Assembly (NCBI GenBank): GCA_017557405.1
Contig: JAFYYV010000030.1
Location: 1-49,332, forward strand
From: Prevotella sp.
GTDB lineage: Bacteria; Bacteroidota; Bacteroidia; Bacteroidales; Bacteroidaceae
Reading direction: 5' to 3'
DNA: 49,332 bases
The notes under the pieces are model-generated. The model had not been told where the DNA came from and searched no databases. It was given only the letters and a program-made list of their open reading frames with translations. Below are positions 1 through 49,332 of this stretch, in pieces. A program made the translations under genes and the position numbers. Position 1 is the stretch's first letter. Every line of letters starts with the position of its first letter.

Positions 1-116
1 AAACCTTCGAGAATGGCAATGTGGAGTGGCATAACCTGAGCGGCCAGAAACTCAACGGGAAACCATCTGTCCCTGGACTCTACATCGTGAACGGCAAGAA
101 AGTGCTGGTGAAATAA
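1..116 (+). CDS. 3' end of a secreted/surface protein (partial)
   Basis: Only the last 37 codons lie in the window, read from base 3 to the TAA at 114-116. The tail reads LSGQKLNGKPSVPGLYIVNG followed by KKVLVK and stop. This is the Prevotella-type C-terminal secretion tail (LxGQ, then GxYIVNGKKVxVK) seen on exported proteins sorted by a Por/type IX-like route. The product is therefore probably a surface or secreted protein, but its functional domain lies outside the window. A similar tail ends the protein encoded at 29087-30778. Confidence 0.75.
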   Translation, partial: TFENGNVEWHNLSGQKLNGKPSVPGLYIVNGKKVLVK

Positions 117-150
117 TCAATTTGTTGAATCATTCAAAAAAGATAAAGTC

Positions 151-360
151 ATGAAAAAAAAATATATGATTCCGCAAACAGAAACCGTGAATGTTCGTCT
201 AAATTCCTCAGTATTGGATGGCATCCCTTTCGGAAGGACAAGCCAAGGTATTGGTGGAAATAATGAATGGAACGATGCCAAGGAGCAAAACTTTGACGAC
301 TTCAATTCCGAGGAAGACATCTGGGCAGGTCGTCAAATGAAGGATGTCTGGGAACGTTGA
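151..360 (+). CDS. Small conserved hypothetical peptide (69 aa)
   Basis: The product starts MKKKYMIPQTETVNVRLNSS and ends in an acidic and tryptophan-rich stretch (EEDIWAGRQMKDVWER). It has no convincing signal peptide, transmembrane segment or catalytic motif. Short Prevotella proteins opening MKKKYxxPxTE, with a glycine-rich middle and an acidic end, often follow secreted-protein genes, and this one lies 34 bp after such a gene. It is probably cotranscribed with the upstream gene and closed by the strong hairpin at 426-462. The function is unknown. A small exported peptide or a precursor is possible but unsupported. Confidence 0.6.
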   Translation: MKKKYMIPQTETVNVRLNSSVLDGIPFGRTSQGIGGNNEWNDAKEQNFDDFNSEEDIWAGRQMKDVWER

Positions 361-425
361 GCCTCTGCCCCTATAGGGGCGATATGAAGAGAAACCCTTT
401 TCATTATACATATTATGTTTGATTC

Positions 426-470
426 GTGCGGATGCTGGCTATGTGAATAGCTGCATCCGTACTTTTTTAT
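426..470 (+). terminator. Strong intrinsic terminator
   Basis: GTGCGGATGC (426-435) pairs with GCATCCGTAC (453-462), using one G-T wobble. The helix continues inward through GCTAT/ATAGC, and six T residues follow at 463-468. It ends plus-strand transcription of the 151-360 gene, just before the 3' end of the convergent helicase gene. A second small palindrome, GCCCCTATAGGGGC, lies at 367-380 without a T tract. Confidence 0.75.
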
Positions 471-472
471 GT

Positions 473-3265
473 TCAATCGAAGTACTTCAGGATGGGGTTC
501 ATGAAACGTGTGAGTTGCCGCGGTTTCACCTGCCCTCGCATATCGATGCGCGAGAGGCATTGAGAAATGTAGAGGCGTCGTTTTGCCCGAGTGATGGCCA
601 CATAGAACTTGCGAGCGTCTTCGGCGATTCCATCTTGGTTATCGCGATTGAAATAGCTAGGATAGCGGTCGTCAACGGCATCAAAGACTATCACATTGTC
701 GAACTCCAAACCTTTCGCCTTGTGAACGGTTGTGACGAAGATGCGGTCGTGGAGACTGGGACTATTGCATAGGTCGGCCTCCTTGAGCGTATTGAGTTCG
801 AGGATGTGGCTACTCAATTGAGTGGCCAATGAAACTTCGTTATCAGCGTCTACGATGTCGCATGCCAAATAATGGGCGATGCGTTGGAGGCTTTCTACAG
901 GAGTGATGATGGCTCCGTCGAGCAATTGGTCGTACACATGAAGCATCTCGCTAACCAATGCCGGGTGTTCTTGGTTACCATGTTGGACGTAGAGGTTCTC
1001 TAAGGCATGCAGATACAGCTGTTGATAGTTGCGCCGAAGTGTCTCGACATGGTTCTGCACACGTTTTTGCACCATGAACTCTCGTTGGGAGGGTATCACG
1101 GCAAGCGCTTTCTTGTAGCAGTAGTGCACGACAGAGCAGGTGGCGGCGACGTCGGCATCGGCAAGGTGGGTGTTCTGTCCCGACAGATGAAGGACCTCGA
1201 GTAGATGCTTCAATTTGTACTCCTTCAAGTCGGGTTGAAGCAGACGGATGAGTTTCAAAGAATCGAAGACACGTGGGCATTGTCGAACAAGGTCCACTTG
1301 TGGCAGATACCTACGCAAATTGTTATCCAAGATATGGTAATCGTACTGGACATTGTGCCCTAAGAGCACACCGTCGCCAACATAGTCAAGGAAACGAGTG
1401 AGCGCCTCAACGGGCGTCAGTTGCACATTGTGACGGAGCTCCTCGAGTATGGGATTGGGAACATCACCAAGCATGGCGGGAATCTCACGATTGGTCTGTA
1501 TGAAGACATTGAATTGCGAACCTTCCACGACTTGCCCTTGGCGCATGCGAACGGCGGCTATCTGCACGATGTCATCGGAATAGATGTCGAGCCCCGTGGT
1601 CTCCGTGTCGAAAACAACGATGTCAGTGGTATAGTACGCCTTGCAGAATTCCTGGATATAGGTGCTGTCTTGGTAAAGCAGGAAATCGCTAGGTAGCATA
1701 GCACGATTGAGTAACGATCGCGTGAAATTGCGGGCGAAGTTCTGCGTCTCAAACACATGAATGCCTTTCATCAACCTTGCCCAAGCAATGAAATTATGTT
1801 CGTTGGAGAGGATGTTGAAATGGGCGAATAGCATCTTCACCTGTGGCGAAGAGAACACATCCTGACCAGAGACCTTGAAATGTTGCACTTGGAGTTTCAA
1901 CAGTTCCTCACTGAGTTCATCGGCATCGGTGTTGGAATTGACGATGATGGCGGTCGTCTCATCGGGATAGTCAGCAGCAAGATTGGAGGCGAAACGTGCC
2001 ACGTCGTAATACTCGGTGTCAAGAACGTTGCTCCGCATAATACGAAGCGGAGACTGGCCGCTCACCCCATTTCGAGCATTGGTAGATTGGGAACTCTCGG
2101 GCAACAGGGAAGGATGGATGTTAAGAATGGAACGCGCATATTCGTTGAACACCTCAAGCAGATATGCTGGCGAACGATGATTGGTGGCAAGATGATGGAT
2201 ATTGCCCGCACAACGCTGACGCAAGAGGTCGAGCGTGGCCAATCGAGCACCCATGAACGAGAAAATGGCCTGTTGCTCATCACCCAGATACATGACCGTG
2301 AAACGCTTTTCATTAAGGGAAGGGAGGGTCTTCTCGTTCAGCACAAGGTCGATGATGGCTTGCTGGAGTGGATTAAGGTCTTGCACCTCGTCCACCTGTA
2401 TCCATTTGTATTGTCGATAGTGACCGTCGTGCTCTTCATCGTCCCACGTTGTCATCGCGTCGTATGACAATATCAGCAAATCCTCGAAATCGACGAGTTT
2501 GTTCTCACGTTTGTATTGCTCGAATTGTCGGGCGAGGGTCATCTTGCGAAGCATGGTGCTGATGATGGCTTGTGAACCGATATCATAACCATCCATACGA
2601 GAAGCATCGGCATAGAAGTCGCTGTGGTCGTAGATGTCGAGCATCGCCTGAGCATCGAACGACATGCGTTGCACTTGGCAGATTTTCTGCATGGCAGCCA
2701 CATCGTTTGCATTACAACACTCGGGATGCAGACGAAGGGAACGGGGATGCGCCGCCCTAATCTGATGCATGAAATGCGAGAAATGCACAATCTCGAAATA
2801 CTCGCGACGTCGAGCGGCATTCTGTGCCACCAACGCCTCGTCGTCACCTTGATAGCGGGCGATGATACTGATGGTGTCCTCATCGTCGATGATGGAGGTC
2901 TCTGCGGCAAGAATGCCATTGTCGAACAAGAACTTAGAACAAAAACGATGCACATTGCCTACATAGACATCCGCCACCTCTCCATCATGAATATGCTCGT
3001 TGATACGCTCCACCATCGCACGTGCGGCACGATTGGTAAATGTCAGACAGAGCATCTCCGAATAAGGGACGCCGTCTTTCTCGTGAGCACGACGAATGCG
3101 TTCGGTGAGAATCTGCGTCTTCCCACATCCTGGAGGGGCCAACACCAGATGGTAACCTCCCTCGGCGGCTATCACCTCCCGTTGACTCTCATCGGGAACA
3201 AATCTCTTCCCGACGTTTTCCGCTCGTGTCTCATTGTTCGTGTCTTGAAACAAATCCATCACCAT
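473..3265 (-). CDS. UvrD/Rep-family helicase with an internal DnaQ-like 3'-5' exonuclease
   Basis: This 930-aa protein has a superfamily 1A helicase frame. Walker A is APPGCGKT (residues 43-50), followed by LTFTNRAARAM (74-84), Walker B VDEVQD (291-296), GDEQQAIFSFMGA (328-340), and a C-terminal VTTVHKAKGLEFDNVIVFDA (844-863) plus FYVAITRAKRRLY (887-899). Between the N-terminal helicase half and these last motifs sits a DEDDh exonuclease: DTET (553-556), GHNVQYDYHILD (636-647) and HLADAD (H700, D705). Both activities look intact. The protein is probably a repair helicase-nuclease that unwinds DNA and trims 3' ends; this is inference. ATG at 3265 and 3259 are both possible starts. It is divergent from the HExxH gene. 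Confidence 0.9.
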   Translation of the reverse strand: MVMDLFQDTNNETRAENVGKRFVPDESQREVIAAEGGYHLVLAPPGCGKTQILTERIRRAHEKDGVPYSEMLCLTFTNRAARAMVERINEHIHDGEVADVYVGNVHRFCSKFLFDNGILAAETSIIDDEDTISIIARYQGDDEALVAQNAARRREYFEIVHFSHFMHQIRAAHPRSLRLHPECCNANDVAAMQKICQVQRMSFDAQAMLDIYDHSDFYADASRMDGYDIGSQAIISTMLRKMTLARQFEQYKRENKLVDFEDLLILSYDAMTTWDDEEHDGHYRQYKWIQVDEVQDLNPLQQAIIDLVLNEKTLPSLNEKRFTVMYLGDEQQAIFSFMGARLATLDLLRQRCAGNIHHLATNHRSPAYLLEVFNEYARSILNIHPSLLPESSQSTNARNGVSGQSPLRIMRSNVLDTEYYDVARFASNLAADYPDETTAIIVNSNTDADELSEELLKLQVQHFKVSGQDVFSSPQVKMLFAHFNILSNEHNFIAWARLMKGIHVFETQNFARNFTRSLLNRAMLPSDFLLYQDSTYIQEFCKAYYTTDIVVFDTETTGLDIYSDDIVQIAAVRMRQGQVVEGSQFNVFIQTNREIPAMLGDVPNPILEELRHNVQLTPVEALTRFLDYVGDGVLLGHNVQYDYHILDNNLRRYLPQVDLVRQCPRVFDSLKLIRLLQPDLKEYKLKHLLEVLHLSGQNTHLADADVAATCSVVHYCYKKALAVIPSQREFMVQKRVQNHVETLRRNYQQLYLHALENLYVQHGNQEHPALVSEMLHVYDQLLDGAIITPVESLQRIAHYLACDIVDADNEVSLATQLSSHILELNTLKEADLCNSPSLHDRIFVTTVHKAKGLEFDNVIVFDAVDDRYPSYFNRDNQDGIAEDARKFYVAITRAKRRLYISQCLSRIDMRGQVKPRQLTRFMNPILKYFD

Positions 3266-3308
3266 TCATTTTTCATCTTTCATTTTTAATTTAGCGAAGC
3301 GTCCCCTC

Positions 3309-3325
3309 TTGGCACACTTTTTGCT
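3309..3325 (+). promoter_or_regulatory. Candidate sigma-54 (-24/-12) promoter
   Basis: TTGGCACACTTTTTGCT matches the RpoN consensus yTGGCACGrNNNTTGCW, with correct spacing and one mismatch (A for G). It sits immediately before the ATG at 3326. A transcript from it would start near 3336, which would favour the later in-frame ATG at 3383. No activator site was identified. Confidence 0.4.
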
Positions 3326-3712
3326 ATGATAAAAATGAAAAGAGTACTCATTTATCATTTAGGGCATAGCCCGCATCTTGCGATGATCATTATTCACAAT
3401 CGAATCATACCATTCCGGAAATACGAGGCCATCAACGTTCTCGGAATACTCTTCTGTCGGAAGGGCGTCACCATCACGACCGACCTCATCCAACATGAGC
3501 GCATACACACACGACAGATCTTCGAGATGGGCATGGTGGGATTCTATTTGTGGTACATCATCGAGTGGCTCATACGATTGCCGATGAAAGGGCACGCATA
3601 TTCAAACATCTCCTTCGAGAGAGAGGCCTATCAGAACATGCACGACCCGAATTACCTTCTCAAACGCAAACCTTACGCGTGGGTCAAATACCTGCGGAAG
3701 GCGAACAAATAA
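3326..3712 (+). CDS. Small HExxH protein, M56/gluzincin-like fold suspected
   Basis: The 128-aa product carries QHERIHTRQ, an HExxH zinc motif at about residues 58-62. A hydrophobic segment follows (MGMVGFYLWYIIEWLIRL), then FEREAY at about 93-98, whose glutamates could supply the third zinc ligand as in minigluzincin or BlaR1-type domains. The order HExxH, membrane-like helix, ExEA is what is seen; protease activity is inference. There are starts at 3326, 3335 and 3383. The last gives 109 aa beginning MIIIHNRIIPFRKYEA and fits the candidate sigma-54 promoter better. The 3' end overlaps the convergent GH97 gene by 29 bp. Confidence 0.7.
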   Translation: MIKMKRVLIYHLGHSPHLAMIIIHNRIIPFRKYEAINVLGILFCRKGVTITTDLIQHERIHTRQIFEMGMVGFYLWYIIEWLIRLPMKGHAYSNISFEREAYQNMHDPNYLLKRKPYAWVKYLRKANK

Positions 3713-5684
3713 TGATGCCGCCCATTGGCTGTATCGTCACCTTCGCCTCCCCCTTCTTGTTCACTTTCAACGTTTGCAAGGCCGATGTCGGCAGAATCTC
3801 TCCACCTTTCTTTGGCATGTCCACATAATATGGCACCGTCATGCCAGCAAACATAGGAAGATGAAGAGTCAGAGTCAACGCTTCAGCACCACCATTGAGG
3901 CCTCCCACATACCAATCGTTTCCACTGCGACGAGCAACCACGTAGTATTTACCTGGATAACCATCGATGAAACTAGTCTCATCCCATGCTGTAGGCATAT
4001 TCTTCAGGAAATCGAGCTCGAACTGCGGCAATTCACTCAGGTTGTTTGGTTGCATGGCAATACAATTCACGCTACATTGGTTCGTGATTCCCGTAGCCAT
4101 CTCAAACACGTCACTCGTAAAACGCTGGTGTCGACTCTTATTGTCTTTGCTCAAATATCGGTTCATGATCACCCCACCCCAGTCGAACGCAGCAACAGCA
4201 TTACGAGTAAAGGGATACATGGTCATCTCATACCCTTCCTTACGAGCGTGATAGTCGCTGAAATACACATTCTCACTCGCCAAAGCAGCCTCTGAACCCG
4301 CATAGTTCGGATACATACGTTCCCAACCACGAGGCAATGTGCATCCATGGAATATCACCTGCAGTCCATATTCGTTCGCATCGCTCAAAATGTCCTCATA
4401 AAGCCGCATCGTCTCCTGCTTGTCGCCTGCAAAGAAATCAACCTTGATGCCCTTCACGCCAATGCGCTGGAGCCAAGCCATCTCCTCCTTCCTCTTGATG
4501 GAATTGCACATGATGTTGCGCGGACCTTGAGGGGCATCATTCTCATAACCGTTGCTATTGTACCAAAGCAACAGATGAACGCCCTTCCCTTGGGCATATT
4601 TCGACAGTTGCTCTATTTTCTCACGACCAATCTGTGTGTCCCACCAGTTGTCGACCAACGTATATTCGAATCCCATGGCCGAAGCCAAGTCAATGAACTT
4701 CACCTGGTCATCGTAGTTGATACTTGTGTCCTGCCAAATAAGCCAACTCCATGTGTAACGACCTGGCTTGTAGTCCCATTTCGCCTCATAAAGTGGGTCG
4801 ACAACATCGTATGCTATGGTAGACTCCACGATGGGCTTCAGACTCCTGCCTACCGTAATAGTACGCCAAGGTGTCTCTCCTGGCAATGGAATGGCAGCCC
4901 ATTCGGAACCGAAACCGTTTTGTTCGCCTTTCTGAGGATAAGCAACGACATATCCCCTGCCCTTTTCGTAGTCGCTCAAACGAGAACCACAATAGCAACT
5001 TGTCACTCCTGTCTCGCTAATCAGCACCCAAAGGTCGCCGCTCTTGCCAGCGGAGTTTGGAATGGGGCTCTTGAACAAGCAAGGAAACGTATAGCCCACG
5101 CCAAACCGCGATGGTTCATCCATTGCCGCGTCGGCTCGGTATTCTTCCTCATAAGAAGGTTTAGTACGTTCCCAACCTGACATCGGCGTAATCTGAGGAG
5201 TCAGGAAGGTCGTCGTGCCATCGGGCAACAAGAATGAGGTCGCCTCCTCATAGACCACCGCACATTTCGGGTTGTCCCTCTGACCACGTCCCAACCCATA
5301 GCGGAACGCCACATCGTTGTCCGACACATTGAATGTCAAGGTCAACGGGAAGCCATTCTTCGTCACATATTCCAACACCATTTGATTTGCCACATAAGAC
5401 ACTTGCGAACGCTTCGTCCGAGTCATCGCATACGTTTTCTCAACAAGTGATTCTTTTGCGTCTTTTAGCGTCAGTCCCTCTGTAAAGTCGCCGACATTCG
5501 TCTGCAAACCCAAACGAGATGGCTGGACAACCTCAATACCATCGTAATGAACACTATACTCCAAATGCCCCTCGGTGTCAATCACCGACACCTGAAGCTT
5601 TCCATTTGGAGAACTCACTCGCTTCTCAACCCCCATTGCTGACAATGAAACGACCATCGTCAGCAAACAAAACATTTTTCTCAT
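3684..5684 (-). CDS. Glycoside hydrolase family 97, probably retaining (alpha-galactosidase type)
   Basis: The 666-aa product has a signal peptide (MRKMFCLLTMVVSLSAMG) and the GH97 layout: an N-terminal beta-sandwich to about residue 300, a TIM barrel (WDYKPGRYTWSWLIW, LVDNWWD), and a C-terminal beta domain. KVDFF places Asp416 where retaining GH97 enzymes such as BT1871 carry their nucleophile (Asp415); inverting SusB-type enzymes lack it. GSEAALASE (463-471) supplies candidate acid/base glutamates. A retaining alpha-galactosidase or related activity in the periplasm is inferred; the substrate is unproven. Its ATG overlaps the stop of the creatininase gene (ATGA), so it is the last gene of the amino-sugar operon. 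Confidence 0.88.
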   Translation of the reverse strand: MRKMFCLLTMVVSLSAMGVEKRVSSPNGKLQVSVIDTEGHLEYSVHYDGIEVVQPSRLGLQTNVGDFTEGLTLKDAKESLVEKTYAMTRTKRSQVSYVANQMVLEYVTKNGFPLTLTFNVSDNDVAFRYGLGRGQRDNPKCAVVYEEATSFLLPDGTTTFLTPQITPMSGWERTKPSYEEEYRADAAMDEPSRFGVGYTFPCLFKSPIPNSAGKSGDLWVLISETGVTSCYCGSRLSDYEKGRGYVVAYPQKGEQNGFGSEWAAIPLPGETPWRTITVGRSLKPIVESTIAYDVVDPLYEAKWDYKPGRYTWSWLIWQDTSINYDDQVKFIDLASAMGFEYTLVDNWWDTQIGREKIEQLSKYAQGKGVHLLLWYNSNGYENDAPQGPRNIMCNSIKRKEEMAWLQRIGVKGIKVDFFAGDKQETMRLYEDILSDANEYGLQVIFHGCTLPRGWERMYPNYAGSEAALASENVYFSDYHARKEGYEMTMYPFTRNAVAAFDWGGVIMNRYLSKDNKSRHQRFTSDVFEMATGITNQCSVNCIAMQPNNLSELPQFELDFLKNMPTAWDETSFIDGYPGKYYVVARRSGNDWYVGGLNGGAEALTLTLHLPMFAGMTVPYYVDMPKKGGEILPTSALQTLKVNKKGEAKVTIQPMGGIIICSPSAGI

Positions 5685-6493
5685 ATCTTTTTATCTAGTT
5701 CAATTGTAATATTTCTCTCTTTCTTCTCGTACAAAGAAGCGCTCTCGTTTACCTTTGCAAAAGCCTGTAGGAACTCCACATATTCACACACCACAGCCTC
5801 TACGAAACGACGTCCTTTCTCTGATGATGATTTCATGGGATTTCCAATCCCTGTATCTTTTGTCACCTCATTCCAATCACGCGGAATCCACACTTTTCCT
5901 TCTCTCATCGCTTTCAACGCAAAACTATTTCCTTTCCCCTCGCCTGCTTCATCCATATGAACCCATTCGGGGTGATAATACATCATGACCGATGTCTCCA
6001 ACTCATCCGCATGCTCGCCAAGCTCTTCGAAGAAATCCTTGGCATCCGCCATCTTCCACCACTCACTACTCGCTATGATAAAATCGGGATAGTCTATCGA
6101 CAAATCGCGAATCATCGGTTTGAAGACGTTCCCTCCATGTCCGTTTACAATCAGAAGTCTGCGGAAACCCTGTGCATACAATGAGGAGACAATATCATTC
6201 AAAATAGCTTTTTGTGTTTCGTATCTTGCATGGATGCAAAAAGGCAATGTGCGTTGGCCTGGATTCTGGGCGCCCATATTCATAGGGGGCATGACCATGC
6301 AATGGACACCATATTCCTTTGACACCCTTTCTGCAACATCCAACGCCACAGCATGTGCAAGGATACAATCTGTCAGATATGGTAGGTGTAGATTGTGAGG
6401 CTCTGTAGCCCCCCAAGGCAATAAAACTACATCAAACTGTTTGTCTTTTACACGTCCGTAGGTTGTTACCGACAAGTCAAATTCCTCTTTCAT
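5681..6493 (-). CDS. Creatininase-family metal-dependent hydrolase
   Basis: The 270-aa product opens MKEEFDLSVTTYGRV. It has the family metal motif: GATEPHNLHLPYLTD gives E, H two residues on and D eleven residues on, the spacing of Glu34/His36/Asp45 in creatininase. NGHGGN supplies another ligand histidine, and an acidic ELGEHADELETS segment follows. The family includes creatininase, FAPy deformylase and 3-dehydro-scyllo-inosose hydrolase, so it acts on cyclic amides or keto-sugars. NGHGGN, rather than the creatininase-like form with Glu, argues against true creatininase. The start at 6493 is preferred over 6520, because it follows the epimerase stop by 1 nt and is preceded by a GGAATAGG-like site. 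Its role between sialic acid genes and GH97 is unknown. Confidence 0.85.
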   Translation of the reverse strand: MKEEFDLSVTTYGRVKDKQFDVVLLPWGATEPHNLHLPYLTDCILAHAVALDVAERVSKEYGVHCMVMPPMNMGAQNPGQRTLPFCIHARYETQKAILNDIVSSLYAQGFRRLLIVNGHGGNVFKPMIRDLSIDYPDFIIASSEWWKMADAKDFFEELGEHADELETSVMMYYHPEWVHMDEAGEGKGNSFALKAMREGKVWIPRDWNEVTKDTGIGNPMKSSSEKGRRFVEAVVCEYVEFLQAFAKVNESASLYEKKERNITIELDKKI

Positions 6494-6494
6494 C

Positions 6495-7739
6495 CTATTC
6501 CTTTCGTTCAAATGAAACACTTTCGTTCTTTAATAGTTCCTGACAAAGAACGTGACTTTTAATCATCATACGTGGCACATGGAAGGGTCCTTTGAAGATA
6601 TTTCCTTTAGCTGGTTGAGCAACTGTTCCATCACGATGGAGATACCCATACCATTCGCCATAATCCACATCTGGAAAATGGCTATAGGTCCAATTGCTGA
6701 TAAGTTGGTGACGCTCCAAATACTTCTCTTCACCCGTTGCCTTATAGGCGTACAATGATGCAACGATTGCCTCGCATTGTGGCCACCAGAACTTCATGTC
6801 CTGCGAATAATCTTGTGGGGGAAGATTGCGACAATCACGGAAGTTGATGATACCACCAAATGGCTCGTCCCATCCCCACTGCCACGACCAATCGAAGATG
6901 GTCAATGCCAGGTTCTTCAGATGTTCGTCCCAGCCTCGATAGCAAGCCTCCTCCAATATAAACCAAGCAGTCTCTATGCAATGCCCAGGATTGATGGTCC
7001 GACCCATAATGGTATCTATGAACTCTCCATTAGGCCCCACCGTTTCCAACAATGCCTTGAACTCGGGATGGACGAAATATCGTTCCAAAGCCTTAAGCGA
7101 ACGGTCTATTTGTTCGTTCAACAGTTCGATTTGCTCTTTTTTCTTTTCTTCCTCAAGGAAAGTTTTCTCCACCGCCTCACGGATACGAGACGCCGTGTTG
7201 ATGAGAATCATTGTCAACGAATGGCCTTGACACTCCAATGTGGGCATATATTTGGATTCCAAGAGATTTGGAGTATATGCATAACGCTGAATCAAATGGA
7301 AGAGACGCAAAGCTCGTTCCACATAATCCTTGTCACCTGTCACCAGGCCATATTCCGACATCGCTATTGCAGCAAAGCACTCCGAAAACAGATAACGACG
7401 CTTTCGAAGTGGAGTGCCATCCGCCTTCACCTCAAAAAACATACGACCGTCTGTGTCCGTGCAATGCTGTTCTATGAAATCGATACAGCTTTTGGAGACT
7501 TCCAACCACACAGGGTTCCGCTCCACATTGTTATATGCATATGCGGCAATGAAACCAAAACGCCCCTGGAACCATACCGACTTCGTGCTGTCGATCAGCG
7601 TGCCGTCACGGTCAAGACAGGTATAGACACCACCATGCTGACGATCCCAACCGTGCTCTAGCCAGAAGGGCATGATATCCTCCGTGAAATCTTTCTTGTA
7701 AGATTCAGCCCATTTATGCAGATAATCTTTTATATCCAT
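6495..7739 (-). CDS. AGE-family 2-epimerase, probably ManNAc to GlcNAc
   Basis: The 414-aa protein has the (alpha/alpha)6-barrel signature of N-acylglucosamine 2-epimerases: WLEHGWDRQHGGVYTCLDRD near the N-terminus, KSVWFQGRFGF, NPGHCIETAWFILEEA with its conserved histidine, and KFWWPQCEA. The length is normal for the family. In Bacteroides sialic acid use, such an enzyme converts the ManNAc released by NanA into GlcNAc without a kinase. The gene lies 9 nt after nanA and 1 nt before the creatininase gene, which supports that role over the related cellobiose or mannose epimerases. It is expected to be cytoplasmic. Confidence 0.88.
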   Translation of the reverse strand: MDIKDYLHKWAESYKKDFTEDIMPFWLEHGWDRQHGGVYTCLDRDGTLIDSTKSVWFQGRFGFIAAYAYNNVERNPVWLEVSKSCIDFIEQHCTDTDGRMFFEVKADGTPLRKRRYLFSECFAAIAMSEYGLVTGDKDYVERALRLFHLIQRYAYTPNLLESKYMPTLECQGHSLTMILINTASRIREAVEKTFLEEEKKKEQIELLNEQIDRSLKALERYFVHPEFKALLETVGPNGEFIDTIMGRTINPGHCIETAWFILEEACYRGWDEHLKNLALTIFDWSWQWGWDEPFGGIINFRDCRNLPPQDYSQDMKFWWPQCEAIVASLYAYKATGEEKYLERHQLISNWTYSHFPDVDYGEWYGYLHRDGTVAQPAKGNIFKGPFHVPRMMIKSHVLCQELLKNESVSFERKE

Positions 7740-7748
7740 ACTTCTCCA

Positions 7749-8666
7749 TCAAAACTGGTTACAACGTGAGAAGAAATCGATTTGCTCCAAATCCCTACGC
7801 ATCGATTGCTCTTCCTCTTCCGTCATATTCTGGAAAGGAACACGATTAGGACCAAGATCAAAGCCCATCAATTTCATAATTCGCTTGCCTCCCACAATAT
7901 TGCCACGATACTGACAAATCACATTGATAACTGCCTGAGAGAAGTTTTGTTTCTCTCTTGCCGTCTCTATATCGCCACGTTTCCAAGCATCGATGATTCC
8001 CGTCAACTCGCGACCATTATAATTGGTCGTGCCACCGATTCCACCCTGTGCGCCTCCTTGTGCCAACGATGGCAGAATGGTCTCATCCTGACCATGAAGC
8101 ATATCGTATTTCCCATCTTTATAAAGACGACATTGGTTGTATTCATATAGGCTTTCAAATGTATATTTGATGCCTGCGAAATTGGGAATGCGTCCATCCA
8201 CAGCCTTCAGCAAGTCCAACATCGGGAGGTAAGCACCATTGAAAGCAGGTATATGATAATAATAGAAAGGCAACGATGGAGCAGCAGCAGCTATTGTCTC
8301 ACAATATTTCACTAATTCCTCTATACGACCAATCTTAGGAAACGGAGGTGCCATGCTACCGATACCCCACGCGCCAATCTTTTGGGCATGAGCAGCCAAT
8401 TGGATACTTTCGCGCAAACAGCAACTGCCGACATGGACGATAACTTTAAATCCTTCAGGAGCCACATTCACCCAACGTTCAGCCAGCATCATCCGTTCCT
8501 TCGTAGTAAGCATATAGCCCTCACCTGATGAACCATTGATGAAAACGCCTTTCAAACCGTTTTTCTGCAACATTGCAGCATAGGAAGCTATCGGTTCCAA
8601 ATTTACATCTCCATTCTCCTTCATTGGTGTGAACGGAGCATCTATCAATCCTATTATCTTTTCCAT
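7749..8666 (-). CDS. nanA: N-acetylneuraminate lyase
   Basis: The 305-aa product belongs to the DapA/NanA class I aldolases. It has GLIDAPFTPM at the start, the carboxylate-binding loop GSSGEGY (about 45-51), the catalytic tyrosine in YYYHIPA, and the Schiff-base lysine in FAGIKYT. It cleaves Neu5Ac to ManNAc and pyruvate. Neighbours on both sides (NanT-type transporter, AGE epimerase) support lyase rather than dihydrodipicolinate synthase activity. It starts 16 bp after the transporter gene, within one minus-strand operon. Confidence 0.93.
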   Translation of the reverse strand: MEKIIGLIDAPFTPMKENGDVNLEPIASYAAMLQKNGLKGVFINGSSGEGYMLTTKERMMLAERWVNVAPEGFKVIVHVGSCCLRESIQLAAHAQKIGAWGIGSMAPPFPKIGRIEELVKYCETIAAAAPSLPFYYYHIPAFNGAYLPMLDLLKAVDGRIPNFAGIKYTFESLYEYNQCRLYKDGKYDMLHGQDETILPSLAQGGAQGGIGGTTNYNGRELTGIIDAWKRGDIETAREKQNFSQAVINVICQYRGNIVGGKRIMKLMGFDLGPNRVPFQNMTEEEEQSMRRDLEQIDFFSRCNQF

Positions 8667-8682
8667 TTACTATTATTTTATT

Positions 8683-9927
8683 TCATTCTTTATTATCTGT
8701 AACTGGCCTCAAGCAAATGAGTTGAAAGAATAAAGCCATAGCGACCACAATACCCAGCAACGCAAATCCGAAACCAAGATTGCCTCCATCTGTCCAACGC
8801 CCCAAAACCTGCGTAACTAAAGCACCTGCGAACACACCCGTCATGTTCATAATACCATATGCCGTAGCACGATACTTAGATGAGATGAACTGGCAAAGAA
8901 TAGGCATATTGTTAGCGTCGAACATCCCATAGCCAACACCAAAGAGTAGACCAGCGCCTACCACAGCTAGCAGACTATGCCCCACACCGAGTAAAAGCAG
9001 TGCAGGAATGGTCATTCCAAGTCCAATAGCACTGGTATAAATCCGTCCTCGTAGATTACGCTGCACCCATCGGTCACTCATCCATCCTCCAAAGAGGACA
9101 CCAACGAACGAAGAGAATGCGATGGTAATGGTGGATAATGGACCTGCACTCGACATTGGGATGCCAAGGTTCTCGGCAAAAAGTGTTGGCAACCAATTCT
9201 TCGTCGCCCATCCTGGAAAACTCGGAGCGGCAAAGAAAAATAAGATAACCCAAAAGGCCCATGTGGATAAAACGACTCCAAGACCTGAGAACAACGAGCT
9301 TTTGCTTTCAGAGGTTTGCTTTACGTCTTTCTTTTGCCCATGTTTTGGATTTTCATAAAGAAACAATATCAACACCACAGAATACACGATACCCACGATA
9401 CCAAACCAATGAAAGGCTGATTGCCATGAAAGCATCGCTGCCAACGTGGCACCAAAACCGCCAACAGCTTGCCCTACGTAAAGTCCCGTCATATGAACGC
9501 CAACTGCCAAAGAACGCGAGCGTCCTTCGTGCCAATCAGCGATAAGTGACAATGCGGAGGGAATATATAATGCTTCGCTAATGCCCATGAAAGCCCGCAG
9601 CCAATATAGTTGGTTGAAACTATCTGCATAACCCATCAGGAATGTCACCGCCGACCACACAAACAAACTGCCCACGACAAGCCACTTACGACTCAAATGG
9701 TCGGCTATTATGCCTGCAAAAGGACTCACGATACCGTAAATCCACAAGAACACAGCCATCAAGGCACCAAAAGCCTCAGCACGATTGAGTTCGGTGATGT
9801 CGACCTTCATAGCCTGTTGCATGGTTGAAAGCATCTGTCGGTCCATGTAGTTCAACAAAGCAACCACCCAAAGCAGCGCCACTACGAGCCACGGATAATA
9901 TTTCTTGTTTTTCATTTCATTCATCAT
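8683..9927 (-). CDS. nanT: MFS transporter, NanT-type sialic acid permease
   Basis: The 414-aa protein has about 12 hydrophobic segments and major-facilitator motifs: NYMDRQMLS in helix 1, GIIADHLSRKW after helix 2, and a central hydrophilic loop (ENPKHGQKKDVKQTSESK). It resembles the anion:cation symporter group that also contains ExuT. Its place between the sialate esterase and nanA indicates sialic acid import across the inner membrane. The ATG (9927, with a second at 9924) overlaps the end of the upstream fusion gene by 4 bp, which suggests coupled translation. The substrate is inferred from context. Confidence 0.85.
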   Translation of the reverse strand: MMNEMKNKKYYPWLVVALLWVVALLNYMDRQMLSTMQQAMKVDITELNRAEAFGALMAVFLWIYGIVSPFAGIIADHLSRKWLVVGSLFVWSAVTFLMGYADSFNQLYWLRAFMGISEALYIPSALSLIADWHEGRSRSLAVGVHMTGLYVGQAVGGFGATLAAMLSWQSAFHWFGIVGIVYSVVLILFLYENPKHGQKKDVKQTSESKSSLFSGLGVVLSTWAFWVILFFFAAPSFPGWATKNWLPTLFAENLGIPMSSAGPLSTITIAFSSFVGVLFGGWMSDRWVQRNLRGRIYTSAIGLGMTIPALLLLGVGHSLLAVVGAGLLFGVGYGMFDANNMPILCQFISSKYRATAYGIMNMTGVFAGALVTQVLGRWTDGGNLGFGFALLGIVVAMALFFQLICLRPVTDNKE

Positions 9928-12900
9928 AATGTGATTCTACATACGGCAGGAACGCGGATGCCTGGCTTCAATTCGCCACCAATGAGATAAAGAACGCCTT
10001 TGTGCATGGCAAGAACAGCTCCAGCACGAGCAACATGACTACTCTGACCAATGGGACTCCACCCTTTGCTCTCATATGAGTATATCCACGGACTAAACCG
10101 ATACCATTCGCTAGGATGCGTGAGATAGTCTTGAGCAGGATTGTTTAGTGCATTAAGGAAAATGTCTTTGTCCACTCCACCCATCACTACTACATCATTG
10201 TTATTTATATTGACAGCCGCTGCACCACAAAGAGACCACATCTCATGATAATGCGGATGCATAGGACCATCTAACCTGGTTGCTTTATCGTTATGGAAAG
10301 ACAGCCCATCAAAAGACAGACTAGCTTCCGTTTTTTCCATTTTCTGCTTATAACCTCCCCAAACGCAGTAATCCTCCCCGACAAAACCACTGACAGGTTG
10401 CAGGCGCTGAATAGATGTGTCTATTCTGAATCTCCAGCCTTGCTGAACATTGGTCAAATTCAAACTATATAGCATATGGTCGCCAAAGATGACAAGGCTA
10501 TCACCTTGCAATGCTCCTGTGAAATTATCCAATGCGACTGGCAAAGCGGGCAAATTCTCAACAATGGCTTTTCCATTTTTCATCTTGATTTGATAGACCA
10601 AAGACAACGATGTTTTTCCGTTGTTTCCCCCAATGCAGACAACACCGTCTTCTGTCGTAACACTCACCCCATAGGCCGTAGCTTCAGGCAATGAACCCAC
10701 CCGTTTCCATTTCAACTCACCACCGCCATCGAGTGGCGCCAAATAGATACCACGATAGTAGCGTTTCTTCCCTCCTTCCGCAGCAGGTGTTTCTGGAAAA
10801 TTGCAACCACCTGCCATTAGGAGACAATCGTCAATGACTCCTGCGAAGCAAGCAGAAACACCTTTTTCTATCCCCTTCTCGGACTTTGGGAAACCATCCA
10901 ACGGCTCGACCACCAAAGCTGAACGACCATGAAACGTGGACACGGGCATACCGCCAGCCCCCACTAGGTTGGCTCTTGTATACGGTTGCCAAGCGTAGCG
11001 CACATAAATGGGAACATCTACCTCGGGAGAGCAAAGACTAACTTTTCCATCTTTCAAGCAACCCACGGCAACATGATAAATGCTGTCGCGGCCTGCTATC
11101 TCAAAACCAAGTAAAGAATCGCCTTCCACTAGGTATTCACCACCAACTTTGAAAGATATATACAACTGACGACCCTCCGTTTGAATCTCACTAGGTTCAG
11201 GACAATCAGCTTGCAATTCATAGTCATAAGAATGTTGCAATGCCTGACGTGCAATTCGTTCGCCAAGCGGCCGTTTGTTTCGAAAATGCACGTCGAGGGT
11301 ATCGCCAAGGTCATAACTTGTAGCAAGCCACGTATGGGGCAACATATTGGCCAAACGACGTTGACTATCACGGAAACGAGGCCATGAGCGACGATTCAAC
11401 GATGATAGTTGGACGACATAAAATGGCAAATCAGGTCGTTGGAAAGCACTTCGCCAACTTTTTTCTAGCAATGGGAAAAGGCGCTCGTGCAACTCTACGT
11501 TGTGAGCATTACTTTCCCCCTGATACCACACAATACCTTTCACGGGATACCCGCAAAGAGGTTGGATACCTGCCTCGAACATATAGCATGGCTCGTAGGG
11601 ATGACGCTGTAAAGGATTGGTGGATTTTGAGATGTTTTTCAAGGCACGGCCACGGGCCCACGGCTGACCAAAATCGCCATGATACCAATCGTGAAGAATA
11701 CGTGGAAACTCAGTTTCCAATGTGCTACGGTCAATCCACGACTCCGTGGTTGTGCCACCAACAGCATTGCAGATGATGCCAATTGGCACCTTTAGACTGT
11801 CAGCCAGTACCCGACCAAAATGAAACGCAATAGCCGAAAAGTCCTTTGCACTTTCAGGTGAACTACGACGCCATGCTGGCTTGCGTAAAAGTCGAAGATG
11901 ATTGACAGAATCGAGCACCTCTGATGACCATTCCACATCATCTGTAGGATAAAGCGTTGAGATGTTACAATAATGTAGATTCACTGCATCCGTCGCCAGC
12001 TGCTCATCCTCCGAAGCAGTCAATAACTTTGAAAGTGGAAATTCCATGTTCGACTGACCACTGCACAGCCATACCTCCCCTATCCAGACATCCGTGAAAT
12101 GAAACTGACGATTGCTTGTTTTGAAATCCAACTCATAGGGACCACCAGCTTTCATCGTAGGAAACTCTACCACCCATTGGCCATCGGCTCCAGCTTTCAC
12201 CTTTCGTGACCGACCATTAATGGTGACTTCAACTTCTTCGCCAGCATCAGCCATCCCCTTAAATGAAATAGGCCGTCCCCGCTGGATAACCATACCCGAA
12301 CCATAAATCTCGGGAATCTGCAGACCACCATGATCACCCGACAGATAACCATAAACCACTTGAGCCAACAATGCGGCCCCTTCAGCATCGGGATGCAAAG
12401 CATCAGGAAACAAATTCGGATGAAGATGGAGAGGTGTATACAAGTCTATCAATCCTACGCCAGCCGTCGATGCGACACGACGAATCGCCAATTGTATGGC
12501 TAAATGCCAATCGCGGGTTCCACTCTCAAAACGAGAATGGCGATGGCCGATGGGAGTCATCAGGCATAACCATATTCTCGCATGAGGATTCGCCATGCGG
12601 AAAGAATCAATTAACGCGATATAATCAGGAACAAAGTCATCGGCATAATTTGGCCAGTTACGAGGATCCGTATCATTCAGACCCAAATGAATCACCACCT
12701 CGTCGGGTTTGAAATCTAAGGCAGCATGGAATACTTTTTGTTCCACATATGGACGATGCCCATGACGAAGCAGAGTCGTGCCAGAATGACCGAAGTTGCG
12801 CACGTCATAACGCTCCCCTAGCAATTGCTGAAGAACAACAGGATATGCCTGAGTCTCACGCAGGGGAAGTCCGTAGCCATAAGTCACGCTGTTGCCCACG

Positions 12901-12995
12901 CAAGCCACCCGAATCTTTTCTTTGGCCATAACACTATTTACAGCCAAAGAAAACAAGAACAGGAAAAACGCAGCCTTCAACTCAACTCGCATCAT
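9924..12995 (-). CDS. Three-domain sialic acid enzyme: SGNH hydrolase + sialate O-acetylesterase + Kelch mutarotase
   Basis: The 1023-aa protein has a signal peptide (residues 1-24). An SGNH/GDSL lipase-like domain follows: VGNSVTYG (33-40, Asn in place of the usual Asp), GLND (105-108) and DALHPD (198-203). Next is a SASA/sialate O-acetylesterase domain: LCSGQSNMEFP with Ser315, WYQGESNAH (490-498) and a histidine in DVHF. From about residue 700 it carries Kelch-like blades (AGGCNFPETPAAEGGKKRY, VCIGGNNG, VVMGGVDK, LYLIGGELK), like NanM N-acetylneuraminate mutarotase. It probably removes O-acetyl groups and equilibrates anomers in the periplasm before import. Elsewhere these activities are usually encoded by separate genes. 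Confidence 0.88.
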   Translation of the reverse strand: MMRVELKAAFFLFLFSLAVNSVMAKEKIRVACVGNSVTYGYGLPLRETQAYPVVLQQLLGERYDVRNFGHSGTTLLRHGHRPYVEQKVFHAALDFKPDEVVIHLGLNDTDPRNWPNYADDFVPDYIALIDSFRMANPHARIWLCLMTPIGHRHSRFESGTRDWHLAIQLAIRRVASTAGVGLIDLYTPLHLHPNLFPDALHPDAEGAALLAQVVYGYLSGDHGGLQIPEIYGSGMVIQRGRPISFKGMADAGEEVEVTINGRSRKVKAGADGQWVVEFPTMKAGGPYELDFKTSNRQFHFTDVWIGEVWLCSGQSNMEFPLSKLLTASEDEQLATDAVNLHYCNISTLYPTDDVEWSSEVLDSVNHLRLLRKPAWRRSSPESAKDFSAIAFHFGRVLADSLKVPIGIICNAVGGTTTESWIDRSTLETEFPRILHDWYHGDFGQPWARGRALKNISKSTNPLQRHPYEPCYMFEAGIQPLCGYPVKGIVWYQGESNAHNVELHERLFPLLEKSWRSAFQRPDLPFYVVQLSSLNRRSWPRFRDSQRRLANMLPHTWLATSYDLGDTLDVHFRNKRPLGERIARQALQHSYDYELQADCPEPSEIQTEGRQLYISFKVGGEYLVEGDSLLGFEIAGRDSIYHVAVGCLKDGKVSLCSPEVDVPIYVRYAWQPYTRANLVGAGGMPVSTFHGRSALVVEPLDGFPKSEKGIEKGVSACFAGVIDDCLLMAGGCNFPETPAAEGGKKRYYRGIYLAPLDGGGELKWKRVGSLPEATAYGVSVTTEDGVVCIGGNNGKTSLSLVYQIKMKNGKAIVENLPALPVALDNFTGALQGDSLVIFGDHMLYSLNLTNVQQGWRFRIDTSIQRLQPVSGFVGEDYCVWGGYKQKMEKTEASLSFDGLSFHNDKATRLDGPMHPHYHEMWSLCGAAAVNINNNDVVVMGGVDKDIFLNALNNPAQDYLTHPSEWYRFSPWIYSYESKGWSPIGQSSHVARAGAVLAMHKGVLYLIGGELKPGIRVPAVCRITL

Positions 12996-13054
12996 CTTTC
13001 AATTAAGCATTATGTGTTCAACTTTAGTCACTTTGTTTGTCGAAGAATCATGCA

Positions 13055-15049
13055 TTAATTAAATGGTTTGTATTCCACGAATGCCTCCATCGCCTCATAG
13101 CAAGCAAGACCGAGTTGATCATATAGGTCTGCCGTTCCTCGGTTGCGGTCTTCAGCACGTTGCCAGAACAACCGTTCATCGTTGCCCAAGAAAGGAGCAC
13201 TCTCCATTTGGGACTGATGCTTCAAGATGGCATTTCGTTTCGCACGAAGCTCTTCAGGACTCATCGGGACGCACATCTCGATGTTCTCAATCTCCCATTC
13301 CGCCCAAGCGCCACGATACATCCAAATGCGACAATCTACCAACCACTCGGCACCTGCTTGTTTCTCTTCGTCGATGGCGGCAAGCACCGCATCCGTACAT
13401 TTGCGATGAGTACCATGTGGGTCGGCCAAATCACCTGCCACATATATCTGATGAGGTTTTATTTCGCTGATGAGTTTCTGTACGATACGTACATCAGCCT
13501 CACTCATGGGCAACTTCTCAATCTTTCCACTCTCATAGAAAGGCAAATCAAGGAAATGCACACGCTCGAGCGGAATATGATTGAACGTGCTTGCTGTACG
13601 AGCCTCGCCACGACGAATCAACCCCTTAATGGTCAAAATGTCGCGTGTGTCGCTATCGCCCTCCTTCTTCGAAGCCAAGAACTGCTTGATTTCCTTGTAC
13701 TTATTGTTAATTACCTGATCCTCGGAATTTCCAAATAGCTGGTTGAAACCATTGATGAAATGCATAAAACGTGTCACCTCCTCATCGCCTACGGCAATGT
13801 TGCCACTCGTCTCGTAAGCCACATGTACCTCGTGTCCTTGTGAAACAAGACGTTGGATGGTGCCGCCCATCGAGATGACATCATCGTCTGGGTGAGGTGA
13901 AAACACAATAACACGTTTGGGATAAGGCTTCGCGCGCTCTGGACGATAAGTATCATCCGCATCGGGTTTACCGCCTGGCCACCCCGTAATGGTATGCTGC
14001 AAGTCGTTGAATATCTTAATGTTGGCATTGTAAGCCGAACCATAAAGCGCCAACAATTCCGACAACCCGTTCTCATTATAATCTTTATTCGTCAACTTCA
14101 GGATGGGTTTGCCCGTCTTCTGGCACAACCACACCAAAGCCGAGCGCACCAACTTGTCGGTCCATGTAAGCGACGTGACCAACCAAGGATGCACGATGCG
14201 CGTCAAGCGTGAGGCAGCAGCCAAATCAACAACCACATGAACATCGTTGTGAGTCTGCAAGAACGAGGCGGGAATCGTGTCGGTGATGGGTCCTTCCACA
14301 GTTTTCCTGATGATATCGCCCTTCTCCTCACCCCATGCCGTGAGGAATATTTTCCGAGCTGAAAGGATGGTATGCACTCCCATCGTGATGGCACAAGGTG
14401 GTACAGGCTCGTTGGTGCCAAAACTAAGTGTCGATTCCTCGCGTGATGTAGCATCAATCAACATCAGACGCGATGAGGAAGTGAGTCCCGACCCAGGCTC
14501 GTTGATGGCGATGTTGCCAATACGACCTATTCCCAACAACATCATATCAATGCCACCAAAAGTCTTGATGCGCTGCTCATAGAGCTGGCAATATTGCTGG
14601 ACAGTATCTTGCGCAATTGTACCATCGGGCGTAAAGATGTTCTGACGGTCGATGTCCACATGATCGAGGAAACGCTCACAAAGCTGATGGAAGGCACTTT
14701 GCTGTGCATTCGATGAGAGAGGGAAATACTCGTAGGCGTTGAAAACCACAACATTGCGAAAACTTACGCCCTGTTCTTTATGACGACGAATCAACTCAGA
14801 ATAGACCGGCGTAAGTGAGGTTCCCGTTCCCAAGCCAAGCACACAGAAACGGCCCTCACGTTGTTTGCTGAGAATCTCGTCCACCACAACATCCACGATG
14901 CTGCAAACGGCTTCTTCTATCTTGGGGAAAATATCGGTTGGAATCTTTTCCATTCGGGTGATTTCCGAACGGTCAACGGCAGTTTTCGGTTTGTAGAATT
15001 CCTCAGGTACTTTGTTCAGTACGATTTGCGAACTTAGGTTCAGTCTCAT
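13055..15049 (-). CDS. Degenerate NagB-like domain fused to a PIG-L/LmbE deacetylase
   Basis: The 664-aa protein has two parts. Residues about 40-290 follow the GlcN6P deaminase fold, but key positions differ from E. coli NagB: Asp72 is Tyr106 (FNAYEY), Asp141 is Ile177 and His143 is Asn179 (GIGRIGNIAINEP). Glu148 is kept (Glu184). Residues about 378-600 are a PIG-L/LmbE zinc deacetylase with an intact SPHPDDD (384-390), a DLADPHGTH motif and a possible further ligand. The deaminase half therefore looks inactive and may sense a sugar phosphate, while the C-terminal half may deacetylate an N-acetyl-amino sugar; both are inferences. The gene is 94 bp downstream of intact nagB and 59 bp upstream of the sialate fusion gene. 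Confidence 0.88.
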   Translation of the reverse strand: MRLNLSSQIVLNKVPEEFYKPKTAVDRSEITRMEKIPTDIFPKIEEAVCSIVDVVVDEILSKQREGRFCVLGLGTGTSLTPVYSELIRRHKEQGVSFRNVVVFNAYEYFPLSSNAQQSAFHQLCERFLDHVDIDRQNIFTPDGTIAQDTVQQYCQLYEQRIKTFGGIDMMLLGIGRIGNIAINEPGSGLTSSSRLMLIDATSREESTLSFGTNEPVPPCAITMGVHTILSARKIFLTAWGEEKGDIIRKTVEGPITDTIPASFLQTHNDVHVVVDLAAASRLTRIVHPWLVTSLTWTDKLVRSALVWLCQKTGKPILKLTNKDYNENGLSELLALYGSAYNANIKIFNDLQHTITGWPGGKPDADDTYRPERAKPYPKRVIVFSPHPDDDVISMGGTIQRLVSQGHEVHVAYETSGNIAVGDEEVTRFMHFINGFNQLFGNSEDQVINNKYKEIKQFLASKKEGDSDTRDILTIKGLIRRGEARTASTFNHIPLERVHFLDLPFYESGKIEKLPMSEADVRIVQKLISEIKPHQIYVAGDLADPHGTHRKCTDAVLAAIDEEKQAGAEWLVDCRIWMYRGAWAEWEIENIEMCVPMSPEELRAKRNAILKHQSQMESAPFLGNDERLFWQRAEDRNRGTADLYDQLGLACYEAMEAFVEYKPFN

Positions 15050-15061
15050 GGCAGTTAGTAT

Positions 15062-15133
15062 TAAAGATGAAAGATGAAAATGAAAGATGAAGGATGAAAA
15101 CCATCAGCCTTGACATGTAGGTCTTCATCCTTC
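15062..15133 (-). repeat. Short GATGAAA tandem repeats and a hairpin between nagB genes
   Basis: Degenerate copies of AAAGATGAA run from 15062 to 15098. The last, GAAGGATGAA (15089-15098), is complementary to TTCATCCTTC (15124-15133), giving a 10-bp stem with a 25-nt loop. It could slow or partly terminate transcription between nagB and the fusion gene. Similar repeats occur at 3262-3290. Confidence 0.5.
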
Positions 15134-15143
15134 AACCATATAA

Positions 15144-15935
15144 TTACAGATTATTCTTCTCGATGTCCTTGAAGTACTTGTAGGTACCCACTTTCAGTTC
15201 GTCCGTGGCAGGCTCGTCGCAGACAATGATGCCATGAGGATGCATCTGAAGGGCGCTGATGGTCCATTCCTGGCAAACACTACCCTCGACAGCGGCCTTC
15301 AAGGCACGAGCCTTGTGGTGACCATTCACCAGAATCATCACTTCGCGAGCATCCATTACAGTACCAACGCCCACGGTAAGCGCCAGCTTGGGCACTTTGT
15401 TCACGTCACCTTCGAAGAAACGCGAGTTGGCAATAATGGTATCAGTTGTCAGCGTCTTCACACGGGTACGACTAGCAAGTGATGAATAAGGCTCATTGAA
15501 AGCAATATGTCCATCGGGGCCAATACCACCGAGGAACAGATCGACGCCACCAGCCTCGGCAATCATCTCCTCGTAGTGTGCGCACTCAGCCTCCAGGTCG
15601 GGAGCGTTTCCGTTGAGGATATGGATGTTCTCCTTAGGGCAATCAATATGATCGAACAGGTTGCGAGCCATGAACGAATGGTAACTCTCGGGATGGTCTT
15701 CAGGTAATCCTACATATTCGTCCATGTTGAAAGTCAGCACGTTCTTGAACGAAACACGCCCTTCCTTGTTGGCCTTCACGAGGCAAGCATACATACCTTC
15801 GGGCGAAGAACCTGTGGGAAGACCCAACACGAACTTGTTGTCGGGTGTGGGGTTGAATTCGTTGATACGCTTAATGACGTGCTCTGCTGCCCAACGTGAC
15901 ATTTGGGCATAATCTGGTTCAATAATCAGTCTCAT
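15144..15935 (-). CDS. nagB: Glucosamine-6-phosphate deaminase
   Basis: The 263-aa protein matches NagB in length and numbering. Catalytic Asp72 lies in FNMDEYVGL; Asp141, His143 and Glu148 lie in [14 protein letters not shown]; the phosphate loop is [11 protein letters not shown]. It converts GlcN6P to fructose 6-phosphate and ammonia in the cytoplasm, the last step of amino-sugar and sialic acid breakdown. It is the first gene of the minus-strand block and has its own promoter at 15983-16013. The start at 15935 gives the canonical N-terminus MRLIIEPDY. Confidence 0.96.
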
Positions 15936-15982
15936 AATTTGTTTGTTGTTTTTATTGTTTGGTTTTTAACTTTTCTATGACG

Positions 15983-16013
15983 CAAAATTACGAAAAACAT
16001 GGAAAACGTCAAA
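15983..16013 (-). promoter_or_regulatory. nagB promoter (-33/-7)
   Basis: On the minus strand, TTTG (16013-16010) is followed after exactly 19 nt by TAATTTTG (15990-15983), the Bacteroidetes primary sigma pattern. The predicted transcript starts near 15977, about 42 nt before the nagB ATG. Confidence 0.7.
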
Positions 16014-16064
16014 ATGTTTTATCCCTTTTTTATGTCACACGAGCAAAAAACTCTCTTCAGGCAA

Positions 16065-16175
16065 ATGAAAAACAAATCGCCTCGACATCACGTCGGGGCG
16101 ATTCATTGAATGTTTCAGCAGTTTTTTTCTCTGTAGTTATGCTCTTTTGAAAATCAGTTGTATAACTATTTTTCT
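16065..16175 (-). ncRNA. Candidate small RNA (about 110 nt) upstream of nagB
   Basis: A minus-strand promoter (TTTG at 16212-16209, 20-nt spacer, TAATTTTG at 16188-16181) should start a transcript near 16175. About 70 nt later it meets a 12-bp hairpin: AATCGCCCCGAC (16103-16092) pairs with GTCGAGGCGATT (16086-16075), with a 5-nt loop. TTTGTTTTTC follows, a good intrinsic terminator. No gene ends here, so the hairpin needs its own transcript. nagB has a separate promoter downstream, so this could be a free small RNA or an attenuated leader of nagB. Confidence 0.45.
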
Positions 16176-16197
16176 GTGTGCAAAATTAGGTATTAAA

Positions 16198-16211
16198 TTG
16201 ATTTAAATCAA
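16198..16211. promoter_or_regulatory. Perfect FNR/CRP-type palindrome
   Basis: TTGATTTAAATCAA is an exact TTGATnnnnATCAA box. It overlaps the -33 element of the candidate small RNA promoter and lies about 107 bp upstream of the hflX -7 box. An Fnr/Crp-family regulator that represses the small RNA or activates hflX is possible. Confidence 0.45.
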
Positions 16212-16241
16212 ATTTTACTGAAAAAAAAGCTCAAAAAAATA

Positions 16242-16255
16242 CGTAAACGTTTACG
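16242..16255. promoter_or_regulatory. LacI-family-like operator palindrome
   Basis: CGTAAACGTTTACG is a perfect 14-bp palindrome with the central CG typical of LacI/PurR-type operators. It lies in the nagB-hflX divergent region, about 63 bp upstream of the hflX -7 box. No LacI-type gene is present in the window. Confidence 0.35.
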
Positions 16256-16317
16256 AAAAATAACTATACATTTCTATTTTTTCCAAGCATTTCGTGTGGT
16301 TTCTTACATATTTTATT

Positions 16318-16325
16318 TATCTTTG
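16318..16325 (+). promoter_or_regulatory. hflX promoter -7 box
   Basis: TATCTTTG matches the Bacteroidetes -7 element exactly; the -33 element is weak. Transcription would begin near 16331, which rules out the upstream ATG at 16294 and supports the start at 16348. Confidence 0.6.
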
Positions 16326-16347
16326 CACATCATTAAGCATACATAAT

Positions 16348-17643
16348 ATGAAAGAACCAAACATGGGTGGCCCTATGGGAGGAAGCCAATTTGCGGTTTC
16401 CGAGACAAAAGCTGAAACAGCAGTACTTGTAGGACTTATCACGAAAGAGCAAGACGAAGCCAAGACCAAAGAGTATTTGGACGAATTAGAGTTTCTTGCC
16501 GAAACTGCTGGCGTGGTGGTCATCAAGCGATTCACACAGCGAGTGGGTGGCCCAAGTTCCATTACTTACACAGGAAAAGGAAAACTGGAGGAGATTCGCC
16601 AGTTCATCGAACAAGAGGAAAAAAACGACCGCGAAGTGGGAATGGCCATTTTCGACGACGAACTGTCGGCCAAACAACTACGCAACATCGAGCAGGTGCT
16701 GAAGGTGAAGATATTGGACCGCACCACATTGATTCTCGACATTTTTGCCATGCGTGCACAGACCGCCAATGCAAAGACACAAGTGGAACTGGCGCAATAT
16801 CGCTATATGCTACCCCGACTGCAACGACTTTGGACCCACTTGGAACGCCAAGGTGGCGGAAGTGGAAGCGGAGGTGGAAAGGGTAGTGTGGGACTTCGTG
16901 GACCTGGTGAGACCCAGCTTGAGATGGACCGCCGTATTATCCTTAACCGCATCACGCTGCTGAAGCAACGACTGGTGGAGATCGACCAGCAGAAGACCAC
17001 CCAACGCAAGAATCGTGGTCGGTTGATTCGTGTGGCGCTAGTGGGATATACCAACGTAGGCAAGTCCACCATCATGAACCTGCTGGCAAAAAGCGATGTG
17101 TTCGCCGAGAACAAGCTCTTTGCCACACTTGACACAACGGTTAGGAAAGTGGTAGTGGAAAACCTGCCGTTCCTGTTGGCCGACACCGTGGGATTCATCC
17201 GTAAACTCCCCACCGACCTGGTCGACTCGTTCAAATCGACACTCGACGAGACGCGCGAAGCCGACCTGTTACTCCATGTCGTGGACATCTCGCACCCCGA
17301 CTTTGAAGAGCAGATACAGGTGGTAGAAAAGACGCTTGCCGACCTTGGTTGCGCCGACAAACCATCGATGATCGTGTTCAATAAAATCGACAACTACAAA
17401 TGGACCGAGAAGGAACCTGACGACCTGACACCTCCCACCAAGGAGAACATCTCGCTCGACGACTTGAGGCACACGTGGATGGCCAAGATGAACGACAACT
17501 GCATTTTCATCTCGGCATTGGAAAAGCAGAACATCGATGAGTTCCGCGACATCATCTATAAGAAAGTGCGAGAGTTGCACGTGCAGAAATACCCCTACAA
17601 CGACTTCCTCTATCCCGCCGCAGAGGAGGAAGAAAATGAATGA
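16348..17643 (+). CDS. hflX: GTPase HflX
   Basis: The 431-aa protein from the ATG at 16348 has the HflX N-terminal domain (GGPSSITYTGKGKLEEI), a glycine-rich linker before the GPGETQLEMDRR motif, and a complete G domain. G1 is GYTNVGKST, G3 is DTVGF followed by IRKLPTDLVDSFKSTLDE, G4 is NKID and G5 is ISAL. HflX binds the 50S subunit and splits stalled ribosomes under stress. An upstream in-frame ATG at 16294 lies before the predicted transcript start and is not used here. It heads a plus-strand cluster with the DUF4954, M16 and fumarase genes. Confidence 0.95.
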   Translation: MKEPNMGGPMGGSQFAVSETKAETAVLVGLITKEQDEAKTKEYLDELEFLAETAGVVVIKRFTQRVGGPSSITYTGKGKLEEIRQFIEQEEKNDREVGMAIFDDELSAKQLRNIEQVLKVKILDRTTLILDIFAMRAQTANAKTQVELAQYRYMLPRLQRLWTHLERQGGGSGSGGGKGSVGLRGPGETQLEMDRRIILNRITLLKQRLVEIDQQKTTQRKNRGRLIRVALVGYTNVGKSTIMNLLAKSDVFAENKLFATLDTTVRKVVVENLPFLLADTVGFIRKLPTDLVDSFKSTLDETREADLLLHVVDISHPDFEEQIQVVEKTLADLGCADKPSMIVFNKIDNYKWTEKEPDDLTPPTKENISLDDLRHTWMAKMNDNCIFISALEKQNIDEFRDIIYKKVRELHVQKYPYNDFLYPAAEEEENE

Positions 17644-17669
17644 AAATACAAAAACACAATACAAAGATA

Positions 17670-19526
17670 ATGAATAACTACAGACAACTAACAGAACACG
17701 AGATTAACGTGTTAGAGAACAATAGTTGCTGGTCGGAAGACTGGACGAACGTTCATGTGGGTGAAGATTTCCGCCCCAATTATTTCCATCGCGTGATGTT
17801 CTACGGAGAGATCAATCTGGGTAACTTCGAGAAGAACGTGGAAGTGAGCAAAGGTTTTGTAAAGCATTCGGGCATCAACAACGCCACACTTCGAAACGTG
17901 ACTGTCGGCGACAACTGCCTCATAGAGAACGTTGGCAATTTCATCAACAACTATACCATTGGCGACGACTGCTATATCTCGAATATCTGCACGATGGAGA
18001 CGACCGAAGGAGCCACTTACGGCGAGGGCAACCTCATCTCTGTGCTCAACGAGGTGGGTGATGGCAACCTCATCCTCTTCCGAGGACTGAACAGCCAACT
18101 CGCTGCTTTCATGGTGAAATACTTCCAAGACAAACCCGTGAAAGACGCTATTCGTCGGCTCATTAACGAGCAGATTGAACGCGACATGCCCGAACGGGGA
18201 ACCATTGGCAACAACGTGAAAATCGTGAACACCAAGGAGATCACCAACACCATTATCTGCGATAGTTGTGAGATTAGCGGTGCATCTCGATTGAGCGACT
18301 GTTCCATCATGAGCTCTGCCGAGAACAACGTATATATCGGAACGGGTGTGATTTGCGAGAACTCGATTATTAGCGACGGTTCCAGCATCATCAACTCAGT
18401 GAAGATGCAGGATTGCTTTGTGGGCGAGGCCTGCCAGATCAGCAACGGTTTTACGGCCGAGAAGAGCGTTTTCTTCGCCAACAGCTACATGTCGAACGGA
18501 GAGGCTTGTGCAGCCTTCTGCGGTCCCTTCTCCGCCAGCCACCACAAGAGCTCGTTGCTCATCGGAGGCGAGTTCTCGTTCTACAATGCTGGGTCGGGTA
18601 CCAACTTCTCCAACCACGCCTACAAGATGGGACCGATGCACTACGGAACATTGGAGCGCGGCTCAAAGACGGCCAGCGGAGCCTATCTGCTGATGCCCGC
18701 CAACATCGGAACCTTCTCTGTGCTTTTTGGCAAACTGATGTACCACCCCGACACCCGCGACCTGCCATTCTCTTACCTTATGGCATACGGCGACACCATG
18801 TACCTCATTCCTGGCCGCAACATTACCACTGTGGGACTTTATCGTGACATCCGCAAGTGGCCGAAACGTGACAAACGGGCACAAGACGCACGCAAGAGCA
18901 TCGTGAACTTCGATTGGTTGTCTCCCTTCTCCGTCGGCGAGATTCTTCGTGGAAAGGAAATCCTCGAATCCTTGCGCTCCGCCTCGGGCGACTCCGTTTC
19001 CGAATACAACTACCACGAATACGTTATCAAAAATTCTTCGCTCAAGAAAGGAATCAAATACTACGACATCGCCCTGCGCATCTACATGGGTGCCGTGCTG
19101 AAACGCCACGCCTTGGAAAAACCGTCCACCAACATCGGCGTCGGCAATTGGCACGACCTGTCAGGACTCCTCTTGCCCGAATCCGAAGAGAAGAGAATCG
19201 TGGAAGACCTCGAGCAAGGGAACTTCGAGACCATCGAAGAAGTCATCGAGCGATTCGACAACATCCATCGCAATTACTCGGAATACCGATGGGCTTGGAC
19301 CTATCGCATGATTTGCGACTACTACGGACTCGAGGAAATCACCGAGGCCGACGCCGAGCGTGTGCGCCAAGACTATGTGACCGCTCGTCGTGCATGGATT
19401 GCAGAAATCCGCAAAGACGCCGAAAAGGAATTCTCACTCGGCGACGTCGAAGAAGATGTCCTCGACAACTTCATCAGCCAACTCGACCGCGAGGTTGATT
19501 TTGAGAACCAGAAACTATACATGTAA
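17670..19526 (+). CDS. DUF4954 family protein (left-handed beta-helix)
   Basis: The 618-aa product begins MNNYRQLTEHEINVLENN. It contains long runs of hexapeptide-like turns (VGDNCLIENVGNF, IGDDCYISNIC, GNNVKIVNTKEI, IGTGVICENSIISDGSSI) that predict a left-handed beta-helix, as in sugar-nucleotide acyl- and nucleotidyltransferases. The C-terminal 200 residues are helical and charged. It matches the Bacteroidetes family DUF4954, which has no assigned function. A start at 17640 overlapping the hflX stop is also possible. There is no signal peptide, so it is likely cytoplasmic. Confidence 0.85.
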   Translation: MNNYRQLTEHEINVLENNSCWSEDWTNVHVGEDFRPNYFHRVMFYGEINLGNFEKNVEVSKGFVKHSGINNATLRNVTVGDNCLIENVGNFINNYTIGDDCYISNICTMETTEGATYGEGNLISVLNEVGDGNLILFRGLNSQLAAFMVKYFQDKPVKDAIRRLINEQIERDMPERGTIGNNVKIVNTKEITNTIICDSCEISGASRLSDCSIMSSAENNVYIGTGVICENSIISDGSSIINSVKMQDCFVGEACQISNGFTAEKSVFFANSYMSNGEACAAFCGPFSASHHKSSLLIGGEFSFYNAGSGTNFSNHAYKMGPMHYGTLERGSKTASGAYLLMPANIGTFSVLFGKLMYHPDTRDLPFSYLMAYGDTMYLIPGRNITTVGLYRDIRKWPKRDKRAQDARKSIVNFDWLSPFSVGEILRGKEILESLRSASGDSVSEYNYHEYVIKNSSLKKGIKYYDIALRIYMGAVLKRHALEKPSTNIGVGNWHDLSGLLLPESEEKRIVEDLEQGNFETIEEVIERFDNIHRNYSEYRWAWTYRMICDYYGLEEITEADAERVRQDYVTARRAWIAEIRKDAEKEFSLGDVEEDVLDNFISQLDREVDFENQKLYM

Positions 19527-19558
19527 CTCATAAACTCACAAACTCATAAACTCACAAA
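19527..19558 (+). repeat. AAACTCA tandem repeat in a short gap
   Basis: The 34-bp gap between the DUF4954 and M16 genes is almost entirely copies of AAACTCAT/AAACTCAC (four units). It leaves little room for a usual ribosome binding site. Such simple repeats recur in several gaps of this window. Confidence 0.6.
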
Positions 19559-19560
19559 AT

Positions 19561-22467
19561 ATGAACTCAAAACGCATTCTCACCGCCTTGCTGATGATAT
19601 TCGCGCTGAACATCACAGCACAGACGCAACTGACATACACCATCATGCCAGGCGACTTGATGCAAACCCGCATCTATAAACTCGATAACGGACTAACCGT
19701 CTATCTCTCGGTCAACAAAGAAAAACCACGTATTCAGACCTATATTGCCGTGCGCACGGGTTCGAAGAACGACCCCGCTGAGACGACAGGTTTGGCTCAC
19801 TATCTGGAGCACCTGATGTTCAAGGGAACCGACAAATTCGGCGTTACCGACCCCAAGGCCGAGGCTCCTCTGCTCGCTGAGATTGAGCAGCGTTACGAGG
19901 AATACCGCCTCATCACCGACCCCGAGTTGCGCAAACAGAAATACCACGAGATTGACAGCGTCTCGCAGGTTGCCGCCCAGTATTTCATCCCCAACGAATA
20001 CGACAAGCTGATGTCGGCCATCGGAGCTGTGGGCACCAACGCCTACACATCGAACGACGTGACTTGCTACACCGAGGACATCCCGTCGAACGAAGTGGAG
20101 AATTGGGCGAAAATCCAAGCCGACCGCTTCCAGAACATGACCATTCGAGGCTTCCACACCGAGCTCGAGGCCGTGTATGAGGAGTACAATATCGGCATCG
20201 CCCAAGATAGCCGCAAGCTGTGGCAGGCCATGAGCAAGATGCTCTTCCCCACCCATCCATACGGAACACAGACCACCATTGGAACGCAAGCCCACCTGAA
20301 GAATCCTTCCATCACGAACATCAAAAATTACTTCAACAAGTGGTACCGTCCCAACAATGTCGCCATCTGTATGGCTGGCGATTTCGACCCTGACAAGGTC
20401 ATCGGTATCATCTATCGTTACTTTGGCGATTGGAAGCCAGGCGCCGATGTGAAGCAGCCCGAGTTCCCAGCTTTGAAGCCCATCACACAACCTCGCGATA
20501 CCACTATCATTGGACTTGAAGCCGAGACCATCTGGATGGGTTGGCGATTCGGAAAAGGCAACTCCCTGCAGGTCGACACATTGGCTGTCATCGGCGACAT
20601 CCTTTCCAACGGCACCGCTGGTCTCATCGACTTGGACATCACCCAGCAAATGAAGATGCTCGAGGCTTGGGCAGGTGCCGAGACGCTTCGCGACCACTCT
20701 TGTTTCATCCTCGCCGGCACACCAAAGGAAGGCCAGTCGCTCGACGAGGTGAAGTCGCTGTTGCTGGCTGAGATAGAAAAGCTCAAGGCAGGACAGTTCT
20801 CCGACGACCTCCTGCCATCGGTCATCAACAACACCAAACTGCAATACTACACCTCGCTTGAGCGCAACCAATCGCGTGCCAATATGTTCGTCGAGTCGTT
20901 CATCAACGAAGAGCCTTGGCAGCAGCATGTCGGACGACTCAAGCGCATCTCCAACATGACCAAGCAGCAGGTTGTGGATTTCGCGCGCCGCCATTTTGCC
21001 GACAACTATGTCGTTGTTTACAAACGCCAAGGCGAGGACACCACTTTGAAGAAGATCGACAAGCCTGCCATCACGCCCATCCCCACCAACCGCAATTTGG
21101 TGAGCCAGTTCGTAAAAGACATCCAAGGCGCTGAGGTGGAGCCCATCCAGCCGCAGTTCGTCGACTTCAACCGCGACCTCACGTTCGACAAGACAAAGAA
21201 GAACATCCCGCTCATCTACGTCAAGAACACCGAGAACGGCCGCTTCACCCTCTCCTTCTATTATGAGTTTGGCGAAGAGAGCGACGTCCGCTACAACTAT
21301 GCCGCCGACTATCTCGACTACCTCGGCACCGACAAGCTGACCAACGAGCAGATCAAGCAGCAGTTCTACAAACTCGCTTGCAACTATCGTATTAGCGTAG
21401 GCGCCCGCACGATGTCCATCTCGCTCAACGGCCTCTCCGAGAACATGCCACAAGCTTTGGCACTCTTGGAGAACCTGCTCAAGAACGCAAAGGTGGACCA
21501 GGAGGCCTGGGAGAAGTTCATCCAGCTGGAGGAGAAAGCGCGCACCGACGCGAAGCTCAACCAGCAGCAGAACTTCAGCCGTCTGGTGAGCTATGGTGCT
21601 TACGGCACCTACAACCCCATGCGCAACCTGCTGACCATCGAGCAGATGCGCCAGACCAATCCGCAGGACCTGCTTGGCCTGTTGAAGAACCTCTCGCAAT
21701 ACGAGCACACCTTGTTGTACTACGGTCCCATGAGCCAGCAGGAAGTGATGGGCTTTGTCACAAAAGCGCACAAGACTGGCAAGAAGTTCAGCCCCGTGCC
21801 CGATGCCAAGCACTACACCTTGCAATCCACACCGAGCAACGAAATTGTCATTGCGCCCTACGATGCCAAGAACATCTACATGCGCATGATTCACAACGAA
21901 CAGAAGCAGTGGGATCCTGAGGAATCAGCCGTGAAGGCCTTGTTCAACGAATACTACGGCGGTGGAATGAACACCATCGTGTTCCAGGAGATGCGCGAGG
22001 CACGTGGACTTGCCTACAACGCCTACGCCGACTACGTAGAGCCTACCTACAACGACCAACCCGAGTACTTCTTCACGCACATCATCACGCAGAACGACAA
22101 GATGATGGACTGCATCCGTCAGTTCAACTCCATCCTCGACACCATACCGCAGAGCGATGCCGCCTTCAAGATTGCCAAGGACGCACTCACCAAACGACTG
22201 GCCAGCCAGCGCACCACGAAGTTCTCGCTCATCAATGCATGGCTTTCAGCCAAACGTCTTGGCATCGACTACGACCTCAACGAGCGCATCTACAAGGCGC
22301 TGCCCAGTCTGCAGCTGAAGGATATTGTCGATTTCGAGAAGCTCAACATCGCCCGCAAGCCTTACCGCTACGTCATCTTGGGCGACGAGAAGGAACTCGA
22401 TGTCAAGTCGCTCGAGCAGATTGCGCCCATCCGTCGCCTCACCACAGAAGAGATCTTTGGATATTAA
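19561..22467 (+). CDS. M16 (insulinase/pitrilysin-type) zinc peptidase
   Basis: The 968-aa protein has a signal peptide (about residues 1-21, ending ITAQ) and the inverted zinc motif HYLEH (H80, E83, H84). The third ligand is expected among the glutamates of ELEAVYEEYN (201-210). A second, inactive-looking M16 half follows, with a conserved YYGGGMNTIVFQEMREARGL segment near residue 810. The size fits two fused M16 repeats that form a closed chamber degrading peptides, here in the periplasm. The codons are rich in C-ending forms, in keeping with strong expression. It is followed by fumarase after 18 bp. Confidence 0.92.
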   Translation: MNSKRILTALLMIFALNITAQTQLTYTIMPGDLMQTRIYKLDNGLTVYLSVNKEKPRIQTYIAVRTGSKNDPAETTGLAHYLEHLMFKGTDKFGVTDPKAEAPLLAEIEQRYEEYRLITDPELRKQKYHEIDSVSQVAAQYFIPNEYDKLMSAIGAVGTNAYTSNDVTCYTEDIPSNEVENWAKIQADRFQNMTIRGFHTELEAVYEEYNIGIAQDSRKLWQAMSKMLFPTHPYGTQTTIGTQAHLKNPSITNIKNYFNKWYRPNNVAICMAGDFDPDKVIGIIYRYFGDWKPGADVKQPEFPALKPITQPRDTTIIGLEAETIWMGWRFGKGNSLQVDTLAVIGDILSNGTAGLIDLDITQQMKMLEAWAGAETLRDHSCFILAGTPKEGQSLDEVKSLLLAEIEKLKAGQFSDDLLPSVINNTKLQYYTSLERNQSRANMFVESFINEEPWQQHVGRLKRISNMTKQQVVDFARRHFADNYVVVYKRQGEDTTLKKIDKPAITPIPTNRNLVSQFVKDIQGAEVEPIQPQFVDFNRDLTFDKTKKNIPLIYVKNTENGRFTLSFYYEFGEESDVRYNYAADYLDYLGTDKLTNEQIKQQFYKLACNYRISVGARTMSISLNGLSENMPQALALLENLLKNAKVDQEAWEKFIQLEEKARTDAKLNQQQNFSRLVSYGAYGTYNPMRNLLTIEQMRQTNPQDLLGLLKNLSQYEHTLLYYGPMSQQEVMGFVTKAHKTGKKFSPVPDAKHYTLQSTPSNEIVIAPYDAKNIYMRMIHNEQKQWDPEESAVKALFNEYYGGGMNTIVFQEMREARGLAYNAYADYVEPTYNDQPEYFFTHIITQNDKMMDCIRQFNSILDTIPQSDAAFKIAKDALTKRLASQRTTKFSLINAWLSAKRLGIDYDLNERIYKALPSLQLKDIVDFEKLNIARKPYRYVILGDEKELDVKSLEQIAPIRRLTTEEIFGY

Positions 22468-22485
22468 ATCATAAACAGTATAATC

Positions 22486-24129
22486 ATGAAAACAGCATTC
22501 AAGTACGCACCCATGTTCCAACTGGGTGAAGATACCACCGAGTATCGCCTCCTCTCGAAGGAGGGAGTGACCACTGCCGAGTTCGAAGGCAAGCAGATTG
22601 TGAAGGTCTCGCCCGAGGCTCTCACGTTGCTCGCCCAGCAGGCCTTCCACGACGTGGAGTTCATGTTGCGCCGCGAGCACAACCTGCAAGTGGCTGCCAT
22701 CCTCAACGACCCCGAGGCCAGCGAAAACGACAAGTATGTTGCCCTGCAGTTCCTGCGCAATGCCGAAGTGGCTGCACGTGGCATCCTGCCCTTCTGCCAA
22801 GACACTGGAACGGCCATCATCCACGGTGAGAAAGGCCAACAGGTGTGGACGGGATTCGAGGACGAGGAAGCCCTCTCACTCGGCGTCTTCAACACGTTCA
22901 CGCAAGACAACCTGCGCTATTCGCAGAACGCTCCGCTCAACATGTACGACGAGGTGAACACACGTTGCAACCTCCCCGCACAAATCGACATCGAGGCCAC
23001 CGAGGGAGCCGAATACCGCTTTGTGATGGTCGCCAAGGGTGGTGGCTCTGCCAACAAGACCTACTTCTACCCCATGACAAAAGCCACCATCCAGAACGAA
23101 GGCACCCTGCTGCCCTTCCTCGTGGAGAAGATGAAGAGCCTCGGCACAGCCGCCTGCCCACCCTATCACATCGCTTTCGTCATCGGTGGAACATCGGCTG
23201 AGAAGAACTTGCTCACCGTGAAGCTCGCCTCCATCAAGTATTACGACAACCTGCCCACCACGGGCGATGAGACGGGACGTGCCTTCCGCGACATCGACCT
23301 CGAAGAGAAGCTCCTGAAGGAAGCCCAGAAGATTGGCCTCGGCGCTCAATTCGGTGGCAAGCATCTGGCTCACGACATCCGTGTGGTCCGTCTGCCCCGT
23401 CATGGTGCCTCCTGCCCCATCGGCATGGGTGTCAGCTGCTCGGCCGACCGCAACATCAAAGCCAAGATCAACGCCGACGGCATCTGGCTCGAGAAGATGG
23501 ACGCCAACCCCGCCGAACTGATTCCTGCTGAATACGCCAAGGCTGGCGAGGGTCAGAACCAGATTGTCATCGACCTCGACAAGGGTATCGATGCCGTGCG
23601 TCAGGAACTCACCAAGTATCCTGTCTCCACACGCGTCAACCTGAAGGGAACCATCATCGTGGCGCGCGACATCGCCCACGCCAAGCTCAAGGCTCGTCTC
23701 GATGCTGGCGAGGAAATGCCCCAGTATTTCAAGGACCATCCCATCCTCTATGCTGGTCCCGCCAAGACGCCCGAGGGCTATCCCTGCGGCTCGATGGGTC
23801 CCACCACCGCCAACCGCATGGATCCCTACGTGGACGAGTTCCAAGATCATGGTGCTTCGCTCGTCATGATTGCCAAAGGAAATCGCTCGCAGGTGGTCAC
23901 CGACGCCTGCCAGAAGCATGGCGGCTTCTACCTCGGTTCCATCGGAGGCGTGGCAGCCGTGCTCTCACAGAGCAGCATCAAGTCAATCGAGTGCGTGGAA
24001 TATCCCGAACTCGGCATGGAAGCCATCTGGAAAATCGAAGTGGAAGACTTCCCAGCCTTCATCCTCGTCGACGACAAGGGCAACGATTTCTTCAAACAAC
24101 TGAAACCGTGGTGCCCGAAAAAGGCATAA
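22486..24129 (+). CDS. Fumarate hydratase class I (4Fe-4S)
   Basis: The 547-aa protein carries three cysteines at the positions that hold the 4Fe-4S cluster in E. coli FumA/B: Cys104 (LPFCQDTGT), Cys224 ([15 protein letters not shown]) and Cys318 ([15 protein letters not shown]). The C-terminal beta domain has [13 protein letters not shown] and GGVAAVLS. It interconverts fumarate and malate, in these anaerobes mainly towards fumarate for the reductive succinate pathway. The cluster is oxygen-sensitive, as expected for an anaerobe. It is the last gene before the terminator at 24151. Confidence 0.96.
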
Positions 24130-24150
24130 CTGTTGAAAACATCAACCATC

Positions 24151-24184
24151 AATAAAGGCGGAACCTCCTGGCTCCGCCTTTATT
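24151..24184. terminator. Bidirectional terminator after fumarase
   Basis: AATAAAGGCGGA (24151-24162) pairs perfectly with TCCGCCTTTATT (24173-24184). The stem ends in AT pairs, so both strands leave T tracts. It separates the convergent fumarase and TraB/GumN genes. Confidence 0.85.
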
Positions 24185-24212
24185 GATTTTATAATTTTTT
24201 AATTTTATAATT

Positions 24213-25118
24213 TTACTTCTTGACTCCCTCAACCACATACCCAGCTTGACGCAACAGGTTGAGCACACCCTTCTCGCCAGGCAGATGGCCGGCACCCACA
24301 GCGAAGAGAGTCGGCTTCTGAGCCATCAGGGCGGGCATCTTGGTCACCCAGTCGGCATTGCGGTCGTTGATGAGCAGAGCCTCCTCCTCAGGGTTACTGT
24401 CGCAGCTGTTGTGAAGTTTCGCATTCATCGCCTCCTCGAGGGCGTCAAGGTCCTGAGCGTAGAAGGCGCGGATGACATTGGCGCTCATCTCGTCCATGAA
24501 AGCGGCGTTGTCCACCTGGCACATCAGCAGTTCCTTCTGCCGTTCCAACGTCTGTTTCTTGAAGAGCACGCCAATCTGGAAATCCATCGTCTCCAGACCT
24601 CCCACGCCCTTGCCATTTGCGTGAGCCTGCTTCTGGAAATAGTCGTCGAAGCCGTTCTGCAAGTCCACATTGCCAGTCTTCTTCATGAAGCTGAACATCG
24701 ACAACGTGGTGTTAAGGGCCGATGGCGACATCTTCCCCATCTGCTGGGCAAGCGCAGGATTGGTCAAATCGACACCCAGCAGCTCCTTCAGGTAGGCATT
24801 CAGGCGTCCCATCTCGTCAGCCGACAGCAGTTTGTCGAGCGTCATGCCCTCGGGCAGCATCATCGCCTGCTGCATCAACTGCAAGCTGTCGGGGCTCATC
24901 AGTTCCTGCATCACCAACTCGCCATAGGTCTGCTGGGCGGCTTCCATCGCCTGTCGGATGCCAGGAATGGAATCTACGAACGACACGGGAGCCAGATGGT
25001 AGGTACCCACGATGTAGGAGGGCGACTTCAGTCCATGCCCTGAGATTTTGTACAGAAGTTGTGCGTTTGCGCCAACTGTTGCGAACACAAATACGATGGC
25101 AAAAATGATTCTTTTCAT
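24213..25118 (-). CDS. TraB/GumN family protein
   Basis: The 301-aa product from the ATG at 25118 has a signal peptide (MKRIIFAIVFVFATVGANAQ). It shows the TraB/GumN pattern: YIVGTYHLAP near the N-terminus and FAVGAGHLPGEKGVLNLLRQ at the C-terminus, with conserved GxxH motifs. The family is related to TIKI and erythromycin-esterase-like metal proteins; activity in bacteria is mostly unknown. An in-frame ATG at 25142 would add eight residues before the signal peptide. It has its own promoter and is probably periplasmic. Confidence 0.88.
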   Translation of the reverse strand: MKRIIFAIVFVFATVGANAQLLYKISGHGLKSPSYIVGTYHLAPVSFVDSIPGIRQAMEAAQQTYGELVMQELMSPDSLQLMQQAMMLPEGMTLDKLLSADEMGRLNAYLKELLGVDLTNPALAQQMGKMSPSALNTTLSMFSFMKKTGNVDLQNGFDDYFQKQAHANGKGVGGLETMDFQIGVLFKKQTLERQKELLMCQVDNAAFMDEMSANVIRAFYAQDLDALEEAMNAKLHNSCDSNPEEEALLINDRNADWVTKMPALMAQKPTLFAVGAGHLPGEKGVLNLLRQAGYVVEGVKK

Positions 25119-25163
25119 ACACATATTTTTATTTGATTTCATACTCGTCTATGTTTCGTGTTG

Positions 25164-25171
25164 CAAAGATA
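25164..25171 (-). promoter_or_regulatory. traB/gumN-type gene promoter -7 box
   Basis: The minus strand reads TATCTTTG, placing the transcript start near 25158. The -33 element is not clear. Confidence 0.55.
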
Positions 25172-25232
25172 ACAAAAAAACTCACAGGCAATGCATCCGC
25201 AGGATAGTTTTAGCATTTTTTCATTACTAGGC

Positions 25233-25266
25233 AAACAAAAAAGCGGAGCCCGCGAGGTTCCGCCTA
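25233..25266 (-). terminator. Intrinsic terminator downstream of the secreted-protein gene
   Basis: On the minus strand AGGCGGAACC pairs with GGCTCCGCTT around a CGCGA-like loop, followed by six T residues (TTTTTTGTTTGC). It closes the sigma/anti-sigma/secreted-protein operon before the TraB gene. Confidence 0.7.
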
Positions 25267-25320
25267 TTGTTTACTTAATGCTCAAATGAGTTTTATTGAT
25301 GCATTGGGGGGTATAATCTA

Positions 25321-26541
25321 TTAATCATCAACCGGCTCGAATTGTATGGTGTTGACAGAGCTAAAGCCCATACTTTCACGAGCCTGCTGGGGTGTCATGT
25401 TCTTCAGTGCTTTCTTGTCGTAGGTCACCTTGCCGTTCTTCCAACTCTTCACGACGGCCCACTCTGTGGGAACCATCATATTGCCCTCGCCCTCGACAAT
25501 CATGATATTGTATTCATCACCAAAATTGTGAAGGTAGATGTGATAGAAGTCGTGAATTCTTGTCAGGTGGGTGCCACCAAACAGCTCGTTCAGTCTCCTA
25601 TTTTCAAAACCATTATCGGGTCGGAAATCGAACCAGAAACCAGTGTTGTCATCCAGGTATTTCCATGTGGCCTTCACAATTTGCTCCAGCACCGCGTAGG
25701 CCTGTGCCCTTGAGTGCAGGGTATAGACGGTTCCACGGGTCTCGCTCTTCGTCTGCTTAGGCTTTTCAATTTGCTCTCTCAACACGAAATCATCCTCCGT
25801 CCATGATTTCCTTACGATGGTGTAGGTGCTGTCGTGATATACATAGAACTGTCGGCTGGTGATGCCGTCCTGCTTCAGGATGGGCAGAATCGCCTGGGTG
25901 TAGGACTCCTTGTCGAAAGGCACGATGTCCTTTTTGTCTTTGTACACGCTGTCGGGGGTGTACTCATATCTGAAGTTTCCCCATCCCTTTTGCCTCCATG
26001 GGTTCCCGTCATTGTGAGGATCTGTGTTGTAGAAGAACGAGAGCAGCTCGGGTGCATTGTAATACTCAACCTGCCTTTGACGCTGGTAGGTCATCAGCTT
26101 GTCGCCATTCTGGTATTCGCCGATGGCAATGGCATAGCGCACGCTGTCCACCCCGTTGTGGTGGTATTCCCAGCAGTAGCTCTCCTTGGCTTCGTCGGTG
26201 AGCGCCTTGCAGGTGTTGCGTATGGCCTCATAGACCTGACGGTCCGATTCTTTGCGCATCTGTTGGCGTTCTTCGTTCATACGGTTTTGAGCGTCCGTTT
26301 TAGGGTCTCCCGTGGGAGGTGTAGGCTGGACGTCATTCCTCAACGTACATAAGAATGAGACTGCCTTATGGTACTTTCCGTCGAAATAATAGATCACATC
26401 AATACTGCCGCGTAATGCCGACACTTCCTTCACAAGACTGTCAATCTTCGGATTGCCCTGCAACCGTTCTTGAAGGGTTCCCTGAGCCATCGTGCTGAGG
26501 GCGATACTGATAGCACAAAGTGCGAATACTATTCTTTTCAT
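25321..26541 (-). CDS. Secreted protein of unknown function, linked to an ECF sigma operon
   Basis: The 406-aa product has a signal peptide (MKRIVFALCAISIALSTMAQ). The mature part is charged and rich in aromatic residues, with no motif that I recognise. It contains a short proline stretch (QPTPPTGDPKTDAQNRMNEE) and a C-terminal KKALKNMTPQQARESMG segment. It starts 29 bp after the putative anti-sigma gene and so is probably the third gene of the same operon. It may be the envelope output or stress sensor of that regulon, which is a guess from position only. Confidence 0.75.
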   Translation of the reverse strand: MKRIVFALCAISIALSTMAQGTLQERLQGNPKIDSLVKEVSALRGSIDVIYYFDGKYHKAVSFLCTLRNDVQPTPPTGDPKTDAQNRMNEERQQMRKESDRQVYEAIRNTCKALTDEAKESYCWEYHHNGVDSVRYAIAIGEYQNGDKLMTYQRQRQVEYYNAPELLSFFYNTDPHNDGNPWRQKGWGNFRYEYTPDSVYKDKKDIVPFDKESYTQAILPILKQDGITSRQFYVYHDSTYTIVRKSWTEDDFVLREQIEKPKQTKSETRGTVYTLHSRAQAYAVLEQIVKATWKYLDDNTGFWFDFRPDNGFENRRLNELFGGTHLTRIHDFYHIYLHNFGDEYNIMIVEGEGNMMVPTEWAVVKSWKNGKVTYDKKALKNMTPQQARESMGFSSVNTIQFEPVDD

Positions 26542-26570
26542 ATCTGGAAATATTTTAATTTTATAATTTT

Positions 26571-27218
26571 TTAATTTTCCTCTCCGCTCATAGCCATTTC
26601 CACATGTTGGCTCATGCGTTCGCCCCGGCTGCGTATTTCGTCGGTCATAGCCTTGAAGTCGGCCTGCAGACTGCCGCCCATCTCAGCCATCATCTCCATT
26701 TCCATCCGTCTTCTCTCATCGTCCAAGGCTCTTTTCGCAAGTTCTTCTTCATCCATGGTTTCTGGCTCCGACACGCTTTCCACCGGCTCCGCTTTCGCTA
26801 AGAAGTGCTTGGGCGCTCGGGGAGTCCTGTATTTCTCCTTCTTCACTTTCACGCTGTCTGTCGCCTCGGTGTTCGTCTCCTTCTGCAGAGGCTGTTCCTT
26901 CACCTTCTCAATCACCGTCTGCGTGGTGTCCTTTCGGGCTATCAGACCGCCTGGCTCGCCAGTGTTCTTATCCCAATTCATCACCATCAACAGGGCGATG
27001 CTGGCTGCTACGGCACCGATGGCCGAGTATAGCCACACACGGCGGCGCCTGGGTTGTTGTTGTGGGATTTCATCCGCTTGCTGCCCACTCTGCTGCTCTA
27101 TACGCTCCATCAGGCGGTCGGTGAAGTCCTCCGAGAGCTCCATCCCCTCGGCAGCTTCCGTCTTGTGCTGCACAGCGAGCCGCAGGCCTTTGTCCTTATT
27201 CAACTCATTCTTCTTCAT
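26571..27218 (-). CDS. Putative anti-sigma factor (single-pass membrane protein)
   Basis: The 215-aa protein has a cytoplasmic N-terminus with ELSEDFTDRLMERIEQQ. Four arginines follow (57-60), then one transmembrane helix (about 61-80, VWLYSAIGAVAASIALLMVM). The long periplasmic tail is rich in Glu, Lys and Met (EEELAKRALDDERRRMEMEM), predicting helix or coiled coil. It overlaps the end of the ECF sigma gene by 14 bp. The arrangement and topology fit a membrane anti-sigma factor that holds the sigma factor, although no classical zinc anti-sigma motif is visible. Confidence 0.7.
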   Translation of the reverse strand: MKKNELNKDKGLRLAVQHKTEAAEGMELSEDFTDRLMERIEQQSGQQADEIPQQQPRRRRVWLYSAIGAVAASIALLMVMNWDKNTGEPGGLIARKDTTQTVIEKVKEQPLQKETNTEATDSVKVKKEKYRTPRAPKHFLAKAEPVESVSEPETMDEEELAKRALDDERRRMEMEMMAEMGGSLQADFKAMTDEIRSRGERMSQHVEMAMSGEEN

Positions 27219-27804
27219 CGTTTTCTAAAGTCTTAATGGTAATAGCCAATTTTTTCCGTATCCATTGCAACCGCGAACGAAAATAGCCTTCGTCATGCTC
27301 CATGATGGTCGCGATCTCCTTGATCGGGCGGTTGTCAAAGTAATAGAGGCTCAGAAGCATCTGATCGTCGGGTTTCAGCAGAGCGATGGCTTTTTCCATG
27401 AGCGCCACGTGGTCGGCGGCTGTGTTGTCCAGCAGAGCGTCCATTTCGTCGTCTGGAATGGCGTTGAACCAATCCTGCTCCATTTCCACTGTCGCGACCG
27501 ACTTCTGCCGCTGTCGGTAGTGTTTCAGCGCCGTATGGTAGGCAATCCTCATCAGCCATGTTTGGAAACAGGCTTTCCGCTCATCGTAGCGGGCAAGGCT
27601 CTGAAAAGCCTCCAGCAGCGTGTCCTGCGTAGCCTCCTCGGCTTCTTCGGGCGAAGGAATCAGGCGGCCCACCATCCGCAACACCTGTCCAGCATAGCGT
27701 CCAACCAGCTGGCGGAACAAAGCTGTCTGTCCGTCGAGGATGCGGTGGATGAGCTGGGTCTCATCTTGCCTGACTTGGGTGATATTGCCTGTTTCTTGTT
27801 CCAT
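27205..27804 (-). CDS. ECF-family RNA polymerase sigma factor
   Basis: The 199-aa protein has sigma region 2 (FRQLVGRYAGQVLRMVGRLI, then EEAEEATQDTLLEAFQSL and CFQTWLMRIAYHTALKHYRQ). Region 4 follows (LKPDDQMLLSLYYFDNRPIKEIA, then a helix-turn-helix ending GYFRSRLQWIRKKL). The size and two-domain layout are those of extracytoplasmic-function sigma factors, which switch on envelope-stress or transport genes when released by an anti-sigma factor. The downstream gene overlaps its stop and encodes the likely partner. Confidence 0.92.
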   Translation of the reverse strand: MEQETGNITQVRQDETQLIHRILDGQTALFRQLVGRYAGQVLRMVGRLIPSPEEAEEATQDTLLEAFQSLARYDERKACFQTWLMRIAYHTALKHYRQRQKSVATVEMEQDWFNAIPDDEMDALLDNTAADHVALMEKAIALLKPDDQMLLSLYYFDNRPIKEIATIMEHDEGYFRSRLQWIRKKLAITIKTLENDEEE

Positions 27805-28006
27805 TCGCTTTCTGCTTTCTACTTATATATTACCACGTTTCCGGAAAATGTATAATCTCGCCCTCATTTTTTTGAGGCATCGACATTATCTTTGGTCTTG
27901 ATTCACAAAAATAGCTGGTTTTTGCGACAATTCCAAATAATCGGCCGAAAAATGTCGTATAGGTGCAAATACAAATGCCTTGTAGAGAAGAAAGTAATCG
28001 CGGCCG

Positions 28007-28172
28007 TCTCAAATCTCAAATCTCAATTAAAAATAAAAGGCAACATTCACATCCCGAATTCCTCCTATAATGCTTATAACTTATTAATAATCAATAATAT
28101 ATATAATATATATAATAAAAAAGAGTAGTTGTGGGGTACCTTTAAAAAATAACTGAGATTTGAGATTTGAGA
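28007..28172. repeat. 22-bp inverted repeat built of TCTCAAA heptamers
   Basis: The arms 28007-28028 and 28151-28172 are reverse complements with one mismatch. Each is made of three TCTCAAA-type heptamers. The 122-bp interior is strongly AT-rich and includes runs of alternating AT near 28096-28120. It could fold into a long hairpin, or mark a miniature element; no target-site duplication was identified. Confidence 0.65.
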
Positions 28173-28696
28173 TTGAGAATAACATATAGCAACCTTTAAT
28201 CGTTGATAATCAATGAGTTACGTTTTTCCAATAGCACCACTTTGCCTATAACAGACCTGTAAAAGGGACTAAATGAGGCTATTTTCTCCCCTAAAAGGCC
28301 TCAAAATACGTGCTTGAGACGCTTGTTTCGATGTATTTCCCTACACTTTGAGCATATTTATGCGATTTTGAAATTCAACATTCTGCTCGCATTTGGAGGT
28401 GTTTTGTGCACAAATGGCAGTCTCGTTGCGGAAAATGGAGGTTAAAAATGCCGCTTTTCACTATTAATTGAGATAATTGTGAGACCATTTTGTAACCTTA
28501 ATGAGACGGAGATGTTGGTAAATAGCACCTCTCAAGCTCAAACGCTTCTTTTGTAAAGAAAATTATAAAATTTGGTGCCACGAGAAGGCCAACGTTTTGA
28601 AAAAATTCTTCCTCGTGGGCAAATACGCGAGTTTTGAGCATTCTTGGAAATCGTTGATAATCAGCTGTTTCTGTTTTCTTTACATTTTATAGCGTT

Positions 28697-28850
28697 GTCA
28701 AAGCTATGCAATGAGGTGGTCAAATGTATGGAATGAGCTTGTCATAGCTATGCTTTGAGGGCGTCAGATGCCACATGTAAGCGGGTCAAAACATATCTTT
28801 GAGCGCCTTAGATGCCACATGTGACAATTTCAAGTGTGGAAAATGAGGAA
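28697..28850. repeat. Seven imperfect 22-bp tandem repeats
   Basis: Units start at 28697, 28719, 28741, 28763, 28785, 28807 and 28829, exactly 22 bp apart. The first five begin GTCA, and most end with a TGAG-like block at positions 16-19. Units 4 and 6 share AGATGCCACATGT. Many units are themselves weak dyads (TCAAAxxxATxxxTTTGA). The 22-bp period is not a codon multiple and equals about two helical turns, which suits a protein-binding array better than a coding sequence or CRISPR. Confidence 0.75.
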
Positions 28851-28894
28851 ATTGGAGCGAAAAAGTCGTTTTCTTACTCCATTTTCTTCTCTAG

Positions 28895-29014
28895 ATTGAA
28901 CGGAAAAGTCAACAAGATTTTGTAAATATAAATACCAAGATTTACAATTCATTACTAAAAAAGACTATCGAACTGTTCGATGACCTTATGGAAGCGGGAA
29001 CACGGCTGGAATAA
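28895..29014 (+). pseudogene. Possible 3' remnant of a gene
   Basis: A frame open from 28895 to the TAA at 29012-29014 has no start codon upstream of its interior ATG. It translates to a protein-like, helical end (KKTIELFDDLMEAGTRLE). It may be the last 39 codons of a gene whose front was lost. No family can be named. Confidence 0.25.
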
Positions 29015-29022
29015 TACAGAAA

Positions 29023-29058
29023 ATACAAAGGCACCGCCTTCGGGCAGTGCCTTTGTAT
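29023..29058. terminator. Terminator of the surface-protein operon
   Basis: ATACAAAGGCAC (29023-29034) pairs perfectly with GTGCCTTTGTAT (29047-29058) around CGCCTTCGGGCA. It lies 28 bp past the stop of the minus-strand repeat protein. Confidence 0.8.
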
Positions 29059-29086
29059 AAGGAGTCACAACATGAATCGACAAATC

Positions 29087-30778
29087 TTATTTTATTACCA
29101 CTTTCTTTCCGTTGATGATATAGACGCCTCGTGTCGGGTTCTCCACCTTCTGTCCCTGCAGGTTGTAGATGGTACCGTCGAGATTGCGGTCAACGCGATT
29201 GTCGTCAACAGGAATTCCGTCGAGTCCAGTCACGGTTTCGTCTTCCCAGATGATGCCGATGATATTGAATCCTTCGGTTTCTGAGGTGAGCAACGGCAGG
29301 TAAGCGCCGTTCGCTGGCATCATAACCGGCTCGTCCTCATCGAGAATCTTGGTGAACTTTCCGTCATTCATCATGTAGTTGGTGTAAAGGCCGTCGGTAG
29401 CGTTGATTTCTACAGGCTCCACTACTGGCACCAGTTTGTTGTCCTCGTCAGTAGCGCCAGGCTCAGAGGTGTAGCGCAACCGATAGGTCTCGCCTGGCGT
29501 TCCCTTGAGCAACACACCCGTGTTCTGGTCAATCACATTACCGTCAATGCTGGAAATCTTTATCGCCAACCCCTCATCCACTTCCTGGAGGAAGGTGCAG
29601 AAGTGTGCCTGCAGACCGTCGGGCAACGTCAGGTTGACTTCAGCCGAGAATACGCCCACTCCCGATTCGGGAACGGTGTAACTATAGAAGCTACGGCTCT
29701 CGAAGGTCACTGAGTGTGCATCGCTCCACATCCCCCTGGAGTCGCCACACCGCCACCACAGGGTGTGAGTGCCTGCCTCCACGTCGCTAATGTCGATGTC
29801 CATCGTACCCGTTGCCGATTCAAGCGAACCTGTAAAGATATCATCCGTATTTTCGTCGAACCAATACATATAGCGTGTGATGGCGATTTCTTCCATTACG
29901 TCATCATCTTTCACGATGAAGTATTTGGCCACCTGAGAGCTCCACACTCCAGTGTTGTCCTGCACGCGAACCGTGAGCGAATGGAGTCCTGGCTTCAACG
30001 TGGAGATGGGGATTTGTGAGGGCTGATTTTCTGATGAGACAATGGCATCCAACTTGCCATCTATCCAATATTGATGGAGCACGATTTCCTTATCACCCGC
30101 ATCCGAATCGCCGTAAGGCACGATGAAGTATTTGGCCACCTGAGAGCTCCACACTCCAGTGTTGTCCTTCACGCGAACCGTGAACGAGTGCAGGCCCGGT
30201 TTCAGCGTCTTGATATCGATGATGTCAGGCTGTTTTTCCTGTGTCACCCTTGCCTCTATCTTGCCGTCAATCCAGTACTGGTGTTCTTTGATTGTCTTGC
30301 TGGTAACATCGGTGGAACCAAACGGAACGATGAAATACTTGGCCACCTGCGAACTCCACAAACCTGCTTTGTCTTGCACACGCACGGTCAGCGAATGGAG
30401 TCCTGGCTTCAGGTCTCCGATAACGATGGCAGAGGGTTGCGAGGTAGAAGTGACTGCCGCCTGCAAATCTCCGTCAATCCAGTACTGATGCTGGTTTATC
30501 TCATTTTCGTCTACACCGTTGTCCGCAAATGGCTTGATAAAATATTTGGCTACTTGAGAGCTCCACAAACCCTCGGAGTCCTGAACACGGACGGTCAGCG
30601 AATGGAGTCCTGGGGGCAGATCCCCGATGCTGATACTAGTGGGCGACTCCGCCAAGGTTTGTGCATCAGTTATATTGCCGTCAATCCAATACTGGCGTTC
30701 GGCAATGGTCTTTTGTGCTGTAGCAGCGGTGCTTATAAAGGATGCCGCCACTATCAGCAGATATCTTATTCTTTTCAT
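29087..30778 (-). CDS. Surface protein with 69-residue tandem repeats and secretion tail
   Basis: The 563-aa product has a signal peptide (to about residue 21). Four near-identical units of 69 residues follow, each with QYWIDG, GLHSLTVRVQDxxGxWSSQ and VAKYFI; a fifth is diverged (GTHTLWWRCGDSRGMWSD). The C-terminus ends in YNLQGQKVENPTRGVYIING and then KKVVIK, a Bacteroidetes secretion-sorting tail. At DNA level the units repeat every 207 bp exactly, so recombination could change their number. The repeats look like beta-sandwich (Ig-like) adhesion modules; ligand and role are unknown. It is the last gene of a three-gene operon. Confidence 0.85.
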   Translation of the reverse strand: MKRIRYLLIVAASFISTAATAQKTIAERQYWIDGNITDAQTLAESPTSISIGDLPPGLHSLTVRVQDSEGLWSSQVAKYFIKPFADNGVDENEINQHQYWIDGDLQAAVTSTSQPSAIVIGDLKPGLHSLTVRVQDKAGLWSSQVAKYFIVPFGSTDVTSKTIKEHQYWIDGKIEARVTQEKQPDIIDIKTLKPGLHSFTVRVKDNTGVWSSQVAKYFIVPYGDSDAGDKEIVLHQYWIDGKLDAIVSSENQPSQIPISTLKPGLHSLTVRVQDNTGVWSSQVAKYFIVKDDDVMEEIAITRYMYWFDENTDDIFTGSLESATGTMDIDISDVEAGTHTLWWRCGDSRGMWSDAHSVTFESRSFYSYTVPESGVGVFSAEVNLTLPDGLQAHFCTFLQEVDEGLAIKISSIDGNVIDQNTGVLLKGTPGETYRLRYTSEPGATDEDNKLVPVVEPVEINATDGLYTNYMMNDGKFTKILDEDEPVMMPANGAYLPLLTSETEGFNIIGIIWEDETVTGLDGIPVDDNRVDRNLDGTIYNLQGQKVENPTRGVYIINGKKVVIK

Positions 30779-30784
30779 AGGCTT

Positions 30785-31819
30785 TTAATCTGTTGGAGGA
30801 TTAGTGCTTCCTACTCCTGCATCGTAGTTCACTTTTAGATCGGTACCTTCAACCGTGGCGTCCAAGTTCTTCACGTAAGGTATGGCTGGTATTTTCACCC
30901 AATCATTAATTCCAACAGGCTTATTGTCACTACCCACGTATTCGCTTTGGCTTTCTTCGGTAAGAGCAAATGTGCGTTCTGTTGAATAGGTAACCCCAGT
31001 TCCACCATCAGAGAAAATGCTATTCACATCCACACTAAACCAATTGTTTTCCGAAAGGACATTCGCATTCAGTCCATCTTTTACGAAAACACAATATTTT
31101 GCAGTTGCACCAGCTGTGATAATATCTGTAGTACCACCCGAGTGAGTTATTATACTATTGGTATATGTAGCCCTTGAGTGAGAATAGTCGTTCCAGTTAT
31201 AAGAATATGAATATGTCAGGATACAATGGTCGAATATGACAAGACTTCCTACCTTGACATTAGTCACGCGACCTGTCAAATAGCAGTTGGTGAAAGTAAG
31301 GCCAGTTATATCATAGTTTCCACAACTCACAGCATCACCATAACACTGAGTCACAATAATATTCTTGGCGTTGTTTCCACTCACATTAAAACCGTTAAAA
31401 CGCGACTTCCTTACAATCATTCCATCGGTTTGCCTAACATTGATAGTACTATTCACATAAACGCCCTCTATTACAATGTTATGTAGACTGGTCTCATCAT
31501 CGCCTGTCTGAAAGTCAAGGCCTCCAATAGTAGTGGGTAACACACCGTCCTCATATTTTTCCCATCCTATTCCATGGATAGTAATGCTTTTTTTAATAGT
31601 CCCAGGACTATTGAAAACACCCGATGATAGGGTTATCACACTGCCATCCTCTGCTGCGTTGCAAGCACTCTTGAGGGCATCCTGTCCATAATAAACCGTC
31701 GTTTTGCCTTCTGGTGTGCCGTCATCAGTCTGCAAGATTGCACTGATTTGGTCTGTACTTTGAGCCCCAACCACAAGTGTGCAACAGAGTGCTATGAATG
31801 ATAATAGAATCTTTTTCAT
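30785..31819 (-). CDS. Secreted beta-helix protein, paralogue 1
   Basis: The 344-aa protein has a signal peptide (MKKILLSFIALCCTLVVGAQ). It then opens like a pectate-lyase-type parallel beta-helix (QDALKSACNAAEDGSVITLS, then short regular strands such as IVIEGVYVNSTINV, GLTFTNCYLTGRV). The C-terminus is a short fibronectin-like strand pattern (VKNLDATVEGTDLKVNYDAG). No catalytic carbohydrate-lyase residues could be assigned, so it may be structural or glycan-binding. It is a diverged copy of the next gene upstream, 37 bp away, and stops 6 bp before the repeat protein gene. Confidence 0.8.
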   Translation of the reverse strand: MKKILLSFIALCCTLVVGAQSTDQISAILQTDDGTPEGKTTVYYGQDALKSACNAAEDGSVITLSSGVFNSPGTIKKSITIHGIGWEKYEDGVLPTTIGGLDFQTGDDETSLHNIVIEGVYVNSTINVRQTDGMIVRKSRFNGFNVSGNNAKNIIVTQCYGDAVSCGNYDITGLTFTNCYLTGRVTNVKVGSLVIFDHCILTYSYSYNWNDYSHSRATYTNSIITHSGGTTDIITAGATAKYCVFVKDGLNANVLSENNWFSVDVNSIFSDGGTGVTYSTERTFALTEESQSEYVGSDNKPVGINDWVKIPAIPYVKNLDATVEGTDLKVNYDAGVGSTNPPTD

Positions 31820-31856
31820 GATTATTGTAGTTTTTATATTATTCTTATTAAACTTC

Positions 31857-32840
31857 TTATCTTACTTCTGCATCATAATCAACGTCAAGGTTGGTACCAT
31901 CGACTTTTGCTTTCAAGTTCTTCACCACAGGTGTAGATGGCAGCTTGTTCCAAGGATAGTTGCCGCCATAAACACCCACCTGAGTACCGTCGTTGCCGAT
32001 ATATGTTTCGGGGTCTTTCAGCATGAAGGTGCGCGAAGAGGTATAATTGCAGTTAGCTGCATCCTCAAAGACATTCGCTGCGGCTACACCTACCCAGTTG
32101 TGTAAGCTACTACCACCTTCTGTGAAATTCGGAACTATAAGACAGTAGTTAAAAGTTTGATGCCCTCGATAATTTAAATAACTTGCATCAATAATGCAGT
32201 TGGTACAATTGAAGCGAGCATTACCCCCATCAAAACCGTAACCGTCTGTAATGATACAATGATTAAGCAGGATATGGCTTTCATCATTGAGAACATTGAT
32301 ACTTCGCCCACGGACATAACTGTTTTGCACATAGAGATCATGCCCTCCGTTAATGGCGTAACGGATATACGACTGCGTTACCACGCAACGGGTGGCTGCG
32401 GCTTGGAAAGTGAGTACGTTTACGCTACTCTTTGTCAGTGAGAATCCATCTACAGCCGATTTTACCGTGATGTCACCATTTACATAGACACCTTCTAAAG
32501 ATATACTATGAGGACCAGTTATCTCTGCAGGAAGATTAACATTGAAACCACCATTGATATTAGTCAACGCAACATCGTTGTCGGCATCTGTCTCGAAACC
32601 GGCACCAAAGATTTTCACGTCTTTGGTAATATCAATAGCATTGAAAAGACCAGAGGACAGCGTGATTACTCCGCCCGAATTCGGTGCTGCTGCGATAGCG
32701 CTCTTCAGCGCACTGGCGCCATAAAAAACCTGTGGTGTCTGGTCTTCGACTTGCAATATAGCACTGATTTGGTCGGTCTGTTGCGCCCCTGCCGCCATTG
32801 TGCAGCAGAGCGCAATGATTGAAAGTAGGATCTTTTTCAT
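31857..32840 (-). CDS. Secreted beta-helix protein, paralogue 2
   Basis: The 327-aa protein shares the signal peptide, the TDQISAILQ start, the ALKSAIAAAPNSGGVITLSS entry to the beta-helix and the VKNLKAKVDGTNLDVDYDAE end with its neighbour. Cysteine-containing turns (NCIIDAS, LNHCIITDGYGF) recur through the helix. It is the first gene of the operon and has a well-formed promoter at 32893-32923. Function is unknown; a surface or extracellular location is inferred from the signal peptide. Confidence 0.8.
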   Translation of the reverse strand: MKKILLSIIALCCTMAAGAQQTDQISAILQVEDQTPQVFYGASALKSAIAAAPNSGGVITLSSGLFNAIDITKDVKIFGAGFETDADNDVALTNINGGFNVNLPAEITGPHSISLEGVYVNGDITVKSAVDGFSLTKSSVNVLTFQAAATRCVVTQSYIRYAINGGHDLYVQNSYVRGRSINVLNDESHILLNHCIITDGYGFDGGNARFNCTNCIIDASYLNYRGHQTFNYCLIVPNFTEGGSSLHNWVGVAAANVFEDAANCNYTSSRTFMLKDPETYIGNDGTQVGVYGGNYPWNKLPSTPVVKNLKAKVDGTNLDVDYDAEVR

Positions 32841-32892
32841 TTGATTAGATATTTGTTATTATTGCTTGATAAAAAATATTAGATTATGTGCA

Positions 32893-32923
32893 CAAAGATA
32901 ATAAAAAGGATAATGAGTTCAAA
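32893..32923 (-). promoter_or_regulatory. Promoter of the surface-protein operon
   Basis: On the minus strand TTTG (32923-32920), a 19-nt spacer and TATCTTTG (32900-32893) match the Bacteroidetes promoter exactly. The leader to the ATG at 32840 is about 47 nt. Confidence 0.75.
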
Positions 32924-33038
32924 AGACAAGTAGGAAAAGGTTGTGCCATATCATACATGGGGTGTGCCATATCGTACATTTAACGTTTGTTAGGAAAATT
33001 CAAAGGTTTTAGAGGCTCTTTTCAGCAACGTGTTATCG

Positions 33039-33127
33039 TATCTTTGATTATCTTTGCAGAAAAACTGACGCTCGACAAAACAAATTAAAGTTTTATTTGT
33101 TTTTGTGCTCGGTTAATCGTATCTTTG
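33039..33127 (+). promoter_or_regulatory. Three TATCTTTG -7 boxes before the AraC-type gene
   Basis: Identical TATCTTTG boxes lie at 33039-33046, 33049-33056 and 33120-33127. The last has TTTG 20 nt upstream, and its predicted start falls within a few bases of the ATG at 33132, so it may make a nearly leaderless mRNA. The upstream pair would give leaders of about 70-90 nt. Confidence 0.55.
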
Positions 33128-33131
33128 TGCC

Positions 33132-34265
33132 ATGACTCATCTGATAGTATCTTTCCTGCCGCTGGCAGTATGCGCTTTCTGGTCGGTTGCCATTGCCACA
33201 CACCTCTGGGAACAAGGCAACCGTGCAGCCCTCCGCCAATTGTTGCTGTGGACCGTTACAGCCACACTGCTCTACGGGGGACATTTCGTCTTCTTTAACC
33301 GGATGACGAGTCTGATACCTGTAAGTGATACAGTTTATGTGGTATGCAACCTTTTGGTCTATCCACTCTATCTATATTATCTCACCATGCTCACTATGGG
33401 AACGGTAAGCAACCGCCAGCGGTGGTTGACGATGCTGCCACCCATAATTATCGGCATCGTAGTGGCTATAATCTATACCATGATGAGTGGGGACGAATGC
33501 CATCAATTCGTTGACACTTATTTATATAAAAACTCTTTGCAGGGACTTTCGGGACTGGCCATGGCGCAAGCTGTGGTCCATCATCTAGCGAAAGGGCTCT
33601 TTGCCATAGGTGTGCTGACCGTACTGTTTCTAGGCATCCGCCGTATACACCGCTACAACAGACTAATCGACTCCATTTATGCCGACAACGACGACAAGCG
33701 GCTCTATGGCATCACCACTATATTAATCCTGATGGTTCTCACAGGCATTCTGTCGTTTGCGGTGAATGCAGTCGGACGCTTTGTGTTTCTTTCCTCCGAA
33801 ATACCTTTTGCTGTGCTTGCATGCTTCTTCAGCTGTTTGCTCTACATGCTCTGCTACCGAGGATTCGTACAGCAATTCTCTTTTGCGGATATCGCGCGCG
33901 AAGAGTGCGAAGATACGATGGAGGTTGCTCCACAAGAAGGTTATTCGCACCTATTGCAAAAGATTGACGATGAAAAACTCTACCTGCAACCAGGGCTTAC
34001 ACTGGCTGAACTGGCCCAGATGTTGGGTACCAACCGCACCATGCTCTCAAAGATGGTGAACGAGGAAACGGGAATGCCATTTGCAGAGTTCATCAACCGC
34101 AAGCGCATCGCCTACATAAAAAGGCTGGAAAAAGAACATCCCGAGTTACGGAAAGAGGAACTAGCTAAGCACGCTGGCTACACATCGATGCGCTCCTTTT
34201 ACCGCAACTACCATCTCTACAGCGACACTTCTGGTCACATGTTTGACGCTTCCATTGCTGAATGA
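33132..34265 (+). CDS. Membrane-bound AraC-family transcriptional regulator
   Basis: The 377-aa protein has six to seven hydrophobic helices in its first 240 residues (such as LIVSFLPLAVCAFWSVAIAT, IIIGIVVAIIYTMM). A C-terminal AraC/XylS DNA-binding domain follows: LTLAELAQMLGTNRTMLSKM, then GMPFAEFINRKRIAYIKRL and a second helix-turn-helix with HAGYTSMRSFYRNY. Such seven-helix AraC proteins are common in Bacteroidetes and may sense a membrane or periplasmic signal. It lies next to the surface-protein operon (divergent) and the thiamine locus; either could be a target. Confidence 0.88.
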   Translation: MTHLIVSFLPLAVCAFWSVAIATHLWEQGNRAALRQLLLWTVTATLLYGGHFVFFNRMTSLIPVSDTVYVVCNLLVYPLYLYYLTMLTMGTVSNRQRWLTMLPPIIIGIVVAIIYTMMSGDECHQFVDTYLYKNSLQGLSGLAMAQAVVHHLAKGLFAIGVLTVLFLGIRRIHRYNRLIDSIYADNDDKRLYGITTILILMVLTGILSFAVNAVGRFVFLSSEIPFAVLACFFSCLLYMLCYRGFVQQFSFADIAREECEDTMEVAPQEGYSHLLQKIDDEKLYLQPGLTLAELAQMLGTNRTMLSKMVNEETGMPFAEFINRKRIAYIKRLEKEHPELRKEELAKHAGYTSMRSFYRNYHLYSDTSGHMFDASIAE

Positions 34266-34319
34266 TATGCTGAATGGATAAAAAACAGTGTTTTGCTTGG
34301 TTATTCGGACAAATTGCAC

Positions 34320-34327
34320 TACCTTTG
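34320..34327 (+). promoter_or_regulatory. Promoter -7 box of the thiamine locus
   Basis: TACCTTTG matches TAnnTTTG, with TTGG 19 nt upstream. The transcript would begin near 34333, about 20 nt before the TPP riboswitch. Confidence 0.6.
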
Positions 34328-34353
34328 TCCCCCGATTCACAGAATGTGAATTA

Positions 34354-34442
34354 AGGGGTGCTGCTCCCTGCCCTTTTGGAAGCAGGAAGACGGCTGAGAT
34401 GATACCCTCTGACCTGATCGGGATAATGCCCGCGTAGGGAAA
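34354..34442 (+). promoter_or_regulatory. TPP riboswitch (THI element)
   Basis: The conserved core is present in order: GGGGTGC (34355-34361), GGCTGAGATGATACCC (34392-34407), ACCTGATC (34412-34419), GGATAATGCC and GCGTAGGGAA (to about 34442). These are the thiamine pyrophosphate sensing helices. It controls the TonB receptor and probably PnuT downstream, repressing them when thiamine pyrophosphate is plentiful. Confidence 0.96.
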
Positions 34443-34500
34443 AGTTTTTGTTTCACTCTCCCCTTATTCGTATTTATTTAATATTAATAAGGTATTCAAC

Positions 34501-37002
34501 ATGAAAAGAATCTTATTCAACATTGCAGGGATGGCCTTCGCCGCTATGGTTGCCGCTCCTCTCACTTCGTATGCCACTACGGCTAACAATCCCCTCCCCT
34601 ACGGGGGGAGGTCGGGAGGGGGCTTGCCTTCCGACGACTCGCTACGACTGGAGAAACTGCAGGAGGTGGTGGTGAACGGCGTGCGCGGACAGAAGAATGC
34701 GCCCTTCGCCACAGCCAACATCAAGAAACAGGAGTTGCAAACGTTCGCGAAGACAGGACGCGAACTGCCGTTCCTCTTCTCGCAAACACCTGGCGTCTTG
34801 GCATGGAGCGACAACGGAGTAGGCACGGGAACCTCGTACATGCGAATTCGTGGTGCCGGCGACTCGCGAATCAACGTGACACTCGACGGAGTGCCCCTCA
34901 ACTCGCCTGAGGACCAATGCGTGTTCTGGGCCAACATGAACTCGTATGCATCGCTGCTGGGAAGTGTGCAGATACAGCGTGGTGTGGGTTCGTCGACGAA
35001 TGGCGATGGAGCCTTTGGTGGAACGGTGGCACTCGCCTCGAAGACGCCCTCTGAGGAGCCGATGCTGGAGATTTCGAGCTCGTATGCCTCGTACAACACA
35101 TTCAACATAGGTGGAGCCTTCTCGACAGGTCTGCTCTGGAAGCATTGGATTTTCGACGGAGCCTACCACGAGACCAACACCGACGGCTACATTCACGGCA
35201 CAAGCGGTCGCTCGGGCTCGTATTATGGTTCGCTACGCTACATCAACGACAAGCTTACCATCGCCTACAAGAACTTCGGAAACTTCGAGAAGACGGGGCA
35301 GGCCTGGAACGGTGTGACGGCCGGCGACAACGACCTCTCGCTGATGGATGGGACCTATGGAACGGCTACGGGTATCAAGACCTACAAAGACCTGTACGAC
35401 CGAGGATTGGGACGATACAACACGCTCTACGAAACCATGCGCTACGGCAACGACGGAAACCCTGCCATCGACGCAGATGGCAACTATTCGGCAGACCGAT
35501 ATAAGATGGCCGACGGCAGCTATTGGGACAAAACAACCGACAATTTCTGGCAGAGCCATAACATCCTGACTGCCGCGTGGGACATCAACCCGCATTGGTC
35601 ATCGACCGCTTCGCTGCACTATACGCACGGCTATGGCTACTACAACGAGTTCCGACTAAACAATAAATTGAAGAAATTCGGTCTCAGCAACTACAACGCA
35701 CCCGATGGCTCGACTGTCAAGAAGAGCGATTTCGTGCGCAAGAAGGGACTGAAACAGGACGTATATGGCATCGTGGGCAACGTGAACTATAAAGACGAGC
35801 TGTGGGATGTCATCGGCGGTCTGTCGGTGCAGCAGTTCGAGGGCAATCACTTCGGCTATCTCACCTATGTGTCTAACAAGGCGCTGAGCGAATATCTGCT
35901 GAAGAGCGGCGATTACCAATACTATGACTCGGACGCCAAGAAGTTCGACGGCAACTTCTACATGAAGGCCGCCTACCACATCACGAAGCAATGGGATGTG
36001 TTTGCCGACTTGCAATACCGCCACGTGAACTACACCACCGATGGCTATAACGACAAGTTCATCGACAACAAAGACGGCACCTACAGCAAACACTATCTCG
36101 ACATCGACAAGAAGTACGACTTCTTCAACCCCAAGGCGGGCTTCAGCTTCAACAGCAACGGCCATCGCTTCTATGGTTCGTTGGCCATGAGCCACCGCGA
36201 GCCTGAGCGCAACAACTTCACCGACAACGGAAAGTATCCCGCTCCGAAGGCCGAACAGATGCTCGACTACGAACTGGGATACCAGTATTCGGCCCAGAAT
36301 TGGCGCGTGGGAGCCAACTTCTACTACATGGACTATGTGGACCAGTTCGTGCAGACGGGCGCCCTGAGCGACATCGGAGAGGCACTGACCACCAACGTGA
36401 AGGACTCCTATCGCATGGGTGTGGAGCTCACAGCTGGATGGGACGTGACGCCTTGGCTGACCATCGAGGGTAATGCCGCCCTCAGCCAGAACAAAATCAA
36501 GGACTTCGACGAGTTCATCGAAGACTGGGACGACTGGAAAGACAACCCCGACGCTGCCAAATACCATTGCGACGGAAACGGCGACGAGCTGCGGCAGTTC
36601 CACTACGACAACTCCACGTTGGCTTTCTCGCCATCGGCCATCCTCAACGGTTTTGTGAATTTCCATTGGCAGAACGTGCAGGCCACGTGGCACACCAACT
36701 ACGTGAGCCGCCAGTATCTGGACAACACCGAGAACAAAGACCGCTCGCTGCCTGCCTACTCGACTTCGAACATCAGCGCCAGCTACTCGCTCGATTTCGA
36801 GAAGAAACCCTGGAGCGTGCGCGAGATGGTAATTGGCGTGCATCTGAACAACATTTTCGACGCCCACTATGCCTCCAGCGGATGGGTCTATTCGGCTGTG
36901 GCTGAGAGCTACGGACACATGCCCGAGAACCGCTACTACCAACTGGGCTTCGTTCCCATGTGCGGCTTCAACGCTATGGCCAGCATCACGCTGAGGTTTT
37001 AG
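34501..37002 (+). CDS. TonB-dependent outer membrane receptor for thiamine
   Basis: The 833-aa protein has a signal peptide (to about residue 25), a plug domain (LQEVVVNGVRGQKNAPFATA, TPGVLAWSDNGVGTGTSYMR, INVTLDGVPLNSPED, IQRGVGSSTNGDGAFGGTVA) and a 22-strand-type barrel ending in an aromatic-terminated strand (MASITLRF). The TPP riboswitch 58 bp upstream and pnuT downstream indicate uptake of thiamine or a precursor, as described for Bacteroidetes OMR-type receptors. Residues about 30-41 (NPLPYGGRSGGG) are encoded by a GC-rich palindromic repeat inserted in frame just after the signal peptide. Confidence 0.92.
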   Translation: MKRILFNIAGMAFAAMVAAPLTSYATTANNPLPYGGRSGGGLPSDDSLRLEKLQEVVVNGVRGQKNAPFATANIKKQELQTFAKTGRELPFLFSQTPGVLAWSDNGVGTGTSYMRIRGAGDSRINVTLDGVPLNSPEDQCVFWANMNSYASLLGSVQIQRGVGSSTNGDGAFGGTVALASKTPSEEPMLEISSSYASYNTFNIGGAFSTGLLWKHWIFDGAYHETNTDGYIHGTSGRSGSYYGSLRYINDKLTIAYKNFGNFEKTGQAWNGVTAGDNDLSLMDGTYGTATGIKTYKDLYDRGLGRYNTLYETMRYGNDGNPAIDADGNYSADRYKMADGSYWDKTTDNFWQSHNILTAAWDINPHWSSTASLHYTHGYGYYNEFRLNNKLKKFGLSNYNAPDGSTVKKSDFVRKKGLKQDVYGIVGNVNYKDELWDVIGGLSVQQFEGNHFGYLTYVSNKALSEYLLKSGDYQYYDSDAKKFDGNFYMKAAYHITKQWDVFADLQYRHVNYTTDGYNDKFIDNKDGTYSKHYLDIDKKYDFFNPKAGFSFNSNGHRFYGSLAMSHREPERNNFTDNGKYPAPKAEQMLDYELGYQYSAQNWRVGANFYYMDYVDQFVQTGALSDIGEALTTNVKDSYRMGVELTAGWDVTPWLTIEGNAALSQNKIKDFDEFIEDWDDWKDNPDAAKYHCDGNGDELRQFHYDNSTLAFSPSAILNGFVNFHWQNVQATWHTNYVSRQYLDNTENKDRSLPAYSTSNISASYSLDFEKKPWSVREMVIGVHLNNIFDAHYASSGWVYSAVAESYGHMPENRYYQLGFVPMCGFNAMASITLRF
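34589..34627 (+). repeat. GC-rich palindromic repeat inside the receptor gene
   Basis: CCCCTCCCCTACGGGGGGAG followed by GTCGGGAGGGG belongs to the same family as repeats at 37003, 37141 and 38197. It is translated as an additional Gly/Pro-rich segment between signal peptide and plug. Confidence 0.65.
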
Positions 37003-37040
37003 AAGCCCCACTCCAACCCTCCCCAAAAGGGGAGTGAGCA
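37003..37040. repeat. GC-rich palindromic repeat after the receptor gene
   Basis: CACTCC, CCCTCCCC, AAAA, GGGGAGTG forms a hairpin directly after the receptor stop codon. It may stabilise the mRNA 3' end or reduce readthrough into pnuT. Confidence 0.6.
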
Positions 37041-37114
37041 AACCATAATTGAGTTGGGTACACTCGTTGCTGTTACTAATTCGTCATTGAATAGTTTGAA
37101 AACGTATTTCTGAA

Positions 37115-37774
37115 ATGATAGACCTCCTAATAGAAATCGTCTCCCTCCCCCTTTGGGGAGGGCCGGGATGGGGCCCCTTTCTCATATCCCATTGGCTCGA
37201 CATCACGACAACCGTGCTGGGCCTCGCCTACATCATTCTGGAATACAGAGCCAGCGTCTGGATGTGGGTCGTGGGCTTCGTGATGCAGGCGTTGGGTATC
37301 ATTCTCTTCTATCAAAAAGGACTCTATGCCGACTGCGGCATGGAGTTCTATTACATCGCGATGACCATCTATGGCTTCATCATATGGAAGTACGGGAGAC
37401 GCCGCCAACACCCAACACCCAATAACCATCACCCAATATCCATCACTCACATGCCTTTGCGCACAGCCGCGATTTGGACGTTGACCACCGCCATCATCTG
37501 GGGTGTCATCTACTACCTGCTGGTCACCTACACCGACTCGCGCGTACCGGTGGCCGACTCGTTCACCACCGCGTTGAGCATCGCAGGCATCTGGGCGTTG
37601 GCTCGCAAATATCTGGAGCAATGGTTCGTTTGGATTGCCGTCGACGTGGTTTCATGCGGTCTTTATTTCTACAAGGACATTCCCTTCAAGGCCTCGCTCT
37701 ACGGACTTTACGTCGTCATTGCCATCGCAGGCTACTTCAAATGGAAGAAAATGATGGTTAAACAAGCCGAATAA
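37115..37774 (+). CDS. pnuT: PnuC-family thiamine transporter
   Basis: The 219-aa integral membrane protein has about seven helices and the PnuC/PnuT pattern: LDITTTVLGLAYIILEYRAS, then WMWVVGF, LYADCGMEFYYIAMTIYGF with WKYGRR, and WFVWIAVDVVSCGLYFYKDI. Its place after the TPP riboswitch and TonB receptor points to thiamine rather than nicotinamide riboside. The first 25 residues include SLPLWGGPGWGP, encoded by a palindromic repeat, and the loop HPTPNNHHPISITH is encoded by another repeat. The core helices look intact. A 112-bp gap separates it from the receptor, so it may depend on readthrough. Confidence 0.88.
   Translation: MIDLLIEIVSLPLWGGPGWGPFLISHWLDITTTVLGLAYIILEYRASVWMWVVGFVMQALGIILFYQKGLYADCGMEFYYIAMTIYGFIIWKYGRRRQHPTPNNHHPISITHMPLRTAAIWTLTTAIIWGVIYYLLVTYTDSRVPVADSFTTALSIAGIWALARKYLEQWFVWIAVDVVSCGLYFYKDIPFKASLYGLYVVIAIAGYFKWKKMMVKQAE
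37141..37178 (+). repeat. GC-rich palindromic repeat at the 5' end of pnuT
   Basis: CTCCCTCCCCCTTTGGGGAG followed by GGCCGGGATGGGG forms a strong hairpin 26 bp into the coding region. It encodes SLPLWGGPGWGP and may affect translation of pnuT as well as its N-terminus. Confidence 0.65.
37408..37453 (+). repeat. CCATCACCCA-type direct repeats inside pnuT
   Basis: Degenerate copies of CAACACCCAA and CCATCACCCA encode the loop between two PnuT helices. A related array lies at 39190-39221 inside the next TonB receptor. Confidence 0.6.
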
Positions 37775-37798
37775 CTTGCAGGTTTCACGAAGAAACGT

Positions 37799-37806
37799 TA
37801 TCTTTG
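37799..37806 (+). promoter_or_regulatory. rhaM promoter -7 box
   Basis: TATCTTTG has a TTGC -33-like element 19 nt upstream. The leader to the ATG at 37845 is about 33 nt, so rhaM is probably transcribed separately from pnuT. Confidence 0.6.
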
Positions 37807-37844
37807 TAGTCAAACAAATCCAATAACGAAAAAAAGAAACAGCC

Positions 37845-38162
37845 ATGAAACGATTCGCATTCAAAATGTTCCTCAAGCCAGGCTTCGAGGACGAGTACGC
37901 CAAGCGGCATGCAGCCATCTGGCCCGAACTGAAAGAAATGATCAAAGAACAAGGTGTGGGCAACTACAGCATCTATTGGGATCGCGACACGAACATCCTT
38001 TTCGCCTACCAAGAGTGCTCCAAGGAAGGCAACAGCCAAGACACCGAGAACGTGGACCCCATCACACAACGTTGGTGGGACATGATGGCCGACATCATGG
38101 AGGTGAATCCCGACAACTCGCCTGTCACCATCCCGTTGCCCGAGCTGTTCCATCTGGATTGA
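37845..38162 (+). CDS. rhaM: L-rhamnose mutarotase
   Basis: The 105-aa protein has the usual RhaM/YiiL length and motifs: FKMFLKPGFEDEYAKRHAAIWPEL with the conserved histidine, NYSIYWD, and QRWWDMMADIM. It interconverts L-rhamnose anomers in the cytoplasm. No other rhamnose genes are nearby, so here it is an isolated gene under its own promoter. The call rests on strong motif agreement within a small family. Confidence 0.88.
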   Translation: MKRFAFKMFLKPGFEDEYAKRHAAIWPELKEMIKEQGVGNYSIYWDRDTNILFAYQECSKEGNSQDTENVDPITQRWWDMMADIMEVNPDNSPVTIPLPELFHLD

Positions 38163-38196
38163 GAACACCCCTGCAAACCCCTTTGAACGCTTAACA

Positions 38197-38223
38197 CCCT
38201 CTCCCCCTTGTGGGGGCAGAGGG
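38197..38223. repeat. GC-rich palindromic repeat before the BtuB-like receptor
   Basis: CCCTCTCCCCC, TTGT, GGGGGCAGAGGG folds into a hairpin and is followed by ATTATTTT. It may terminate rhaM transcription. It lies 18 bp before the receptor ATG. Confidence 0.6.
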
Positions 38224-38240
38224 ATTATTTTAACCCTTTT

Positions 38241-40268
38241 ATGAACAAACAAAAATTCTTTACCAAGCCCGCTCCCCTGCGTTTCAAGCAGTTCTCACGC
38301 AAGGGCTATGCTCTCTTCTCGTGCATCGGGCGCGAGGTGATTATCTGCACGCTCTCCGTGGCTACATTGACTTATGCCAAAGCCGACGGCATCAGCGTGA
38401 AGACCTATCTGGTCACCGACTCGATGCGCCATGAGGAAGTGAAACTTGACGAGGTGCTGGTCTTGGGCTCACGAGCGCCGCTCTCCACCTGGCAGAGCGG
38501 CATGTCGGTTGAGGTCATCACACGCGAGGAGATTGAACGTGCGGAAGCCTCTACCATCAACGATGTTTTGAAACTAGCCACGGGCGTGGATGTCCGTCAG
38601 CGCGGTGGCTTTGGTGTACAGACGGACATCTCCATCAACGGTGGCACGTTCGACCAGATTGTCATTCTATTGAATGGCGTGAACATCTCCAATCCGCAAA
38701 CAGGACACAACGCCACCGACTTCCCCGTTTCTTTGAACGACATCGAACGCATCGAAATTATCGAGGGCGCTGCCTCTCGTGTGTTCGGAGCGTCGGCATT
38801 TAGCGGCGCCATCAACATTGTGACGAGGAAACAGAATACTCCTCTCTCTTCAAAAAATGAAGGACTGCTGGGAATGGAAGGAGGCTCATTCGGCACATTC
38901 GGATTGGAGGGTAGCATCTCGAGATACGAGGAAAAAGAAGGAAAAACCGACAAGCGTTTCTCGGCTCATGCTTCCACAGGCTATATGCAGAGTGATGGAG
39001 GCACCCTGAACAGCGATTTCAAGAAAACACACGCCTACGCCAATACCGCTTGGCACAACCCATCCACCGACATCGACCTGCAAGTGGGGGTGAGTTCGCA
39101 AGACTATGGCGCCAACACGTTCTATAGCGCGAAATACAACAACCAATACGAGGAGACTCGCCATTGGGTGGTCTCGATTTCACTAGTAAACCATCACCCA
39201 ACACCCATCACCCATCACCTTGCGGGCTTCACCTTCCGCCCTACCCTCTACATCAATCATTTCGACGACCATTATCAACTCATTCGCGGACTCACAGGTG
39301 CCGACAAAGGTGAGAATCTGCACCATCTTTGGGTCTATGGTGCTTCGTTCGACACCGACATCGATTGGTTGGCAGGAAAGACTTCCGTTGGCTTCGACAT
39401 ACACGGCGACAACATCCGAAGCACCGCCCTCGGCAACAACACGCGCACACATACCAACATCTTTACCGAACACAACGTGGTACTGAAACGATGGACGTTA
39501 GCGGCTGGTATTCACTATGGCAGCACCACGCAAACAGAACGCATATCGGCTTGGTCGCCCGGATTCAACATCTGCTATCGCCCCTCCCAGCATTGGAAAC
39601 TACACGCCTCGTGGAACAGGTCGATGCGCGTTCCTACCTTTACCGACCTCTACATCAGCAATGTCGTACAACAAGGTGACCCGTCCTTGAAACCCGAACG
39701 AAACACGACATTCAAAGGTGGCGTGCAATACCGCACGAATGGATTCAACGCCAACATATCAGCCTTCCATAGCCACGGCACCAATATGATAGATTGGGTG
39801 TATGCCACCGATGACGCCACTAAATATCACGCGCTGAACATCGGAAAGCTCGACAACATGGGACTTTCCTTCGATGCGAATTATCATCACAAGTCGTTCA
39901 CCGCACAAATAGGCTATGCCTTCATCCATCAAGACCACACCACAGACCAGAAGATCTACAAATCGCTCTATGCGTTGGAGTATCTGCGGCATAAACTCAC
40001 CCTGCAAATCGGTCATCAAATCCCCCTACCCCAAAACCTTGAGCGCCACGGGCAACTCTCCCTGACGTGGTCGGCAAGATGGCAACAACGCATGAACGGC
40101 TATACGCCTTATTGGAAAATCGATGGAAAGATGCAATGGACGGCAAAGCGATACAGCATCTATTTGAAAGGCGACAACCTGACAAACCATCGCTACTTCG
40201 ATTTGGGCAACGTAGAACAACCCGGCTGTTGGTTGATGGCAGGAGCTAGTTTACGCTTCGCGAAATAG
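38241..40268 (+). CDS. TonB-dependent receptor, BtuB/CirA-like
   Basis: The 675-aa protein from the ATG at 38241 has a long basic N-terminal extension (RFKQFSRKGYALFSC) before its hydrophobic signal core. A plug follows (LDEVLVLGSRAPLSTWQSGM, VDVRQRGGFGVQTDISINGG, ILLNGVNISNPQTGHNATDF, EIIEGAASRVFGASAFSGAI), then a barrel ending ASLRFAK. The layout is that of BtuB-type receptors for cobalamin, siderophores or other small ligands. No cobalamin riboswitch is visible upstream, so the ligand is open. An extracellular loop contains repeat-encoded residues (NHHPTPITHH). Confidence 0.9.
   Translation: MNKQKFFTKPAPLRFKQFSRKGYALFSCIGREVIICTLSVATLTYAKADGISVKTYLVTDSMRHEEVKLDEVLVLGSRAPLSTWQSGMSVEVITREEIERAEASTINDVLKLATGVDVRQRGGFGVQTDISINGGTFDQIVILLNGVNISNPQTGHNATDFPVSLNDIERIEIIEGAASRVFGASAFSGAINIVTRKQNTPLSSKNEGLLGMEGGSFGTFGLEGSISRYEEKEGKTDKRFSAHASTGYMQSDGGTLNSDFKKTHAYANTAWHNPSTDIDLQVGVSSQDYGANTFYSAKYNNQYEETRHWVVSISLVNHHPTPITHHLAGFTFRPTLYINHFDDHYQLIRGLTGADKGENLHHLWVYGASFDTDIDWLAGKTSVGFDIHGDNIRSTALGNNTRTHTNIFTEHNVVLKRWTLAAGIHYGSTTQTERISAWSPGFNICYRPSQHWKLHASWNRSMRVPTFTDLYISNVVQQGDPSLKPERNTTFKGGVQYRTNGFNANISAFHSHGTNMIDWVYATDDATKYHALNIGKLDNMGLSFDANYHHKSFTAQIGYAFIHQDHTTDQKIYKSLYALEYLRHKLTLQIGHQIPLPQNLERHGQLSLTWSARWQQRMNGYTPYWKIDGKMQWTAKRYSIYLKGDNLTNHRYFDLGNVEQPGCWLMAGASLRFAK
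39190..39221 (+). repeat. CCATCACCCA-type repeats inside the BtuB-like gene
   Basis: CCATCACCCAACACCCATCA followed by CCCATCACC keeps the reading frame and encodes NHHPTPITHH in the barrel. It is related to the array in pnuT at 37408-37453. Confidence 0.6.
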
Positions 40269-40312
40269 ATAAAAAGATAAAAGATAAAAGATAAAAAAAG
40301 AGATAAGAGATA
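40266..40312. repeat. AAAAGAT tandem repeats between receptor and dnaA
   Basis: The 65-bp gap between convergent genes is filled with GATAAAA/AAAGATA units. No hairpin terminator is visible. Confidence 0.55.
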
Positions 40313-40333
40313 TGAAAGGTTTGGGCATAGGGA

Positions 40334-41743
40334 TTATTTCTTCAACTTGAAGGAATTCTCTATGCTCTGAACCTCGTTTTGGAACAGATGGTCGATCTTC
40401 ATGCGCTGTTCCACTTGGGTACAGCTATGAATAACAGTACTGTGATCGCGTCCACCAACAAGTTTTCCAATGCGTGCGGATGGCATCTTGGTGTATTTCT
40501 GTGCGAGATACATAGACACCTGACGGGCAATAACGATATCGCGCTTGCGGCTCTTGCTATGCACGGAAGCTGTGGTCACATTGAAATGGTTGCAGACAGT
40601 CTCAAGAATGTCATCCATTGTCAGCGGTCGGTCGTCAATCTTGACGGCTCGTTTGATGATACGTTGGGCAAGTCGCATATCGACATTGCAGTTATAGACG
40701 ACGCTATAAGCCATGAGTGAATTGATGACTCCTTCGAGGTCGCGCACACTTCCATTTGCCTGCTGGGCAATAAAGGTCACAACATCATCGGGAATCTGCA
40801 ATCCATCGCGTCGAATCTTACTCTTAAGAATGTCGATGCAAAGTTGCTCGTTTGGTTTTTCAAGTTCAGCAATCAATCCGCAAGCGAACCTCGTAAGCAG
40901 ACGGTCGGGCATTCCCTGAAGATCTACTGGCGGACGGTCGCTGGCCATGATGATGCGTTTTCCATTACGGAAAAGGTGGTCGAAGATGTGGAAGAACGTA
41001 TTTTGTGTTTTCGGTGACGTAATCCATTCCTGGATGTCATCTACTATCAGCACGTCGATGGTCTGATAGAAATGAATGAAATCGTTGATAGCCCCCTGTC
41101 GTGTGGCATCGACAAACTGCACCTGGAAGAGGCGGGCGCTGACATAGAGCACTCGTTTCTGCGGATATAGTTGTTTGATGCGTACGCCGATGGCATTGAT
41201 GAGGTGAGTCTTTCCACATCCCGAAGGTCCATAGATGAACATGGGATTGAACTGACTCTTACTGGGATGCTCGGCGATGGATAGGCCTACAGAACGCGGC
41301 AGCTTGTTGCTATCGCCTTCGATATAGTTGTTGAAAGTCTGATGCGGATTGAGTTGGGAATCGAGTTCCTGAGGCATAGCAGCGTCCAACTGAGTAGGTA
41401 CTTGATTGGCACGCGTCTTCACCTGCTGGGCCAAATCGGCATCAGTGGGGTCGGCCTCAATCACCTGCGTCAGTTTATGCTCCTTGTCGGTAACCACACG
41501 GTAAGCCAAGCGAACGCCCTCGCAGAACGTCCGGCGCAGCACTTTGCTGAGCAAATCCACATAGTTCTCCTCCAGGTACTCGTAGACGAACGGGCTAGGC
41601 ACCTGAAGCACCAATGCCTTCTGTTCGCCGTCGAACGACTCGAAGACAATTGGCTTGAACCATGTATTGTATTGCTGCTCGGAGACATTCTCGCGGATGA
41701 GCGCAAGCGCCCTGTCCCAAGAAGCATTAGGACTCATTGTCAT
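40334..41743 (-). CDS. dnaA: Chromosomal replication initiator DnaA
   Basis: The 469-aa protein starts within the MTMSPNASWDRALALIRENV segment. It has the N-terminal domain I (VSEQQYNTWFKPI), a variable linker, and the AAA+ core with Walker A GPSGCGKTH, Walker B LIVDDIQEW and sensor ASDRPPVDL. Domain IV carries the DnaA signature around GGRDHSTVIHSCTQVEQ. It binds DnaA boxes and opens the origin. An ATG six bases later is also possible. I see no DnaA-box cluster in the flanking gaps, so the origin is probably elsewhere. Its promoter is at 41821. Confidence 0.97.
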   Translation of the reverse strand: MTMSPNASWDRALALIRENVSEQQYNTWFKPIVFESFDGEQKALVLQVPSPFVYEYLEENYVDLLSKVLRRTFCEGVRLAYRVVTDKEHKLTQVIEADPTDADLAQQVKTRANQVPTQLDAAMPQELDSQLNPHQTFNNYIEGDSNKLPRSVGLSIAEHPSKSQFNPMFIYGPSGCGKTHLINAIGVRIKQLYPQKRVLYVSARLFQVQFVDATRQGAINDFIHFYQTIDVLIVDDIQEWITSPKTQNTFFHIFDHLFRNGKRIIMASDRPPVDLQGMPDRLLTRFACGLIAELEKPNEQLCIDILKSKIRRDGLQIPDDVVTFIAQQANGSVRDLEGVINSLMAYSVVYNCNVDMRLAQRIIKRAVKIDDRPLTMDDILETVCNHFNVTTASVHSKSRKRDIVIARQVSMYLAQKYTKMPSARIGKLVGGRDHSTVIHSCTQVEQRMKIDHLFQNEVQSIENSFKLKK

Positions 41744-41820
41744 TACCGTAAATTAATATCAATTCCTGTTTGTGTGGATGTCATGGAGGGGTTAGTTGCC
41801 CGTCATGAGGTTTTCGAATG

Positions 41821-41828
41821 CAAAGGTA
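41821..41828 (-). promoter_or_regulatory. dnaA promoter -7 box
   Basis: The minus strand reads TACCTTTG, giving a leader of roughly 70 nt to the dnaA ATG. It faces the plus-strand promoter at 41872-41903. Confidence 0.55.
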
Positions 41829-41871
41829 ACAAATAATTCGCAAACAGAAAAATCTTTTTCTCTTGTGTTTT

Positions 41872-41903
41872 TTTGTCGGAAATCGTAAAACGCCCTATCT
41901 TCG
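41872..41903 (+). promoter_or_regulatory. Plus-strand promoter divergent from dnaA
   Basis: TTTG (41872-41875), a 20-nt spacer and TATCTTCG (41896-41903) match the Bacteroidetes promoter with one mismatch in the -7 box. No coding gene follows on this strand. Confidence 0.5.
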
Positions 41904-41907
41904 CACT

Positions 41908-42118
41908 TTACGCGTTTTCATCTTTGTTTTTACAAAAATGCGATTTTGATATTTGTAACCTCTTGATTTCTTGACACTTGCAGCCGCACGCCCACCACGA
42001 TAGAAACCTAGTGAAACATCTTTGTTGTTTTTCGTAAATAAGTGAATGAAAACGGATTCCATACGATTTGAAAATCCGTGAAACATCAAACGTCTTATTT
42101 AGACGAATTCTTTTTTAC
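41908..42118 (+). ncRNA. Candidate structured RNA (about 210 nt) opposite dnaA
   Basis: Downstream of the promoter at 41872-41903 there is no credible gene, but there are paired segments. CGTTTTCAT (41913-41921) pairs with ATGAAAACG (42046-42054), ACGGATT (42052-42058) pairs with AATCCGT (42073-42079), and TACAAA/TTTGTA pair near 41931-41957. A 5-bp hairpin CGTCT/AGACG (42091-42105) followed by TTTTTT at 42111-42116 acts like a terminator. The size fits 6S-like or other regulatory RNAs, but no family was confirmed. Confidence 0.35.
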
Positions 42119-42175
42119 GCCATTAAGCAACTATCAATTTGTCAATTTTGACCGCCTTTTTTCAACAGATGCATC

Positions 42176-43078
42176 TCACTTGTCTTTTCGTCCGAAGACC
42201 GAGAAATGAACATAGCGCTTGGGATGCTCACGAAGGTTGTTGAGCAACGTGTCGGCACTTTGCACGGTGGTGGTCAATCGATTGTAGAGCGTCTCGTCGG
42301 TCATCAACAAGCCCAACGTACCGTTGTTGCTATTCAACCTGTCGGTCAACGACTGCACGTTGGCAATCGTAGCATCCACCTGCGACTTTGTTCCTTGGAG
42401 GTCGAGAGCGGCAAGACTCGAAGTGAGTTGCGAGGTGTTATCAAGCAATCCATTGGCCTTGTTCATCATGGCGGGCACATTCTTGTTAAGCCCTGCCATC
42501 AACGTGTTGAGCTGCTGGGTGGAATGGTTCAGATTGGCCGTCAAGGTGCGCACATTGTGGAAAGACTGAGCCAAAGCGGGGTCGGCCACCAGCGCGTTCA
42601 AATTGGACAGGATGGAGTCGAGCTTGGGAAGCATCTGCTCTACGGCGGGAATCAGTTGGGCGGCTTTCGACATCAACCCTTGGCTCGTCGCCCCCATGAT
42701 GGTATCGCCGAATTGCAACACGTTGACAGGATTCTCACCCAAAATGAGGTTCATCTTCACGTTGCCCATGAAGTCGCTTTCAATCTCGGCGGTGGTGCCT
42801 TTTGGCAGACGCAGGTTCTTGTCAACGGCAAACGTCACAACAATGTCGCTTCCGCGGGCATAATCGAAGTCGATGGCCTTCACGAGACCCACCTGATAGC
42901 CATTGGCGAAGATGGGGTTGTTGGCCGTCAGACCACTGATGTCCTTGAACTTCACATAATAGGCACTGTCCTTCGAGAACAGCGAGATGCCTTTCAGGTA
43001 GTTCATGCCGAAAAACAAGATCAAGATTCCGGCAATGGCCACAAGGGCGATTTTCACTTCTTTAGTCAGAAACTTCAT
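42176..43078 (-). CDS. MCE/MlaD-family lipid transport protein
   Basis: The 300-aa protein has an N-terminal membrane anchor (VKIALVAIAGILILFFGMNYL), one MCE/MlaD domain (YYVKFKDISGLTANNPIFAN, GYQVGLVKAIDF) and a helical tail rich in Asn, Gln and Leu. MlaD-type proteins sit in the periplasm with an ABC transporter and move phospholipids between membranes. The transporter subunits are not in the window. The gene starts 39 bp after the amidase gene and is probably cotranscribed with it. Confidence 0.88.
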   Translation of the reverse strand: MKFLTKEVKIALVAIAGILILFFGMNYLKGISLFSKDSAYYVKFKDISGLTANNPIFANGYQVGLVKAIDFDYARGSDIVVTFAVDKNLRLPKGTTAEIESDFMGNVKMNLILGENPVNVLQFGDTIMGATSQGLMSKAAQLIPAVEQMLPKLDSILSNLNALVADPALAQSFHNVRTLTANLNHSTQQLNTLMAGLNKNVPAMMNKANGLLDNTSQLTSSLAALDLQGTKSQVDATIANVQSLTDRLNSNNGTLGLLMTDETLYNRLTTTVQSADTLLNNLREHPKRYVHFSVFGRKDK

Positions 43079-43117
43079 TTTATATAGACTCCTTCCTTAT
43101 TTGTCATTTAGGTTTTG

Positions 43118-44413
43118 TCAGCGTTTCGCCTTGAACTCCTTGATAGCCTCGTTGATGTCCATCTTGCTTCCATCCTTGAAAGCGACGATGTGTGAAGCCG
43201 GGAACTTGTCAAGCAACTGCTTGCGCAACCTATAGATTTCGTTATAATTGGTCGACGAACCCACCGTATATATATAATGGTCGCCATCCTCGATGCGCTC
43301 CACCCCACTCACACCTTTGAACTGGCGGTCGTTGGGTCCCAACTTGGCCGATCCCGCCATGATCTGCACCTTGAAGACAGGCTGGTTGCCTGCACTATTC
43401 TTTGCGCCGGTCGAGGTAGTCGGTTTTGTAGTGTTAGTGCTTGTGGCAGGCTTCTGAGCGGGCTTGGCGGTGGCATTATCGCGTTGCGGGGTCTCTCGTT
43501 GGGCAGCCTCCTTTTGCGACGACTCACGCTTCGCTTTGGCAGCAGGCACCACGGGCGGTTCCTCACTCACCGATTCTACATCCGACTTCGGAACAGGCAC
43601 ATCCTCAATCTTGTATTTCACAGGCACATTGTCAAAATACTTGTTCTTGTATTTGATGAAGGCATTCAATATGCCTCGTGCATACTTCGTGTACGCGTCT
43701 TGCGAGTTCAGAAAACGCTCTTCGTCGGGTGTGGAGATATACCCCAGTTCCAACAGGCAACCTGGCATCGAGGTGAGTCGCAACACAGCCAAATTATTCT
43801 GATGTGCACCCATATCGTTTCGACCCGTAGCCGAACAGATATTGCGTTGCATGAACCGCGCCAACTCGATGCTACGCTCCATATTCTTGTCTTGGATGAT
43901 CTCGAACATGATGTTGCTCTCGGGCGAATTAGGGTCAAAACCCTTATAGGTCTGCTTGTAGTTGTCCTCCATGTAGATGACAGAGTTCTCACGCTTTGCC
44001 ACCTCCAGATTCTCCTGTATTCCCTTCTTTCCTGTCGTCTCACCACGTCCGAGGGTATATGTCTGCACGCCTCGCGCGATTTTCTTGTTAGGCAGGGCAT
44101 TGATGTGGATGGAGATGAACAAGTCAGCCTTGTTACGATTGGCAATCTCTGCTCGTTGCCACAACTCCAGGAAGCGGTCGGTCTTGCGCGTATAGACCAC
44201 CTTCACATCAGGGCAATTGCGTTCCACCATCTTTCCGAAAGCCAACGCGTATTTCAACGTGAGATCCTTCTCCTTCGAGATGGCGCCCACACATCCGGCA
44301 TCACGGCCACCATGTCCCGCATCGATGACAAGAGTAAACCGATTGGCCGCACCTGTATGGAGCACGACCAGCATCAGCATGGCTGACAATATGAACAACA
44401 AACGTCTGAACAT
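43118..44413 (-). CDS. N-acetylmuramoyl-L-alanine amidase (Amidase_3) with SPOR-like tail
   Basis: The 431-aa protein has a signal peptide (to about residue 23) and an Amidase_3 domain with all zinc and catalytic residues: His34 (DAGHGGRD), Glu48 (SKEKD), His103 (SIHINALP) and Glu222 (LLELGYIS). A low-complexity linker rich in Thr, Ala and Lys follows. The C-terminal domain (FKVQIMAGSAKLGPNDRQF to about residue 425) resembles SPOR domains that bind denuded peptidoglycan at the septum. It cleaves peptide stems from glycan strands, probably during cell separation. Confidence 0.92.
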   Translation of the reverse strand: MFRRLLFILSAMLMLVVLHTGAANRFTLVIDAGHGGRDAGCVGAISKEKDLTLKYALAFGKMVERNCPDVKVVYTRKTDRFLELWQRAEIANRNKADLFISIHINALPNKKIARGVQTYTLGRGETTGKKGIQENLEVAKRENSVIYMEDNYKQTYKGFDPNSPESNIMFEIIQDKNMERSIELARFMQRNICSATGRNDMGAHQNNLAVLRLTSMPGCLLELGYISTPDEERFLNSQDAYTKYARGILNAFIKYKNKYFDNVPVKYKIEDVPVPKSDVESVSEEPPVVPAAKAKRESSQKEAAQRETPQRDNATAKPAQKPATSTNTTKPTTSTGAKNSAGNQPVFKVQIMAGSAKLGPNDRQFKGVSGVERIEDGDHYIYTVGSSTNYNEIYRLRKQLLDKFPASHIVAFKDGSKMDINEAIKEFKAKR

Positions 44414-44438
44414 ATATCGGTTTATTCCTTATTTTCTG

Positions 44439-44446
44439 CAAAAATA
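44439..44446 (-). promoter_or_regulatory. Amidase gene promoter -7 box
   Basis: The minus strand reads TATTTTTG, matching TAnnTTTG. The leader to the ATG at 44413 is about 20 nt. The -33 element is poor. Confidence 0.4.
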
Positions 44447-44474
44447 GTGATTATCTTGCGAAAACCGCCAACAA

Positions 44475-44858
44475 TCACTTAGTTTTATCATTTATTAAAT
44501 GTAATTCCACGGTGGCTCCCTCTCCACACGCGCCCATAGGCGGATTTTGCTTGGTCAGCTGGATGGTGATCGACGTGATGGCGGGAAAAGCCTCCACGAG
44601 CCTCTCTCCGATGCGCCAAGCCACCCGTTCCAGCAATTGGCTGGGCTCGTTCATCTCAGCTTTGACGACATCGTACATAGCCGCATAGTTAAGCGTATCG
44701 GCCACATTGTCCGACAGGCAAGCCGACGAAACATCGTAACCCACGCGAATGTTCACGACATAATCGTTGCCCACCTTCCGCTCTTGCGGAAGCACACCAT
44801 GAAAAGCATGGAACCGCAGGCCGTCAAGGCTGATGTAGCTTTCCGTCAGACGCATCAT
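44475..44858 (-). CDS. folB: Dihydroneopterin aldolase
   Basis: The 127-aa protein has the FolB length and motifs: ISLDGLRFHAFHGVLPQERK near the N-terminus with the FHGV segment, DTLNYAAMYDVV, the LLERVAWRIGERLVEAFP helix, and a catalytic lysine in LTKQNPPMG. It cleaves 7,8-dihydroneopterin in folate synthesis. Its start overlaps the stop of the upstream gene by 4 bp (ATGA; a second ATG lies at 44855), which suggests translational coupling. Confidence 0.92.
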   Translation of the reverse strand: MMRLTESYISLDGLRFHAFHGVLPQERKVGNDYVVNIRVGYDVSSACLSDNVADTLNYAAMYDVVKAEMNEPSQLLERVAWRIGERLVEAFPAITSITIQLTKQNPPMGACGEGATVELHLINDKTK

Positions 44859-45388
44859 AGAGCTTCTTCGGTTTCGTTGCTACCATCGGCGGTGTACTTC
44901 TTCAACGCACGCTCCACGCCCACCTTCCACGTGTTGATGCTGTCGCTACTCAACTCGAGCGACGACACCAGTTTCACCACGTGTTCAATCGGCATTCCAT
45001 AGCGCAACACGCCCGAAATCAGCTTGGCGTAGTTCCAATATTCCTTGTTGAACTTCTCCGACAAGCCCTCCACGGTGGTCTTATAGCCACGCTTGTTCTC
45101 GAATTGGAAGTCGTATCGCTTGGTACCGTCTTCGTTCACCTGCTTGATGATCTTGCCCTTCGTGACTGTCTTGGGCAGCACGATGCCCTCCTCGTCATCT
45201 TGCAATCCCGTGAAAATCTCATAGGGACGTCCGTTGAGCAAACCCACGAAGGCCACCCATTTCTCTTTGTTGTTCTGGAATCGAACCACATCGCACTCCA
45301 ACTCCCGAGGACGAACCTCCACCACCTGTATGCTGGCAGCCGAGGCATTGGTTGTGCTTTCCGCACTACTGCTTTTCTGATTGTCCAT
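44855..45388 (-). CDS. Stand-alone domain like the C-terminus of B12-dependent ribonucleotide reductase
   Basis: The 177-aa product starts MDNQKSSSAEST. After a low-complexity leader it reads RPRELECDVVRFQNNKEKWV, then FVGLLNGRPYEIFTG, KRYDFQFENKRGYKTT, YWNYAKLISGVLRYGMPIEH and INTWKVGVERALKKY. This pattern recalls the C-terminal region of NrdJ-type (adenosylcobalamin-dependent) reductases, here without the catalytic barrel. Cysteine pairs typical of the redox tail are missing; the only cysteine is in LECDV. It may be a regulator or assembly factor for a reductase; that is inference. The promoter at 45413 excludes the longer start at 45445. Confidence 0.75.
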   Translation of the reverse strand: MDNQKSSSAESTTNASAASIQVVEVRPRELECDVVRFQNNKEKWVAFVGLLNGRPYEIFTGLQDDEEGIVLPKTVTKGKIIKQVNEDGTKRYDFQFENKRGYKTTVEGLSEKFNKEYWNYAKLISGVLRYGMPIEHVVKLVSSLELSSDSINTWKVGVERALKKYTADGSNETEEAL

Positions 45389-45412
45389 AATAGAAATATG
45401 TTTTTGTTGCCA

Positions 45413-45420
45413 CAAAAGTA
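45413..45420 (-). promoter_or_regulatory. Promoter -7 box of the NrdJ-tail/folB operon
   Basis: The minus strand reads TACTTTTG, matching TAnnTTTG. The leader to the ATG at 45388 is about 20 nt. Confidence 0.5.
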
Positions 45421-45533
45421 CAATAATAAATTGAAAAATCGTCAATTACTGCAAATAATTTGGAAAAAAACGAACAGAAAGTTTCCCGTTTGGGAAAATT
45501 CCTTTTATTTTGCAAATAAAAAAGTTCACTCTT

Positions 45534-46298
45534 ATGAAGAATTTACTCACACGCAGAACCATACGAAAATACACCAGCCAGGAGGTCAGCGATGAACTGC
45601 TGAACCGTCTGCTCACAGAGGCTGCGCGCACACAGACAATGGGAAACCTGCAACTCTATAGCGTTATTGTTACCCGCTCTCAGGAGATGAAGGAGAAACT
45701 CTCGCCTGCCCATTTCAACCAACCGATGGTCAAGGAGGCGCCTGTGGTGTTGACCATCTGTGCCGACTTCAATCGCACTAGTTTCTGGGCTACCTGTCGG
45801 AAGGCGACACCCGGTTACGATAATTTCCTGTCGTTCATCAACGCCGCCAGCGATGCCCTGCTCTACACGCAGACGCTCTGCAATCTCATGGACGAGGAAG
45901 GTCTGGGCTATTGCTACTTAGGCACCACCGTCTACCAACCCCAGCAGATTATCGATGCGCTCCACCTGCCCAAGCTCACGATGCCCATTGCAACGCTTAC
46001 CGTAGGATGGCCTGACGAGGAGCCAGAACTATCCGACCGCCTACCTATGGAGAGCTTCGTGCACCAGGAACGCTACAACGACTACTTGGCTATGGATATC
46101 GACAAGTATTATTACGAAAAGGAGCATCTGCTGGAGAACCTGCAATTCGTGCGCATCAACAAGAAGGAGACGCTCGCACAGGTATTCACCGACATCCGCT
46201 ATACTCACCGCGACAACGAAGCCATATCCAGGGAGCTCGTCGATGCTCTCATCCGACAAGGTTTCCTTCCTTATACCATAAAAAGGGGGCTCGTTTAG
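45534..46298 (+). CDS. Nitroreductase-family FMN oxidoreductase
   Basis: The 254-aa protein begins MKNLLTRRTIRKYTSQEVSD, the usual RRTIRKY FMN-binding start of nitroreductases. It continues with ARTQTMGNLQLYSVIV, EAPVVLTICADFNR, and GLGYCYLGTTVYQPQQIIDAL before an IATLTVGWPDEEP motif. It resembles the NfsA/FRP-like subgroup, which uses NAD(P)H to reduce nitro compounds or quinones; the true substrate is unknown. The C-terminal 60 residues, charged and helical (DKYYYEKEHLLENL), extend beyond the core. An upstream in-frame ATG at 45510 is less likely. Confidence 0.88.
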   Translation: MKNLLTRRTIRKYTSQEVSDELLNRLLTEAARTQTMGNLQLYSVIVTRSQEMKEKLSPAHFNQPMVKEAPVVLTICADFNRTSFWATCRKATPGYDNFLSFINAASDALLYTQTLCNLMDEEGLGYCYLGTTVYQPQQIIDALHLPKLTMPIATLTVGWPDEEPELSDRLPMESFVHQERYNDYLAMDIDKYYYEKEHLLENLQFVRINKKETLAQVFTDIRYTHRDNEAISRELVDALIRQGFLPYTIKRGLV

Positions 46299-46299
46299 G

Positions 46300-46334
46300 A
46301 ACATTGAACATTGAGGATTGAACATTGAACATTA
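46300..46334. repeat. AACATTGA direct repeats
   Basis: Four copies of GAACATTGA/GATTGAACATT-type units follow the nitroreductase stop codon. Such simple direct repeats recur in intergenic parts of this window. Confidence 0.5.
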
Positions 46335-46357
46335 AGGCCTACGCGCTAACAATAAAA

Positions 46358-46391
46358 AAATACCATCGAGCTAGAGAGTTCGATGGTATTT
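46358..46391. terminator. Bidirectional terminator between nitroreductase and ExuT-like genes
   Basis: AATACCATCGA (46359-46369) pairs with TCGATGGTATT (46380-46390) around a GCTAGAGAGT loop. A runs on the left and T residues on the right serve both strands. The rest of the gap, to 46492, shows CAAACGAGTTTG, a small palindrome in a stretch that looks like a dispersed intergenic repeat (46415-46470). Confidence 0.75.
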
Positions 46392-46492
46392 TATGTCCAA
46401 TACTTATTGTTACCCTTCGGGCGAAGTTCCTCACGTTCGGCAGAATGCAAACGAGTTTGCTTCTGCTCTCACTTAATCGGAACTTTCAATCT

Positions 46493-47968
46493 TTAATCCT
46501 CATCAACCACAACGGGCTTGTACTTCGGAACTAGTGTCTTCATGATGCACCAACCGATGAGATAGGCAACGGCACAGAAGCAGAAGACAATCATGTAGGC
46601 GCCTGGTTTCCCTTCAAACCCTAAGAACGTAAATGCACTACCTTGGTTCTCGGCAAAAGTAAAGAGTTTCCCTGAGAAATATTGAATAAGCATCGAGCCA
46701 ATACCTCCTGCCATTGCTCCAATACCAGTGATGGTTGCAATGGTTGACTTTGGGAACATGTCGCCAATGGTAGAAAAGAGGTTGGCAGACCATGCTTGAT
46801 GACCAGCACCAGCCAAGCCAATGATAATGGCTGGCCACCATGCCGGGTCAATAGGACTCGACTCCCACATAGCCAACGGCTGGGTGAATAATGCGAAAAG
46901 CGGGAAGAAAGCAAAAATCAACATAGCCAACATACGACCAGAATAAGGATTCATGCCGCGCTTCTCCACAAACAGCTTGGGCAAATAGCCACCGAAGATG
47001 CTCACCACCGTCACAATGAGATAGAGTACGAAGATGAGCAGCTGACCCATCGTGGAGCTAGACTTGTAGCCGAACTGGTCGGAGAAGTAGGCAGGCGCCC
47101 AGAACAGGTAAAACCACCACACGCCGTCGGTCATGAACTTACCCACGATGAACGACCAAGTCTGCTTGAAAGAAAAGCACTTGAGGAAATTGATTGCCTG
47201 TCCCTCTTCGTTGGCATCCTTGGGGTCCTCTTCTGTCTCCACATCCTGATTGATATAGGTAAGCTCAGCAGCATTGACATGCTTGCTTTTATTAGGCTTG
47301 TCATACACAAACACCCAGAGAGCCATCCAAATGAAGCCCAGTCCACCGATGATGATGAAAGCCATCTCCCATCCGAAGGCTTCTGCCAGCGGCGGGATGC
47401 TGATAGGAGCAGCCAACGCACCCACCGAAGCACCCGCATTGAAGATAGACGTAGCGAACGCACGGTCTTTCTTTGGGAAATACTCAGCAGTCACCTTGAT
47501 GGCAGCAGGGAAGTTGCCACTCTCTCCCAACGCCAGGATGGCGCGGCAGAAGAGGAACAGATAGACGCTGACGGTTGCTATGCTTGTAGCAATGTTAGAA
47601 CCAGCTTGCACAGCCCTTAGTGCCGTAGTGTCTTCAAGTCCCACATATTTCAGGGTAACCCATCCGCATGCAGCGTGAAGGCATGCACCAACCGACCACA
47701 CGAAGATGGCCCAAAGATAGCCTTTTTTGGTACCCATCCAGTCGATGAACTTTCCTGCGAAGAGGCAGAACACGGCATAGAGGATAGAGAAGGCCGCCGT
47801 GATGATTCCATAGTCTGCATCGGTCCAGTGGAATTCGGGGGCGATGAAGTCCTTCCAAGTCAACGAAAGCACCTGACGGTCCATGTAGTTCACCGTTGTC
47901 GCAAAGAACAACATCGCACAAATAATCCAACGATAGTTGGTCATTTTGGAAGTTTTAATAGAGCTCAT
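46493..47968 (-). CDS. MFS transporter, ExuT-like (hexuronate or related anion)
   Basis: The protein (491 aa from the ATG at 47968; starts at 47992 and 47944 are also possible) has about 12 membrane helices. Its anion:cation symporter motifs are NYMDRQVLSLTWKDFIAP, GKFIDWMGTKKGYLWAIFVW and RAILALGESGNFPAAIKVTA with EYFPKKDRAFATS. The central loop is long and acidic (ETEEDPKDANEEGQ). Its N-terminal part closely resembles hexuronate transporters, so glucuronate or galacturonate import is likely, but no uronate genes lie nearby. It belongs to the same superfamily as the NanT-type protein at 8683-9927. Confidence 0.85.
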   Translation of the reverse strand: MSSIKTSKMTNYRWIICAMLFFATTVNYMDRQVLSLTWKDFIAPEFHWTDADYGIITAAFSILYAVFCLFAGKFIDWMGTKKGYLWAIFVWSVGACLHAACGWVTLKYVGLEDTTALRAVQAGSNIATSIATVSVYLFLFCRAILALGESGNFPAAIKVTAEYFPKKDRAFATSIFNAGASVGALAAPISIPPLAEAFGWEMAFIIIGGLGFIWMALWVFVYDKPNKSKHVNAAELTYINQDVETEEDPKDANEEGQAINFLKCFSFKQTWSFIVGKFMTDGVWWFYLFWAPAYFSDQFGYKSSSTMGQLLIFVLYLIVTVVSIFGGYLPKLFVEKRGMNPYSGRMLAMLIFAFFPLFALFTQPLAMWESSPIDPAWWPAIIIGLAGAGHQAWSANLFSTIGDMFPKSTIATITGIGAMAGGIGSMLIQYFSGKLFTFAENQGSAFTFLGFEGKPGAYMIVFCFCAVAYLIGWCIMKTLVPKYKPVVVDED

Positions 47969-48005
47969 TATACTATAGATTTGTTTAGTCAAAGCAATAC
48001 GACTG

Positions 48006-48037
48006 CAAAGGTAGTGAAAACCGAGAGAAATGCCAAA
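48006..48037 (-). promoter_or_regulatory. Promoter of the ExuT-like gene
   Basis: On the minus strand TTTG (48037-48034), a 20-nt spacer and TACCTTTG (48013-48006) form a full promoter. Transcription near 48000 would leave a short leader for the ATG at 47968. A second minus-strand TATCTTTG at 48159-48166 would give a long leader. Confidence 0.65.
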
Positions 48038-48216
48038 TAATTGTATTTATTTTTTTCTTTCGCCCTCACCTTAAGCTTGCTTAGAAGGTTGGGGGCGTAA
48101 GAAAAATAGGGAAAAGTTTTTTCCGCATTTCCGAGGTGCATCCTACGTTCGGCGAAGCCAAAGATACGAAAAAACGAGAGAATCACAAACAATATCCCTC
48201 GTATTGTATGCTTGAT

Positions 48217-49011
48217 CTATTTCGCCGTAAATTTGCATTTTGGATAATTGGAGCATCCATAGAATGGACCATATTGCCCATTTCGCATTAAAAGGCTACC
48301 ACCACATTTGGGGCAAACCCCAAAATCTATGGCCTTTTGCTTTAGTTTCTGTGCAGATTTCAGATTATCAATATGTGTCTTGTCATCTATTGTTTCTCGC
48401 ATATTATTATCTTCCAAAACACGTATGACTTCCTGACAATCTTCATTTGAAAGATAGATGGTCTTATATTCCTCTATTACAGAAAGCAATTGTTCCAAAT
48501 ATATAACCTTATGATTTGTCTCAACATCTTTAAACACTGCATCTCCAACGAAAACCACAATAGGAATCACTGGCAAGTGTTTATAGTTCTTCAAAAGTGC
48601 CCTGATTTTAGATGCGTGTCCGATTGATTGTTTCACAGGATTGTAGAACTGGTTCTTGGTCACATAGGTATAGGTTTTCCACCATTTGCGTTGATATGCC
48701 ACATCTGTTACAATAATTTGCGTCCAGTTGTCACGGGTATCATCACCATAGATTTCACCTCGATAATTCTTTGTCTCAATCGCAAATATACCATACCTTG
48801 ACACCACTATGTGGTCTATTTGTGTTGTTCCTTTGTTAGTCTGGAACACAACATCATTCAATATATGATAATCATCAGAGAGTTTCAAAAGAACCTTGAA
48901 TACACTTTGTTCCCCCTTTTTTCCTATTCTTTTGGGAGACTTGAGCCATCGTATAAAGAAGATTAGCCCAACAAAGAGCAATATATATCCTATGATTATT
49001 AGAATCTGCAT
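48217..49011 (-). CDS. NERD-domain protein with C-terminal C4 zinc finger
   Basis: The 264-aa protein starts with a membrane helix (MQILIIIGYILLFVGLIFFI). A NERD domain follows (KRIGKKGEQSVFKVLLKLS, then TTQIDHIVVSRYGIFAIETK with the nuclease-like D and ExK pattern, and NYRGEIYGD). The C-terminus is a topoisomerase-type zinc finger with four cysteines (CPKCGGSLLM, YGCSNYPKCKF). NERD is a PD-(D/E)xK relative often paired with DNA-processing domains. A membrane-tethered DNA-binding or nuclease protein is likely; the role is unknown. It has its own promoter at 49068-49099. Confidence 0.88.
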   Translation of the reverse strand: MQILIIIGYILLFVGLIFFIRWLKSPKRIGKKGEQSVFKVLLKLSDDYHILNDVVFQTNKGTTQIDHIVVSRYGIFAIETKNYRGEIYGDDTRDNWTQIIVTDVAYQRKWWKTYTYVTKNQFYNPVKQSIGHASKIRALLKNYKHLPVIPIVVFVGDAVFKDVETNHKVIYLEQLLSVIEEYKTIYLSNEDCQEVIRVLEDNNMRETIDDKTHIDNLKSAQKLKQKAIDFGVCPKCGGSLLMRNGQYGPFYGCSNYPKCKFTAK

Positions 49012-49067
49012 ATCTGTTTTTGAACATTATAGTTTTGAATATTCACAAATTGACGTTTTTCACTTCG

Positions 49068-49099
49068 CAAAGATACAAAGAAAAAAACTATCCTCCAAA
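49068..49099 (-). promoter_or_regulatory. Promoter of the NERD gene
   Basis: On the minus strand TTTG (49099-49096), a 20-nt spacer and TATCTTTG (49075-49068) match the consensus exactly. The leader to the ATG at 49011 is about 50 nt. Confidence 0.75.
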
Positions 49100-49199
49100 T
49101 TTCACCACCGCTGGCGAGTGAAAATCTGTTAACACGATAATCTTGTAGTCATATCCCTCTTCAGAATCAGGAAACTGACCACCCTTTTCTAGAGAAAAT

Positions 49200-49231
49200 G
49201 TTACAATGTTACATTGTTACATTGTTACAAT
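49200..49231. repeat. Four 8-bp GTTACAWT tandem repeats
   Basis: GTTACAAT, GTTACATT, GTTACATT, GTTACAAT lie head to tail in the last 320 bp of the window. I see no gene there. Confidence 0.7.
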
Positions 49232-49332
49232 AAGGTGGTTCCAAGTTTCCGGGATGAAATTGAGGTTGTAGATTGTCAAAAACAAGTGGTAAAAAATAGT
49301 GAGGTGTAATAATAACAATTTTATTATAATAT

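What the first reader, a model, noticed from the sequence alone, without database searches (positions are those of the whole stretch)
28697..28850. Seven-unit 22-bp tandem array in a large gene-free region
Seven imperfect units lie exactly 22 bp apart, sharing GTCA at the start and TGAG near position 16-19. Units 4 and 6 share a different core (AGATGCCACATGT), so two unit types may alternate. The units lack the identity and spacers of CRISPR and the period is not a codon multiple, so a protein-binding or chromosome-organising array is a reasonable guess. It lies about 240 bp past the end of the surface-protein operon.
Basis: seen in the sequence. Interest (0 to 1): 0.7.

Follow-up and report, generated by a model that had tools for sequence, protein, structure and literature searches.

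The report
Dispersed Prevotella repeat with 22-bp array
The 22-bp tandem array is the middle of a roughly 390-bp non-coding repeat that sits in dozens of intergenic places in this bacterium's genome, and similar 22-bp arrays have multiplied in some related Prevotella species but not in others; what copies it and what binds it are unknown.

Summary
In detail: the 22-bp period at 28697-28850 beats all 1000 shuffles. But the array is not a lone site. It is the core of a dispersed non-coding element, window 28548-28934. The own genome has 33 places on 20 contigs (30 core copies, 3 array-only) and four further core copies. A related rumen genome, RUG11493, has 43 right ends. At one orthologous site two relatives have only a short, element-free gap, so the element inserts. 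Six units are conserved: [GC]TCA-N11-TGA[GC] every 22 bp, three in one orientation, then three inverted. No RNA fold is conserved beyond a 4-pair stem; no target-site duplication or autonomous partner was found. Unit-pair arrays occur in 59 of 249 sampled genus genomes, with 10 or more matches in 23, and nearly only in Prevotellaceae (75 of 76 stretches). Best reading: a non-autonomous mobile repeat, built like BrickBuilt or BOX but not shown to be either, carrying dyad-symmetric sites probably bound by a dimeric protein (inferred). A terminus-specific role does not fit the dispersal.

The parts
28548..28934 (+). core of the dispersed repeat element (387 bp)
   Evidence: aligned with 29 other own copies and 19 of 26 RUG11493 copies
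28697..28828 (+). six conserved 22-bp units; called A+, unclear, A+, B-, A-, B-
28548..28573 (+). left end of the element (family consensus nTTTTGTCAAGAAAATTCTGAATTTTGG)
28646..28672 (.). central dyad around TTGATAATCA, 83.5% of cells paired over 49 copies
28890..28934 (+). right end: TCTAGATTG block, then a short stem (28910-28925; imperfect in this copy); most copies of the family end in a T-tract, this one does not
28255..28545 (+). extra left module of the long form, present at 9 places in the genome including this one
28007..28172 (.). 34-nt inverted-repeat arms (28007-28040 / 28139-28172, 82% complementary) around an AT-rich core, further left in the same intergenic region; membership in the element uncertain

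Best explanation
The array is the conserved interior of a non-autonomous, non-coding, dispersed repeat that inserts between genes and has multiplied in this Prevotella lineage. Shown: dozens of copies per genome, near-constant length (387-388 bp), sharp ends, presence versus absence at an orthologous site, and arrays of the same kind in other species. Inferred: the six units are sites for a symmetric (dimeric) DNA-binding protein; each has TCA and TGA half-sites 11 bp apart and repeats every 22 bp, about two helical turns, so bound dimers would line up on one face of the DNA, and the two inverted halves make one large symmetric platform. Also inferred: a factor supplied in trans, not identified here, copies the element; the protein on the array either helps that step or affects neighbouring genes.
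For: 33 places on 20 contigs in the own genome and no match in 19 other genomes of that search; four more core copies; 43 right ends in RUG11493, control 0; lengths 387 or 388 bp in 25 of 30 own and 22 of 26 RUG11493 copies; the nadK / DJ-1-like site is element-free with a short gap in G006 and G011; nearest relative in the same genome for 30 of 30 own and 24 of 25 RUG11493 copies; unit consensus from 289 units and flip of orientation at the centre; unit-pair spacing 22 bp in 142 of 160 neighbour pairs in other Prevotellaceae loci; patchy abundance, 23 of 249 genomes with 10 or more matches.
Against: No target-site duplication (observed 0.61, shuffled 0.57, 201 of 500 as high), no clear terminal inverted repeats, no transposase found inside or beside the copies, so the copying step is unproven. 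In three relatives (G004, G007, G009) the alignment gap at the same site is longer than here, not shorter; I did not read those junctions. At least eight own copies share flanking DNA with RUG11493 copies, so many insertions are old or hit the same sites. No protein is known to bind the units. Dyad covariation is mixed (two of five measures not above shuffles).
Confidence: 0.7

Rival explanations
1. A host chromosome-organising or regulatory array: a dimeric nucleoid or regulatory protein binds the units, and the surrounding sequence is kept for that host function rather than being a selfish repeat.
For: Exact 22-bp phase and symmetric half-sites; type A units of like sequence recur in several species.
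Against: Very uneven abundance, most sampled genus genomes have none (190 of 249); one site clearly empty in relatives; copies lie on 20 contigs, not near one place. HU-like genes were near only 2 of 124 counted arrays, though the counting rule missed two further cases (L039, L075).
Confidence: 0.2
2. A family of small non-coding RNAs, transcribed left to right and ending at the right-end stem and T-tract.
For: The right-end stem is kept in 90.1% of cells with some G-U pairs and is usually followed by T residues.
Against: No Rfam match in the element; RNAalifold over 49 copies finds only four pairs, at the right end (likewise over 56); the simple terminator scan of the L031 copy did not report the right end.
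Confidence: 0.07
3. A minisatellite grown by replication slippage at this one place, with no wider meaning.
For: Tandem 22-bp units; two own copies are exactly one unit shorter (365 bp).
Against: The array sits in a conserved 387-bp element at dozens of places, with unit order conserved between copies.
Confidence: 0.02

Closest known systems
BrickBuilt MITE of Porphyromonas gingivalis (PMC4596501: outline with abstract, sections 5 and 8, and part 1 of section 7 read)
   Same: Intergenic, dispersed (19 copies), a tandem array without spacers between a non-repetitive leader and tail, no transposase inside.
   Different: Units of 23 nt, 1 to 22.8 of them per copy, terminal inverted repeats like those of IS5-family elements, reported only from P. 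gingivalis and P. gulae. Here 22-bp dyad units, nearly always six, inverted in two halves, no such terminal repeats.
PINSR, 188-bp repeat of Prevotella intermedia (PMC4755523: abstract and found passages, including most of section 3.4)
   Same: Non-coding, intergenic, many copies (177 and 184), Prevotella, no terminal inverted repeats, restricted to one clade.
   Different: 188 bp; its sequence is in a figure not held, so homology could not be tested.
BOX elements of Streptococcus pneumoniae (PMC3049150: found passages)
   Same: Modular: ends plus a tandem middle module; many intergenic copies; different mosaic families in related species.
   Different: Variable number of middle modules; terminal inverted repeats and target-site duplications reported; predicted RNA stem-loops. 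Sequences were not compared.
REP/BIME repeats (PMC2817692: search listing and start of abstract only; otherwise recalled)
   Same: Short palindromic units, regularly spaced, in both orientations, outside genes, many copies.
   Different: No Y1 transposase flanked by such units was found in this genome.

Membership tests
MITE (non-autonomous IS derivative) | Short, non-coding, dispersed between genes | tested here: met
   387 bp, 33 places on 20 contigs plus four
MITE (non-autonomous IS derivative) | Insertion at sites empty in relatives | tested here: met
   one site, nadK / DJ-1-like genes, read in G006 and G011
MITE (non-autonomous IS derivative) | Terminal inverted repeats | tested here: inconclusive
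   by eye in A1 a 7-bp pair TTGTCAA / TTGACAA, 3 bp from the left edge but about 20 bp inside the right edge
MITE (non-autonomous IS derivative) | Target-site duplication | tested here: not met
   56 copies, no excess over shuffled pairs
MITE (non-autonomous IS derivative) | Cognate transposase with the same ends in the genome | tested here: inconclusive
   of 31 right ends found in the own genome 27 lie at copies and 4 proved to be further copies; only Y1_Tnp was searched as a transposase family
BrickBuilt | 23-nt tandem units | tested here: not met
   period is 22
BrickBuilt | Leader and tail around the array | tested here: met
   (architecture only)
BrickBuilt | IS5-like terminal repeats GAGACC.../...GGTCTC | tested here: not met
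   copy ends read do not show them
PINSR | Sequence similarity to the 188-bp consensus | not testable with these tools
   consensus only in a figure
REP/RAYT | Y1 transposase gene flanked by the palindromic units | tested here: not met
   one Y1_Tnp match, no unit pair at 22 bp in its 3.2-kb locus; a short type B array by eye about 950 bp upstream
CRISPR | Near-identical repeats separated by unique spacers | tested here: not met
   imperfect head-to-tail units, only a few bases between dyads
Structured RNA (Rfam) | Match to a known family or a conserved fold | tested here: not met

The most novel reading that the evidence does not exclude
Prevotella has a lineage-wide system in which an unknown symmetric DNA-binding protein recognises exactly 22-bp-phased dyad arrays, and different mobile repeats in different species carry the same kind of array as their working core, so that the array rather than the element's ends is what the spreading machinery recognises.
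Probability: 0.25. Interest if true: 0.75.

Novelty: new variant of a known kind. Interest (0 to 1): 0.5.

Why it matters
Seven of 249 sampled genus genomes carry more than a hundred phased unit pairs while most carry none. That is a natural set for finding what copies such elements and what protein binds them, in an important rumen and oral genus, and the copies are candidate breakpoints for rearrangement.

Tried and rejected
HU-like genes as the cognate protein: noticed beside arrays in L039, L075 and L115. Counted: 2 of 124 arrays had one within 300 bp, 6 of 936 ORFs were HU-like. The counting rule did not see the arrays of L039 and L075, so this is a weak negative.

RAYT/REP: one Y1_Tnp match, not flanked by arrays. 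Dropped.

Promoter element donated by the ends: TAnnTTTG sites beside the ends have no fixed spacing. Dropped.

Composite transposon: two right ends face each other about 4 kb apart on C16. Both are element copies; the 721-aa ORF between them looks like DNA ligase by eye (recalled, not searched). No transposase recognised. Dropped.

Structured RNA: no conserved fold beyond the right-end stem.

A strict two-unit pattern in the own genome found nothing; BLAST did.

TTGATAATCA-like motif: own genome 101 against 30 and 25 for the reversed control; in other Prevotellaceae within 250 bp of 5 of 67 arrays against 0.8 expected. Suggestive only.

Seven paper searches in the open-licence library showed BrickBuilt and PINSR but, in the listings, no 22-bp Prevotella array.

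Full report
Observation. The seven 22-bp frames at 28697-28850 are in the sequence as described. The lag-44 and lag-22 identities here are the two highest scores in the 49-kb window over lags 10 to 60, and no dinucleotide shuffle of the intergenic region reached the array's lag-22 score (0 of 1000).

What it belongs to. A blastn search with window 28480-28920 gave 35 rows in the own genome. Two are reverse-strand matches inside other rows, leaving 33 places on 20 contigs; the other 19 genomes of that search, 11 of the same genus, had none. I fetched the 32 other places and compared them. Thirty, the window included, share a core; three (L038-L040) were left out of that alignment because only their arrays match. 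Core lengths are 387 bp in 23, 388 in 2, 365 (one unit less) in 2, and 385, 386 and 377 in one each. A right-end pattern found 31 places in the own genome (control 0); four of these were new and proved to be further copies. Seven core copies (window, L009, L010, L011, L013, L014, L019) match the window leftwards beyond the core in one piece, and L012 in a separate piece: a long form with the module at 28255-28545, which is present at nine places. In L066 that module lies beside an array without the core, so the elements are mosaic.

Relatives. A scan of one genome per species gave 76 stretches with a type A unit pair: 75 from records named Prevotella, Prevotellaceae or Hoylesella and one from Bacteroides xylanisolvens; the tool says that records very near the window's genome may be left out. 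The rumen genome RUG11493 among them (handle G257) carries the same core: 78 blast rows and 43 right ends, control 0. Over 30 own and 26 RUG11493 full copies (one a duplicate), median identity is 73% within this genome, 76% within RUG11493 and 63% between. All 30 own copies and 24 of 25 distinct RUG11493 copies have their nearest relative in their own genome. Yet at least eight own places share flanking DNA on one or both sides with a RUG11493 place (L015, L016, L018, L023, L025, L030, L037, L040); not all RUG11493 copies were compared. Of three such pairs tested, one is the best match among 25 and two rank 8 and 17. That fits gene conversion among copies, or repeated insertion at the same sites.

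Insertion. The clearest site is L031, between a nadK-like and a DJ-1/ThiJ-like gene (names by eye, recalled). Here the element lies at L031 1474-1860, 60 bp before the DJ-1-like start. In G011 the two genes are 74 bp apart and in G006 about 134-146 bp, with no unit of one mismatch or less. In RUG11493 the flanks are 12.7 kb apart; the two joints hold no such unit, and the middle was not fetched. I read the junction in these three of the 12 genomes searched. In the other relatives the alignment gap is shorter than here in G002, G003 and G005 and longer in G004, G007 and G009; I did not read these. At the window's own site the ECF sigma gene has an ortholog in RUG11493, the right-hand gene has no match, and a 39-bp match to the middle of the element (85%) lies beside the sigma ortholog, perhaps a remnant: uninformative.

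Anatomy. In 49 of 56 full copies the core reads: left end TTTTGTCAA; a variable segment; a dyad around TTGATAATCA; TTCCGTTTTCTTTACAT; six 22-bp units; a tail; TCTAGATTG; a right end with a short stem and usually a T-tract. Over 289 complete units the consensus is [GC]TCA-N11-TGA[GC]. Cores are of type A (AAAGCTATGCTTT) or B (GATGCCACATGT). Orientation is + at positions 1-3 in every copy that could be called (48, 39, 47) and - at positions 4-6 in 45 of 49, 44 of 45 and 47 of 48. Proposed dyad pairs hold in 72.6% of cells against 70.6% in shuffles (0 of 500 as high) and 32-43% when slid; the covariation score also exceeds all shuffles and the cells changed on both sides exceed 490 of 500, but the number of pairs with a double change (450 of 500 as high) and the number of pair types (499 of 500) do not. 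So symmetry is clear, covariation mixed. RNAalifold finds only four right-end pairs.

The array elsewhere. In 249 genus genomes (own included) AAGCWWWGCTT-N11-AAGCWWWGCTT with up to 2 mismatches matched in 59; 23 have 10 or more, seven more than 100, the highest 347, this one 96. The reversed control matched in 9 genomes, at most 10 times. In the 76 loci neighbouring units lie 22 bp apart in 142 of 160 cases and 44 bp in 10; 41 of 67 counted arrays have four units; 3 of 67 lie mostly inside an ORF of 150 aa or more. The surroundings differ between species by eye. A search with a whole element matched 8 of 200 genus genomes, own included, nearly always only through the array. The exception is L048 (G135), matched at the left end (88% over 32 bp), which by eye has the same layout but units built on GTAAC..GTTAC.

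How it most likely works. Shown: dispersal, near-fixed length, one clear empty site, species-specific families, exact 22-bp phase, dyad symmetry. Inferred: a symmetric protein binds the units in phase, and machinery supplied in trans copies the element. Neither factor was identified. With no target-site duplication and no clear terminal inverted repeat, I do not file it as a classical MITE; it behaves like a non-autonomous dispersed repeat.

Comparison. BrickBuilt is the nearest described analogue in architecture, differing in unit length, unit number, terminal repeats and host. PINSR is nearest in host but its sequence could not be compared. BOX is similar in modular plan. The listings of seven paper searches showed no description of this array, within an open-licence library.

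Noticed in passing
window 28007-28172; L066 about 1825-1965: Inverted-repeat arms made of short direct repeats (TCTCAAA-type here; GTTCCA-type in L066, by eye) flank an AT-rich core beside the left module. The arm sequence differs between the two loci while the arms stay complementary.
   Followed up: partly
L048 (G135, another genus genome): An element of similar layout carries a 22-bp array of a different palindromic unit (GTAAC..GTTAC), by eye.
   Followed up: no
L011 left flank versus L261 (G257:C7): 986 bp are 98% identical between the two species although other shared flanks are mostly 70-95%, and in G257 this segment lies beside a different neighbour across the repeat: recent transfer or recombination at the repeat.
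   Followed up: no
L252 (G257:C1:5600-8900): A copy truncated on its left, with about two units and an intact right end.
   Followed up: partly
L075 (G000:C16, around 298144): The only Y1_Tnp match of the genome (351-aa ORF), with an HU-like gene and a short type B array upstream.
   Followed up: partly
window 34344-34457 (+): TPP riboswitch (Rfam RF00059, 61.8 bits).
   Followed up: no
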